From: Bolinopsis microptera
Taxonomy: Eukaryota > Ctenophora > Tentaculata > Lobata > Bolinopsidae
Length of the DNA: 64,000 nt
NCBI RefSeq assembly: GCF_026151205.1
Contig: NC_087073.1
Location: forward strand, 7,399,001-7,463,000
Direction: 5' to 3'
The first letter of the stretch is position 1, and each line of letters begins with the position of its first letter. The position numbers and the translations under genes were made by a program. Shown piece after piece: positions 1-64,000 of this stretch. Under the pieces are notes generated by a model that was given only the letters and a program-made list of their open reading frames with translations, was not told the origin of the DNA and ran no database searches.

Positions 1-246
1 TAAAGCACTCACATTGGTCAGAACATGTAGAGTTCTGACATGTTCAGTAAACATGTAGGTGTGAAATACTTAACATAACATTAACATTAACTAAAGAATA
101 GCAAATTTCACTAAATTACGACTCATAAAATATAAATTTAAATACACAGCTCATTTCGACAAGCTGTCTATCACTGGGAAATGAAAATGTTATATGATTT
201 CAATCGACCAAATATTGGCCGGTAATACTTATCAATAAAAATTCCA

Positions 247-3200
247 TCATAAACGTGTATTGTCCATTTGCATATCATCTGATGTATTTATAGTCCTTCT
301 CGGAGTTAATTTACGTGCAGTTTTTGTAAAAATCCACTCTATAAATTGATAGCATGTGAAAAATGAGAGCCCGATAAATAGATCTGTTAATCCTCCTAAT
401 TCGGCTGAAATATTGAGTGGTTAAAAATAACAAATATGGCACCTAAAAAGATGTTAGCAGAATTGTGCTTGTTCAAAGAAATCAGCTAAATTCTAAAACC
501 AACCTTAGGCTTAGGCCAGCAGACTACAGAGTAAGTCAATATTTATTAATCACTTGTAACTATTTGTGATGCTAAAACCATACATCTTTTCAGCCAGATA
601 AGATTGCATTTTAATGTTGGACCTTTTCTGATTCTTGAACAGTTAAGGGTAAATGAGAAATGCTAACAATCGTGTAACTTCATGATTTTACTTACCTATA
701 AAGCTGGCTATCTCGTAGCTAGCTGTTTGTACTACCTCTATTTTCGTCATCTGGTCCGTATAAAACACTAACTTTACCAAGTTTTTCTTAGCGTCTTCGA
801 AATTATCGTATCTTGACTTAACCTAAAGTAAATAATAGTTTCAGACACTGTCAACATAACGTTACTTGATGAAAAGCACCAACTGCAACATTAGACGAGA
901 AAAAAGCATTATTGCTGACATGGTTAATGAATATAGATTAAAGACGATAGTAGTAATAGTCAGCATTATACAGTCAAACGTTAACAAGGCATATCTGTGA
1001 AAGTAATGAAGTGTAAATGTTTACTGAATCCAGTTGACTGAGATAGGTTTCCCAGTATCTCTTAGCGGGATATTCACTGAACGAGAAATCGTATTCGTAT
1101 TGTCTGTAGTTACAGGGTTCATGGCATGTGGGAGGAGATGTAGACTTCTCAGTAGTGCTTTCTTTATCGTCCGTGCTATTCATCAAGACATCTGTGAGGA
1201 AATAATATGGGATCCATTACAAAATGTAGTCATTCTAGTCTACAAACTTTATCTTGTATACTTTATTTAAAGGAGAATGGAAGATCCCAATTAATTTGCA
1301 ATTCAGTAATTCTTTTACAAGTTTTTAGAATTCAACTTACTCGTTATTTTATTCTGACAGGAAGTCTCGGCTGAGATAGTGCATTCCTCCATTTCCAAGC
1401 ACTTTACACTACCCCACTGTAAACCTTTCCAATCGACACCGTTTTCTATTTCTTCTATTGCTGCTGTTTTCTTGTACAGCCAGCATTCGTTTTCACTCAT
1501 GATATCTGAAAACAAAATATTTTTTCACAATTAAAGAAACTCCTGGGTTCTATAGTCTGGTATTCTTTACCAATTCGTATAAATCGGTTGTCAGTGGGTG
1601 GAGCTTTTTTAAGCTTCTTATATTTCACGAGGCAGCAAGCCAGATGTATATGAAGTAAGTATATATGCAAGCTATGTATGAAGTATATGTATTATTTAAT
1701 TCAAATTCATAACCGCTCGTCTTTGTTTTGTTTAATTCTGAAAATATCAGTGATTATACAGTGTATATACAGTTACACTGACCGTTAGTCAGACCACTGT
1801 ACTGGAAATATAGACAGTCCACAGTATTGTCGCACAGATCCGCACAATCCTTTACTGACTTCAGATCTGTATTGGTGGAGATCCGATCAGTCGTCACGTT
1901 GTAACCTGTATCCTCGTAGTAACATGTCTCTGAAGAAAACACATGATATTAGAGGACATTCTCTCATGTCACAGTTTTATAAAGAAGACAAAGTAAGTGC
2001 GAAGTTATCAAACATGTTCCCCCCGAAAATACAAAACTGACGATTAAACTCTAGTCTGAATATTTCATCCACATCTTCAGTCCAATACTTCATAAGGGTC
2101 CATTTGATGTCAGGCGAGTATTTCTTGTCGTCAGCGTCCTTTATATATCTCTGGTAGAAATACCAGGGATAACAGCCACACCCGAGGTCCCTCAGCTTAG
2201 GGTACATCCACAACATCTGCAATGGTAGTCGTGAACTTTATCTTACTGGTGTTTGATGTATGCTTTTAAAATTGGTTCCATTCAGTGGTGAAGTTATGGG
2301 ATTAATTAAATATCCCCTGTATTGTATGCATCAAAAATGTGAATTCCTCATAATACTTCATTGTTAAATCTTAAGCCTCATTATCCAGTTTCACTCGGCC
2401 TGATATCCAACAGCATTACGAACCTGATCTAAATAGCATTCCTTCATCGTCATGTACCCTTTCTTGTCGAAGTGGTCCACCTTATCAATACAGTTGCCCC
2501 AGGGTTCTTCCAGTCTCGTTATCTGAAAGTACAAACCTTGAGTGGTCGGTCACCCTAGATTGATGTGAAAACACCGGTATAAATTAACCCTTTTCTTGGG
2601 TATAAAGATTTTCATTTTTTAAATTTTGGGCACCTCTATTACAATTCAATTTAAAAATTTAATTGATTAGCCGGTTGTTTGAGTGGTGTATGATAATTGG
2701 ATGTGAGGCAATAGCTCGCCCGTGAGCTACACGTGTTTAGCACGTTTGAGTCATGTGGTGTGTTATCTCACCCTCTTAGTTCGTAGATTTATAGCATATT
2801 CTTTCCCTGGTGACACCATAAACCCAAACTCCTGACTCAACACCGTCTCGTTAGCCATACGGAGTGTCACTAGAAACCCTGCTCGCTGCGTTTCTGGCAT
2901 GTAATGCTCGGTAAGAGCGTCCAGGGTTAAAGATAGCCCTCCAACAGCACCGTTTACTCTCTGGACAAGTTGCTCATCATCGTTTAGCTCCATGCAGAAC
3001 CCACTCGAGGTGTAGGCGTGTGAGGTGAATTCTTTGTGGTCCATTGGCTCTTTTGCGAACCTGGTGGATAGTTAGTATGTTATAGTGATCGAGAGAGACT
3101 GGGTGGTTCTAATCAATACTTGAAAGTTTAGCAATCAGTAAATCTTTACTTACAATGTCAACTCTTTTATGACAGCATCTTTTATGTCCATCCTGTAAGT

Positions 3201-5346
3201 TGTGTACATTTCTTCACTGTCCAATATTTCGTTTTTGTTATTTTGAGTGTCATCGGACTTAGAATCTCTTTGCTGCGGTAAATTTTGATATGAGAGCGGG
3301 TCATATAGGCATATAGTCTATAGAGTAAAAATCTTTGTGTCGCCATTTATATTATGGCTGAGACGCTCTTGACCACCATTTTGTGATGATGTAGTACTAG
3401 TAGGTGCATATCCTCATCGAATTTAAAACGATCGTTCAAGTCGATCAAGGTCGTTTTTACTGTAAAGCAATTTAAAGTAAAATCAAGATGCCTATCAAAA
3501 TTGCCTTGCTTGTGGACTCTGTTAAGCTTATGTACTTAACATTATAAATTAATCCTGTCCCTAGTTTAATAATTAGCAAATGGCACAGACTATAGTATAA
3601 AATATAGGATCAGAAGGAGCTTCTTACCCCGGTTTCATTGTTTATCCAATCCGCGTATTCCTTGTAAATATCAGTACCGTTCAGCTTTGTGTAGTTCAAA
3701 ATGTTGAGGTTACAAATCGTTACTGAAGATAGCAAAATGAACCAAATACCAATCTATTCTCTCTGTCAATAAAAAAATCAAACCTTAAAACATCAATCCC
3801 AAGATGTGTCATGTGGTCTCAACTTTTTTGTTAATAAAACACGTAACAAAACTGAAATAATGATTAATCTAACTGGCTGGCAGGGTGTAACTGTTAGCGA
3901 GCTGGCTAAACTCCAGGTTGTACGAATCATACTGGCGGTATTCTGATACCAGCAGGGATGTAATGTAGATACAGAAACCCGTCATCACCAGGAACACTAT
4001 CAACCAAACTGCTCTGAAATGGACAATGGTTAAAGAATACAGCTCAGATTCAAACTTGTGATGGGTAAAAACCAACGTTTTTTGCTGAATTCTTAAGCAG
4101 ATGATAATTTGCCGGTCGTACCTTCCAAATTTAGATCGGTAGTCTTTAAGCACCTCTGCTAAATAGTTGTTGCTTATATCTTTGAACCTGTGGTTGTAAG
4201 ATTTGGTTAAACAATGAACATCATCACCCATACATGAGTAGACATGATATTGAACAGGCTTCTGACATTTGAATAAACAACAATTAAAACGGAGTTGTTT
4301 GACGGTCTAGCTGAATCCTGACTGTTTGCTTCAAAGGAACATTTACTAAAGAGCATTTACCAGCTCAACACTGCCCAAAATGGTTATATCAAGTTTCTAA
4401 ATCTGAACATACCTAAAACGAGGAGGTTCGTCACTGTCATATTCATGATATTGAAATCATTGAAGTCATATTCATGATATTGAAATCATTACCGATCAAA
4501 ACTAAATGCTAGGTGCGATCTTTAAATCTACGATCTGTGTGAACTAACTCTCACAAAGTTTACTAGATTTATCTGTCTGCGGTTCTAAAGTGTAAACGTC
4601 TTCACGACAGTAACCCACAGATTGATGCTGGGCGAAGAAAGTAAGACTATTAACAATAAAGACTCCACAAATTAAAGACATCATAACAAAGCAACATAAG
4701 AAGTATTGGTTTGTTCAACAACACAGACTTCTTTAATGGACTCACTATACACATAGCCTGTAGGGGCAGCTGTAGACTAAACTATACATACACTGTACAT
4801 TGTCCTGTGAGGAATTTAGGAAAAGGAAGCTATTTACGTCTTCAGTTTACAAATCAGTGAAACACAAACATACTATGCGGGGGGACTACAGACCCCCTCA
4901 AAGTCCTTTTCAACGTTACTGCCAGGTTACATAGCAGTAGCACTAAAAATCAATAACATCAGAAATTCAAATTCAAAGCAATGCAGTTATAATAGGTATT
5001 ACAAAGCTATGTAATAACATGCTGCAATCTCTGATGGATCTGCGTTACAATCCCTTCTGCACACTATTATACAGCTGCATATTCACAACCCCACACACAT
5101 TGTTTCCATGTCAGACTTGCTTGCTATCCTGATCTAATTGCTTGGATTTAGGTTCGCACAGACTGACGAATCAAATAAAAACGAGAAAACGTGACATTGA
5201 GATAGCTGCAGTAATGAGGTATTGTTGGAAGACTAGAGTGAAGGTATGAACTCACAAAGTATCGTAATCAGATCGGCACTGTGTACCGTGTTGATCACGG
5301 TGGCTTTAAACCAGCTAATTCCAGGTGGCTGCTGGCCGTTCTCCAT
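247..5346 (-). CDS. DEG/ENaC-family sodium channel subunit, multi-exon
   Basis: Plasma-membrane channel subunit of the degenerin/epithelial sodium channel/ASIC family, with two membrane segments and a large cysteine-rich ectodomain. Exons, listed 5' to 3' on the minus strand: 5256-5346 (first, start uncertain), 3874-4013, 3628-3722, 3154-3272, 2772-3060, 2424-2522, 2042-2216, 1771-1929, 1341-1505, 1025-1191, 696-822, 247-404. From 3874-4013 to the stop all phases agree. TM1 is in 3874-4013 (RAVWLIVFLVMTGF). It runs into the family signature LPAITICN across the next junction. Exon 2772-3060 carries the GFMVSPG region, 2424-2522 has RLEEPWGNC, 2042-2216 has GCGCYPW, 1025-1191 has CHEPCNY, and 696-822 the pre-TM2 stretch ending SYEIASFIG. 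The last exon holds GGLTDLFIGLS, the G/SxS selectivity filter and TM2, then a short tail to the stop at 247-249. The first exon has a His-containing gating-like stretch (NTVHSADLITIL), but its phase does not fit 3874-4013, so a small exon is probably missed. Alternatively the second exon may simply extend upstream to an ATG at 4231. Confidence 0.9.
1341..1929 (-). other. PAN/Apple-like module inside the DEG/ENaC ectodomain (two exons)
   Basis: Exons 1771-1929 and 1341-1505 encode about 100 residues between the family's GCGCYPW and CHEPCNY blocks, where typical family members have a shorter linker. The pattern is TCYYEDTG, then VKDCADLCDNTVDCLYFQYS, then ECWLYKK and GSVKC. Cys spacing, aromatic-rich core and the CWLxK-like strand are those of PAN/Apple modules, which bind proteins or carbohydrates. 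Both exons start in phase 1 and end in phase 1, so they form a removable cassette. The donor of the upstream exon could be at 1771 or at 1783; both keep the frame. A WSC-like fold is an alternative. Confidence 0.6.
4014..5255. other. Putative first intron of the channel gene; small tandem repeat
   Basis: No coding exon could be assigned with confidence here, although one small exon joining 5256-5346 to 3874-4013 is expected. A 29-bp direct tandem repeat (unit GTCATATTCATGATATTG...) starts at 4436 and again at 4465. The minus frame upstream of 4013 stays open to an ATG at 4231, which would give an alternative N-terminus. Confidence 0.4.
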
Positions 5347-5667
5347 CTTTGTACAAATTGTCATGCGAATGACATGTTTTATTTTGTGGCTATTCTCGTG
5401 AGAGTGTATAGACATTCAGGTGAAAGAGAGGGAAGACTCTCTTGTTCGAGCAAGATAATTCTTATGGATGATTTTTCTTCAAATACTATAAATTTGGTAC
5501 AAAATATTTTGTCTCGCCAAGCTGATTACGATCCTGTAAAAAATGATTTCAAAATAACTGATACTTATGAGGCTAAAGGCATTTTAAGCTTGAAATCGGC
5601 CACTTTTGGTATTTTTACACGTATCATATCACTAAACTTCAGTAACAGTCTATACTCACACTAATTT

Positions 5668-6152
5668 GCCTCCTTAAAGTTTATTTGGGTTAGAAACGAC
5701 ATCTGGGTCCCTACCCTCGCACAAGATTATTCTCAATTTTCTTGTTGTGTTCCACAACTATACTTCTGTATACTTCAGTGATTTTGGGCTGATGACTCCA
5801 GTGAAAGGGCTGGTGACTCTAGTGAAAGTGCTGGTGACGATGAGAAAGACCATAAACCAGGGATTCCTTCGGGAGCATGTAAGATTATATCCAAAGTTTG
5901 TTCGCCAATGGGGTGTGTCTGGGTGTCAAAGATCTTCAAGGTGGGTGCTACTTGTGATGAACTCTAGAAGGATGGGGTGGTAATACTCGGTCTGGCCGTC
6001 TGGAAGCCCATAGAATTCCAGTTCAGAAACCGAGTAAGGAGGTGCGGCTACTGATGAGAAGCCTCCTTAAAGTTTATTTGGGTTAGAAACGACATCTGGG
6101 TCCCTACCCTCGCACAAGATTATTCTCAATTTTCTTGTTGTGTTCCACAACT
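5668..6152. repeat. Pair of 92-bp direct repeats flanking 301 bp
   Basis: Positions 5668-5759 and 6061-6152 are identical by eye, beginning GCCTCCTTAAAGTTTATTTG and ending TTCCACAACT. The enclosed segment contains a short imperfect repeat (GTGACTCTAGTGAAAGTGCT and relatives). This may be a tandem duplication of about 393 bp with a diverged second unit, or the remains of a small element with terminal direct repeats. No integrase, primer-binding site or other LTR feature is seen. Confidence 0.8.
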
Positions 6153-6432
6153 GGAACTTTATGTCTCAGGAACTGTACTCTTCTCCTGCTTGTTATCTTG
6201 TCATATTTTATGTTATCAAATAGTCCTTTTGAGATGTTCTCCTTGAAATTAATGTGGAAGGCTGGAAGTCACCATGATCAACAGGAAATAAATCAAAGAT
6301 AAGTAAGGAATAGGGATTCACTCAATTATCAAAAGGAAGTATAGCAATGCTAATGGGAAACAGAGAGTAACTCAATGATCGACTTTGATCTAACAGGGTA
6401 ACTTATAAATCAGCTAGAACAATAGAATTGTA

Positions 6433-6455
6433 ACACATACATACATACATACACG
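6433..6455. repeat. (ACAT)n microsatellite
   Basis: Short uninterrupted run of CATA/ACAT tetranucleotides. Confidence 0.85.
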
Positions 6456-8747
6456 ACATTCCGTAATAAGGGACCTCTTCCTCGTGATCATCAAATACAA
6501 AATATGTTTTATTGTAATTACGGTTCATATTTTAATCAGAGACTGTACCTTTTTTCGCAAAATGATCTATACCATAGCAGTTAAGGGGGCATACACTAAA
6601 CCCGTCCAAACTCCAACCCAAATGACCTCATAGGCAGTTCAGTGACCATCTAGCGCACCGTTTCCAGTTCCACGCCAAAAAAAATATTCTGAGTGTCCCT
6701 ATTTTTGTAATCGAGCATTTCCTGGTTAGAGTGCAATTTTCGGAAAAACACAATTTGTTGCATGGAGAGGCTATAAGTTAATAATTTCTTGCGGTATCGG
6801 ATTAAAATTTTGCCGAAGAAAAATGAGTAAACACATTTTTGAGGACGTCAAAAACTGCGCCAGTTATTGTTTAATTACAATAATCCTCAGAACGTGAAGA
6901 TATGATTGAGTGTCCCTTGTTTGCTGCAGAGTTTACCAATCATAAAATCCCAATATCGTAAAACCGATAATATCAATAATCAAATGTCGAATTCATAGTG
7001 CAGCAGAAACAGCAAAGAGATAATCGATGACTTCGTTCTCCTGGTAGTGGTAATCGTAAGCTTGCATAAAGGATTCCACAAGGGAGTCGCACCTTATCCA
7101 CTTGGCAGCTCTCTGGGGTGGAGGTCTTCTCATCAGCCTATCCGTGATCTTCTGGTCTGTAAGTCCTTGCTCCAGTTTGAGGGCATCCAGGAATTTCCAG
7201 ATGGTATGATTTATTTAGGCCAAATTAGGCAAAATCGCGGCGAAAATCTCGAAAATCGCGGCGAAATAAAATGTATTTGCAGAGGAAAGTTAGATGTCAT
7301 ATTGTCATATATTCGTTAACTAGCTTTTTAGTATAGTTAGATTTAGATTAGCTATACTGAGCAGAGTTTGCTTTTAGATCAGCCCTTCCAGACGATCTCG
7401 AAAGTTCCTTCCAGCTCGCCAGACCTCGCCAAAACGGAACTCGATGTTCCACTTCGAATCTGTACTCATATACATAATACTATTAGTTAACTTGTGTTAA
7501 TGCTTTATCATACTACACGTAATCAAACAAATAAACCCTGTTTACAAGAAGATAACATCACGTGATCGAATCACGTGTTTTGATAACAAAGCTAGAGACT
7601 AAGGGATATGGAGCACACAGCTTTTCATGTGTTTTATAGACTGACACAAATTGAATACTACTAGCCTTAACTATAATTCTAAAAATTATCTTAACTAACC
7701 TTATGCCTAATACGCATTACACATTATTTTATTTCCTCATCTTTGCCTTTGTTGATTGTTCATCTTCTCGCACAATTGGGGTGAGTCATCGTCATGTGAA
7801 TGTTTGCAGTTTTCCATACATTGATTGGGGTGTCGACTAGTGGTCAAGTTTATGTCTGATCGTGTCAAGTTTTAGGGACGTTTTTGGCTAACAATGTTAC
7901 GTCAGCAGACGAGTGGGTTAAGAAACGCTTGTGAAAGTGGATTCCTGGAAACCAATTGTTTTCCATGGTTTATGCTACCCTGATCATTATACCTTGCGAT
8001 CAAAAGGGGTTGCAGCGTGTGTCAACGGTTTACTTTACTGAAGTGCGTACCTTTTAGAAGTACCTACCTCTCGATATACGATTTTGGACTCGAAGCTTCC
8101 CCCTTGTAATGCGATCTCGGAATGCAGGCGGGAGCTCTGTCATCAGAGGTACGAGAATTACTCGGACCGAAAATTTTCTAAGTCGAAATTCTTTCAAATA
8201 TTTTTTAGAAACTACGTTTGTTCATGTTTCATGCTACCCTGATGATTATGAGCTTCTGAAGTCCGTACATACATGATTGGTTCCATAAACTTATATTTAT
8301 AAAGAACGTGATATTTGGCCTGAAGATTTAAAGGAGAATGCACAAATTTGTCACAAACTGAAATAATCGCGATCTGTCGCGAGGATCTGAGAAAATCGCG
8401 ATTTGTCGCTGCGAATGGGTAAAATCGCGATTCCGCACGTGCCGCGATTTCCTTTTTGTCCTTGATATATACCTAAGAACACTTGATCGGCTCACTCCCG
8501 TTGCATATGCCTTAGGCACGTATGTCGACTCATATGTGAACTGTGAAGTGTGCTATAAATAAGTGATAAAGATGCCACCAGTGGCAAAAGTAAGGGTAAC
8601 ATGATAGATGTGGTTAAATAATTAAACGAACTGCTCAGTACCGTAATTATAAAACCATTATCTGAGAATTTGTCTCAACATAGAAGATCTAAATGACATG
8701 AGGTCTAAACTGGGTCGATTGAAAAGTAAACTACAGATTACCCGGTT

Positions 8748-9555
8748 CACGTACTGTAGTGCGACACGTACTCTAGTGCGACACGTACCCTAGTGCGAAA
8801 CCTCCGAGATCGACACTGTTGCACTAAAGTACGCTACCTGGATCGTAGTGCGACACGTACCCTAGTGCGACAGAGAATTTTCAAGGCCGACATTGTCGCA
8901 AATATAAAATCATTGTTCCAACACACTTCAAATAATCCATTTTGTCATAATGTTGATGTTGTTCGATGCTTTGGTAGAATCATCGTGACCTTATATATGA
9001 CCCAATCATATGAACTTGTTATCCCAATCGGAGATATACCTTCATACGATGCGTGTGATAGGAATGAGGATCATATGCTGCTTATGAGTTACCCAGTGGA
9101 TCACACACTGCATACGTGGCTTGAACTGATCACTTCGAAACACGTAATGTGAACCGACGAATCGTATTAGGCTTCGTAAGATCACTTCGAAATAAGTGAC
9201 GTAAACCCGACTAATCACTTAATGGTCCAACACACTAACCCTTATAACATCAATCAAACCATATTAGGCTCCCACGTTTCACACTTCTCATGTGACCTTA
9301 ACTTGGAAATAAGTCAGGATATTTTGTCGCACTAGAGTACGCTACCTGGATCGTAGTGCGACACGTACTGTAGTGCGACAGATGGTGTTTTTGTCGTACT
9401 TAGCACTAGAGTACGTGTCGCACTAGAGTACGTGTCGCACTAGAGTACGTGTCGCACTAGAGTACGTGTCGCACTAGAGTACGTGTCGCACTAGAGTACG
9501 TGTAGCACTAGAGTACGTGTCGCACTAGAGTACGTGTCGCAGTACAGTACGATTA
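8748..9555. mobile_element. Foldback-like non-autonomous element with tandem-repeat arms
   Basis: The left arm (8748-8875) carries units GACACGTACTCTAGTGC and variants. The right arm (about 9330-9555) carries the reverse complement, GCACTAGAGTACGTGTC, mostly as a clean tandem array. A segment reading GTACGCTACCTGGATCGTAG occurs in both arms (near 8830 and 9340). The arms enclose about 450 bp of unique DNA with no recognisable coding region. Long inverted arms made of tandem short units are the hallmark of Foldback-type DNA elements. No target-site duplication was recognised, so exact ends are uncertain. Confidence 0.65.
9403..9538. repeat. 17-bp tandem array, 8 units
   Basis: Eight consecutive units of GCACTAGAGTACGTGTC, with one substitution (GTA for GTC) in the sixth. 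It forms the bulk of the right arm of the foldback-like element. Confidence 0.95.
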
Positions 9556-9895
9556 CCATCTAGCCCATTTCTAGGTCAGCTAAATTTTACTGATGGATCA
9601 CATCACTAATTGTACGTCACTAATTGGTGACATGATCTGATCTCCGTGGGACCCCTAATAATGAGGGGGCCTGGTCATCGGCCATAATATATGATGACGT
9701 GATCTTAAACTGCTGACACAGCATGGATACAAATACTCAATTAGCCTAAGAGTTTGTACATCAAGTGCCAAAAGATAATATACATACGTACGTTGGTCTT
9801 TATAGCTCAGTCACCGAGTGCCCGGTTGAGATAATTCTTTTTCGTATGAGTGAATTACTATCACATTTTTTTCGAATGAAAGTTAATTTTCACAC

Positions 9896-9936
9896 AGCTA
9901 CTTGCTACCCTGTCAGTGTCAGGGTAGCAAGTAGCT
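9896..9936. other. Perfect 17-bp hairpin
   Basis: AGCTACTTGCTACCCTG is followed by a 7-nt spacer and its exact reverse complement. The spacer (TCAGTGT) is itself echoed in reverse complement just downstream (CTGACACTGA at 9941-9950), so a larger alternative fold is possible. There is no T-run or gene context to make it a terminator. Confidence 0.8.
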
Positions 9937-9939
9937 ACC

Positions 9940-10423
9940 GCTGACACTGACATCTCTATTGATGTATAGTCAAGACACGTGAGTGTTATGTGTTAGGACT
10001 CTCATTGACAAATTTGTGTTTAATCCTGTTTAATCCTGTGAACCCTACCCAGGTTATTGGTTGTGGGGCCTGGGGCCATGTGATGTGATACTTGTGGGAG
10101 CCCGGGATGAGAGGTTCTTAGTTGTCGGTCCCCGGGAATCGTGCAAAAAGGCTTATTATAATGGAGTATAAGGAGAAGAAGTAAAATACATATTTTGTTG
10201 TTAATAATAATTGTGTGGTGTTTAATGTTTATCTTAAAAGTTACACTTACAGCATATGATTACGTTTTATAGTCGAATCCTTTATTATTATGATGTAAAT
10301 TGTAATACTTCAATTAAAACAAGGATACATTTTTTAATAACTATGTAAACTGTAATGAAGATTACTTCCGTTGTTACGAGTATATTGACATACAAATAAT
10401 TTATATTTGACATGTAGGACATC
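9940..10423. other. Upstream region of GPCR copy 1
   Basis: No gene seen. The last about 40 bp before the GPCR start (10387-10420) are homologous to 13992-14026, the left flank of the retrotransposon at copy 2, so the duplication includes the leader. Confidence 0.6.
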
Positions 10424-11353
10424 ATGGACGCAGGAGAAGTTCTTAGAGTAGTCACCAGTGGTTTGGTTGGAATTGTGGGAACTCCCGCAAACCTTGTGTC
10501 TCTTACCTACTTCTTCAAGCACGACAGAACCACCTTGGGATCCAGACTACTCATTTTACTCAACTCATTTGATCTCGTGGTTTGCATCTCGGCTATCGGA
10601 GTTAATGTGTTTTACTTTTTGCCGAGCAATGCGAGCAATTTAAAAACTTTTGATATAACTGAGAATATTTTCAAAGTGCTGTTCAAAATTTCTATACAAT
10701 GTACTGGGTTTACAACTTGCTTGCTGACTATCACAAGGTCCATCAGTTTAGTCAAGCCTTTCTACCAGATTAACCAATTTAGAGTCGCAACTGCCTTACT
10801 TGTACACGCTATCATCATATCTGTGATGGAGATCTTGGTGCTAATTCTCAGGCTGACAAGAAGTGTACCACGGGATATCTTTCGGAAAGCATGGTATATC
10901 GTGCTTATCGTAGAATTGGTCGATCTGATTTTAATATTTCTTTTGGTTGTTATCTCGAACATTTTCTCTGTAGCGAGTCTTCGAAAGAGTCAAAGCATTG
11001 CTGTAAATAACCATGCTATTGCAAAACAAGCTACAATAACAGTATTCATCCTATCAACGCTTTTTTGTTCTCTTAACCTTGCTCTTATAGTAATATTGCT
11101 CTGTCTCTCTATTGAAGTATCTATACCACCGACAGTATCTTGGATTGCGATGTGGCTGGCGCTGCCACTCAACTCAGCATTAAATCCATTAGTTTACATT
11201 TGGAGGAAGGAACCTTTGCGGAGGTACTTGATGGACGAAATCAAATGTTGTTCTGGTAGCCGCCACGTGGAGAAAGGTCACACTCTGGGTCATCATTCAA
11301 GGAGCAAAACCGCACAAAACCATACAGTATCATACCTTGAGTCTGAAAACTGA
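10424..11353 (+). CDS. Rhodopsin-like (class A) GPCR, single exon, copy 1
   Basis: 309-residue seven-transmembrane receptor encoded without introns. TM1 about residues 7-31 with the conserved Asn (GTPANLVSL, N23). TM2 42-64 with the conserved Asp (NSFDLVV, D50). TM3 90-112, TM4 121-142, TM5 157-184, TM6 203-227. TM7 238-260 carries the NPxxY motif as NPLVY. The DRY motif is TRS (R105 kept, acidic residue lost). TM4 lacks the usual Trp and TM6 lacks CWxP. The second extracellular loop has no Cys, so the usual disulfide cannot form. One Asn-Ala-Ser glycosylation site lies in loop 1. The tail is short and basic. Ligand and G protein cannot be inferred. The ATG at 10424 matches the start of the paralogue at 17119 (MDAGEV against MNAGQV). 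Confidence 0.93.
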   Translation: MDAGEVLRVVTSGLVGIVGTPANLVSLTYFFKHDRTTLGSRLLILLNSFDLVVCISAIGVNVFYFLPSNASNLKTFDITENIFKVLFKISIQCTGFTTCLLTITRSISLVKPFYQINQFRVATALLVHAIIISVMEILVLILRLTRSVPRDIFRKAWYIVLIVELVDLILIFLLVVISNIFSVASLRKSQSIAVNNHAIAKQATITVFILSTLFCSLNLALIVILLCLSIEVSIPPTVSWIAMWLALPLNSALNPLVYIWRKEPLRRYLMDEIKCCSGSRHVEKGHTLGHHSRSKTAQNHTVSYLESEN

Positions 11354-11400
11354 ACTCTAAGTCTAACCAACGATCACATTTCATACTATCTTTGAAATTG

Positions 11401-11612
11401 GCAGCCACCGTGGAGAAACATTTCACTCTGGACCATTCTACCCTTGCTGATCAAGTATCAGCCCAGACCGACTTGAAATTGAATCTGGAAAATGAACTTC
11501 AGCTTTTGTTGTTGCAGCCGCCAGAAACGTCACAATCCGGATCATCCACCAAGGAACAAACCGTACTAAATCGGCAATATCGTACCCTGATTCTGAAAAC
11601 TGAACTCTAGCC
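11401..11612 (+). pseudogene. Reiterated GPCR C-terminal segment downstream of copy 1
   Basis: The segment from about 11513 to 11612 aligns with the receptor's own tail and stop (11258-11356): AGCCGCCA...GTCACA, GGAGCAAAACCG against GGAACAAACCG, and CTGAAAACTGAACTCTA at both ends. A second partial copy starts at 11401 (GCCACCGTGGAGAAA). They have diverged and lie after the native stop, so they are remnants of tandem duplication of the 3' end and not an extra exon as far as can be seen. The 11401 partial copy is also present after GPCR copy 2. Confidence 0.7.
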
Positions 11613-11639
11613 AGCAAATATATTTTATACAACCTATGA

Positions 11640-13990
11640 GTATTGCTGAAAGCACAGTGTAAGGCCTACACGGACCGCCTCTAACTAGCCAATCCCTGTT
11701 TACATGCCGTGTAGCAGGGGACTAGAAAGAGCTAAACTAGTAAGCGGGGCTATAAAACTGGTATCGGAAATAGACATTATAAGTCGCTGCACTTTTAGTA
11801 ATCATATGACAAGCTTACCATTTTGGTCTTAAGTTTAACTACTTTAATATCATATCTTGAAAGTGTATGTTATTGTCTGGGCATGCTATACCTATAATAC
11901 CTAATTATAAAAACGAATACCTTGTTAAGTTAATATAAATTCGCATCAAAACATTCAAAGTTAAATTATCTAGTCGCTGCTCACAGACACAGTGATACAT
12001 AACACAATTATTATTCCCTGGATTTCTTGCCGGTCTGCAGTTTGCATCAAGGGAAGACCGAAGAAAGCCTATGGTTTATATTTTTCGATGTTATCTTAAT
12101 TTTTAGAATGGTTTTTATTCTGAAGATTAATAATCATTTATTTCCGTAGCGTTTGTAATTTGTTTACGATTTAAAACTGAATAGTCTCAATAAAATATCC
12201 TTATCTGCATTTGCTGTACAATTAAGGTAGTAATTATTATGTATCATATTGCTAATATTAAATTTTTCTGCGAAAATAAATGATTGTTTTATTGTGTTTT
12301 TTTAGTTTTAACTTCTTAAACGGGAAAATTGTAACATGTTAAAACTATTATTTCCGTTTGTCTCGTTTCCTTAATTCTTTAATTACTCTGGTAGGACACA
12401 CACAGCCAAACAGCTCCAGAAACAGCTCAGGGATAAATGATAATTGACACATATTATACATTAAATATTAGGAGAGTTTTTCTGTTTTCATCTCGTCGAA
12501 TAAATTTAAAAAGTAATTTGTACGAACAATACATATACGGTTTACACGTGTTATGTAGTGTGTACTTTCACTACTGGTTTATAGTTCTATTTAAGCTGGA
12601 GCGTTAATATTTACTTGTTACTATTCAACATAATAAAGATCGGTGTGGGAGAAAGAGGACCAGAAAGTGCTGTTTCTTTACTTACACGCAGAACTAGAAG
12701 AAGTGTTTCAGTGGCTAGGAAAATGTAACTCTTTGTTTTAGAGAAGCTATGCACATTAATATTCATTGTAATCTGCACCAGATCACCAGCCGCAAGACTG
12801 AATCTTTTCTCCGCAGCACCGCAGTGAGCACTAATCAGGGTGCACTAAACAGTCGCCTGGTTCTACAGGTATTATGCTACTCTTTTAACGTGGTCTAATG
12901 ACAATCTCTGTGAGATTAGTTATTGAAATGAGCTCCGTTGTTACTAAACATAGATTTGGCAGCCTAGCAGAGCTCTTTGGCATGTATTTAGTACCCTTAA
13001 CGTGGTGTTTTTTAAGAACCTAAATATGGCGATTTTGAAAAAATATATTTCTATTTTTTTTCATCTTAACATTCAGTGATATTGAATTAGAATATTTTGA
13101 ACTAAGAATGAACCTACTGAACGACTATTGATGAGTGATGATTCTAAATGAGGGAAGAACAAAAAGTGAAGGGGTATAATAGTAAAAGGGGTATAATAGC
13201 AGACGGCCGTGTTTGCCAGCACTGTGATGGGAGATAAGAGAGAGAGACAGTTGAGACATGACGAAAGTCGGAAGATTTGTAAACAATAGCAACTGCAAAT
13301 TGCAATACTAAAGTTTATCGAGCAGTCGCGTATCAGTCTTCATCATGACTTATAATTGATTACTGGGCGGTACTCAGTCTGTTACTGTTAGTGTCACTCC
13401 AACACATCCTCATATGTTTATGAACACTAAGACTGGGGTCCCCAGGTAAATATCTAATTGGTTCTTCCACATACTCTTCATACATACGTCTTTGTTATTA
13501 TTATTAAGCTATTAATATTATATTGCCATTCAGCCTTATAATCTTTTATATGGGCTAGTCGGCTAGTCGAAAGTTCGAGTTATTCTTTTTTCCTATCGTA
13601 AGTTCGTTCGCCAATGGCTCACCGCTTCGCTGTTGAAACGTTCACACCACTTGTTGGAACAATCGGAGATTTTGAAAGCGGGGCTTGCCTTAAAACTTTA
13701 AAAATCGCTTAGTTACTTCATGAATAAATAAATTATTCTAACGGTTGACATCGGAAGTAGTTTGACATGAGCAACAAATATCTTATCGGACCTTACTTGG
13801 GCGTACTTAACTTTATATTTTGACAATTTAGGATTTTTGCTTTAATTTTTTGTGCTGAGAATGATGTACAGCATGTACTTGTTGTTGAACTAGTTTCAAG
13901 TATAGTTTTAATTATATAAAGCATCATAAAGCTCCTTTCCATTGCATATTAAGAGAGTAAAGTTATGTTACTTTGCTATTATATATACAG
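11640..13990. other. Region between GPCR copy 1 and the retrotransposon
   Basis: No gene. About 11770-12300 is homologous, with rearrangement, to about 18945-19290 downstream of GPCR copy 2 (shared GCTGCACTTTTAGTAAT, TTATCCTTATCTGCA). AATAAA-type polyadenylation hexamers occur near 12190 and 12275. A short direct repeat (AAGGGGTATAATAG) is at about 13169-13198. Confidence 0.6.
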
Positions 13991-13996
13991 GCTGAC

Positions 13997-16900
13997 ATGA
14001 AAATAATTTATATTTGTCATGTGGACCCGGAGAAGGGGAGAGCACTCCCATGCAACTTTATCAAACACAGCATTAATGTGGGAACGTGGAATGTGTTATC
14101 ATTGGAGAGCAGCTCCTCAAAGCTGTATGAATTGTCACAGAATATGTCAGCATATAAAATGGATGTCTTGGGGCTGACAGAGACGCACAGACCCGGCACT
14201 GGTGAGGTTACCTTGGATGATGGGTCCCTCTTTATTAACTCAGGAAGAAGTGATGGGTACAGACGACAAGGGGTAGGTTTAGTCCTCTCGAAGAAGACTA
14301 AAAATTCATTGATTTCATACAGTCCGATATCAGAACGTATTCTTGCAGCGAGGCTGCACAGTCGACATATCAACATTTCGATTGTGATAGCTTATGCTCC
14401 AACTGAGGATGCAGCAGTCGGGGTAAAGGACGACTTTTATCAGCAACTATCTGGGGCATTTGATGAACTACCAGCTCATGACGTGAAGTTTTTACTTGGA
14501 GATCTAAATGCTCGCATTGGCCAAGATAACTCAGCTTGGTCCGGTGTGATTGGTAAGCATTCCCTTCACGTTTCATCAAATGACAACGGCCTTCGACTAT
14601 TAGATTTCTGTGCATTACATCAGCTGACAATCGGTGGGACGCTTTTCCAGCATCGTGATATTCATAAAGGAAGTTGGAAGTCTCCTGATGGCCGCACAGT
14701 AAATCAGATTGACCATGTCTGTATTTCTACCAAGTGGAGTCACTCTCTACTTGACGTAAGATCATGCAGGGGTGCAGACATTGGCTCCGATCATTATTTG
14801 GTTCGAGGTCAATTTAGAGTCAAACTTATGGCAGTTCAAAAACTGAACGCCTCTCGTAGGATATCTCCAGCAATTGAGAATCTTAGAGATCAGTCCAAGG
14901 TTGAAGAGTACTGCATTGCTCTTCAAAATCGTTTTAGCTGCCTACCAATGGAGGAGAATCTTGATGGAGAATGGACATTAGTTAAGGATACTATTAAAGA
15001 AGTGTCTATGGAGGTACTGGGTGAGCGCCCCCGGCGTAGAAAGCAGCAGCATTTGTCTCAGGAGACAAAAAACCTTATTGCCGAACGCAGTAAGATTAAA
15101 CAGATGGCGCCTAGTGACAACAACAATAGGAGCGAGTATTCTCGGGCCAACAAACTTGTCAAAAAGAGCTGCAGGAAAGACGACGAGAATTGGGCTCTTA
15201 GAGTTGCAGCAGATCTGGAAACAGCTGCTGTCCATGGCCGGCAAAGGGAAGTCTGGCAACGGATAAAAACACTGTCCGGTAAGAAGAATCGAAAATCAAC
15301 TGCTGTAAGAGACAAATCCGGGAAGTTGATTGCTGATCCCTCTGCTCAGAGAGAGAGATGGGGAGAACATTTTTCGGAGCTATTAAACCCTCCTCCCACG
15401 AATGCGGATCTGTCTGACCTGGACCATCTTGAAGTGGTCCCATGCTTTCCTTATCTTGGTGATGGTGATGGTCCCCCCACTAGACTTGAGATTTTAAACT
15501 GTCTCAAAAAATTGAAGAACCACAAAAGTGCTGGGATCGACGAAATCTCTAATGAGCAGTTAAAGTATGGGGCAAGTGGTCTTGTGGATAGGATGGAGAA
15601 ATTGTTCTCTAAAGTTTGGAATTCAGAAGCAGTGCCTGACGACTGGTTGAAAGGCATCGTGATAATTGTACCAAAGAAGGGTGATACCTCTCATTGCTCC
15701 AATAATAGGGGGATCACTCTAAGATCTACAGCATCTAAACTGTATCAAATCATCATATTACAACGCATGAGTGACGGTTTAGAAAGTTTGCTACGAGACA
15801 ATCAGTGTGGGTTTAGAAAGAACAGATCATGCATTGATCAGATTTATTCACTCCGCACTATTATACATAACTGCATTGAATATAATCTCCCCCTGTATGT
15901 AAATTTTGTGGACTTCAAGGCAGCTTTTGATTCCATCGACAGGAATTATATTTGGAAAGCTTTCAGTCATTACGGCCTGCCATGTAAATACATTCGAATA
16001 ATACAGGCATTCTTTAATGGAACTGTTAGTGCTGTTAGACACAATGGTGAACTATCAGAATGGTTTGAAGTAAGTTCAGGCAGTGGCCAAGGAGACATTC
16101 AGGGTCCTCCACTTTTTAATGTCTGCCTCAATGTGGCTGCTGAGAGAACAGAAAGCAACAAAGTGGTGTCCCACGGAGCGGTTCTTCAAAGATCTATCAG
16201 TCCGCTTGTTGATGATATCACTGTGTTAGATACAGATTATGCAGATGACATGGCTGTACTGGATAACAGCGAGGAAGGTCTTCAAGAAACAACTGACCTT
16301 TTGTGTATGTATGGTGCCCAGGGAGGTCTCAGAATCAATGGTAAAAAGACTGAGGCTATGGTCATTGGTAAAACAACCTCTCAACGGCCATACACGAAAG
16401 AAGCCACAGTGAACATCACTGTTGAAGACACGCCAGTGCAGCAAGTTAGTGACTTTACGTACTTAGGTACAATTATTTCCAGCGACGGTACTATCGACCG
16501 TGAGCTGTCAGCGAGGATTCAGAAAGCTTCCGGAGCCTTCAATCAACTGAGTAATATATGGAAAAACCGCAACATCCAGTCTTATACAAAGATCAGGATT
16601 TATAAGGCAGCGGTTTTGACAATATTGCTATATGGTAGTGAGGTTTGGAACACAACCAAAAAGCAGCTACATCGCTTTGAGGTGTTCCATCAGCGTTGCT
16701 TGAGGAGAATACTTAGGATAAGATGGCTCGATCGGGTTAGAAACACTGAAGTGCTGGAGCGTGCAAAGATAAATCCAGTAGAGACGTACATAGGAGCAAA
16801 CCGCCTGCGTTGGTTTGGCCATGTCACCAGAATGCCAGACACTAGGCTTCCTAAGTACCTGCTTAACTGGACCCCTGCCCATGGGAGAAGATCTAGGGGC

Positions 16901-17071
16901 CGTCCAAGAAAGAACTGGAGGAAATGTTTGCTGGAAGATGCTGCAGCGTTTACAGGAAACACTGACATAGACCTAGAAGGAGCGAGCGAGATGGCTAGTG
17001 ACCGCAAACTTTGGAGGGAGATGATACGTCACAAACGGGAGTTCATTGGTGCAGGCCACTCGAATGATTGA
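13997..17071 (+). CDS. Endonuclease-reverse transcriptase polyprotein of the non-LTR element
   Basis: A single open frame of about 1,020 codons. N-terminal APE-type endonuclease: GTWNV at 14081, LTETHR, GDLNARIG, IDHV and SDHYLV. A basic linker follows, then the reverse transcriptase: GFRKNRSCIDQI near 15807, catalytic FVDFKAAFDS near 15906, GSGQGDIQGPPLF near 16077 and YADD at 16238-16249. The C-terminal part (GSEVWN, RLRWFGHV, GRRSRGRPRKNW) is typical of endonucleases of the kind often annotated as craniofacial development protein 2-like. No gag-like ORF, RNase H or LTR is present. The first in-frame ATG (13997) lies in host DNA homologous to the GPCR-1 leader, and the first 10 residues (MKIIYICHVD) are host-derived. 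Function: target-primed retrotransposition. Confidence 0.93.
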   Translation: MKIIYICHVDPEKGRALPCNFIKHSINVGTWNVLSLESSSSKLYELSQNMSAYKMDVLGLTETHRPGTGEVTLDDGSLFINSGRSDGYRRQGVGLVLSKKTKNSLISYSPISERILAARLHSRHINISIVIAYAPTEDAAVGVKDDFYQQLSGAFDELPAHDVKFLLGDLNARIGQDNSAWSGVIGKHSLHVSSNDNGLRLLDFCALHQLTIGGTLFQHRDIHKGSWKSPDGRTVNQIDHVCISTKWSHSLLDVRSCRGADIGSDHYLVRGQFRVKLMAVQKLNASRRISPAIENLRDQSKVEEYCIALQNRFSCLPMEENLDGEWTLVKDTIKEVSMEVLGERPRRRKQQHLSQETKNLIAERSKIKQMAPSDNNNRSEYSRANKLVKKSCRKDDENWALRVAADLETAAVHGRQREVWQRIKTLSGKKNRKSTAVRDKSGKLIADPSAQRERWGEHFSELLNPPPTNADLSDLDHLEVVPCFPYLGDGDGPPTRLEILNCLKKLKNHKSAGIDEISNEQLKYGASGLVDRMEKLFSKVWNSEAVPDDWLKGIVIIVPKKGDTSHCSNNRGITLRSTASKLYQIIILQRMSDGLESLLRDNQCGFRKNRSCIDQIYSLRTIIHNCIEYNLPLYVNFVDFKAAFDSIDRNYIWKAFSHYGLPCKYIRIIQAFFNGTVSAVRHNGELSEWFEVSSGSGQGDIQGPPLFNVCLNVAAERTESNKVVSHGAVLQRSISPLVDDITVLDTDYADDMAVLDNSEEGLQETTDLLCMYGAQGGLRINGKKTEAMVIGKTTSQRPYTKEATVNITVEDTPVQQVSDFTYLGTIISSDGTIDRELSARIQKASGAFNQLSNIWKNRNIQSYTKIRIYKAAVLTILLYGSEVWNTTKKQLHRFEVFHQRCLRRILRIRWLDRVRNTEVLERAKINPVETYIGANRLRWFGHVTRMPDTRLPKYLLNWTPAHGRRSRGRPRKNWRKCLLEDAAAFTGNTDIDLEGASEMASDRKLWREMIRHKREFIGAGHSND

Positions 17072-17110
17072 GGAGACCTAATCAAGTACAAGTAAGTACA
17101 AGTACATTTA
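14027..17110 (+). mobile_element. Non-LTR retrotransposon (APE endonuclease + RT), RTE-like, inserted in the leader of GPCR copy 2
   Basis: The boundaries come from comparison with GPCR copy 1. The copy-1 leader reads TTTGACATGTAGGAC then ATCATGGACG. At copy 2 the leader is cut after CATGTGGAC (14026) and resumes with GGACGATTATGAACG at 17111. GGAC is thus a short candidate target-site duplication. The 3' end is a short repeat tail of CAAGTA/AAGTA units (about 17085-17107), as in RTE-type elements that end in simple repeats instead of poly(A). About 3.08 kb long. The reading frame has no internal stop, so the insertion may be recent. The 5' end lacks its own start codon and is probably truncated or nearly so. 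Confidence 0.88.
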
Positions 17111-17118
17111 GGACGATT

Positions 17119-18042
17119 ATGAACGCAGGACAAGTTCTTAAAGTAGTCACCAGTAGTTTGGTTGGAATTGTGGGAACTTCCGCAAACCTTGTGTCTCTTA
17201 CCTACTTCTTCAAGCACGACAGAACCACCATGGGATCCAGACTACTCATTTTACTCAACTCATTTGATCTCTTGGTTTGCATCTCGGCTATCTGTGTTAA
17301 TGTGTTTTACAATTTGGGCATTCATGCGAGCAATGTCGAAACTCTTTATATGGCTGAGGACACTTTCAAAGTGATGTTCAGAGTTTTTACGCAATGTACT
17401 GGGTTTACAACTTGCTTGCTGACTATCACAAGGTCCATTAGTTTAGTCAAGCCTTTCTACCAGATTAACCAATTTAGAGTCGCAATTGCCTCACTTGTAC
17501 ACGCTACCATCATAGCTGTGATGGAGATCTTGCTGTTAATTCTTGCTGAGACAGAAAGTGTGCCATCGGATATCTATTTGAAAGCATGGTATATCGTGCT
17601 TATCGTGGAATTGGTCGATCTGATTCTAATATTTCTTTTGGTTGTTATCTCAAACATTTTCTCTGTAGCGAGTCTTCGAAAGAGTCAAAGCATTGCTGTA
17701 AATAACCATACTATTGCAAAACAAGCTACATTAACAGTATTCATCCTATCAACGCTTTTTTGTTCTCTTAACCTTGCTTTTATAGTAATATTGCTCTGTA
17801 CCTCTATTAAAGTATCTACACCCCCGACTGTATCTTGGATTGCGATGTGGCTGGCACTGCCTCTCAACTCAGCATTAAATCCATTAGTTTACATTTGGAG
17901 GAAGGAACCTTTGCGGAGGTACTTGATGGACAAAATCAAATATTGTTCTGGTAGCCGCAACGTGGAGAAAGGTCACACTCTGGGTTCAAGGAGCAAAACC
18001 GCACAAAATCATACAGTATCATACCTTGAGTCTGAGATCTGA
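17119..18042 (+). CDS. Rhodopsin-like (class A) GPCR, single exon, copy 2
   Basis: 307-residue paralogue of the receptor at 10424, with the same TM layout and the same oddities (TRS for DRY, NPLVY, no CWxP). The TM segments and cytoplasmic loops are close to identical. Differences cluster in extracellular loop 1 (NLGIHASNVETLYMAED against FLPSNASNLKTFDITEN) and loop 2 (AETESVPSDIYLK against RLTRSVPRDIFRK). I chose the ATG at 17119 because it aligns with the copy-1 start. The frame is open further upstream only through retrotransposon sequence. The element's 3' tail lies 8 bp upstream, so the native promoter and leader of this copy have been displaced by 3.1 kb. Intact coding frame. Confidence 0.92.
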   Translation: MNAGQVLKVVTSSLVGIVGTSANLVSLTYFFKHDRTTMGSRLLILLNSFDLLVCISAICVNVFYNLGIHASNVETLYMAEDTFKVMFRVFTQCTGFTTCLLTITRSISLVKPFYQINQFRVAIASLVHATIIAVMEILLLILAETESVPSDIYLKAWYIVLIVELVDLILIFLLVVISNIFSVASLRKSQSIAVNNHTIAKQATLTVFILSTLFCSLNLAFIVILLCTSIKVSTPPTVSWIAMWLALPLNSALNPLVYIWRKEPLRRYLMDKIKYCSGSRNVEKGHTLGSRSKTAQNHTVSYLESEI

Positions 18043-19300
18043 ACTCTGACAAACGAACACATTTCATATTATCTTTGAAATTGGCAGCCACCGCGGTGGA
18101 GAAACATTTCACTCTGGACCATTCTATCCTTGCTGATCAAGTATCAGCCGAGACCGACTTGAAATTGAATCTGGAAACTGCACTTCAGCTTTTGGGATAA
18201 ACGTTTGGGTATACCCATATCTTAATATAAAAACGAATGCCCATCTAACCTCCCCAACGCTAAAGTTACATAGGTACGGAGTAACGGCGGTCACTCGCTC
18301 TCAGTGCTTCAGCGAAAGGTCTTGTCGCTGCTAACAATGATGCTGGACTTCGTTTTTAGTATCCACTCTCCCCTGAAAGGCGTGCGGGACGCAGGTTCAC
18401 ATCAAGTGAAGGATGCTGCAGTGAACTAAATGTTTTGAGTTTTTTCAAAAAATTTTAAAGAGAGGCTGGGCCTGGTTGGCACTTTGCCCACGAGAGGATA
18501 GCATATGGATGCTTTGCCTACCTCTGGGGTATGGCAGTCCTGTGGGAGGATGCCAGTGGAATCAAATGTTTTGATGTTATCTTAGTGTTTAGAATGGTTG
18601 GAGTGTTTAGAATGGTTATACATCTAATTATAGTGAATAAAAACTAATTTCTTTAGCGTTACGTAAATTTTACTCTATTGTGTGGTTTTTTTATGGAATT
18701 AAAATAGTATTTTTGTTGGATTATCTTTTAGCCTCTCAAAAATTAAACTTCTGTCCCCTGTTAACTGAATTGCACGAATATTGATAAGCATCTCACAACC
18801 GGTGAACCTGATAACAGAAAAATAGAAAGTATAAACCATGTGTTCCACATAATAAGAAGATACGAGGTTAGAGAATTGTCTAAACTTTATTTTGACACGT
18901 AAAAGTCTAGTAGTAGTAGGGCTGAGAGTTTTTTGGCGAAGAAATAGAGATTAATTGCTGCACTTTTAGTAATTATATGATGTATGACGAGGCCGCCATC
19001 TAAATTTTAAGTTTAGCGAACCACTATGAATTTAATATAATATCTTGAAATTGCTTTCTGGTTCACAATTCACATCATGGGGAAGTATGCCCAATTCCAT
19101 GATTTTTATTTTTTGACGTTATCTTAATTTTTTTACTGGTTTTCATTTTGAAAATTAATAATAGTTCATTTCTGTAGTATTTGTAATTTGTGTGCGATTT
19201 AAAATTAAACAGTTTCAATAAGTTATCCTTATCTGCACTTGATGTACAACTAATCTGGTACTTAATATGTATTATATTGCCAGTGTTCAATTTGTCTTCA
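18043..19300 (+). repeat. Downstream part of the GPCR segmental duplication, rearranged
   Basis: 18045-18195 matches 11355-11510 (CACATTTCATA, GGAGAAACATTTCACTCTGG, GACCGACTTGAAATTGAATC). 18945-19290 matches 11770-12260. 18565-18660 is a further partial copy of the segment containing GATGTTATCTTA and TTTAGAATGGTT. No coding region; AATAAA-like hexamers are present near 18640. Confidence 0.75.
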
Positions 19301-20290
19301 AAGATGAGTGATTGTTTCATTGTGGTATTAAGTTTTAACCTCATAAACGGGGAAATTATAACCTGTGTGAAACTATTAGTATTATGCTCGTTCATTTCGT
19401 TATGTCATACTCATAGGTCAAGTTCAACTCATATCCTCTACTTTGCAGTAGGATTGCAGTATAGTATATAGGATTGCAAGTGGTAAAAAGAATTGCTAGA
19501 TTTTAGAACTATACTAATTTCTCAAGTCTTGTAAGTTATACAGGTACAAATCTTCTTCCCAAAGAAATAAATTCCATTTCTACTTTGGACCTGTAAAAAT
19601 CGTCCCTGGCTAAATTCCTTAAAGAATTCCCCGACACGCCCCCTACTAAAGGATACACCGCTACTAATAAAGTAATAACTATTCACTCTTGGAATGGTAT
19701 TTACTAAAAGACCCCAGTGGAGTGATTATAGGAGGACGTACCTGATACTGTTGTTCTGGAGCGATCCCAGCCAAACCTACTCAAAGTACTCAAAGTAATG
19801 TATATGGTATAATTGGCGAGTTGGACCGCGTGCCATGTACAATGTACATTGTACTTAATATGTATATTGTACTCATCTGTTGAACAGATAACAAGGCGAG
19901 GACATGGACAGATGTTGTTGTTCTGTGAACTGTGTGGTGCGCTTATAGCTATAGCTGTCGTGCGCTTATAGTTATAGCTGCGAGTTTGTATTCTCCTTTT
20001 AACCGTTCTGATATCATTCTTATATTAAGCATTTTTAGGTCTGCATAAGACCCTATATAACACGATCAACAATCCTGTGATATTTTTACTCATGTAGGTA
20101 ATGCAATCTAATGAATTAACATAACATAGGCGCAGCGACATTCAGCCTGACTTTGAATCACTTCATCGTCCATGGCTCATGCTATCGTTATAATTATAAC
20201 TAATTTGTAAACCTCGCTTCTAACGAGATTAATAATTAATTTCTAATCGATACAATACGTTTAATTTTACTAAACTAGACTGGACCTTGC
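19300..20290. other. Intergenic, no supported gene
   Basis: Nothing recognisable as a gene. There is a perfect palindrome TACAATGTACATTGTA at about 19847-19862 and a short duplication (GCGCTTATAGCTATAGCTG-like) at about 19938-19975. Confidence 0.5.
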
Positions 20291-20299
20291 TTTTAGTTT

Positions 20300-20789
20300 T
20301 AATTAGTCACGCCTAAAACTCTTACCCGGCAACCACTCATTATATAATGTTTTCTGCGCAAATAAGGGTAATCGTTCAGCCCCTTTATGGCAAAGTGACT
20401 TTGTTGAACGAAGAAGCATAATACTCATATCTACCGTTCATTCTCTGTTCATTGTTTGAAAGTTTATTTTGTTGTCAATTTTCATAATTTAATAAAATTC
20501 CCGTTAAATTTTATGTTTTTTATATTCTTTCGAAATTGTTTCCAATTCACTCCAACGATAATTCTTTTAATTGTATAAGGGAACAGGATTAAAATATTTT
20601 GTGACATTAGCCTCGGCAGTCGGCTCACATTTAAATTAACTAATTAGGTCAAGAGGTCGAATTTAGACTGGATTTTGTTGGGGATAGGCGAATTGTTAAA
20701 TTTGAGAGACAATTATTTTATACTCACCAACGTTATGCATGTTCGAAATAATTGTCACATTCCAATCACCCCTTAACATTTGTCAGATA
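20300..20789 (+). repeat. Duplicated 5' region of the NERD-helicase family, copy A
   Basis: Matches 26895-27391 (CGCCTAAAACTCTTACCCGG, AACCACTCATTATATAAT, TACCGTTCATTCTCTGTTC), so both helicase copies carry the same about 500 bp upstream, presumably including the promoter. Conservation of a non-coding flank argues for DNA-level duplication and against retroposition. Confidence 0.8.
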
Positions 20790-23228
20790 ATGATCGCAAA
20801 CTCTGGACTGCGCAAGAGAATCGAGGAGAAAGTTGGAAAGATAATTTTGGAAACAAATTGTCAGAAAGGTAATGAATTTTTGAATTCTGGACCGATTATG
20901 ATTCCTCCAATACAAAATTCTAAGTTTATAGACAAGCTCCCTCAAAATATTGTATTAGAGGGACAAACTGCAGCCGAGAGAGAGAGCTGCAGAAAGGATA
21001 CGAAGCAGAAGTTAAAGTTTTCAGATTCTTGGAAGAAATAAATGAAAACTATTTTGTCCTGCATCAGCTGGAGTACACTCACGAACAATACTCTGCATTC
21101 TTACCAAAACATCTCTGTAATAAAAAACGCTGCAATAAGGGGGCAGAGAAGCACGATTGTCATCAGCCTTCGAAAAATGTGGAAGGTGAAAATGATTTTA
21201 TTGTTGTGGGTAGAAATTTTGCGGCAGTGCTTGAAGTTAAAGGTTTATCTTTTCCGTCTATACCTTGTTCTCCAAAAGAATGGAAGGCTAGAATAAAAGG
21301 ATGTTGCGAGGATGCTCTAAAACAAAGAAAGAAAATGGTGGATCTGATACAGTCATTGGACCCTTCACTGCCAGTGTTTGAGTTCACTGTTTTCAGTAAC
21401 ATCTCTTCGGAGGACATTCACGAGAAGTATTTTTCAGATGATCTAAGTCATTATTGTATGACTAAGTGATCTAAGTCATACAATAATGACTTAGATCACT
21501 TAGCATCAATTATGGATTGTTGTGAAAAATTTTCAGTAAAAACATCAGAGTTTGCAAATGATCCCGACAGAAACACAATAAAATGTTGTCTTCTCGGATT
21601 GCGGTGTATGGATCAAGACAACAATTGGGACTTTACAAAATTCAGTTTACCTAAATGTTTACTAGACATTGATGAAAAGCTTAAAAAAGCGCTTGTGACA
21701 AGGAAATCAGTGGACAATGATTTGAATGAACAAAAACAAAAATCGGATGACATAAGAAAAAGAAGAAAATGTACCCTAAAAAGAAAATGTATCCTCAAAA
21801 TACCACCATGACACAGCCACCTGGTCTGTTTAAAGAGTTTCTCAATATAAATTATAAGATGCATAACAAAAGATCAGCTGGATGTTTTCAACAGTGAAGA
21901 GAGATTTCTGTTGGTAGAGGGCCCGGCAGGATCAGGCAAGACTATTGCAATGTTAGGTAAAATAATCAATCTTGCCCTCACTACACCACCAGAGAAAAGG
22001 ATTTTGATGATCTTACCTGGCAATAGTTCCTGTCCAGCAGCAAAACGATACCTGGAACTACTGAACAGTGTTAGACAGGATATTCGGTGTACAATTTTTA
22101 CGTATGAGCTTGTCAGGGAAACCAGTTACAATCAATCTGCTGATGTGTTGAACAAAGTGTTGATGGAAGCTCGAGAATCACTTATTTGGTAACTGTCTGC
22201 GTGTTCCAGTAAAATCATAATACTGGAAATAAAAACACCTTTTGCTAAACATCTATGCAGATTGATAACGAAGTTTGATTATTTTTTTGTGGACGATTAT
22301 CAGCACTTCGTTTACAGAAATCATAATCATACCCATTTTTTTCAATTTGGAAAAATTGCTGCTAAGAAAAGTATTATTATCGAGGGTCTACTTCCAATTG
22401 TTAGAGAAAGTGCGAATAACACCAATAGTATTTGGATATTGCATGATAAAGCACAGTCCAGTGCTGAATATATTGCACCTGGCGGACTTCTGAAGGACAT
22501 GATAGATTTAGAAAAGATTACGGATTACCCCAGCAATTTTTATGTTTATGTTTGATAGCCAAAAATTTCTAAGTTACTTCAAGAACCCAAAAAAATTGTC
22601 CGTCAACCTTAGAAATACATTTGATATTTCTAACGTATTATCAATAATAAGAAAACATTATGAAAGAGAAAGTTTTGCAACGACTACATCAGTGGCATGG
22701 CCTCAACAAGAGAGTGGACATTTCCTCCGTGATACAAAACCGGTTATCTAAATACTGAGAGAAGGAGCAGGTGCTACATGGAGAGATATACTGACCAAGG
22801 AGCTGGAAACATTAAAAGGACCTGAGCGTTGTTTAAAAAACAGCAATATTGCGGTGTTGGTGGAACATTTAGATGACGCAATCACCAAATCCGTTAAAAG
22901 CGTATTAGAAAGATGGGAAACAGAAGACGATCAAATTAAGTTCCTTCCATTGGAAGATTGTATGTCAGCAAAATGGACAGCTGCCATCTTTGTTCACAGG
23001 CCAGATGGTGTTACGGCAACAGTGCCTCAACGCGACTATAGTCTGAAGAAGTTTAGGATCACTGGGGACACTATTGCTTTTCTTTATTCTGCAATCTCCA
23101 TAGCCAGAGTGTACTCAGCATTTATCATATATGATTTTGAGCCTACAGTTTATGAGTTTGATGACAGACTTTTTGATGAACTTAAACAACGTTCTGACGT
23201 GTGTAAGGTAATTGAAATTGTTATATGA
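20790..23228 (+). pseudogene. NERD-domain/SF1 helicase gene, copy A (degraded)
   Basis: Paralogue of the gene at 27392, broken by several lesions. An extra AG dinucleotide in a GA run at about 20977-20985 shifts the frame after AAERE. A palindromic insertion around 21438-21498 brings in a stop. Further breaks follow near 21810, 22190, 22550 and 22750. Still legible: the NERD-like nuclease region (GENDFIVVGRNFAAVLEVKG), Walker A as GPAGSGKT at about 21922, a Walker B-like FVDD at about 22289, the LSVNLRNTFDIS motif at about 22596, and the C-terminal SIARVYSAFII segment ending at 23228. This C-terminal part keeps about 20 residues that copy B has lost. Product, if any, would be truncated. Confidence 0.85.
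21438..21498. repeat. 24-bp perfect inverted repeat inside helicase copy A
   Basis: TGATCTAAGTCATTATTGTATGAC (21438-21461) and its exact reverse complement (21475-21498) are separated by 13 nt. Copy B has only the right-arm-like sequence (GATGACTTAGATCA) at this place, so the left arm is new. Confidence 0.9.
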
Positions 23229-25017
23229 AAACTTGAGTTTTGGGTACCCGGTACAGTAAACCAAGTTTCAAGTTAACTGGAAAGTTTGTTAAGCTTTCAA
23301 AATGTAAATCATTATAAACTGATGGTCTAGTCTGTCACGAACACTCTGTATACTCACTTACTTCAACGCTTCCCCTTCCGACATTCCCTGCGAGGGTGAA
23401 GATACTGGACCTCACAGCAACACTCTAATACTAATGTTTCTTCTAAATCATCAGCTCCAAAAGTTCAGCCACCTTCATATCATGAGGATCCTAGTATATC
23501 AGAATCTGTCAATAGACATTTGGCACCCAGTTCAGAAATAAGCACTTCTTTGATCGCTTAAACATTCTTACATACAAGTTCGATTATTTTATTTCAAAAA
23601 GTGAATACACATCTGTTATTTGTAGATCTCATTTTATTTAGTGTTCTTTATTAATTCGTGTCTTAAATTATTCCAAAAGTTTGCCATGTTATTATATTAG
23701 ATCCAGGGCGACTGTACATGATACGGAGTAAGTCGTAAAAAATCGAGGTAAATAAATCTAAAAATGGAGAGTTAGGATAAGAAGGACAAGGGACGTAGTA
23801 TTGCACATAAATCCCGGTTCAACGTCAATCTAAGGTCTAAAATGAACTTTGGAGTTGTTGCATTAAATATAAATGGAAAAAAAAGGAAGAACAGAATATT
23901 TTCTGAAAATCAAAACAAATTATATACACATCACAAGCTATTACAATAAACGTACGGTCAAATTATCAGGCGACTCTTTCTTGAAAACAGAGGAGCAAGT
24001 CATGTGATAAACGTTTTGAAAACATCGTCCAGTTCTAAAACGAAAAGGACCAAACTTCGATACAAATTTTTCGTTTTTACAGATTGCGAACGGTACTATA
24101 AACCTAAATTTTGAAAGATACAAACCACATTTTGTAAAGATTGAGTTTTGAAAACTTTTTATAAGAACAGATCAGTTAGGAAAAACTAAGGGTCGACCCA
24201 CCCACTTGACACTTACATTCAATTCGACATAATAGTGAACTACCAATGCGGGGTTGCGCAGATAAATATTATTATTAATCTAAGGTATAAGTGAGACTTA
24301 AGAATTGTTTATAAGTATAAGAATATTTAGTGCTCAACTTCCATCCTTAAACTTAAATCTTTAAATAAATCCGTCAAATTAATACATACGTTAAGCATAA
24401 TCTGGATAGCATAGATAGTATACTTTTTTATATACTTTAGCAAATCTCTTCAAATACACGTTTAAAAATCTAATACACAATATACTAGAAAATTCAAAAT
24501 AGAAATAAAACGTTTCATAGCTCAGTCAAAATAATTTAAACCAACAATAGAACAGTTTAATTTATCTTGGCATACTATTTTATTGTTTATTTTTGAACCT
24601 TGTGTTGCGTGTCAATGCTCCTCTCCTATAATAAGCTGATGAAAGTGTATAATTAATTGTGTTGATTGACTGCATTATAAAACAGTAAAATAACAGCAGT
24701 ATTCAACTGCAACCTGGTGAAACGTATCATCAGAAAAATAAATACATCCATAAATAAGAAAATATCAATCTACAGAGGATCGTAAGACTCGCCATAAATC
24801 GTTCACATGATAAAATAAATAAGAGAAGTTTAGCAGTCAGCGCATCAGGGCCCAAACGGGGCCCTACAATCAGATCCTACAACATTGTCTTTTAAATATA
24901 ACTGTCCTACGACTAAATTGAACCGTCTTCGCGCTTTTCACTTGCACCTAGTTCAAAACTAGCGACGATCACGTTTTTCTCAAGCGTATTCCACATTCGC
25001 TCAACGAATGTTGATGG
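23229..25017. other. Intergenic, no supported gene
   Basis: AT-rich, no domain or splice structure recognised on either strand. A GGGCCCAAACGGGGCCC hairpin lies at about 24848-24864. It separates the helicase pseudogene from the end of the LRR-Ig gene. Confidence 0.5.
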
Positions 25018-25023
25018 TTTATT
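25018..25023 (-). terminator. Polyadenylation hexamer of the LRR-Ig gene
   Basis: AATAAA on the minus strand immediately after the proposed stop codon. Very close to the stop, so the cleavage site would leave a short 3' UTR. Confidence 0.5.
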
Positions 25024-25031
25024 TTTGACTT

Positions 25032-25207
25032 TCAGATCATGACAAGAGGTATAAATAAGGAGGGTGGAATTTCCCTCAAGTCATGAGAATGCCTAGTAGA
25101 ACTAGAAGTATCGGCGTGATATGGTGATGGTAAGTTCCTGCCGTCCTCTTCGGACCTGGCGCTGAGCTCCTCACCATCAGGATATCTAGGGAGTAGGTTT
25201 GGGTTAA
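25032..25207 (-). CDS. LRR-Ig gene putative last exon: acidic/Ser-rich tail
   Basis: Acceptor TCAGTTAG at 25208, phase 1 as needed, encoding a 57-residue tail (RYPDGEELSARSEEDG...STRHSHD). It ends at a stop at 25032-25034, followed 8 nt later by AATAAA. The tail has no membrane segment. If the intron is instead retained, the protein ends after about 30 residues with a weakly hydrophobic stretch (LSALFSLVVAY). Confidence 0.5.
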
Positions 25208-28200
25208 CTAACTGACATTGGTAACTTAAATTCAATAATTGTTAGAACTAGTAAGCTACAACCAAACTAAATAATGCTGACAAATCCCTGGCAAAGTGCC
25301 GATCAAAACGGAGAAGACCCAATACACGAATATCACGTACCGTTGTGAGTGACAGTGAAGTGCTCGACGGTTTGTCCGAGGGGATTACTAGCCACACACT
25401 GGAAGTCTCCGCTGTTATCAGAGTTGGGACTGTTCCTCAGGTAGAGGATACTTCCTGTCCCTGTTTGGGATATCTTTATCCCTTCTTCAGCTCCGTACAA
25501 CTCTCTGAACACATGGGGTGTGATGAAAAGATACTCTATGTATGGGAATCACAGAACGTCGTCAATCAAACTTTGTAAAATCGATGATGTTTGTTACATT
25601 ACACAAGAGTCTCCTAAGATTAACACTCATCTTCATTATACAGTTGAGATGTTTCAAATGGGGATAAAAACCATTCTGCAGTGAGGCTAACCTGTTTTCT
25701 TTAAACCAGAGGATAGGTCTGCTGAGAGGTGGGTTTGAAACTACATCACACGCTAGAGTGACGTCATTTAGTGTGTCTGATGCGTCATTACTGCCGGCTG
25801 GAGACCACTTGTAACTGTTCACTATCTTCGGAGCATCTGTAGATTTAGTGTTAGTGAAACTCAGAAGAATAGATAACTTTGGAGTAACTCTGAAGAAAGC
25901 TGCTATTTCAGTAATTTTGGTGCTGATCCTGGGATAAACCAGATCGGTTCTCACAGAAAATATGGAAAAGGCTGAAAAATAACCAAGTAGAAACTCACAG
26001 AGAACAGAGAGCTGGATGGTGGAGTTAGAAGGCTTATCTCTGTTGTTATCAGCAGTGCAAGTGTAGATCCCCTCGTCAGTGTACATTACACTCCTGAACA
26101 CGAGTTTGTGATGTGTACCCACTATTTCTGTGTATCTGTTAGCTTGTGGCTCCAGAGGATCTCCGTCCTGAAGGATGAGGTTCTTAAGTGATTGATGAAG
26201 AAATCAGTAAACAAACGTACCTTACACCACAATTATTTGTTACAATTACTGACAAAAATATCCAGATTTAGTAAAAAGATAGTATAGGATTGAAACCTTG
26301 AACCAGCTGACGGTTGGAGTGGGATCTCCAGTGACTAAACACTCGATTGAAATGTTTTTGTGTTCTATTACTTTAATCTCCGGCTCTGGAGCAGCTATTA
26401 CTGGCACAACTGCGGATAATATTTGTTAGTGAACAAGAAGTAGAAGCATCCTGTTTGGATTGCGGAAATTGTTATTTTGCTTATCATGGAAATACTGATA
26501 GCGACTCCGCCCCATAATTTTGAACGCTTATAAGATATCCATTGCCGTTCTGCCAGACGACGCACGATTCATTGCCATGAAATAATATTTTACCCCTCAA
26601 CATTAAGCGCCCTGTTTGTATCGGCAAATTGATGTGAGACTGGAGACAGGGTGATGACTGAAGTTGACAGTCCTGACTCTGACAAAGACATAAAAGGTAA
26701 CTCGGTAAGGTTATTTCTAATACTGATATTATGCACACTGAACGTATATTATTACCACCAGGCCGGATCACACAAACTACAAACTGAATAATGTACCAGT
26801 ATGCAGTTTGTATGATTCACAGCCGGCTTGGTCGGTTTCTTTTTAGTTTTTATATTGAAACAATTTTTAGCGAGCACGCACGATTCACGCCTAAAACTCT
26901 TACCCGGCAGGCGGCAACCACTCATTATATAATAATGTTTTCGCCGTATATAATGGTAATCGTCCAGCCCCTATACGGCAAAGTGACTCCGTTGAACGAA
27001 CAAGCATACATGTTGTGCCCATATCTACCGTTCATTCTCTGTTCATTGTTTGAAAGTTTGTTTTTGTAAATTTTCATACCTTAAAAAATTCCCGTTAAGT
27101 TTGATGTATTTTCTATTTTTTCGAAATTGTTTCCGATTCACTCCTTCAATAATTCTTTAGATTGTATGAGGGAACAGGATTTTAATATTTGCTGACATTA
27201 CCCTCGGCAGTCGGCTCACATTGAAATTAGCTAATTAGGTCAAGATCGGGTCAAATTTTAACTGGATTTTCTTGGGTATAGGCGAATTATTAAATTTGGG
27301 AGACATAATGTAATTAATTTATACTCACCAACGTTATGCGGGTTCGAAATAAGTGGCACATTTCAATCACATCCCTAACGTCTATCAGATAATGAACGCA
27401 AACTCTGGACTGCGCAAGAGAATCGAGAAGAAAGTTGGAAAGGGAATTCTGGAAGCATGTAAAAGAAATAAATCTTGGAATTCTGGCCGACCGATTATGA
27501 TTCCTCCAATACCGGATTCGAAATTTATAGACAAGCTTCCTCAAAATATTGTATTAGAGGGACAAACAGCAGCCGAGAGAGAGCTTCAGAAGGGATACGA
27601 AGCAGAAGTTAAAGTTTTCAGATTCTTGGAAGAAATAAATGGAAACTATTTTGTGCTGCATCAGCTGGAGTACACTCACGAACAATACTCTGCATTCTTA
27701 CCAAAACATCTTTGTAACAAAAAACACTGCAATAAGGAGGCAGAAAAGCACGATTGTCATCAGCCTTCGAAAAATGTGGAAGGTGAAAATGATTTTATTG
27801 TAGTGGGTAGAAATTTTGCGGCAGTGCTTGAAGTTAAAGGATTGTCTTTTCCGTCTATACCTTGTTCTCAAGATGACTGGAAGGCTAGAATAAAAGGATG
27901 TTGTGAAGATGCCCTAAAACAAAGAAAGAAAATCGTAGATCTGATACGGTCATTGGACCCTTCACTGGCAGTGTTTCAGTTCACTGTTTTTAGTAACATC
28001 TCTTCGGAGGACATTCATGAGGAGTATTTTTCAGATGAAACATTGCTCTTCAGTGATGACTTAGATCAGTTGGTGTCTATCATTGATTGGTGTGAAACAT
28101 TCTCAGCAATCACTTCAAGACTTAAAAATGCGGATAGAAACAAAATAGCATGTTGTCTACTCGGATTATGGTGTATAAATCAAGAAAACAAATGGGATGT

Positions 28201-31200
28201 CACCAAATGCAGTCTGGCTAATTCGATACTGGATATTGATGGGAAACTAAGAAAGGCACTTGTAACCAGACAATCGCTAGAAGAGGCGTCGGCAGACAGA
28301 CCTACAGGTAAAAATAAGGGAAAACAAATTTCTAAAAAGAGAGAGTATCCTGAAAATGCAGTAATGGTCGATGCTCCAAGTTTATTTAAGGAGTATTTAG
28401 ATATAAGATGTTTAACCACAGATCAGCTACGTGTATTCAACAGTGAAGAGCGATTCCTGTGGGTAGAGGGTCCGGCAGGATCAGGCAAGACTATTGCAAT
28501 GTTAGGTAAAATAATACATCTTGCCCTTACTACACCCCCAGAGAAAAAGATTTTGATGATCTTACCCGGCGACAGTTCCTGTCCAGCAGCAAAACGATAC
28601 CTAGTTTTGCTGAACAGCATTAGACAGGACATAGATGAGGAGATAACATTTGAATCCAGTCGCGTACATCTTAACGAGGATGCCTCCGGATCTTCATCTC
28701 AACAACTTTCTGTTTTTTCCAACAAAATTTCATTATTAATTGTTAATAAAACTTCGGCAAACCCGGGCAGTGTAATTGCAAGATTTGATTACGTTTTCGT
28801 AGATGACTTACAGCTTCTTGATGATGAAAGCTACAGATATGGAAAATATGACTGTGAACTTACTCGTAAGAATATTATTTTAGAGGATTTACTTCCAATC
28901 GTAATGTACTGTACCACATTCAACACTAGCATCTGGATATCATTTGACGCAGCACAATCAAACCATTATACCTATAATTCTTCATATTATCTCGAAGCAG
29001 AATCAGACGGTGGCAGCGAAATTTCAGAATTCTATAGTCCTATTAGAGAAAATTCAGAATTCTATATTCATATTGCTGAACAAGTGAAAGCCTACTTCGC
29101 GAATTCAAAACAGTTAATGTTATCAGTCAATCTAAGGAATACGTTTGAAATTTCTTCAGTGCTATCGATAATCAGAAAGCATTGCAATGAAATTATTGCT
29201 TATAATAACATGGTTTCTGGAAGGACGAATTTCTGGACGTTGGAATGGCCACAACAACAGAGAGGGCATTTCCTTCGTGGTACCATACCAGTCATTTACA
29301 TCATAAGAGATAAAGATACGCCATCATGGAAACATATTCTCATCAAAGAATTAAAGAAATTGAAAGGATCTGAAAGCAACTTTGGAAACAGCGATATTGC
29401 CATCCTATTAGATTCAGATGAGGCTCAAGATGACAATTTAATACACACACCAAGTGTTGCTGAAATTAAGAGAATACTGAGAAGATGGTCGTTCGCCAGC
29501 TGTTATATTCATCCACAGATATGGGAAATTTGAACGTGGTCGAGCCTTAGAAATTAGTGAGAAGGCCAAGTGGTTTCGAATAAGGTCATCCATACTGGGG
29601 AATATTCCTTTACTTTACGTCGCTATGTCCAGAGCGAGGGTTTACTCAGTAGTGATTATAAATGAATATGATTCAACAATTGAATGGGATGTTGAACAAC
29701 TTATCCAGGAACTTAAAAATCGTCCTGACGTGTGTAGGATAGTCGAAATTGGAACAGAAGTTGGTACAGACTAGGAAATGGTTGTGAGTGGTTCAAATAA
29801 ATTGCCGTTGGCCAAAAATGTAACCTTGGCACAAACTTCAAGCGTTTTAAATGGTGCCAAATAAATGTTGGTTTTATACAATTTATTTTGACACTTGCTG
29901 TTCATGATTTAGTTTTAATATTTTGAATTGTTGTCTGGTGAAACAACTTCCTACACTTGAAAACATTGTTTCATTAAACTTTATATTGAGAACGGCAGCA
30001 AACAACGTGGGATATATAGACTATGTCTATAGAGTAGAAGAAAGCATTTTGGGAGTGCTAAGAAATTCTAAAGATGACTGAAAGAAAAATGATTACGGGC
30101 ATATTATATACTAGTGTAACCCGGCCTTCGGCCGGGATTTCACTGCCGCAGTTAAAAAGGGTAGGAGTAATTACCCGCTGAGTCAAAACCCGCATTAGGT
30201 GACCCAATAGTTTCTTAAACAATAATCTCATAATCAGTTATTTCTTATGAGGCACCACATTCCATGATCATAAGGTCTGAACACCGAGTATTACACCTCA
30301 TCACTCCCGTCTTGAACCACTTTCTATTTTTATTTAAATCGTTATAGAAATTAACCCTTGTTAACTCCGCACCACACCCGCATATTATATTTGAAAACAC
30401 GCATAACACTGTCGTATGAACTCTCTCTCTCTCTGCAGTCCAAACAGACCCCAAAAACTAACAGTCCCCCTCCCCTAATAAGCTTATGCCTATGGTATTA
30501 CATTACAGCGAATCTTCCCGGGCTAACGCAATTATGACGCTACTTAAATGCAGCTACATATTATAGAGAGCAAGCCCCGTAACTCTTGCCGTTCTGCTCG
30601 AGCCATTTTATGCAACATTTGTGGTACAAAACCGTCAATTAAACCACTTACCACCGGCCGATTTTTAACAAATTTGCTTATGGGCTTCATCAGAGTTTTG
30701 TCCGCACTATACCGAAAAAACCAGTCCCGTAACTCTTACCGTTTTTTTTGTATAACCGTTCGGAAATTACACACAGACATCAGACACACACACACACACA
30801 TTCTGGTGTTATTAAGGTGATTGTACAGTGCTCCATTATTGTCGGCCGGGTGGTGTAGTGGTAACTGGTAACACGATCGCCTCAAAAGCAGAAGGCCCGG
30901 GTTCAAATCCGGTCGGATGCAAGTCGGCCAGTTACCAAGCTGTGATTTGGTACAGCTTCGGCTGGTGATACAAACTCTCTGGTTCGTAGGACTAACCCCC
31001 CTACAGCTAGTATAGTGCCTCGGCACAGAGTGGCTTACGGTTACCGAAAAGGAGATAAGCACCGCAGGCCATCCCAACTTGTGGGAGAGACCTGCCCTTG
31101 TATCTTGTATTGTATAGAGCTCCAGGACCATTGACAGAAGAGCACAGCCTGAAAACGTATCCTTGTGTTCGCGTTACCCTACCATCCCAGATCCCAATAA

Positions 31201-34200
31201 CATGCCAAATTCCAGCAAAACTAGCGCTACAACTCACCACAAACAAGAGGTTGAGGGATGGCAGTGATCTTGATACCCCTCAGTTCTGAAGGAGCAGAGC
31301 AGGTGAGGGTGTGATCAACTTGTTTAGTTAGAAGGTACTGTCTCAACCACTCCAGGTAGCAGTCACATTGCCACGGGTTACCTGATACTTCACTGAAATA
31401 GGAGCTTTATTTAGAAAAACAATCACGTGATGGACTAACAGTAGATTTTAGATAAAGATTTCAATATTTCAAATAAAGCTATGTTGGTATAATTTGTCTG
31501 TATGGAGATAATCCTGAGCATGTTTCAGGGAATTTTATCATTAGTATACTGTTATAGTACTCACAGTTTATGTAGAGATATTCCAGAAAAGGTCCCTTGG
31601 TGGAGATAAGATATCTTGTTGTTGGATATGTCCCTGAGGAATAAGGATGTTACAATTTCACTATATCGTACTAACTACGTTATAATATCATTCAAATTAT
31701 CAAATTTAAAATTTCAGTCTTCCATGTTCTGAAAAGTCACCTAAAAATGGTTCTATAACTGAGATAACTCACAGTGTTCTCAGGTTCCGGTTACTGAGGA
31801 GGGATTGAGGGGAGATGTACTTCAGCTTGTTGTTCGATATCGACCTGGAAAAACACACGGGTCAGTTTTTCTTAAATTGGAAAACAACAAATCTCAATAT
31901 CTTTCAGTTCAAAGAATTTATATGCTGGCAAATTCTCTGACTGAGTTGGGGTTCTTGTAACATCTCAAAATGTAAATGAGGCTAATAATATTATACCCTG
32001 AACTTTTTCTCTAGATTATTTCAACTCGAATATTATGTAAAATCTTCTAAAGTAACCCATGACAAATGTTAAATTGTATTCATAACAAGAAGTCATTATG
32101 CTTCATAGGATGGTTCACACCACCAAGCCTTACGTGATAGGGCTATACTCCAATCTTGATTTGCTTGCACCTAGCTGCCTCGTAACTACTCAGTTTTCAC
32201 TTAGGACTTCTGAGATGATCAAGTGCAGCATGTATCCATAAAAACACTCCCAATTTCTGCTGTACAAATATTTCTGACCTCAATGATTTACCAACCTGAT
32301 TTAAGAGCATTATATTCAATATTATGAACTTGTTTAATGACAGTGGTCAGTGACGTCATGTTTGCAGCTTTAATGCTCTAGTGACAGAGATGGAGTGATG
32401 TAACTAATATTCCATGGATCATAAGAGAGCCGATCATGAACCACTGGATCATTACCGTTAACTTATCTACTGTTAACTTTGTTCAGGTTCCAGTTTTGTG
32501 TACTTGATAAAGGGTTTAGTTAAGGTAACCATCGAGCATCCTTCTGTAAAGATCTCTGACTTCTATGTCTAAGTTTTTGAACGATATTGCTTGGTTAAAA
32601 AGACGGGTAAAAAGTTACAGTTATCAGAAGCACGTAAATCCAGCTGACCTATCATCCGGAGGTATGTTTGATTACGTTTTTTCTTCTATTCTTTACTTTT
32701 TTAAACTTCATTTCGTAACGGAGAATACAGATAATTCAATTCCAAGCGCTACTTGAAATTAATCCACAGAAGGATTCTGTCAAGATATTGATGAAGATAG
32801 TATGGGAAGTGAAGAACATAGTGAAGATCCTTACAGAAAAAGTGACAAGTGGAAACACAAAGGGAGTTAACCTGGAGAGCCCCAGTTTTTCACGTTAGTC
32901 CAAGGAAATGTTAACCTTTCATATGCTCATCTATAATCCAAGAAATTCCTACCTCTCTAGCAGTGATCCCCGGAAAGAGTTGTTTTAAAAAGATTTCACC
33001 TAACTTCTCTCTCCAGTATTGATAGGAGGAAGGAAAGTGAGCTGGCACTTCAGACTGGCCTGTTTCGATCTGCAAGATGGGAACGTAGGAATGTACCTCA
33101 TCATGGACCACGAGCCAGACCGCTCCATCGACTTTGAGGTAACGCCAAGAAAACCTCCCTTTTTAACCTATAACCCGGTGCCACTTACTATGTTATAACA
33201 TCGGAGACTCAAATTTTGGAGTAGTTCGCTGTTTTTAGTCTCATATTGAAATACTGATAGTTGAATAATATCCGGTTGAGAGAGACAAGGACAAATGAAA
33301 CAGGAAGTTAGAAATGTAGGCAAATTTTCGGCGTCAACGCCATCTTCAGCCTCAAATAATTTGTTATGTAGCTGTGTTGAAAGTATTAAATTTTTTATTA
33401 TTATTATTAAAGTAATTTAATACTTTCAACACTACTATATAACAAATAATTTGAGCCTGAAGGTTGACGCCGAAAATTTGCCTACATTCCTAACTTGTTT
33501 CATTTGTCCTTGTCTCTCTCAAGCGGATATTATCCAACTATCAGTAAAACATTCTGAAATATCATTTACAATAAATAAACACGGGTGCAGTGCTCTTATC
33601 CCTTCCTCTCAGATGAAGTGCAGGTTTGCTTGTATAGATGAGTTTAGAGACGAGGTACACAGAAGGGAGGGGTTCATGCAGTTCGAACCTGACAAGCTCT
33701 GTTTAGGGTTTCGGAACTTCGTCCATCACAGGTAGGTAACTTATTACTCGTCCATCACAGGTAGGTAACTTATTACTTGGACTACTAATCTTCAGACTCC
33801 TTGTTGTAATAAACAGTGTAACAACGATCTATCTGATGACTTGTGAGCCTCATCTTACGCAACCCCAATTATATTTAACTTTTTCAGCCACATTCTGATA
33901 CCGAAAAGTAATATAATAATGAGAGGAACACTGTACGTGACATGTACACTTTACTCAACTAGCGGACCTGACGAATATTACTCATCTGAGTGGATTGTCA
34001 GTTTACACCTCGTTACTTTGTACTACTTTATATTACTTTATATGAAATATTTCCGTTACTTTTATTATCCGGAAACTAGGTTCCTGGTTTTATATGATAT
34101 GCAGAGATAAAACATCAAAAAAGCTAAAACTATTAATTATACCTTACACTTCATGCCGTACATGCCGCGATTTCCTTTTGTCCCTGCATGGAACTAAATA

Positions 34201-37200
34201 CTTTCACATGACTGGACAATATAAATCCAACAAACACTGTACCAGGATACAGTACTGGGAGAGGACACGAGCATCAGTAACTCAATAGTCTGTCACGAGA
34301 GTCTATGGCTCATCCCTCCGTGCATGTCTCACAGAAGCGACATTGATCAGCTCCACAACGCTACTACTGAGATGTTACACACTATGTATACACTAGGACT
34401 GTTTGCTGATGTCAAGGTGAGATGTAGGTGGGGTTTTGCCGGGGACGGTGTCTGTAGTCTTGCTGATTTGTCATATGGAATGGGTGATTCCACAGAAATA
34501 TATTGTCTGTAGAGCGTAGACAATCTAATTTTTCTTCGAATTAAGGCAAGCTGAGTGTTCGAACTCTAAATGTCTACATCGTGCAGTGGCGACACCATAT
34601 TTTCACACCGTCTAATACAGGTGACATGTGGAGACAAAATCTTTAACCTTCACAAATCAGTTCTGAGTGCATGGAGCGAGGTTTTTCTAGCCATGTTCTC
34701 GTCGCCCATGATAGAGAGGGAGGGAGACCTCAACATCACCGACTGTTCTGAGGTCACTTTCGAGAATCTTGTGAGGTAAGAAGTGCTGATATAATAAGTC
34801 TACACTTTTAGTTTTGAGATGAGTAAAGTGCTGAGTGTGGATCATTCAGCTCCAGAAAAAACAGTTTCGATTTGTAAAAAATAAACAGGTACAATTATTT
34901 CCCATCCGTTATTATACTCAGGTATCTTTACTCAGAGCAGATCCCTGACACTGAGGGTGAAGTTACTGATCTACTGATAATTGCAGATAAGTACCTTATC
35001 TCTAGACTGAAAAGGAGATGTGAAGAGGTGAGGAAATGAGCTTATTAGTCGTAAATTAGTTGTTGTTAACTTGTGAAATGGTAACTGATAAGTGATAACT
35101 GCTTCTTTTTAGGAATTGTTGTTCTCTGATGCAGTACGGTAATGGAATCAACTTTCCTGTCATGAACGCAGGTTCTTATTTTTCAGGTTATGATAGAATA
35201 TATGCAAGTGCACAATATAGCGGAGTTAGCCGAGCTAGCCACCAAACATGGTTGCCAACTTCTCAAGAACAAGCTTGTTAACTTCATTAAAGATAACAGG
35301 GAAGAACTGTCTTACGATGAGGATTTAAAAGATATTCTTATCGGAGATCCTGATATGCTGTGGAGACTCAGTATTTTAGAGAGAAAAGGAAAATCTTTAT
35401 AGAACATTGGACTTGTGAAGCTCTGATTCTGAACTTCATTTTTATTGAAAATGAGATTCTTTAAACTTTAGCTAATGCGATAAAAAGCGAATTTTTATAG
35501 AAAAAAAAAAATGATGGGAGTTTGATTTACCTTGAAAACTATCGGAAAAACTTACAGCGATTATGGGTAAAATATACAGAATAAATATTTGAATAAATTA
35601 TAAAAAATCTAAACGAATGAACTTAAATATTTTACTTACAAATATTGGATTCCTTCCATTTTGGCGATGTCGCTTGGCAGCTCGGTCAATGAATTGTTGT
35701 TTAAAACCCTGTAAAGAATTAGGAATTATGATCGATAGCATTGTTTATTCTAAGAATAGCTGTGATCGGGCAAAGAAAAGCATTTTTTGGAATATTTACC
35801 TTATAACCATTTCCGATCACATACGATGAGGCTTGTCTTAAGATTCGCCAACTCAGAAACAGAACAAGAATGGTACGAACCAGATTATTTATAGTATCTA
35901 TGCCAATAATTTGATTTTCATCGTGCTCACGATCGAGTGACAAATTGTGCAAGACTTATAGTCTTTTCTCAGTTTCCTTAGAATATTGTATAATATCATT
36001 GTAGGTCTTAAAATCGATTACGTACTGATTTTAAATACGCGCCGCGCGGCTGAGAAAAATTTAAAATTTACTGAGTGTTGGTCATAGAATTTAGCCGTGC
36101 TGCATACATATGATAAAAGCGCGCGTTCCATCTAGCAATGGGACGGACAGTTTACCGCAAAAGTTTGCCACAAATTTCGAACACCTATGATATGACGGAC
36201 GAAGAAACTTATACCTTCACTTATAATTGCTTACTAATAAGTTGGTATCATTTTTAAACCAGATCAATAAACTATTCAAGAACGACCAACTTTCGGAGAT
36301 CTTCTTGCTTTTGCCAAACTGCCAAATTATACAACACAAATAAAAATACTAGAAGATGTTTGCAAGATGCATAATTTTTGAGGCTTATACTTCAATAACT
36401 TGGTCGAAACTTGAGGTTACTCCATTGTTGAACACGAAGCCGCCAGCCAATTTTTGAATGCTACAGTCACAATTTGAATGATAAAGCTATCAGGGGGCAG
36501 TATTAGCATTGCAGTGCATCTTAGTTCTCGTAAACTTTATAGCACTAGGAGTTAAACTCCGCCTCTTGACACTTTTTAAGTGTCAAGTGACACGTTTTAA
36601 GTGAATTAAGATTTATGTCATGGTTTTCTCATACAAGAGATAATATATGCAATCCGAATTCCGAAGACGCTGAAATTTCTTTATAACACCATTACCTAGC
36701 CGTACTCCAGACACGGAGTGAAATTCTGAAGTGGGATTACTAAAACATGCATGACGACTGCCAATCTTCTCCCGCTACAATCACTGTCAACCCAAGGTTA
36801 TATTTCTATGATCCGCATCTTGGATAATAATTATCCAGTTTTACATGTTGCACTCCTTCTCTTCAAGTGCTGCTTGCCGTGTAATAAACGCACAACTCTC
36901 TACAACGTGAAAGTGATAATTGTTTGTCATCGGTATTTCTTTATCTGAAATTCCAAAACCAGAATACAAGAGATTTGTACTAGTCTGTTCTAATATGCAG
37001 GGATCGTGCTTACTGATTATTATTATAATACCCTGTGGGTTGTTCGTGTTATGCAGGATATACTGATAAGTGACTTATGATCTGGGTATAAATACATCAC
37101 AGGTGCACAAATTGGTACTCAGAGCCCAAACTATGTTAATGATAGCCCCCAACAATAATAATTTAAGTAGATCATATCAATAATATGATCAGTTATAACT

Positions 37201-40200
37201 CTCTACAGTCTACATCCCCTGTATGCGACCCCGCTAATCTGGGGCTCACCTCTTTAAATATAGCCGCAGGTTGGCGGGTAAAGTTCAGAAATGAAGAGAA
37301 AATGGAGAATATATACAATATATATAGAAAATATTCAATATTTTCAACGGACAAGGTAAAGAATGTGGGTCAGCTCTATGACAAATGACTTATTATATAG
37401 GTGAGTTGCTAGACTAAGGTAATTGCTAGCAACACAATTTGAGTTTAATTTCAACTCATCTGGAGTTACATTTTACCCTAAAAACTATTCATTCGGATAT
37501 CTAATCCGTGAATATGGAATGTAAATCCTTGGCTGTAAAAAGAAAAGTCTAGATCATTATTATAAATATCATCATTACATATCTAAATCCTAAAAAGGAA
37601 ACGTAATGGTTATACGCGCCTCCCCATTACATAATAACTATCGTAAGCAGGTAATACCCTTAATCCACAGTGACGTCCATCCTGGTTACCCACCCTTTCT
37701 CCCACCCTCCCCCACCTTACACTCATCCTACTAAAACATCAGAACCACCTGCACCAGATGTTGAAGCAAGCAGGCTGATACCAGTCCACAAACACGTGGG
37801 CACATTCTGCCCACGTGCTAACCACGTGACTACACTCTAGTACACGGTGGTTATATGCATGACATGCTGAACGTCTATACGACTAGTACGTAGTAATCCT
37901 CAGACATTACGGTGCTTTCAGTGAGTTTCAAGATAATACTGGCAATTGTGGTGATGTTAGTGTACTGGAGTGAGAGAGAGCATGCTTAGTAAGCTCTTAG
38001 TTTTGTATAAGCAGACGCAGGAGGAGGAGGAAAAATATGTTAAATATGTAATATTTCAAATGAGAGCTAACTGTGGTGGTCTCCTTCAGAAATTTCGGTT
38101 CTATTGGAAGATGACGAGTGATACAATTACTTTTCTATAAGTTAACGCCCTTGAAGCGCTATTTTATTCTTTGATTCGCATTTAAACGGTGGATGTAATT
38201 TGCTTCTTACTTTCTTTTGTTACGTAACATTTTCAGTCTATGTAAATTATAAATTTATTCTTTTTAAAAATCATAATTATACTCGCATGGGAAACTCGTC
38301 GCCGCAAAAAGTACCGCACATTGAAAAACAGTGATATATGAAGGCCATTCTCTCCTGCTGGAGACTGCTGCTGCGGTTACTTGGTGGTAAAATCACCTCC
38401 ACACCAAAAAAATGTAAAACAAAACCAACATTCCTTACTGGACACATATTCTGTGCTTTGATCGAAAAAAGTGAGAATAATACTTACATATTTCAACACT
38501 ACTACTAATACAATATAACAAATAAGTATACTGAAATGAAATAATTTGAAGTCAAATATGTAGGCTTTACGGCACGTACGGCCCATTTGCTCATATGTGA
38601 GTTGAGAAACTCAAGTGATGAAATAATAAACTTTCAACATAGTACATACGGCCATAGATTGAGATTTGTAAGAAATATCAAACTTTTAACTTACAGCCAA
38701 AGATTGTGATTGGTAAGGGGTAAGAATGTTCCATCAGAGAAGCCAGTCAGCTCGTTGTCCACCAGGTTTCTAAAAACAGTGAACAGTAAAGACGCTAAAA
38801 TCTAATTAATTTCCATGATTTAACGGTTAATGTTGTTAGATGTTGTTAGAGTAGAGTAACTTAATTGACTACAATAACAAAAATCATGCTTCCAAGTTCT
38901 AATAATAATAAAATCAGTCTCAGAGACAGGGTAATATTCAGAGTCAAGGTAATATCCACATACTTTAGCCGCAATATAACTAGTGAAGTAAACAAGAACA
39001 CGTGTCCTGATGCCGAAATCCCCCTAAGGGGGGTTGCAGTGCTCCAGCAAGTCGATACATAAATCAGTATAGAGACGGGAAACTTACAGATAATTGATGT
39101 TGTTAGCTTTGTAGAACGCTTGGTCGGATATATAGCCAATTTTATTACTTCTTAGATCCCTGAGATGGTTATTTATTAAAAGATAAAACTGGGAAAATGC
39201 TGGATACGCGATTTAAACACTACTCACAAGTATTACAGTCCATTAAAGACCTTTAAAATGAACATTAACACCCTCAGTAACACCCTCAGCCAAGCCTGTT
39301 TCCGTGGCGACCATGAAACTGTTCGAAATTAGGCCGGCCGTACTTTTCCCAGAAATGTAAGTGAACAACTGAGCTCGTGCGAACCATGCCATTACACAAT
39401 CCCTAGTTCTAATTCTACCGGCTAAATTAACAAATCGTCAGTTAATTCTGTTGAAAATATAATTGTACGTACACCCATTCTAAATGCTGAAGTCCGCGGA
39501 ACAAGCGCGCTGGTAGCCGCTCTATCTCGTTTTCACTGAGTACTCTGAGGAATGGAGTGTAAGTAATAATGACACTCTAACGTATATGTAGCGTGAGTAA
39601 AAGTGGTAAAGTTAGTTATGTAAAAGTTAGTCAAGGTATTGTTCAGTAGGGCTGCGATAGACCAGTGGACTAGCCGCCGTGATGCTAAAAATATGAATTA
39701 TATAGCTGTCGGGGAAGATAATGAGCTATAACGTGATTTTCCCTTTACACTAGACACCAGAACGTTGCTTTACACGAATTCTAACAGAGAAAATCAAATA
39801 TTTTTTCGGGTCACCGTGCTACTTCCATAAATAAATATTTTAAATTTAAACAGATAATCTAAGTATAACTGGGGCCGGTAACGCATTTCACGGTATAAAT
39901 CTAGTTAAGCACACCGAGGACCATTATCGGAAGTTAAAATGTCATCGTACTAAGGGTACTAGCACGAATAACACTAATTGTTTTAGCGTCAAACTATTGA
40001 ATATTGATACGTCTAGACACGGAACACGGCAGGTCAGGTAAGGCAGATTGTTCAGTGCTTTCTCTCCATTGTCACGAAATAACCGTACTATACTTCATAG
40101 TTTAGGGTACTTTACACCAAGCACTCGGTGGAGGCATTCAAATATTTCAAATTCTAGTTCTCTAGAATTTGTTAGAGGTGTTAATGTGACGCTGTAGAGC

Positions 40201-43200
40201 CGTTCTGGCGTTATTTCATTGCGAGTGTCCAGTAGTTAGTGTCCAGTAGTTAGTGTCCACTTTGTGAGCCACAAATCAGTACTGGAATGGTTTTTAAAGG
40301 AGGCATTGACAAATATAGACAATTATATGGCTGCTTTCAGAACCATTTCAGCATGAACTTGTGACTGTTTCTCACTTCGCCACTTAACCAGTACAATGAC
40401 AATAGAATTTAAATCAGGCAGGAGACCACTCCAAACCACTTCAAACATCTGCCGAATGTGATCAAAACCGTGAAATCTTATAAAATAATACGCACGCTTG
40501 CTTTCGCGGATAGCTTTCATGGACTTGGTGAGGAAATTTGAATTTGTGCGAGGATGGCTTATGATTTGGTGGTGGAATTCCAGGGTTGGGCCCGGACCGT
40601 GGACCCTGATGTAATCCGAAATATGACATGAAATTCCGTCTTAAATTTGTTAAATTCTGTCGACCTCCGACAAGTAATTACTATGCAAGGTGTAAAGCCC
40701 TAGAAATCCCAGATAAACTGAGAATTTTGAAGGCTCTAAATTGTAAAATTTTAGAGTGTTTTGGAATTACTGCATGTCTAAATTGGGACATGATCAAGGC
40801 TTCACCCACTTTTAGCCCATAAAATGGTTCTGCGTATTATCATGCAGACAGCTCAAAACAGTTCTATGGTTCCTCAGACAACAATTACCATTGAACCAAG
40901 AATTAGAATTAAACAAACATCCGACCTTATAACCCACCTTGATAATCAAGTTTAAAATCTGTATTTATAATCCTTAATTTCTAAAATTATTATGCGCCCA
41001 CAATTTCTAATTATGTCACATAAAACCCCGAGTTTGTCACATACTAAAACATAATCCATTACTCACAATATTTTGAGATAAGGTAAACTTTGCAGGACGG
41101 TCGCGTCGATTTCAGATATTTCGTTCTGCTGTAATTCTCTGAGGGGAGGAAAGTGTGAGGTTAGTTGTCATAACAACAGGTTAGTTGTCATGGAGACATG
41201 GGAGCCAGGTAGGAGCAGAGAATAGAAATAAAAGTTTGTAAGTATAGAGCAAAACATAAATTAGAGCGAGAGTTTTTATCACTATTAGTATTACAGAACA
41301 GTGGACTGTTGAGTGATGACAGAACTAATGCGACAGTTTGGTGGACAATTTGGGTCATCGTTATGCTTTTTCTCACATTACATAATATGTAAATGAAAGT
41401 CACATGATAATGATGATGTTAGGGTTTTGTCATCGCGGATATTTTGAATAGTGTTTACTAACGATGTCCTAGTTTCCGGCAGCGGAGACACAGACAACCA
41501 GCCATCATTAAAACGAGAATAACCACTTAAAGCCGTAGCTAGTTATCGTTTGGGGTTCGATCTAACTGAGATGTGAGTTGACGATCCCCTTGAACCATTC
41601 CCAACGGTTACTATTAGCCATCCAATGACGGAGGTATCGAGCCGGTAATTACTTGTAGCTGTTATTTTTAAAATATGGCAGTTGATAGTGTTCATTCGGA
41701 GTTGGCCCGATTGTGTGAACTGCGGAGTCCAAATTTGAAGTGAAAAGTACGATAAAACTATGTGAGGGCAACTGTAGTGAACAACATTGTCAGAATAACA
41801 CTTTAATTGCAGTAGGTAAAGAGCACACACTTGCAGGTTTTCAGTGCGAAACAGGCAACAATGAGGTGTTAAGTGGGGTAGTTTAGTAAAATAGGGAGAG
41901 TGGCGAGGAGGGGGTTATTTAGGGAGATTAGCTTGTGGTGGTTATCATGGGACATGTAATGAACTAAAACCTGATTCCGGTTCCAAGCAGCATAAAAATA
42001 ACGGTCTGTTCAGATAATTCCGCTTAGTCATTTACATTTACACTACCCATTGAATAGCCTATATAGTTTCCCACTTAGTCTAGATTAGTATGTTAGAGAA
42101 TATAGAGATATCAGATAATGTAACGAAGAAGCGCCGATTCGCGTGTAGAAAATGAGAGATAGTAAATAGAGGCTGTCAGTACTTTGTACACTTGTGCTAG
42201 GGGAGGTTAATGACCAAACCCACTATAAATACATTACAGAGTACATAAATACTCTATCCATTATCCAATCAATATTCTCCTTGAGCCTGTTATCTGTTAC
42301 TCCACACACACACAACACTATATATAACCATCTGCCTCTATCGAAACTCAATAGAATACATAACAGAGACCGATCATGATTTGCTGAAGTCTCATTGGCT
42401 CCCTCCAGGACCTCGAAGGGCCATTCAGCCACTCATTAGCTTTCAAAGGCTCGCCAAATAGTTGCTGACCGACTAATTTCCGCCAGTTTTTGCCCACTCC
42501 GTCTCTGTAACACATAAGCTGTAAACGGTCTCCCCAACCACCCCGATGTATTAAAGCTTTTTCCGTAAAACACAAATAAACAACCATATTATGATCATTA
42601 AACATTGGGTAACACAATTATCTGAAGAATGTTTACGGCAAGTAATTGGCGGGGACCAAGTAGAGACTTCCGTGATCGGACCTCCCGGTACTTAGTATTT
42701 AGAAGTGTGTATCACTAAAACTACTCATTTAGATCTGGTATTGATGGTGATTATCCAGTTTAAATGTAGATCAGGCTGAGGTCTTGAGACAGCGGAGGTC
42801 TGTTCTTATGCAAATATACACGGGGTTGGTAACTGGTACTCTGGTAACTGGTATCGTCTGGTGAAATGGCACGGAACATGGGCGTTGTACCAAGCACAAT
42901 GTAATACAAAGTTTATAAATAGGATAGGACCATAGTACTGCAGATCATCAGCCCTGTTTAACCAATTACAAAAACGATCTAATCCTATATTTTTAACTTC
43001 TGTAGAGCATTTTTTAGAGACTGAAAGAGCTGATGAAGGGTCACGCAATCTGTAGGATAAAGCAGATAGTCGCGAAAATAATTTCGCTTTTGATAGAAGA
43101 TTTTAAAATAGGTCATACAATGAGGGTGGTTGATGTTGTGAAGGGTACTAGTGGACGCTTTATGAGGGTGGTTGATGTTGTGAAGGGTACTAGTGGACGC

Positions 43201-46200
43201 TTTATCCCCCGTAGAAAGGAGGCTTACCCCGACTCTAACAAGTATTTCACAGACACCTCCAGCCTGCGAAGCAAGGCCACTGGCTTTGCGTATAATGAAT
43301 ATCCTTAATGAATATCCCTTCTCCAATTACCTACTCCACATTCTCCACTTACAACTAGAACTTGGAACATTTGGTAGCCAATAAAACTATGAATATCATT
43401 TGAGTGACGTTAGTAATTGCTTAATTGTTGTGAAAAGGGTACTATCGAGCGCTTTACTCCACTATAAACAGGCATACTGCAGATTCAGTACTTCACAGAT
43501 ATATTAAGTCGCAAAAATTCAAATACTTTGCATATTATACTTGCCCTATGAATTTATGGAACGTAAAAACTATTATAAAAATTAATGAACGTGTGTAGCC
43601 GCCCGGCAGTGTGAAACCGGTCACAAACTGTTATTCATCTAAAGTCCTGACTTCTATTTGTTATTATTGGTCGCATTAATGCCACTGAATTGATAGATAA
43701 TCTCCATTCACTTACAACTTAGACCCTGGAAAGTTTGTGAGCTAATAAGGCATTATATTAAGCTATAAATAACATTGGATTTAAAATTAATGTGAAGATA
43801 ATATTATTTTCACTGGAAATTTCTCCGGGTTCTACTTACTTTAGATCTGAAACTTTAACGCCGCATGCAAATAATCCCATTGTTTGGTAGATTTATTATA
43901 AAACAGGTGACAAAGTTTGGACACCCGAAGACTTGTGAGATTCTAATAAAATTCAAACTTTCTCACCTAATGTCAGAATGAGACTAGTATCTTGAGGATG
44001 TGGGAATTTTCATTCAGCCTACACGCTAGTCCTAATTCTTAGTCCTGACCTATCTTAAGCAACCACCACTCCCAGCATTGACTCGCATTCTTCAATTTCA
44101 TATTTGAGTGAGAAGTACAATTTTCCAATTTGAGGTACGATTTCGTGAACAATTAATCCAATAATCCATACTTTAATTCCAACGAAATTTGATAATCGCT
44201 GTATATCATATATCAGGCGGTCAATACTTTTACAAACCCATCCAAAGGCAGTTACCGTGAAGTTCACAGACCCTAATATTAAACAGTTCCCTAATTCCAT
44301 TACCTGTGATATGATACAGAGACCAAAGTACTGATAAGACTTCACAATTACTTCTCAGGATATCCTCCAGTGACATTACAAACTGTAAACAAGCTGCTCC
44401 ACAATCTCTACCCCCACACGGCATAACCACCTTATAACCACCTTCCGGGACAGCATATTATTAACACGGCCAAAATGGACAGTTTTAATCACATTAAAAA
44501 GGGTAATTCTGACAATTCTCTCTTTACTTTACAGGAGCCGATAATCGTAGTAAATATATCCATTACTTGGGATTAAGCTTGCAAGTTACTTCCTGGAGAC
44601 GGAGGTTGTATCTCAACTTCTCCGGTCTCCGGTACTCTGGGCGTGTGTCCATTAAACAGTTAATGGGGGCAATTAATTCAGCTGGATTCGACAATTAATG
44701 AACAGTAAGCTGGGAGTTAGTCAGCAGGAAGGCTTCTAGTGGATGTTAGGAGTTCTCCACATATCTGTGGCGAGGTTCAGGTTTCGCCCAACTAACTCTG
44801 TATTACTTTGGGAGGAAAAATAATGTTCTTATCTGAATAGAAGCATTCATTGTACTGTGCGAGAGCCGAGAGGAGGGCTGTGGCTTGCTAATTTAATAAT
44901 TTAATAATAGTTTAATAATTCAAGCTTTTTAAAAAAGCTAATAAAAATTTCACTGAGTTGTAGTATACGGTGGAGATCTTGTTAAACTTTACTACATATT
45001 ATAAAGTTATAATGGGGGCGTCCACCAATCAGCGGAGATATGATGTAGATATGATGTAGCTCTATATCCAATCACAGCTCCCTAAATTGTCACGTGATAA
45101 CAGGATGAACGCAGCATGAGAGCCACAAGTACAACTTGTTAAGCAGAGTACTGTACCATAAAACCTGATTCTAATTTTGCTTGCACCAGACAGACAATGT
45201 GGATTTAACTAACTCTCCTGAATTAATGCATAGCACTACAGATTCTACACGGTATTAATTATATTTCATTAACAGCTGACTGATCTCAGTTTAAAACAGG
45301 TGTAAGCTCAGAGCAAGCTTGATTCTGCTGTAACCGCGACTAAGACCAACTCAGTGCTTGGACAGAAACTGAGAAACCGCAACTCTATTTATACTACGTT
45401 TAAACGATTGGGTGTTTAATGAAATGCCAGTTTTACCATTAGTAGGTCACTGGCCCGTGCAGAGTAGCAGACGAATGTTGCATCTTACACGATTTAAACA
45501 TTTATACCGTATGTAATGTAAAATATGGGCAAGAAATCGTCTGGAAAAAATGACACAAGATTACGATCTTAACTTCATTACATATTTACTTTTGCACTCG
45601 TGTAATACAATTTGCGTTCGGAAGCCTTATGTCTTTTTGGAAGCCCGCGAAAAAGAGACCTTATCTTTTAGAATCACAATTGCAGTCCTTTACTCCTCTG
45701 ACATCCCGCCCAAACCCAGCAGTTACCCGAGTAATTCCTAAACAGAAAAATGATTGTTCCTGCGTACTGCACTAGCCTCAGGGGTGTGGTCTAGATTTGG
45801 AGGTGAAAGGTTTACCTGCAGGATAAGCGGATTTACAATTGCATAATTTGTGTCGTGATATAACTCCGAGACATGAGATACGACGAGCATCGCACAGATT
45901 GAGACAGCTTCCTTGCGGAACAGCTGAGAGCTATTACGTGCCCATCTGTCTAACAAGAGGTTTAATCAGTCCTGCAGGCGGGCTGCTCAACACAACATTT
46001 AGCTGCCACTCCGCTGGAGTATCTTACTCAACCAAATGGAAAGGAGGGGGTCTTTGTATTTTCAATTTCTATCCAACCTTGGAATGCTTACGACACCCCC
46101 GTACTCAGCTTGATTAGGACGGATGTAGCAGGTATTTACAACATGTAAAGTCAGAGAGCCCGTGTGACACCCACTTCAGCGAATAACCTCCAGTTTACAA

Positions 46201-49200
46201 CTTTAGGACACTGTCCGGTGGCTCGCTTGTTTTACGAATCTAGAGCTGGCAGCATGTTATAAAGACCACGTTCTCAGCAAACTCGCACGTCTCTCAGTGG
46301 GTCATTGCCAAGATCACTTCGTCAGAACAAGTGGTCAGTGAAGTTCGTGAAAACTGCTGAAGTGCTGCTCGATCATCCGACCTCAGAGACAAGAGGCTGC
46401 CGCCGTCCTTTAAGTTTAGAATGTTTAAACCTGAACCACTTCTTGGATCATATGTGGCCGGTACAAGAGGATGGGCGCTAGTCAGTCATCACAGGTAGCA
46501 AGTGCTTGTTTGAAATAAAAGTGGTTAATGACTGATTGAAGTGGCTGGTAGTGTTCTCTTCGGGCTCGCTTACTCAAGTGGAGTCTTAATTTAAAGGGAA
46601 TTAAGCAGTGGAGCAGTGAGTTTATAACATCGCGACACTGTGCACTGGCTCCCGTGTTTTACAAATCTGGTGCTGGAAGCATGTTATTTAGAACACTTGC
46701 TCTGTTAACTATCACGTATCTTAGTCGGTGATTGCCAGGATCAAACTGCTTCTTGATTGAGTGGTCAATCATCCGATCTTAGATTTCTACATAGGGAGAT
46801 AGGAGGCTGCCGCCGTCCTTGTTTAGGCCTTCAGACCTGAACCAGTAATTCTCGGATTATAAGTGGCAGGTAGTGACTGCTGAGGTGTCAGTTTTAAGTC
46901 CGTTTAAAAAGAGGGCTGGCTCGGACCTAATAGACCACTCAAACTGACACAATTGTGACCCTGAGTAGCGCTCTACACGGTCCATCCCTAGCACGCGATA
47001 ACATGCTACTGTTAAACAGCCATTCATTGTATCACCCCGCATTTATAGAAAAGTCGTAAGATTGGATTGTAGAGCTTTCTGTGGAACTAACCAGCACAGA
47101 TACATCTCACAATATCGATCATTTACTGATTTACTGTGAAATAATCAGATTATCAGATTATCAAATATTTGGCATTGTGAAATGATTAAATAATTTAGGG
47201 TGAAATAATTTGATGATTAATCCCCAATCATTTTCACCGTAACTGGCGGGTCCCGGGGACCAGTTTCACGGTATTTTCAGGAGCTGGTAATCATCAGTGC
47301 CACCTACCGACAATGTATCTAGTTCTGCCCCGTTTGAACCTGTCCCGTTTGGATCCCCGGCTAGCTCTGTCCTCGGGGTTCCAGGTGAAAAGTGTGGCTA
47401 CGTCTAATCAGATTGTTGAACCTCTTTGTGTCGGCAGCTCGGCCGACGGACAAGAGTGTGAAAACGATTTCTTATCTAATGGAAGCTTGTTATCATCCAC
47501 TAAACGATCTTATGGCACTTGGCAGGCATCCTTTTATCAATTCTGTCTTTCAAAGGAAATTTTCTTCTTTAATTATCAAATGTCTTCGGCACGCTTCACT
47601 GCTCATCAAATCAGGTATACATTCCGATAAATTAACTTCAAAAGTCAAGCAATATAGGACTCGAGAAAATGATAATTTCTCAGAACATTTTGCCATTATC
47701 TTTATTTCATAAGCTGATTTTTAAAGAAGGGTCAATTTTTAAATGGAACTCAGTCTAAAACAATTTCCCACGGGTTTTTAACAATAAATCGCCGTGTCAG
47801 TCTCTACCTCGCCCTTCATATTTTTCCAAAAAATCCCATGGCTACATTGACCTGCCTACAATCTCCTCACATTTCTGGAGATCTTCACAACTTCTCCCAA
47901 CTACCTTGCTTCAATTATTAACATCTCTGCACGCTGTCCGAGACGACTGGTCACCAGTAACACTATCACGAAAACGCGATAATCGTTTACAGCATCTTGT
48001 ACCACCTGATAACCAGGGTGTCGTATGCCGTATTGACATGCTATCTGTCCAACGAGTCAAATAATCTGGGAAATGTATCGCTCCAGCTCGGCATTACGGC
48101 CCCAGGCTGACCAGCACTTTCAGAGCCTTCATTCCCACGGAGTGTTGGAACACGGACACTGTGATCGCGCCTTGTTTGTGCTAGTTCCGTGCTCGAATAC
48201 ATGGCTCACAGAACTGCGCACAATGTGCACTATAGATAGCAGCGGTAAAGACAGTGCTCCTGCAGCTAACAATAGAGTATGGTCAGTAGTAGTAAGCTAT
48301 AGATAGAGTGTGTCTATCTCACTAGCTATAGTTAGTCCTTCCGTGAGAGAGAGCCTGGCAGCTGGCAGCTGACATTACCGATATAGGGCTGTCGAGATAC
48401 CACCGGGACTATTAACTACACGTGCAAACTGCAACAACAGAGTACACTGCACGTGCAAACTGCAACTACAGAGTACACTGCACGTGCAAACTGTAAATAC
48501 ACAGTACATTGCAGTCTGCACGTGCAAAAAACACAGATTATAATCGTTATTCCACGTGGAGCTGATGGAATACTGAATAATTAGGCTCAGGAACCAGGAT
48601 ACAAAAAGGACTTGCAGGGGTAACCTGGTCGGGTATTATGTCGCTTATCTTACTGTACTATGCTAACAGAATTAAAATCATCCATCATAATGATAATTAA
48701 GACATCGTAAATACTGTATATATTGTGAATCCTGGGGTAATTTATTGGTAACTGCCACAATCCACATGATGGCAGAAATGCAACATAGCAATTATTTAAT
48801 CTCCAGGAAATCAAGAGAAGGATTAAATGTCTCGTTAACCCGAGATTATAGTCTATTGGTACGGGCAGATTGTATTTATTTATCTTTAGTACTAGCGGTA
48901 TAGCTAGTACTCTAGTATAGCTACTTTGATAACAGACACTCATTTCCAGTGCGTATCCGCCATATGATCCTGATATTTACCACAATGAACAAGGGATTTA
49001 TGGCTAATTGGCTGATTAATTGATGGCTAATTGCTCAATTAATTGGTTAAGAGCACTGTGTATCCCTGTGTAATTGTAGGAGATATCAGGCAGATGTATA
49101 TCTTGTAACAAGGGAGGAGGAGGGCCTGTATTCAGTCATGTCGGCAATTATACCTCTTAGTAAATATACACTAGTAGTAGTTATAGTACTAGTAGTATAG

Positions 49201-52200
49201 TACTTTTTAGTATAGTGCTTTTGTTCTTAAACTCTCAAAATCAGTACTGTAACTACTAGTAATACTATTAGGAGAGAGTCCAATGTAGGGAATGTACTAT
49301 ATCATAAACCATAATTTGAGCTTTATGATGATTCAAATTGTAATTTTAGTTAATATACTATGAGTCCTAACTCTCCTTACGTACGAGAATGGAGTTTCTC
49401 TTGTAGAAAATATGCTTTTAAAAAAATTGTCTTCTAACTTATTGAAATATTCTTACTTTAAGTAGAACAATAAACCGTATTGAAATTTTAGACATCAAAT
49501 GATAAACATAACAATAATATTTCAAAATTAATTGTTATGTTTATCATATTTGTTGTATAAAATTTCAACACGGTAAATTAAATTGAAGGAAGCACGTGGT
49601 GAAATGCTCGTGAATATTTTATTAAAGATAAAAAGTTTTATAAGGAGTTAACTGCGGTTCACCACGTGCTTCCTTCTTTTGCTTTGAATAAAATGTTGGT
49701 AGTTGTGCTGTCGGATATCACCCAAACTTGGTCACTAATGAGCTAGTGGGACAGCTCTTTAACAGTCAATGATTGTTAATAAAGACTATGAGTCATTGCT
49801 CATTAAAATACCACGTCTGTCCAATACAAAGCCACCAGGTCATCTCACCCTCCAAGCAACCTAGCGTTGTGCCTTGTCAAGCTCATGACATCAGGTTAAT
49901 GACCCCGTTTAATAAAGTAATTGGTCACTTTGTACGGCAGGTCCAGGTATTACTCCTATCGGTTCAGGACAATTCTTGCTTATCTGGTGAGATAGCCAAT
50001 CAATTAGTTCGCGCTAGTCCGTTTAGGTGAGGAAAAATTGAGAAGAACAGCTCTATTAAATGTTTACGTGACAGTTACTGGGAATGTTTTGTTAGGTAGA
50101 TGGCCTGAGCCAGGCACCACCCACCTTAACAGACCTAATTAGACAAAGCTGAATATACAGAGCAGTTAATTATGTCTTAATATGAATAATTAGGGCATGT
50201 TTATGTGGTTGAATATTGTGAGATAAAGGAATATTGTAGACGGGATGACTAGAAATTAGGGTCCACATACTATCCCCTTGTCCAGTTAGATCCCAGACAT
50301 TGTGCCCATTTGCCTGGACTAATTAATATATGCTCTCATAGTCTGTTAGTATCACTATGTTCTGCTAATTATGGAGTTAACTCCCCTTCTCCTCCTTCTT
50401 CTCGATTATTCTCCTCTTCACCTCTATTAAGATGCCGAAAATCTGCAGAATCTGCAGAAGATCCCACAGTCTTACGTCAAAGGTAAACCAATAATTACAG
50501 CTAGCGATCACTAATGGATTTATCGCAAAGTTGCTAAATCAATTAAATTAGTTAATTTACCATCGGCAGATATCTGTTTTCCGTATAGCAGAGAAGGTTG
50601 AGCATAGAACCACTGACAAATTAGCCAAATTAAATGCGGAGAAAAAAGAATTGTGTCTCATTGCTCATTGGAGCTAGGGTCAAAGTGTGAAATTAAACAA
50701 ATTAATTCATACTAAACCAAGTAGGAATTTTGCCTCAAATGTCAAGCTTGGCTGTAAACTAGATCCCACATCCAGCAGCCTTGAAGAGAATATAAGTCTT
50801 GAGAGTATTCTTACTTTCTTATTTTATAACTATTCTTAAATCTGTTAGAAAGTAGAAACCAATACAAACCCCGCTACTTCCCTTTTAGCGGCACACCCAC
50901 TTCAATATCTACTCTCCCAGTGGTGGAGATATTTGAATAGCATCACAATCTGCTATTGTTTGTTTTCTTGAGAAATATCTTCTGACAAGCATGTGGTCGC
51001 GTAAGTGTAGTCCTGAGTTTAAATAACACACTTGACCAATCAAGCGGAGAGCTGGAATGTTGAGATAGTATCAGATATCTCATATCTGGGAATCCTATCG
51101 TGTAAACATGAGGAGATATCATCCTGACAGGTTACTTCAGACCACTAGAGTTGGGGCGTGTACTGACTAAGTGTGAAGTGTCAGTCATTGTTTCAGTTTC
51201 CTCTTCATGTTCGTTTCAGACGTGGTGATGAGGAGAGGAGACCAAACAATGGTAGGGTGGAGGCAATATCCTGATAAATCCTGCTGTCAACCAGTTCAAC
51301 TACTGGACGTCTAGAATGTTCTCTCATTATTTACCTACAAATGGAAGGCGAGATTTCACAATATTGAAATTACAATGTTGAAGGTTGATAGTACGAGAAG
51401 AGACAGTGTGAATTTGCACCTACTATGTAAATTCTTACCTTCTATCTAATATCCTGCACAGTACATAGGTATCCTAATAGCCAGGGGTACGTTAAAATAT
51501 GGGCTTTCTTTAGAAAATATTTTCAAACCGCTGTCAAATTAGGCCCGTATAATGAATATTTGAAAGGTTACACTATTCAAAGCTGCGCCTTCGATCGATC
51601 GTTTAGTCTCCACTTATCGTTTAATGATCGATTAAAATATATAGCAGAAATTCCCTCTTTCCAGTGTTCCAGTGTAACCAATATTTGAGTTTGACTCTTG
51701 ACATGTAAGCATGTAAGCTTATTCCACAGAAATATCAAACTATAATACTCATTTGATAAAAACCTGAATATAATCTAAATTTAAGTACTGTTTCCTAAGG
51801 ACCTCCTTACAGAACTCTGCACTTGGACCCTGTCAATATATGGACCATATTTAGAGTGACTCGCCAAACATCGCAGGTCTGAATACCTGATAAATGATTA
51901 ACTGTGCCAGTTTCAATGAATAATACATAAAGGTCCGCAATAAGAGCCTAAATTGCCATTGTACGACGCTTCACAGGCTGATTACACTGATTAGAAGGGC
52001 TCCAATTATAATGGGCAATATTATCAACATGACTGATAATCTTGTTAGATAAAACTGTGCATTTTCCCGCCATCTTACCCAAGTTTGCCAGCAACATCAC
52101 CTCTCTGCAAGTGCTACTACCAACTGACGACAATAGATCCCGGATATAAAAGTAGCAGCTTGTAGAAAACTCTCCTCCCCTCCTTTTGTCCGGACTCTTT

Positions 52201-55200
52201 TACCAGACATCCTAAAATACCCCCATTGTCTGTCACGCTCTCAGAGGAAGCATCTGCGAATCTGGGGAAGCTTATTTATCACTTGACATGTGGTCGGTAA
52301 AGGTAACAAGGCGGTGCCAGGTCTGGGGTAGTTTGTAGATTGTACAATTATAACTGAGATGATCTCTATTATGTAATCACGGCCCTGGAGTCATCAAGGC
52401 GCTCCCAAAGCACCCAGCTCATGAATTATTTAGCAGGAGAGTGGAGCTAACTCCGTACTTACTACTCCTTAATTACGTGGGTGCTGCAAGATGGGAGGCG
52501 ATGTAGCGCATGTGTACAGCGATAGGGAAAAGTAAATGATGATCTGGGTACCTGTAAGGAGTATTGTGTATGTGCTAAGCAAGTATGTGTGTATAATATC
52601 TGCTATATATCTGTACATTTCAAATCGTAACGAGATCTGAGGGTGATTATCACCGTATGGGTGCCAGGCTATGTTCCTTAAGTGCTTGCTTTGAAGATAT
52701 GCAGCTTGTCAACAAATACTCCTCCATTTAAAGGATGATTAGCAGTCTTACTTAAACCTGCTTTTCATCAAGTTATTCCGTACGGGAGTCTTTGATAGAA
52801 CATACTGACTTTGAATAAAAATTTAAGTTTAGTACATACCTGAAGAGGAAGAATCTGATTTAGTCTGTAAATTAGCTCAACTTTAGTCAGTAATTTAGTT
52901 TTATTTAGCGTTAGAATTTAACAATCAGCATTTCAATCTAAATATGAACGCCCTAAACTCGTAAGAAATCAGGATTTCTCTCAAGACACTCCTGCATCTC
53001 CTGATTTATACAGTGCAGCTAGCTATTACAATATATCCAGTTATCTCCTGATGTATACAGTACTATTGCAATATCTCTAGTTATCCTGATTGTGTAATGT
53101 CCAGAGTATGCAGCACCAATAAATCCCCTTCTCCTCAGAAATTCCAACCTGGAATATACAAATCCCTCGCTATATCTCTGTGTAACTATTGTCTCTTTCT
53201 CTGGAGTTCTAAAACACCGATTATACTCGTTCACTACCGTTATAACCACGTGTTATGACGTTCCCTCCTTTTAACAATCGGGCCAATCACATCTTATCAC
53301 CATTATATATATTATAACCCAAGCAAAATGAATTGAATGGTCGCGGTTGAATAATTCCAGAGAGATGACTAAAAGATGATCCTGAACGCTCACATCAATT
53401 GTCTGAAGCTTAACTTGTTAACTTATAAATAGGAATTGTATGGATAAGAGAGCATGCTCTGCATGTCCTCTAATAATTGACCCTCAGTAATTGAGGACCC
53501 GTGCTTCACATGCCCTGCCACGTGCTTCACGCGTGCTTCCCACGTCACTCTTATAATACAGTTATAAAACTACAACAAGTACCGACCCTCACTTATCTCC
53601 TCCAATTATAAGGAAATACGATAAGTTTGTTGATTGTCTAATGACGGGATACGGGACAGCTTTGACACGATACAGGGCTGCTTTACTAGCAGCTATTATA
53701 GGAGGGGGCTGAGTAAAGAGGGCCAGGTAGTATTGGGGGCTGATTAGGGGGAGGCACTAACAGTAGTATGTGAGGGTGCTGCATAGTGCATGACACTACT
53801 CATTCTGTACACTCTCCAATATGGAGCTCAGTATTGGGGAGATTGTGTTAGAGAATGGAGGGTTGCTGGTGATGGTTGGGGTGAGTAGGTGATTGTTGAC
53901 TAATTTAGCTACCCGAGTGCTCGAGATAATACCCTATTGTGACGAATCATAAAATGCATAATATATGATGTATTTGATTCGATATATTTTAGTTGACTGA
54001 TGAAATATTATATCATTAAAATGGAGATTGTGATGGTTTAGACTATGAGAGACAGAGCACGGGTGTAAAGAAAGAGAAAGGAATAATCAAGAACACTATA
54101 TAAGTGAATTCATAATTGAAAGTAAAAGTGAAAGTGAAAGTGAAATAAGGGGTATGTACTCACAAAGCTCTGAGGTTGTTATAATACTGCAGACCCTCCA
54201 TACTCCGCAGTCGATTGTAACTTAGGTACCTGAAAACGAAATGTCATGAATAGTGAATACTGAGCTACAAAACATTTAAACAAATCCACACTGTTGGTTG
54301 AATGTTAAGTAGCGAATATATGCTGAAGGAATACAGAAGATCAAATATTAATGCTTTTCAAACAAAGTTACAACGAATTCTTCATGTAGTGCATCCTGGG
54401 TTTGGACAGGATATGCCCGTTAAAATATTTCCATCACGTTACATTACATAATTTTCAATAAATGTAATAGATTTGTAGTGTTGTAATTAGTTGTAATATG
54501 TTACAAATTGTTATGTTAAAAATATTGCGTCTTTGAGCTCCTGTCTTTGAAATTTGAATTGGAGTGTAACATTTTGACAAATTCCAAAATTGGGTGACCT
54601 GCAGTATTTGTAATTTTGTAGCCTACATAAGAAACATTCCGCTATTTGTCCACACAAAATGGATAAAATGATTTCCATGATTGGAAGTCATAGCTGATGC
54701 AATGTTTAAGTTTGTACCGGGTGGCACATTGATCACCATAACACACTTTGTGTTTGTCTGATCTGACGGATTAAAGACGCTTTCCCCTCGACCCTTTTGT
54801 ATGTTAACCATATCATATCATCATTTAAATGAACAAGGTGCAGTAAGACTTTAAATACCAGACCATTTCAATAAACAATGTTCCGAACATGAAATGGTCG
54901 CGCAATTAAATTGGGAATTCTGTACTTAAATACTTAAATAGTAAATACATTCAAGTTAGGTGCATATCTCCGGAATTCTGTTTTTCTGGTTCCGCAATTG
55001 AGTCCGAGTTTGGCTTCTGTGCTTTATTGTTGCGTAAATAGTGGGGTCCATTTCTGCTTCACAAACAGTTGATATAATACTGTTCGCTAGGTTTAACTTC
55101 TGCTGCTTGCTTATATTAAATTATTATATTTCATTTATTGATTTTTGCAAATTGTATTCCATTATTAATATAGGACGGTTATTAGTATTAATATTAAACC

Positions 55201-58200
55201 TTGTTCATCTTAAACGTTGTAATATAAAGTAATTAGGTAATAAATAAATTATTATATTTTTAATCGTTCCTTAATCGTTCCTTGCAAGACATATATATTC
55301 GCTCATATTGATGTAACCACATTTACCATGGACCACGAACATTGTCGCAGAGATTTCAAACTAAAATTAGAGAATGTTCAGAGTAATTTGTTGAGGAAAT
55401 ATGGTCGGCATACCGCAAGTTAATGATCTTACCTAAATTGGCTACATTTATCTGCTTTGAGGAGGCTAAAACAAATAATCAGTCAGCAAAGCTACATTCC
55501 TCTCATGCCTAACATACTTCCTTCATCCAGTCATTCTTTTATTGAAGTACTAAACTTATGACAACAATTTATTGGATGTTTCTTCAGGTTCTAGAAGTTA
55601 ATGAAAAATTAATGTGCGCTCGGCTCAGCTTGTTGCACGTGGGCGCTTTGAAGCGCTATGTTTAGCTGGAGGTGAGATTAATAGAGCGTCTAGCGGTGCT
55701 TATAGCACAGTAATGGGGTAATGTATACAGTGAGGCCGTTAGAACGGTCAGTGTGTACTGTATTTGTATGTAGCGGCGTTGTGGACCAATTACCGTTAAT
55801 GAACACTAGCATTAGCTAGAAATAGCAGCGCTACAATCGTACTAGGAACTATGGTGGAGGAGAGAGGGAGGAGAGGAAGGTAGCGGATCATTAGTTTGTC
55901 AGGTGATAATTATAAATGTGTTTCAGTGACTAGCTACAAGGGCCATTCTCCTCTCATGCAAGATTATTCAAGATTGAAACTAACTTGGATAAACTTCCCG
56001 GCTTGAATCTAGTGATGATTTGTTGGGATGCTAATCCTCTAATCATAATGAGGTATCTAATCAGTGGGAAAATTAAGTCGGCCAATCTTAAATTTTTCGT
56101 GCAACCTTGATACAATCTCGCTTGAAAGTTACGGGGTAGACAGTTTGGCAGAATTCTTATTCTAGTAAAACATGATCTACGAAATACGAATAAGTCGCAT
56201 TCCAGGAAACACTGCAGTATGTTTGAGCTGTTAGGTCCTGAAGGTTTGGACTAGCTAGGAGTAGGAGCAAATTGGGAGCGTTACCAGATTTACTGCAACT
56301 GATAGCAATAATAAGGTAATAACGAGAGACTTATCAGGCATTATCAGGAATTATCAGGTATTGTCACACAACAATCCTAACCACTAATCAGGGGTGCAAT
56401 GGTGCAATCTTGTCTAAACTAATCTAAGAGCTGAAATGACACTAAATATCTAGAAATACTGCAAAGACAAGATAATTAGAAAGTAAAGGTGTTGTGAAAA
56501 TGCCCCAAATTTATCTGCGAATATTTTGGAAAATATGTTTCATTTTTATGGTTTCAGATAAAATCACCGCTCAGCAATTCTTATCTCCTTGAATAGAGTA
56601 AAGCTGAGCCAGGAACCAGTTCCTACCACCCAACTTCATGCCAGGACCCTGGAGTCTGGACATTGTATCTTTCTTTAGTCTCGCCCCCTAAATGTAGCAG
56701 CTGGATTTAGTCTGGGACCCCTAATCTTACATTACATTTTAATCCGTGTCTCAGAACCACATATTATGAGACTGAAGCTGCGTGCCTTTCTGAGTTAGGT
56801 CATGTATAGTCCCGACATTACCGTTCATTCTCAAGCAAATCCAATCTCAGATAGATTGGTCCAACCGTCCCGACCCTTGGATTCATAAACAGTTTAAAAT
56901 CCTGCATATAAATGAATATTTTACATAAACTGCGCTAGACCAATGAAGTGGGTTAGAAATATCACGTGACACGGTCCCGACCTGACGCTGTACCACTCAG
57001 TTGATTACTTGATCAACAATGACCTCCTCAAAACTAAACATTATATATAACATAATATATACGCTCACAGAGAGACGGAGAATGGTATTAACAGTGTGGT
57101 ACACTGCTCCAGGACTCTCAGACTGCTGCCTAAAACCAGGCGGAGAATGGTATTAACAGTGTGGTACACTGCTCCAGGACTCTCAGACTGCTGCCTAAAA
57201 CCAGGCGGAGAATGGTAGTAACAGTGTGGTACGCTGCTCCAGGACTCTCTGACTGCTGCCTAAAACCAGGCGGAGAATGGTAGTAACAGTGTGGTACGCT
57301 GCTCCAGGACTCTCTGACCGCTGCCTAAAACCAGGCGGAGAATGGTATTAACAGTGTGGTACGCTGCTCCAGGACTCTCTGACTGCTGCCTAAAACCAGG
57401 CGGAGAATGGTATTAACAGTGTGGTACGCTGCTCCAGGACGCTCTGACCGCTGCCTAAAACCAGGCGGAGAATGGTATTAACAGTGTGGTACGCTGCTCC
57501 AGGACTCTCTGACTGCTGCCTAAAACCAGGCGGAGAATGGTATTAACAGTGTGGTACGCTGCTCCAGGACTCTCTGACTGCTGCCTAAAACCAGGCGGAG
57601 AATGGTAGTAACAGTGTGGTACGCTGCTCCAGGACTCTCTGACTGCTGCCTAAAACCAGGCGGAGAATGGTAGTAACAGTGTGGTACGCTGCTCCAGGAC
57701 TCTCTGACTGCTGCCTAAAACCAGGCGGAGAATGGTAGTAACAGTGTGGTACGCTGCTCCAGGACTCTCTGACCGCTGCCTAAAACCAGGTGGAGAATGG
57801 TATTAACAGTGTGGTACGCTGCTCCAGGACTCTCTGACTGCTGCCTAAAACCAGGCGGAGAATGGTATTAACATTGTGGTACGCTGCTCCAGGACTCTCT
57901 GACTGCTGCCTAAAACCAGGCGGAGAATGGTATTAACAGTGTGGTACGCTGCTCCAGGACTCTCAGACTGCTGCCTAAAACCAGGCTGGGTTTCTCTCAC
58001 TAAAGCAGGCTGGGTATCAGGCTGAGTCTTCCCGACAACAGCATGTGATCAGGCTGGGTCTGGGAGCTGGAAACGTCCCATAATTACGAGCCTATACCAT
58101 ATCATGAATCATGATACTATAGTGAATTTAGTAGACTATCAAATGGGAGTTATTTGGGAGTTATTTGGACGAGTCGTTAGGATAAACGTTTGGACTAATG

Positions 58201-61200
58201 AGTCTATTGGAACTGATTTATCAGCAATCCCTCTTACATTACAATCCTTCTCAGATTTTTCTAGCTAGTATCTTTATTGACCTAACCACAGTTATTGCAA
58301 TTCCGGCAATTGCCGAAAATTTGCTTTACATTGCAGACGAGTGCTTGAATACCCTGAAGGCTCTACGGAAAAGAATAGTTGAATTAGCGCCAACTTTTCG
58401 GGCTATTTTTTCCATGAGGTCAAAAAACAGGAATTGAGTTAATTGACTTATGACACGTATTGCGGAGGACTTAGCGCAGTTACAGTCATTTAATTATAAT
58501 TTTGAAAATAATCATCTTTGAGTCTACTAGTCTCCCGGTGTTAAGTCATATTACAACAGATCATACGGTTTTGGGGGAAATTTGGTTTTTATAATTCCAA
58601 AGAATTCGATCAATCTGTCGTATGGTCTGTCAAAAAACCTCAAACTCATTTACAATTATTAAGAGTTTATCTACAACTACTGATTTCATTTGGGAAAAGG
58701 TGGTGTTTTGTCGCCTAATTGTGCTGTCCAAACTTCAAAGAACTTGATATTTGGGAAGCAGCGCAAGAACCTGACGATACGGATAAAGTCATGGGTTACA
58801 CAGCTGCTTTGTCAATTAAAATAGATTTGTCGGGACTAATTAGAGAAATGGGGAGTGAAGTGTCAGTACCCATCACCCGACACATACTGTACCAGTACAT
58901 TATCTCACTTAGCCGGTATTTCACCACATCCTCCTCCTAGACCTCCCGCCAACTATTATCATTCTTCAAATAACCAAATAACATTCCTCGCACAGTACAC
59001 AAGGTGAGCACATTAAAATGAAACATTTTCTATTACAGTAAACTGTGGCGATTAGTTGTCTATAGCTTAAGATAGTTTAGTTAAATTGAAGAGTAGTTAA
59101 GTCTTATTATAGACTTTCGTTGGACTACATATATTCAACTGGCTCAACCCGAATAGACGACCATGCGCTAAAGTATTTGAATAATGCTAGACTTAGCAAG
59201 CCCATATTTTTTGTCTACGACACAGCATATATATATAATGATCAATCCTGAGACTCTCATCAAGCAAGATAAGCTAGCAGTGCGGTCTATAATCAGAGAA
59301 TATGTCGGTGGCATACCCACTGTAGTAGCAATTCAACAAAATACTGCGAAGAAAGGCAGCAATCAAATTAGTAGCCGACAATCAGCACATTAATATTGCA
59401 CATATCAAGTGTGAACTTTGGTAGATATTGAGGGACTGGAGGGGGTTCAGCTAATGAGCTCTCTTTTGTCTGTGTCAGTACTAACCCAGCTATTACCTGT
59501 TAACCCTTCTTTGGGGTGAATTAATGACCAATCTGTTCACTGGGTCACGATCTCTTACGTTTAGAAATATGCTAGTTGCTACTTAAGCTTTCTGAAGAAG
59601 ATACAGGTTTTCTGAAGAAGATGACTCTCCCTGGTTTCTCTGTGTGATGTCAGGTGCTAAAACTGGGTGATATGGTGCATTGTATCCAATATATACATGG
59701 CTATGTAGTATGCAGTACCCGCACCGATATCAATCAAACATAGATCCGCTGATACGAGCAGATCCACAGAAACCAATTTCATTACCCTGCGTGGATGGTA
59801 GCCACTGACCACTGTGTTTAGCATGTCACAAAGGTGGACACTAGTTCAGATAAGAACTAGTGTCCAGCTAGTGTTGATCATGTCAACAACCACCCAACAA
59901 ACTCTCTCTCTCCCTCCCTGGGGATCTCTCTAATCAGGTTTATCAATAACAGACTCCTCACGTAAGAACTGTCAGTAGATCTGGGTAATTTAGACCTGGC
60001 TCGGGACTGTGACGGAACGACTGACAATCCTCGTAATGAGATGATTGGACACGACAAGATGCAGTCATCGGACAACAATGTCCTGGTCCTAGAAGCTCAT
60101 TTATTGAACAAGCGCTAATCGATGGTTGATTCTACTTGCTTGCTACTTCACCACTCACTACTTGGCACGCCACTTTTTAAGACTTTATTAATTATCAATT
60201 CAAGTGATTAGATAGATATATTTGCGCCTACTTCTCAATTTAATTAGAACTTAAAGATTGCTTGACAATGTACGTTGGATGATGAAAATTTAGGTTTTAA
60301 CACAGTATTTCAATAGCTGAGGCTGTCAAAGACAAAGATAGCATCATAATTCAGAATATGTAGCGATATATTCTACTTGCTATAAGGCTATAGGACCAAC
60401 TTATGAACTACATTGTATCAATTGTGCAGAGGAGACAATTGTTGTAAAATTTAGTTTTCAATACTGATTTTAACAGTATTGAGGCTGTCAACGAAAAGAA
60501 GTTGTCACCATGATTCACAATGTGCAGTTAGATGGATAACTTACTATGAAACCCACTGTTACAGTTGGTTAAACATGAGGTATCAGAGTTATCGGCCAGT
60601 AATTGTTGCATTACTGACATTATCGAATTACATTGTATCCATTGTGCAGAGAAGAGAAAATTATTATAATGGACGAAGAATCAATGCCATGTTTGGCCAC
60701 TAGTTCTGTGCGGACTGAGGTGACTAATTGTTAACAATCGTCTCGGTCTGTATTTTGAACATGTAATGTTATTACATTTTTCAAAACGGTCAACAGTGTA
60801 CTGAATAGTAGTTAGACGAATTACCGGCTACTATACTATATGCTGCTTAGTATGGCTTGAGGAAGTTTGGACTAAATTGTAACACGGCTCAGTGGAGACA
60901 GCATGGGCTTAACAACATTTTAACAGTGAGGTATCATTTATCATAGTCAGTCAACTGATAGACTAAGATTAACAGATAAATATTCTGAATCTGAGGACAT
61001 AAATAGAAACGATAGCAACAACAAAAAAGTCAGCAAGTTTAATATCATCCGAAAAAACTTACAGAGTAGACACATGGGATGGCATATCAAAAGGGATAGT
61101 GTCCAAACCGAGGTTCTCGCAATTAACCAAGACCCCATCTTCGTAGTCGAAATCAGTCTCACACTCGCACTCAGACGGACAGCTCCTTGCAAAGTGTAGG

Positions 61201-61229
61201 TATATCAGGAGTACCCAAATGGCAAACAT
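25032..61229 (-). CDS. LRR-immunoglobulin receptor-like protein, 14 exons over 36 kb
   Basis: Exons 5' to 3' on the minus strand: 61063-61229, 54164-54229, 41067-41138, 39088-39159, 38695-38769, 35640-35708, 31773-31844, 31565-31633, 31238-31392, 26297-26409, 25999-26167, 25692-25836, 25341-25504, 25032-25207. Every join has GT and AG and compatible phase. Product about 470 residues: signal peptide, Cys-rich LRRNT, seven LRRs of 22-25 residues, LRRCT, and two Ig domains. This is the layout of secreted or type I membrane proteins of the LRIG/Kekkon/LINGO/Trk-ectodomain kind that act in adhesion or growth-factor signalling. I found no transmembrane exon and no kinase, so it may be secreted, or a short exon was missed. 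No orthologue can be assigned. Other genes lie in its introns on the opposite strand. Confidence 0.88.
25341..25836 (-). CDS. LRR-Ig gene exons 12-13: Ig domain 2
   Basis: Exons 25692-25836 and 25341-25504, joined in phase 2. Contains VTLACDVVSNPP, ILWFKEN, then SGDFQCVASNPLGQTVEHF. Complete Cys pair and Trp core. Confidence 0.92.
25999..26409 (-). CDS. LRR-Ig gene exons 10-11: Ig domain 1
   Basis: Exons 26297-26409 and 25999-26167, joined in phase 0. First half: ISIECLVTGDPTPTVSWFK (B-strand Cys, C-strand Trp). Second half: DEGIYTCTADN (F-strand YxC), closing with TIQLSVL. An I-set-like Ig domain; an intron within the fold is common. Confidence 0.92.
26895..27391 (+). repeat. Duplicated 5' region of the NERD-helicase family, copy B
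   Basis: Homologous to 20300-20789 with small indels (for example an extra GGCGGCAACC-type insertion). It lies in the intron between the LRRCT and Ig1 exons of the LRR-Ig gene. Confidence 0.8.
27392..29774 (+). pseudogene. NERD nuclease-domain / superfamily 1 helicase-like gene, copy B, frameshifted near the 3' end
   Basis: Intronless. ATG at 27392, aligned with copy A. Residues about 60-220 are a NERD-like nuclease region: EGENDFIVVG then LEVKG, the acidic and Lys residues expected of this restriction-endonuclease-like fold. P-loop helicase part: Walker A GPAGSGKT at about residue 360, Walker B-like FVDDLQ at about 469, and LSVNLRNTFEIS at about 578. The first frame stops at 29533. The true C-terminus continues in another frame (VIFIHRYGK, then LLYVAMSRARVYS, motif VI-like) to TAG at 29772-29774. 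Compared with copy A, about 20 codons are missing at the break (after RILRRW, about 29488), so a deletion caused the shift. AATAAA follows at about 29798. NERD plus helicase proteins are best known from bacteria and are thought to act on DNA or RNA ends; the role here is unknown. Confidence 0.8.
29800..30835. other. Intron of the LRR-Ig gene with repeat remnants
   Basis: No gene. A perfect hairpin CCGGCCTTCGGCCGG is at 30121-30135, a (CT)n run at about 30420-30435, and a (CA)n run at about 30783-30800. A repeated CCCCGTAACTCTTGCCGTT / TCCCGTAACTCTTACCGTT pair lies at about 30575 and 30725, probably decayed mobile DNA. Confidence 0.5.
30836..31110 (+). mobile_element. tRNA-derived SINE
   Basis: The head resembles a tRNA gene: box A TGGTGTAGTGG at about 30852 and box B GGTTCAAATCC at about 30900, spaced as in RNA polymerase III promoters. 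An unrelated body follows, with a TTGTAT-rich tail at about 31098-31115. Flanks TGTACAGTGCTCCA (30822-30835) and TGTATAGAGCTCCA (31111-31124) match at 12 of 14 positions and are a candidate target-site duplication. The anticodon arm is degenerate, so it is not a functional tRNA. It lies just beyond the LRRCT exon. Confidence 0.7.
31238..31392 (-). CDS. LRR-Ig gene exon 9: LRRCT cap
   Basis: 155 nt, phase 2 to 1. Encodes the canonical cap: GNPWQCDCYLEWLRQYL, TCSAPSELRG, and a final Cys in PQPLVC. Four cysteines in LRRCT spacing. Confidence 0.93.
31565..31633 (-). CDS. LRR-Ig gene exon 8: LRR 7
   Basis: 69 nt, acceptor CCTCAG, donor GTGAGT. Encodes DISNNKISYLHQGTFSGIS, the last LRR before the C-terminal cap. 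Confidence 0.9.
31773..31844 (-). CDS. LRR-Ig gene exon 7: LRR 6
   Basis: 72 nt, acceptor TTTCCAG, donor GTGAGT. Encodes SISNNKLKYISPQSLLSN, one LRR. Confidence 0.9.
32565..35402 (+). CDS. MATH-BTB protein (SPOP-like), 8 exons, nested in an intron of the LRR-Ig gene
   Basis: Exons: 32565-32661, 33017-33138, 33613-33731, 33888-33996, 34300-34416, 34621-34775, 34922-35027, 35187-35402; 346 codons, all phases consistent. The ends of exons 4/5 are the least certain (donor GTCAGT; acceptor at 34299 or 34288). MATH/TRAF domain in exons 1-4: VSWHFRLACFDLQDGNVGMY, FMQFEPDKLCLGFRNFV, SHILIPKS then LYVTCTLYS. BTB domain in exons 5-7: LFADVKVTCGDKIFNLHKSV, MFSSPMIEREGDLNITD, YLYSEQIPDTEGEVTDLLII. The last exon is a BACK-like helical end (AELAELATKHGCQLLKNKLV). 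Family members bind substrates through MATH and CUL3 through BTB for ubiquitination. Length is close to SPOP (374). Its polyadenylation hexamers are at 35580-35597. Confidence 0.9.
33254..33544. mobile_element. 291-bp MITE-like inverted-repeat element with TA flanks
   Basis: The two halves are near-perfect inverted complements of about 130 bp (left CTGATAGTTGAATAATATCC, right ending GGATATTATCCAACTATCAG). Both carry GAGAGAGACAAGGACAAATG and GTAGGCAAATTTTCGGCGTC in opposite orientation. TA dinucleotides flank both ends, as for Tc1/mariner-type insertions. It sits in intron 2 of the MATH-BTB gene. A decayed relative of one arm appears near 38490-38560. Confidence 0.85.
33720..33777 (+). repeat. 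29-bp tandem duplication of a splice donor
   Basis: CGTCCATCACAGGTAGGTAA... is repeated exactly at 33720-33748 and 33749-33777, duplicating the end of exon 3 of the MATH-BTB gene with its GTAGGT donor. The second donor (33761) would add 29 nt and an immediate in-frame TAG. Confidence 0.9.
35580..35597 (+). terminator. Polyadenylation hexamers of the MATH-BTB gene
   Basis: Two AATAAA hexamers about 180 nt after the stop codon at 35402. Confidence 0.55.
35640..35708 (-). CDS. LRR-Ig gene exon 6: LRR 5
   Basis: 69 nt, acceptor TTTACAG, donor GTAAGT. Encodes VLNNNSLTELPSDIAKMEG, one LRR. It lies about 40 bp beyond the polyadenylation hexamers of the opposite-strand MATH-BTB gene. Confidence 0.9.
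35709..38694. other. Intron of the LRR-Ig gene (LRR 4 to LRR 5)
   Basis: No coding exon recognised on either strand. AT-rich with short palindromes only. Confidence 0.5.
38695..38769 (-). CDS. LRR-Ig gene exon 5: LRR 4
   Basis: 75 nt, acceptor TTTTTAG, donor GTAAGT. Encodes NLVDNELTGFSDGTFLPL, one LRR. Confidence 0.88.
39088..39159 (-). CDS. LRR-Ig gene exon 4: LRR 3
   Basis: 72 nt, donor GTAAGT. Encodes DLRSNKIGYISDQAFYKANN, one 24-residue LRR with the usual F in the turn. Confidence 0.9.
41067..41138 (-). CDS. LRR-Ig gene exon 3: LRR 2
   Basis: 72 nt, acceptor CCCCTCAG, donor GTGAGT. Encodes ELQQNEISEIDATVLQSLPY, one 24-residue LRR. Confidence 0.88.
43121..43204. repeat. 42-bp tandem duplication, with a diverged relative downstream
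   Basis: TGAGGGTGGTTGATGTTGTG... occurs as two exact 42-bp units. The following 200 bp has a diverged counterpart at about 43415-43560 (TTGTTGTGAAAAGGGTACTA, GTACTTCACAGATAT), so a longer duplication of about 300 bp preceded the short one. Confidence 0.85.
46208..46875. repeat. Diverged tandem duplication, period about 420 bp
   Basis: 46208-46480 and 46633-46870 share GACACTGT, GGCTCGCTTGTTTTACGAAT against GGCTCCCGTGTTTTACAAAT, AGCATGTTAT, GAGGCTGCCGCCGTCCTT and ACCTGAACCA. No shared open frame. Confidence 0.75.
48419..48511. repeat. 31-bp tandem repeat, three units plus a fragment
   Basis: Units begin CACGTGCAAACTGCAACAAC; the third has a few substitutions and a fragment (CTGCACGTGCAAA) follows. 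Each unit carries a CACGTG E-box hexamer. Confidence 0.9.
49474..49686. repeat. Two adjacent inverted repeats
   Basis: The first has arms of about 42 bp (49474-49515 and 49531-49574, ACCGTATTGAAATTTTAGAC... against ...ATTTCAACACGGT) around a 15-bp AT-rich spacer. The second has exact 19-bp arms (49585-49603 and 49668-49686, GAAGGAAGCACGTGGTGAA) around 64 bp. They resemble small MITE or foldback remnants; no coding. Confidence 0.85.
54124..54145. repeat. (AAGTGA)n short tandem repeat
   Basis: About four units of AAGTGA/AAAGTG just downstream (in gene sense) of the LRR 1 exon donor. Confidence 0.8.
54164..54229 (-). CDS. LRR-Ig gene exon 2: LRR 1
   Basis: 66 nt between TTTTCAG and GTGAGT, phase 2 to 2. 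Encodes YLSYNRLRSMEGLQYYNN, one 22-residue LRR with LxLxxNxL spacing. Confidence 0.85.
57076..57985. repeat. 65-bp minisatellite, exactly 14 units
   Basis: Units start CGGAGAATGGTATTAACAGT and end CTGCCTAAAACCAGG. The 910 bp is 14 x 65 with no indel. The variable positions are TATTA/TAGTA, ACACT/ACGCT, TCTCAGACTG/TCTCTGACTG/TCTCTGACCG, and single changes in units 6, 11-12 and 13. The first two and last units share TCTCAGACTG. Units 3-5 and 10-12 carry the same variant order. 65 is not a multiple of three and no frame stays open, so it is non-coding. Confidence 0.97.
60285..60665. repeat. Diverged tandem duplication, period about 190 bp
   Basis: Shared blocks: GAGGCTGTCAAAGACAAAGA against GAGGCTGTCAACGAAAAGAA, ATGATTCACAATGTG, and ACATTGTATCAATTGTGCAG against ACATTGTATCCATTGTGCAG. 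Located in intron 1 of the LRR-Ig gene. Confidence 0.75.
61063..61229 (-). CDS. LRR-Ig gene exon 1: signal peptide and LRRNT
   Basis: ATG at 61229. The first 15 residues (MFAIWVLLIYLHFAR) are a hydrophobic signal peptide. The LRRNT cap follows: CPSECEC, then VNCENLGLDTIP. The donor GTAAGT leaves phase 2 after ST, and the next base completes a Leu codon. Confidence 0.92.
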
Positions 61230-61269
61230 CTCCTATATCAAATAGCTGATTAATGTTCCTGTTATAATG

Positions 61270-61565
61270 ATAGAATTATGGTGACAATAATGTTGGCGAT
61301 TCCATATCGTTTCAGGTGCACAGTTTCATGAGGAAATAACAGTTCTGGAATTCCAACATTAGAATTGGAAATAAGATGATAGTAAACTTAGCAAACATTC
61401 CCTATTTTCAAGAGACACATTTACTTTTGTTTGAACGAATAACATTATGGATACAATTAAATATAGTGATGATATATTATTTTGGGTGCATAATTGTCAT
61501 GAGGAAAAAATCAATTGGAATTCCAAGATTTCAGATGCGAATGTCAAATATATGATGAAGTATGA
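61270..61565. repeat. Diverged tandem duplication upstream of the LRR-Ig start
   Basis: About 61270-61385 and 61440-61565 share blocks such as GAATTATGG, GTGCA, TCATGAGGAAA, TGGAATTCCAA and AGATGA. This region should contain the promoter of the LRR-Ig gene, but no TATA or initiator could be fixed. Confidence 0.6.
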
Positions 61566-61750
61566 TGATCTAAATTCTAAAAGAAACAAGTATTGAAGAG
61601 ATTCAAAGGTGTTTGTCAACACACGATCATGAGCCCTTAAATGCAATACGTCTTGATAATCCGAGCTACAAGAAATTTTTTGAATTTTTGTTTTGTTTTT
61701 GTTTCTCTAAAAAATTGTTTCTCTTTTGTTCATAACCTGATAAGGAAACA

Positions 61751-61772
61751 CCCCCCCCCCCCCCCCCCCCCC
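61751..61772. repeat. Poly-C tract, 22 C
   Basis: Uninterrupted run of 22 C followed by ACCC. Such runs are prone to length error in assembly and can form i-motif/G4 structures. Confidence 0.95.
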
Positions 61773-62559
61773 ACCCGGAAAACAATCTGCCCTACTTTTT
61801 CCATGAAGATGCCCATCCACTCAGACATTAGTAAGCTTAAGCATTCACCAAGGTATGTTGTTTGGAAATAAAGGAACAAGAAATCAAAGCAGAAGGAATC
61901 CTGCCTGAGCCATTTGTTAACACGACATTTTACTCCCCCACTTATTTGTTTGCTGCTCCATTAAAAAAATTTAAATGTTGTGAACAGCTTTTAGATAAAA
62001 TGATTATGCATACATTTTAAAGTAATTAGAGATCCAAGTCAACCACAAAAAATCCAAATATAAACTATCTTTTCTCTATGCAGTGTAAATTATATGGGTC
62101 AACACAATGATGTTATGATTTTATGTCACAAAAATATGTTTGAACTGTGAAAAGGCAAGCAACAAACTATGTCAAATAAGTAATGAACTCACACAAAGCA
62201 CTAAGTTAAATTCATTTTCTTAAACTTAGCCCATGTTTTCTTGTCAATGACGTTGCAACACCCAACTCGCAATGAATCGAAATGAAACTAGAGCTAGATT
62301 TATCAACAACAAAAATACTAATTTAGCCAAGCAGAAAAAGAAGGAATACCAAACTGGACCCATACAATTTTTGGACAGACTTTGAAAGAAACTTTCAAGT
62401 ACATTTAAGACAAGCAGCCGAGAAAGCTAACTGATATTATGTAGTGACCTTTGATATTAATTACCCCAGCTTTAACCTATGTGATATGATTCTCCAAGAA
62501 TTTAAGAGCTTATCAAGGGATTTTAGAGCTGCTGCTGATCACATGTCCACTTAAATTTA

Positions 62560-63459
62560 ATGCATTCTATTCAGAATCTGAAACAGAATCTAAAACAGAA
62601 TCTGAAACAGAATCGACTCCAAACGTTGCAGAGCTCTCATTCATTTATAAAATATCAGGCGTTGCATGACGGTGATGTGATCCAGCAGATGCACAGCAGG
62701 ACCACAGGGTCAGCAGCTAACCCCGTTATACTGGAGACCATCAAAAAGAAGGGAAATAAGTTCACCTGCTCCTATGGTGAGGAGAAAACTGCACTTACGG
62801 AAGCCCTGAAATGGATGACAGAGAACCAGAAGTATGATGACACCATCATATGCTCTGATAGCCAGGCATTACTGACTAGCATCGATAGCCTGAACCCAGA
62901 CACTCAGGATATCAGGAAAACTCTGGAATCACTCCATGGGACAACGTACCTGCACTGGATTCCCGGCCACTCCAACATTCCTGGGAACGAATACGCTGAC
63001 AAAGCAGCAAAGGAAGCAGCACAACTCCCGGACCTGGGCCAAGGACAGTCTACAATCTCATACGGAGTTGCCAGAGCAGTAGCAAAGGCTCACATCAAGG
63101 ATAGCGACCCCCAACACCACCTGGTCTCCCAGACTTACAAGGGATACAACAGAAAAAGAGCGGACAGTAAAATAGAGAGCAGGAAAGACGGAGCGCTGCT
63201 AGCACAACTCAGAGCAGGCCATTGCCTTCACCTGTCCCACTACAAAAATAGGATCGACTTTACAAAGAGTGCAACTTGTCCCCGTTGCGGAGAAGAAGAA
63301 GAAACGGTACCACACTGGATTCGGTGCCCTGCAACGATCAGGACGAGAGAAGAAATCTTCGGAAAATCTGACTTAAACTTGGACATACTAACCACCAACC
63401 CGATAGAAATCCTGGCGTTTGCTAAGAAGACCTTGCTTGAGGGACCCTTAGACGCCTAG
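62560..63459 (+). pseudogene. Non-LTR retrotransposon 3' fragment: RNase H and C-terminal zinc knuckle
   Basis: The recognisable part begins near 62700. RNase H fold: Glu region (SYGEEKTALTEALKWM), CSDSQALL with a catalytic Asp, and HWIPGHSNIPGNEYADKAAK with the C-terminal GHxxIxGNExAD signature. The first catalytic Asp segment is missing. A Cys/His knuckle follows, CPRCGEEEETVPHWIRCP (CX2C...HX4C), as at the end of I-, R1-, Loa- or Tad-like elements. The frame stops at 63459. No RT precedes it, so the copy is 5'-truncated. The ATG at 62560 and the NLKQ repeat are probably flanking DNA fused in frame. A CACCACCAC run follows the stop at about 63464-63480. Confidence 0.8.
62569..62618. repeat. 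12-bp tandem repeat, four units
   Basis: CAGAATCTGAAA repeated with single changes, encoding an NLKQ repeat in the frame of the downstream ORF. It lies immediately before the retroelement fragment. Confidence 0.85.
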
Positions 63460-64000
63460 CCCATCACCACCACCACCACAGCAGGACCTAGTCAATTGAT
63501 TGATTTCATCAATTTGTTAGTCAGATCAGCACTTATTTTGTGGCATGCTGGAATCAAATAATGTGGTTTTACAGGTTCAGCATCAAAAGGTTTTGGCCTT
63601 TGGAGCAAGTACAAGCCGAAATCATAAAATATTTTAAATTAGCCAGAAAGATATTAGATAATATTTTAAAATCTTCACAAGACTTTCACACCCTTTTCAA
63701 CTTAACTAGAGGTCTGAAATTTACCCACTTTACAGAGGCTTATCATGCACTACTATACACCCAATCATACTATTCAGATGGTATATGATAAAGCATGGTT
63801 AGACAAACTCAAAGTTATAAACCTACAATGCACAATTTGTTATGATTGTAGATAGAATTGATTTCAGTCCCAATTAAATGGCTTGGTAATCTCAAATTGG
63901 AGTACAAATCGTAACTTGTTTAAAAATATAAATAAAAACTGGACTGTTGATGGGGTCGGGCAACCGTCCACACTTATTCCAATGCTCTTTTTAATGATTA
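63460..64000. other. 3' flank, no supported gene
   Basis: An open plus frame at 63540-63788 (82 codons) has no recognisable domain. The window ends without further features. Confidence 0.4.

Follow-up and report, generated by a model that had tools for sequence, protein, structure and literature searches.

Protons, peptides and force are all sensed through DEG/ENaC channels, and the route by which force or ligand reaches the pore is a standing question. For a locus in the ctenophore Bolinopsis microptera, we asked whether a channel gene carries a PAN/Apple domain within its ectodomain, as a first-pass annotation had proposed, and what such a domain might do there. We analyzed a stretch of 64,000 nucleotides (the window), in which positions 4187-247 of the minus strand hold the gene for a DEG/ENaC subunit (Pfam ASC, PF00858, E = 1.4e-46, in two stretches), with the ASC match spanning most of the window protein. 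Joining the exons at AG/GT borders gives a frame that is unbroken through twelve exons, from the pre-TM1 exon (4187-4122) to a stop at 249-247 (Table 1). In the PDB, the window protein matched 20 distinct sequences at E <= 1e-5, among them ASIC1, ASIC2, ASIC5, ENaC subunits and an FMRFamide-gated channel, with ASIC2 and ASIC1 as the best matches. Exons carrying TM1 and TM2 flank the ectodomain, and direct reading places GLS at the GxS position of TM2, which the PDB alignment sets against GAS of ASIC2.

Table 1. Exons of the window channel gene, listed from the 5' end of the gene; positions are those of the window.
Feature	Position	Strand	Basis or remark
Provisional first exon of the model	5256..5415	-	Donor phase 1; next exon wants phase 2 by comparison with L008
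Exon before TM1 (RFKDISNNYLAEVLKDYRSKFG)	4122..4187	-	Same exon in L008; joined model began at the shorter 4179
Exon with TM1 and start of ectodomain (AVWLIVFLVMTG...YTLPA)	3874..4013	-	ASC match
Exon ITICNLN...	3628..3722	-	AG/GT exon joining
Ectodomain exon, putative finger region (from position)	3154..3317	-	Conserved in part in L008
Ectodomain exon	2772..3060	-	ASC match, PDB alignment
Exon ITRLEEPWGNC...ECYLDQ, running up to and into thumb helix 4	2424..2522	-	First part aligns to ASIC2 (PDB)
Exon closing thumb helix 4 with GCGCYPWY, then about 40 residues up to PAN	2042..2216	-	L008 counterpart 61% identical
PAN exon 1, PAN cysteines 1-4 (C-x25-C-x3-C-x5-C), 147 bp, phase 1-1	1783..1929	-	AG/GT borders, PAN_1 match
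PAN exon 2, PAN cysteines 5-6 followed by the C-x7-C of the native thumb, 165 bp, phase 1-1	1341..1505	-	AG/GT borders
Exon with CHEPCNY, return to palm	1025..1191	-	AG/GT borders
Palm exon toward pore	696..822	-	AG/GT exon joining
Last exon: TM2 with GLS motif, C-terminus, stop at 249-247	247..404	-	ASIC alignment

The sequence of the pre-TM1 exon, RFKDISNNYL, lacks HG, like that of related channels of the genome, and the exon upstream of it in the model is only provisional. That first exon is probably not joined as modelled, and the finding of a PAN domain within the channel is unaffected by this doubt. Pre-TM1 segments without the usual His-Gly motif occur in the window gene (4122-4187) and at L002, L008, L015 and L023 (KDISNNYL, IHDLANDY, QDLASDY, QDLASEY); in contrast, L017 and L018 carry SGHG and SAHG before TM1. 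Upstream of the gene, KFIWVRNDIWVPTLAQDYSQFSCCVPQL is coded in frame twice, at window positions 5665-5781 and 6058-6165, as a duplicated or dispersed repeat.

Between the channel motifs GCGCYPWY and CHEPCNY, exons 1929-1783 and 1505-1341 contribute 104 codons, and the PAN/Apple domain accounts for about 85 residues of the ectodomain. The insert alone scored 24.0 bits against PAN_1 (E = 3.5e-5; curated cut-off 21.4), and the whole 647-aa window protein scored 20.8 bits, just under the cut-off. In the PDB, the insert matched nine kallikrein and factor XI sequences at E 0.0004-0.1, followed by weaker rows for a hydrogenase (0.2), factor XI (0.31) and a kelch-domain protein (three rows, 0.58-0.59). 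Apple domains pair their cysteines C1-C6, C2-C5 and C3-C4; the six cysteines of the window insert follow the Apple order and are spaced 25-3-5-17-27. A DEG/ENaC channel with a PAN/Apple module is thus borne out by the ASC match, the PAN_1 score of the insert and three further loci described below; running Pfam on the joined exons, a check that the first-pass annotation had itself named, returned ASC together with PAN_1 on the insert alone.

The exons, phases and flanking motifs (GCGCYPW and CHEPCNY) previously described for this insert are all present at AG/GT borders, and two details need revision. The coordinates 1341-1505 stand, but the end of the first PAN exon, formerly placed at 1771, is most likely 1783, giving an exon at 1783-1929: the end at 1771 lowers the PAN_1 score to 20.6 bits from 24.0, and the L008 paralog shares the TN|D junction. 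Both candidate ends preserve the reading frame. The description as two phase 1-1 exons holds for the phases and for the 5' border, which coincides with the boundary of the domain; the 3' exon, by contrast, continues about 20 residues beyond the sixth PAN cysteine. We rejected a clean symmetric two-exon cassette, as the second exon includes the native thumb C-x7-C (CTISAETSC). This C-x7-C before CxxPC is also found in nine PAN-less channels (L001, L002, L006, L015, L016, L019, L022, L023 and L024). Because exon 1505-1341 runs on into the native thumb, skipping both exons would delete channel residues too.

The genome searched comprises 264.7 Mb in 232 contigs, with the window on C2, and contains 47 ASC matches. 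A glutamate receptor of this genome (L010) has the Mnemiopsis receptor ML032222a as its best PDB match, and part of that chain, used in turn as query, retrieved genes of up to 80% identity across 117 residues, in keeping with a lobate ctenophore. Using a 218-residue segment of the window protein as query, we recovered the insert region at three further loci, at the same site; a fourth match (C4, E = 0.17) covers just the part downstream of the insert. L008, on contig C8, matches the window gene in its exons, their phases and the TN|D junction. In L004, on C7, a single open frame covers everything from before TM1, across the insert, to beyond TM2 (595 codons from stop to stop, 580 from a TTG); over residues 55-620 it shares 35% identity with the window protein. 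Because no ATG precedes TM1, L004 probably starts in a further exon. L003 (G000:C2:13405400-13408100) has the same organisation, with a frame change inside the insert at about 1867-1966, for which an assembly error, a small intron and a decaying gene are all candidates. The cysteine spacing of the insert is 25-3-6-17-27 in L008 and 24-3-5-18-23 in L004. Scored alone, the L008 insert exceeded the PAN_1 cut-off of 21.4 (21.8 bits), and the L004 insert was under both cut-offs (PAN_1 19.7 against 21.4; PAN_4 20.7 against 27), as was the whole L004 protein (14.7 and 17.7 bits, respectively). PAN-bearing channels thus occupy at least four loci including the window gene, a lower bound because the search would miss divergent inserts and because the CxC-to-CxxPC segment was measured in eleven loci besides the window gene.

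In a tree computed without the insert, the four PAN carriers group together as a clade with support 99/100 (one change; 100% of 200 bootstrap trees), one half of which consists of the window gene and L008, with many introns, and the other of L004 and L003, with few. The tree comprised 17 DEG/ENaC rows of the genome, with L003 represented by its pre-insert part only, L006 by its first open piece, L016 by its longer open frame and L017 by two pieces; L005, L012-L014 and L025 were omitted as fragmentary. The simplest reading would be a single gain of the PAN domain in the common ancestor of the carriers, followed by long retention. Two of the omitted loci, L012 and L013, lie in a cluster of partial DEG/ENaC matches at G000:C8:14512905-14528908. 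Their last-exon matches are listed as lying in open frames of 381 and 480 codons, but the DNA of the two loci has frames of at most 107 and 96 codons, and none there reaches 150 aa.

By alignment, the PAN domain lies in the ectodomain loop that joins thumb helices 4 and 5. The PAN-less channel L016 aligns with ASIC1 up to VENCNC and then again around CVCEMPC, and we take the stretch between them to be the thumb helix 4-helix 5 loop plus helix 5, in the naming of the ASIC structure. We measured the segment from CxC to CxxPC in eleven loci (L001, L002, L004, L006, L015, L016, L019 and L021-L024) and in the window gene. It spans 177 residues in the window gene, 166 in L004 and 70 in L016, and 101-217 in L006, L019, L015, L023, L022, L024, L002 and L001. 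Other channels have differing, often low-complexity sequence at this position, suggesting that the thumb loop accepts inserts, which in one lineage took the form of a putative disulphide domain. We had also considered a PAN domain in the gaps of the ASC match in L001 and L002; by eye, these hold acidic or Ser/Thr/Pro-rich linkers instead. Long acidic, Asp/Glu- or Ser/Thr/Pro-rich linkers occupy the thumb loop of L001, L002 and L024 where others hold the PAN, and the L001 linker includes a run of eight aspartates.

PAN/Apple domains in other proteins bind proteins or glycans, and by analogy it is fairly likely that the channel PAN binds an extracellular partner, which could be a matrix protein, a glycan or a secreted ligand, in line with the ligand- or matrix-binding role that the first-pass annotation suggested. 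The PAN would form an independently folding module on the outer side of the trimer, with three such modules per homotrimer, and a pull on it, or binding to it, would alter the open probability. The thumb adjoins the acidic pocket (PMC10148893) and has been suggested as a transmitter of conformational change (PMC2943245). The PAN would most likely serve as an extracellular binding module coupling a partner to the thumb. Because the thumb is among the parts suggested to transmit such change, binding at the PAN could shift the open probability; we rate the chance that partner binding modulates gating as a little short of even. For the protein as a whole, we lean slightly toward a DEG/ENaC subunit whose thumb-loop PAN makes it a ligand- or tether-modulated sodium channel. 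A bolder proposal, that ctenophores possess a channel subfamily with a built-in thumb receptor domain in which the PAN, on binding a matrix glycan, an adhesive protein or a secreted ligand, directly gates the pore, is tentative and seems to us rather doubtful. If true, it would describe a self-tethered mechanosensor or a one-protein ligand-gated channel, and we know of no DEG/ENaC channel that is directly PAN-gated in this way.

The PAN domain could instead act as an assembly or clustering module that pairs neighbouring subunits or channels and sets subunit choice or surface density, leaving gating untouched. Apple domains self-associate in factor XI dimers, and four related loci in one genome carry the PAN, as would be expected for pairing subunits. 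However, while the inserts of the window gene and L008 are 46% identical, identity between the two subclades is 27% (window-L004) and 21% (L008-L004), which argues against a single common pairing surface, and we regard an assembly role as unlikely, though it deserves consideration.

Another possibility is that the PAN is a tolerated structural insert, which merely packs on the thumb and binds nothing. The nine PAN-less channels span 70 to 217 residues between CxC and CxxPC, several of them with low-complexity linkers as judged by eye, and low-complexity inserts at the same place indicate that an insert here need not have a binding function to be tolerated. In the PAN carriers, however, six cysteines are conserved over a tree path of about 1.9 substitutions per site, unlike the linkers, and a purely structural insert appears improbable to us compared with the ligand- or tether-modulated channel that we prefer.

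The segment might also be no PAN domain at all, but a locally evolved, extended cysteine-rich thumb that has converged on PAN, an explanation to which the modest PAN scores of the single sequences lend some weight. A home-made PAN model, built from 21 of 31 listed PAN fragments of the genome (leaving out six of L032 and four of L028), gave 17.3 bits for a 126-residue window segment, 13.4 for the whole window protein, 16.0 for L004 and 8.2 for L008. Among 2000 shuffles of the window segment, one outscored the real sequence (18.6 vs 17.3), and the L008 segment scored under three shuffles; PAN-less control channels yielded no frame among the best 30 rows of this model. In insert-insert alignments, none of 1000 shuffles matched the real score in any of the three pairs. 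The pairwise alignment of L008 and L004 brought five of the six cysteines into register, which 7 of 1000 shuffles did equally well, and the three-way alignment aligned all six cysteines in all three inserts. The profile and hhalign comparisons included three inserts and omitted the fourth, that of L003, because of its frame change. With an E-value limit of 10, the three-insert profile matched 18 distinct PDB sequences and ranked PAN/Apple-type chains first: these made up 15 of the 18, all at E <= 0.21, namely plasma kallikrein, factor XI, MIC4, MIC5 and a kelch-domain protein, of which we take the last three to contain PAN domains. The stretches matched in these chains show PAN spacing, and we take the other three matches, SMC proteins with E values of at least 1.3, as due to chance. 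Aligned by hhalign with twelve ordinary PAN domains of the genome, the inserts gave E = 1.9e-7 (probability 93.7%), and they share the C-x3-C-x5-C core and the CWL strand of such domains. The profile matches to PAN/Apple chains and the hhalign result argue against a mere extended channel domain, the outcome that would have undone the earlier proposal, and make convergence of the thumb very improbable; judged from these comparisons, the insert is almost certainly a genuine PAN domain inside the channel. That adjacent PAN exons were falsely joined to a channel gene is scarcely credible, for although the gene model is built from genomic sequence, L004 reads channel, PAN and channel in a single open frame, which makes a wrong choice of exons unlikely, and L008 repeats the same exons and phases.

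In common with ASIC, ENaC and FaNaC channels, the window protein has TM1, the ectodomain blocks and the GxS motif in TM2; it differs from them by the roughly 85 extra residues in its thumb helix 4-helix 5 loop, and to our knowledge these channels contain no PAN domain. Plasma kallikrein, factor XI and MIC4/MIC5 are secreted proteins, with their Apple domains outside any channel. They share with the insert the Apple-type cysteine order as well as sequence and profile matches, whereas the window protein has a single PAN inside a channel loop. The C. elegans degenerins MEC-4 and UNC-8 likewise have extra cysteine-rich ectodomain segments relative to ASIC1 (PMC2943245), which are not described as PAN in passages of PMC2943245 and PMC10148893. 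Among DEG/ENaC channels, mec-4 acts together with matrix components, and the matrix tethers proposed for the family are separate proteins or glycans (PMC10148893). A binding domain embedded in the thumb would allow the tether idea to be probed by removing or exchanging one module.

A search of the open-access literature found no DEG/ENaC channel with a PAN or apple domain; works naming such a domain together with ENaC dealt with plasminogen, a Toxoplasma motor and membrane protease inhibitors. Within that scope, the first-pass view that no standard family member is known to be built this way survives. The open-access literature likewise yielded no PAN domain linked with ctenophores, and in the broader literature the term PAN or apple was absent among the matches listed. 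The combination of ASC and PAN in one channel is well supported and would represent a new domain architecture for a known family, adding to those of DEG/ENaC channels. The nervous system of ctenophores may have an independent origin. Ctenophore members of the DEG/ENaC family are described as divergent and hard to place (PMC10507113; PMC9822975).

The ordinary PAN proteins of the genome (L026-L031) have the cysteine order, the C-x3-C-x5-C core and a CWLK-like strand in common with the channel PAN, which differs from them in a longer loop before cysteine 5 and in having no GG..GP stretch. On the minus strand at G000:C9:1857479-1875013, dozens of PAN_1 matches lie within one open frame of 5,916 codons, including a run at exact 312-bp steps with near-equal scores; the product of this frame is a giant protein of PAN repeats that is perhaps secreted or adhesive.
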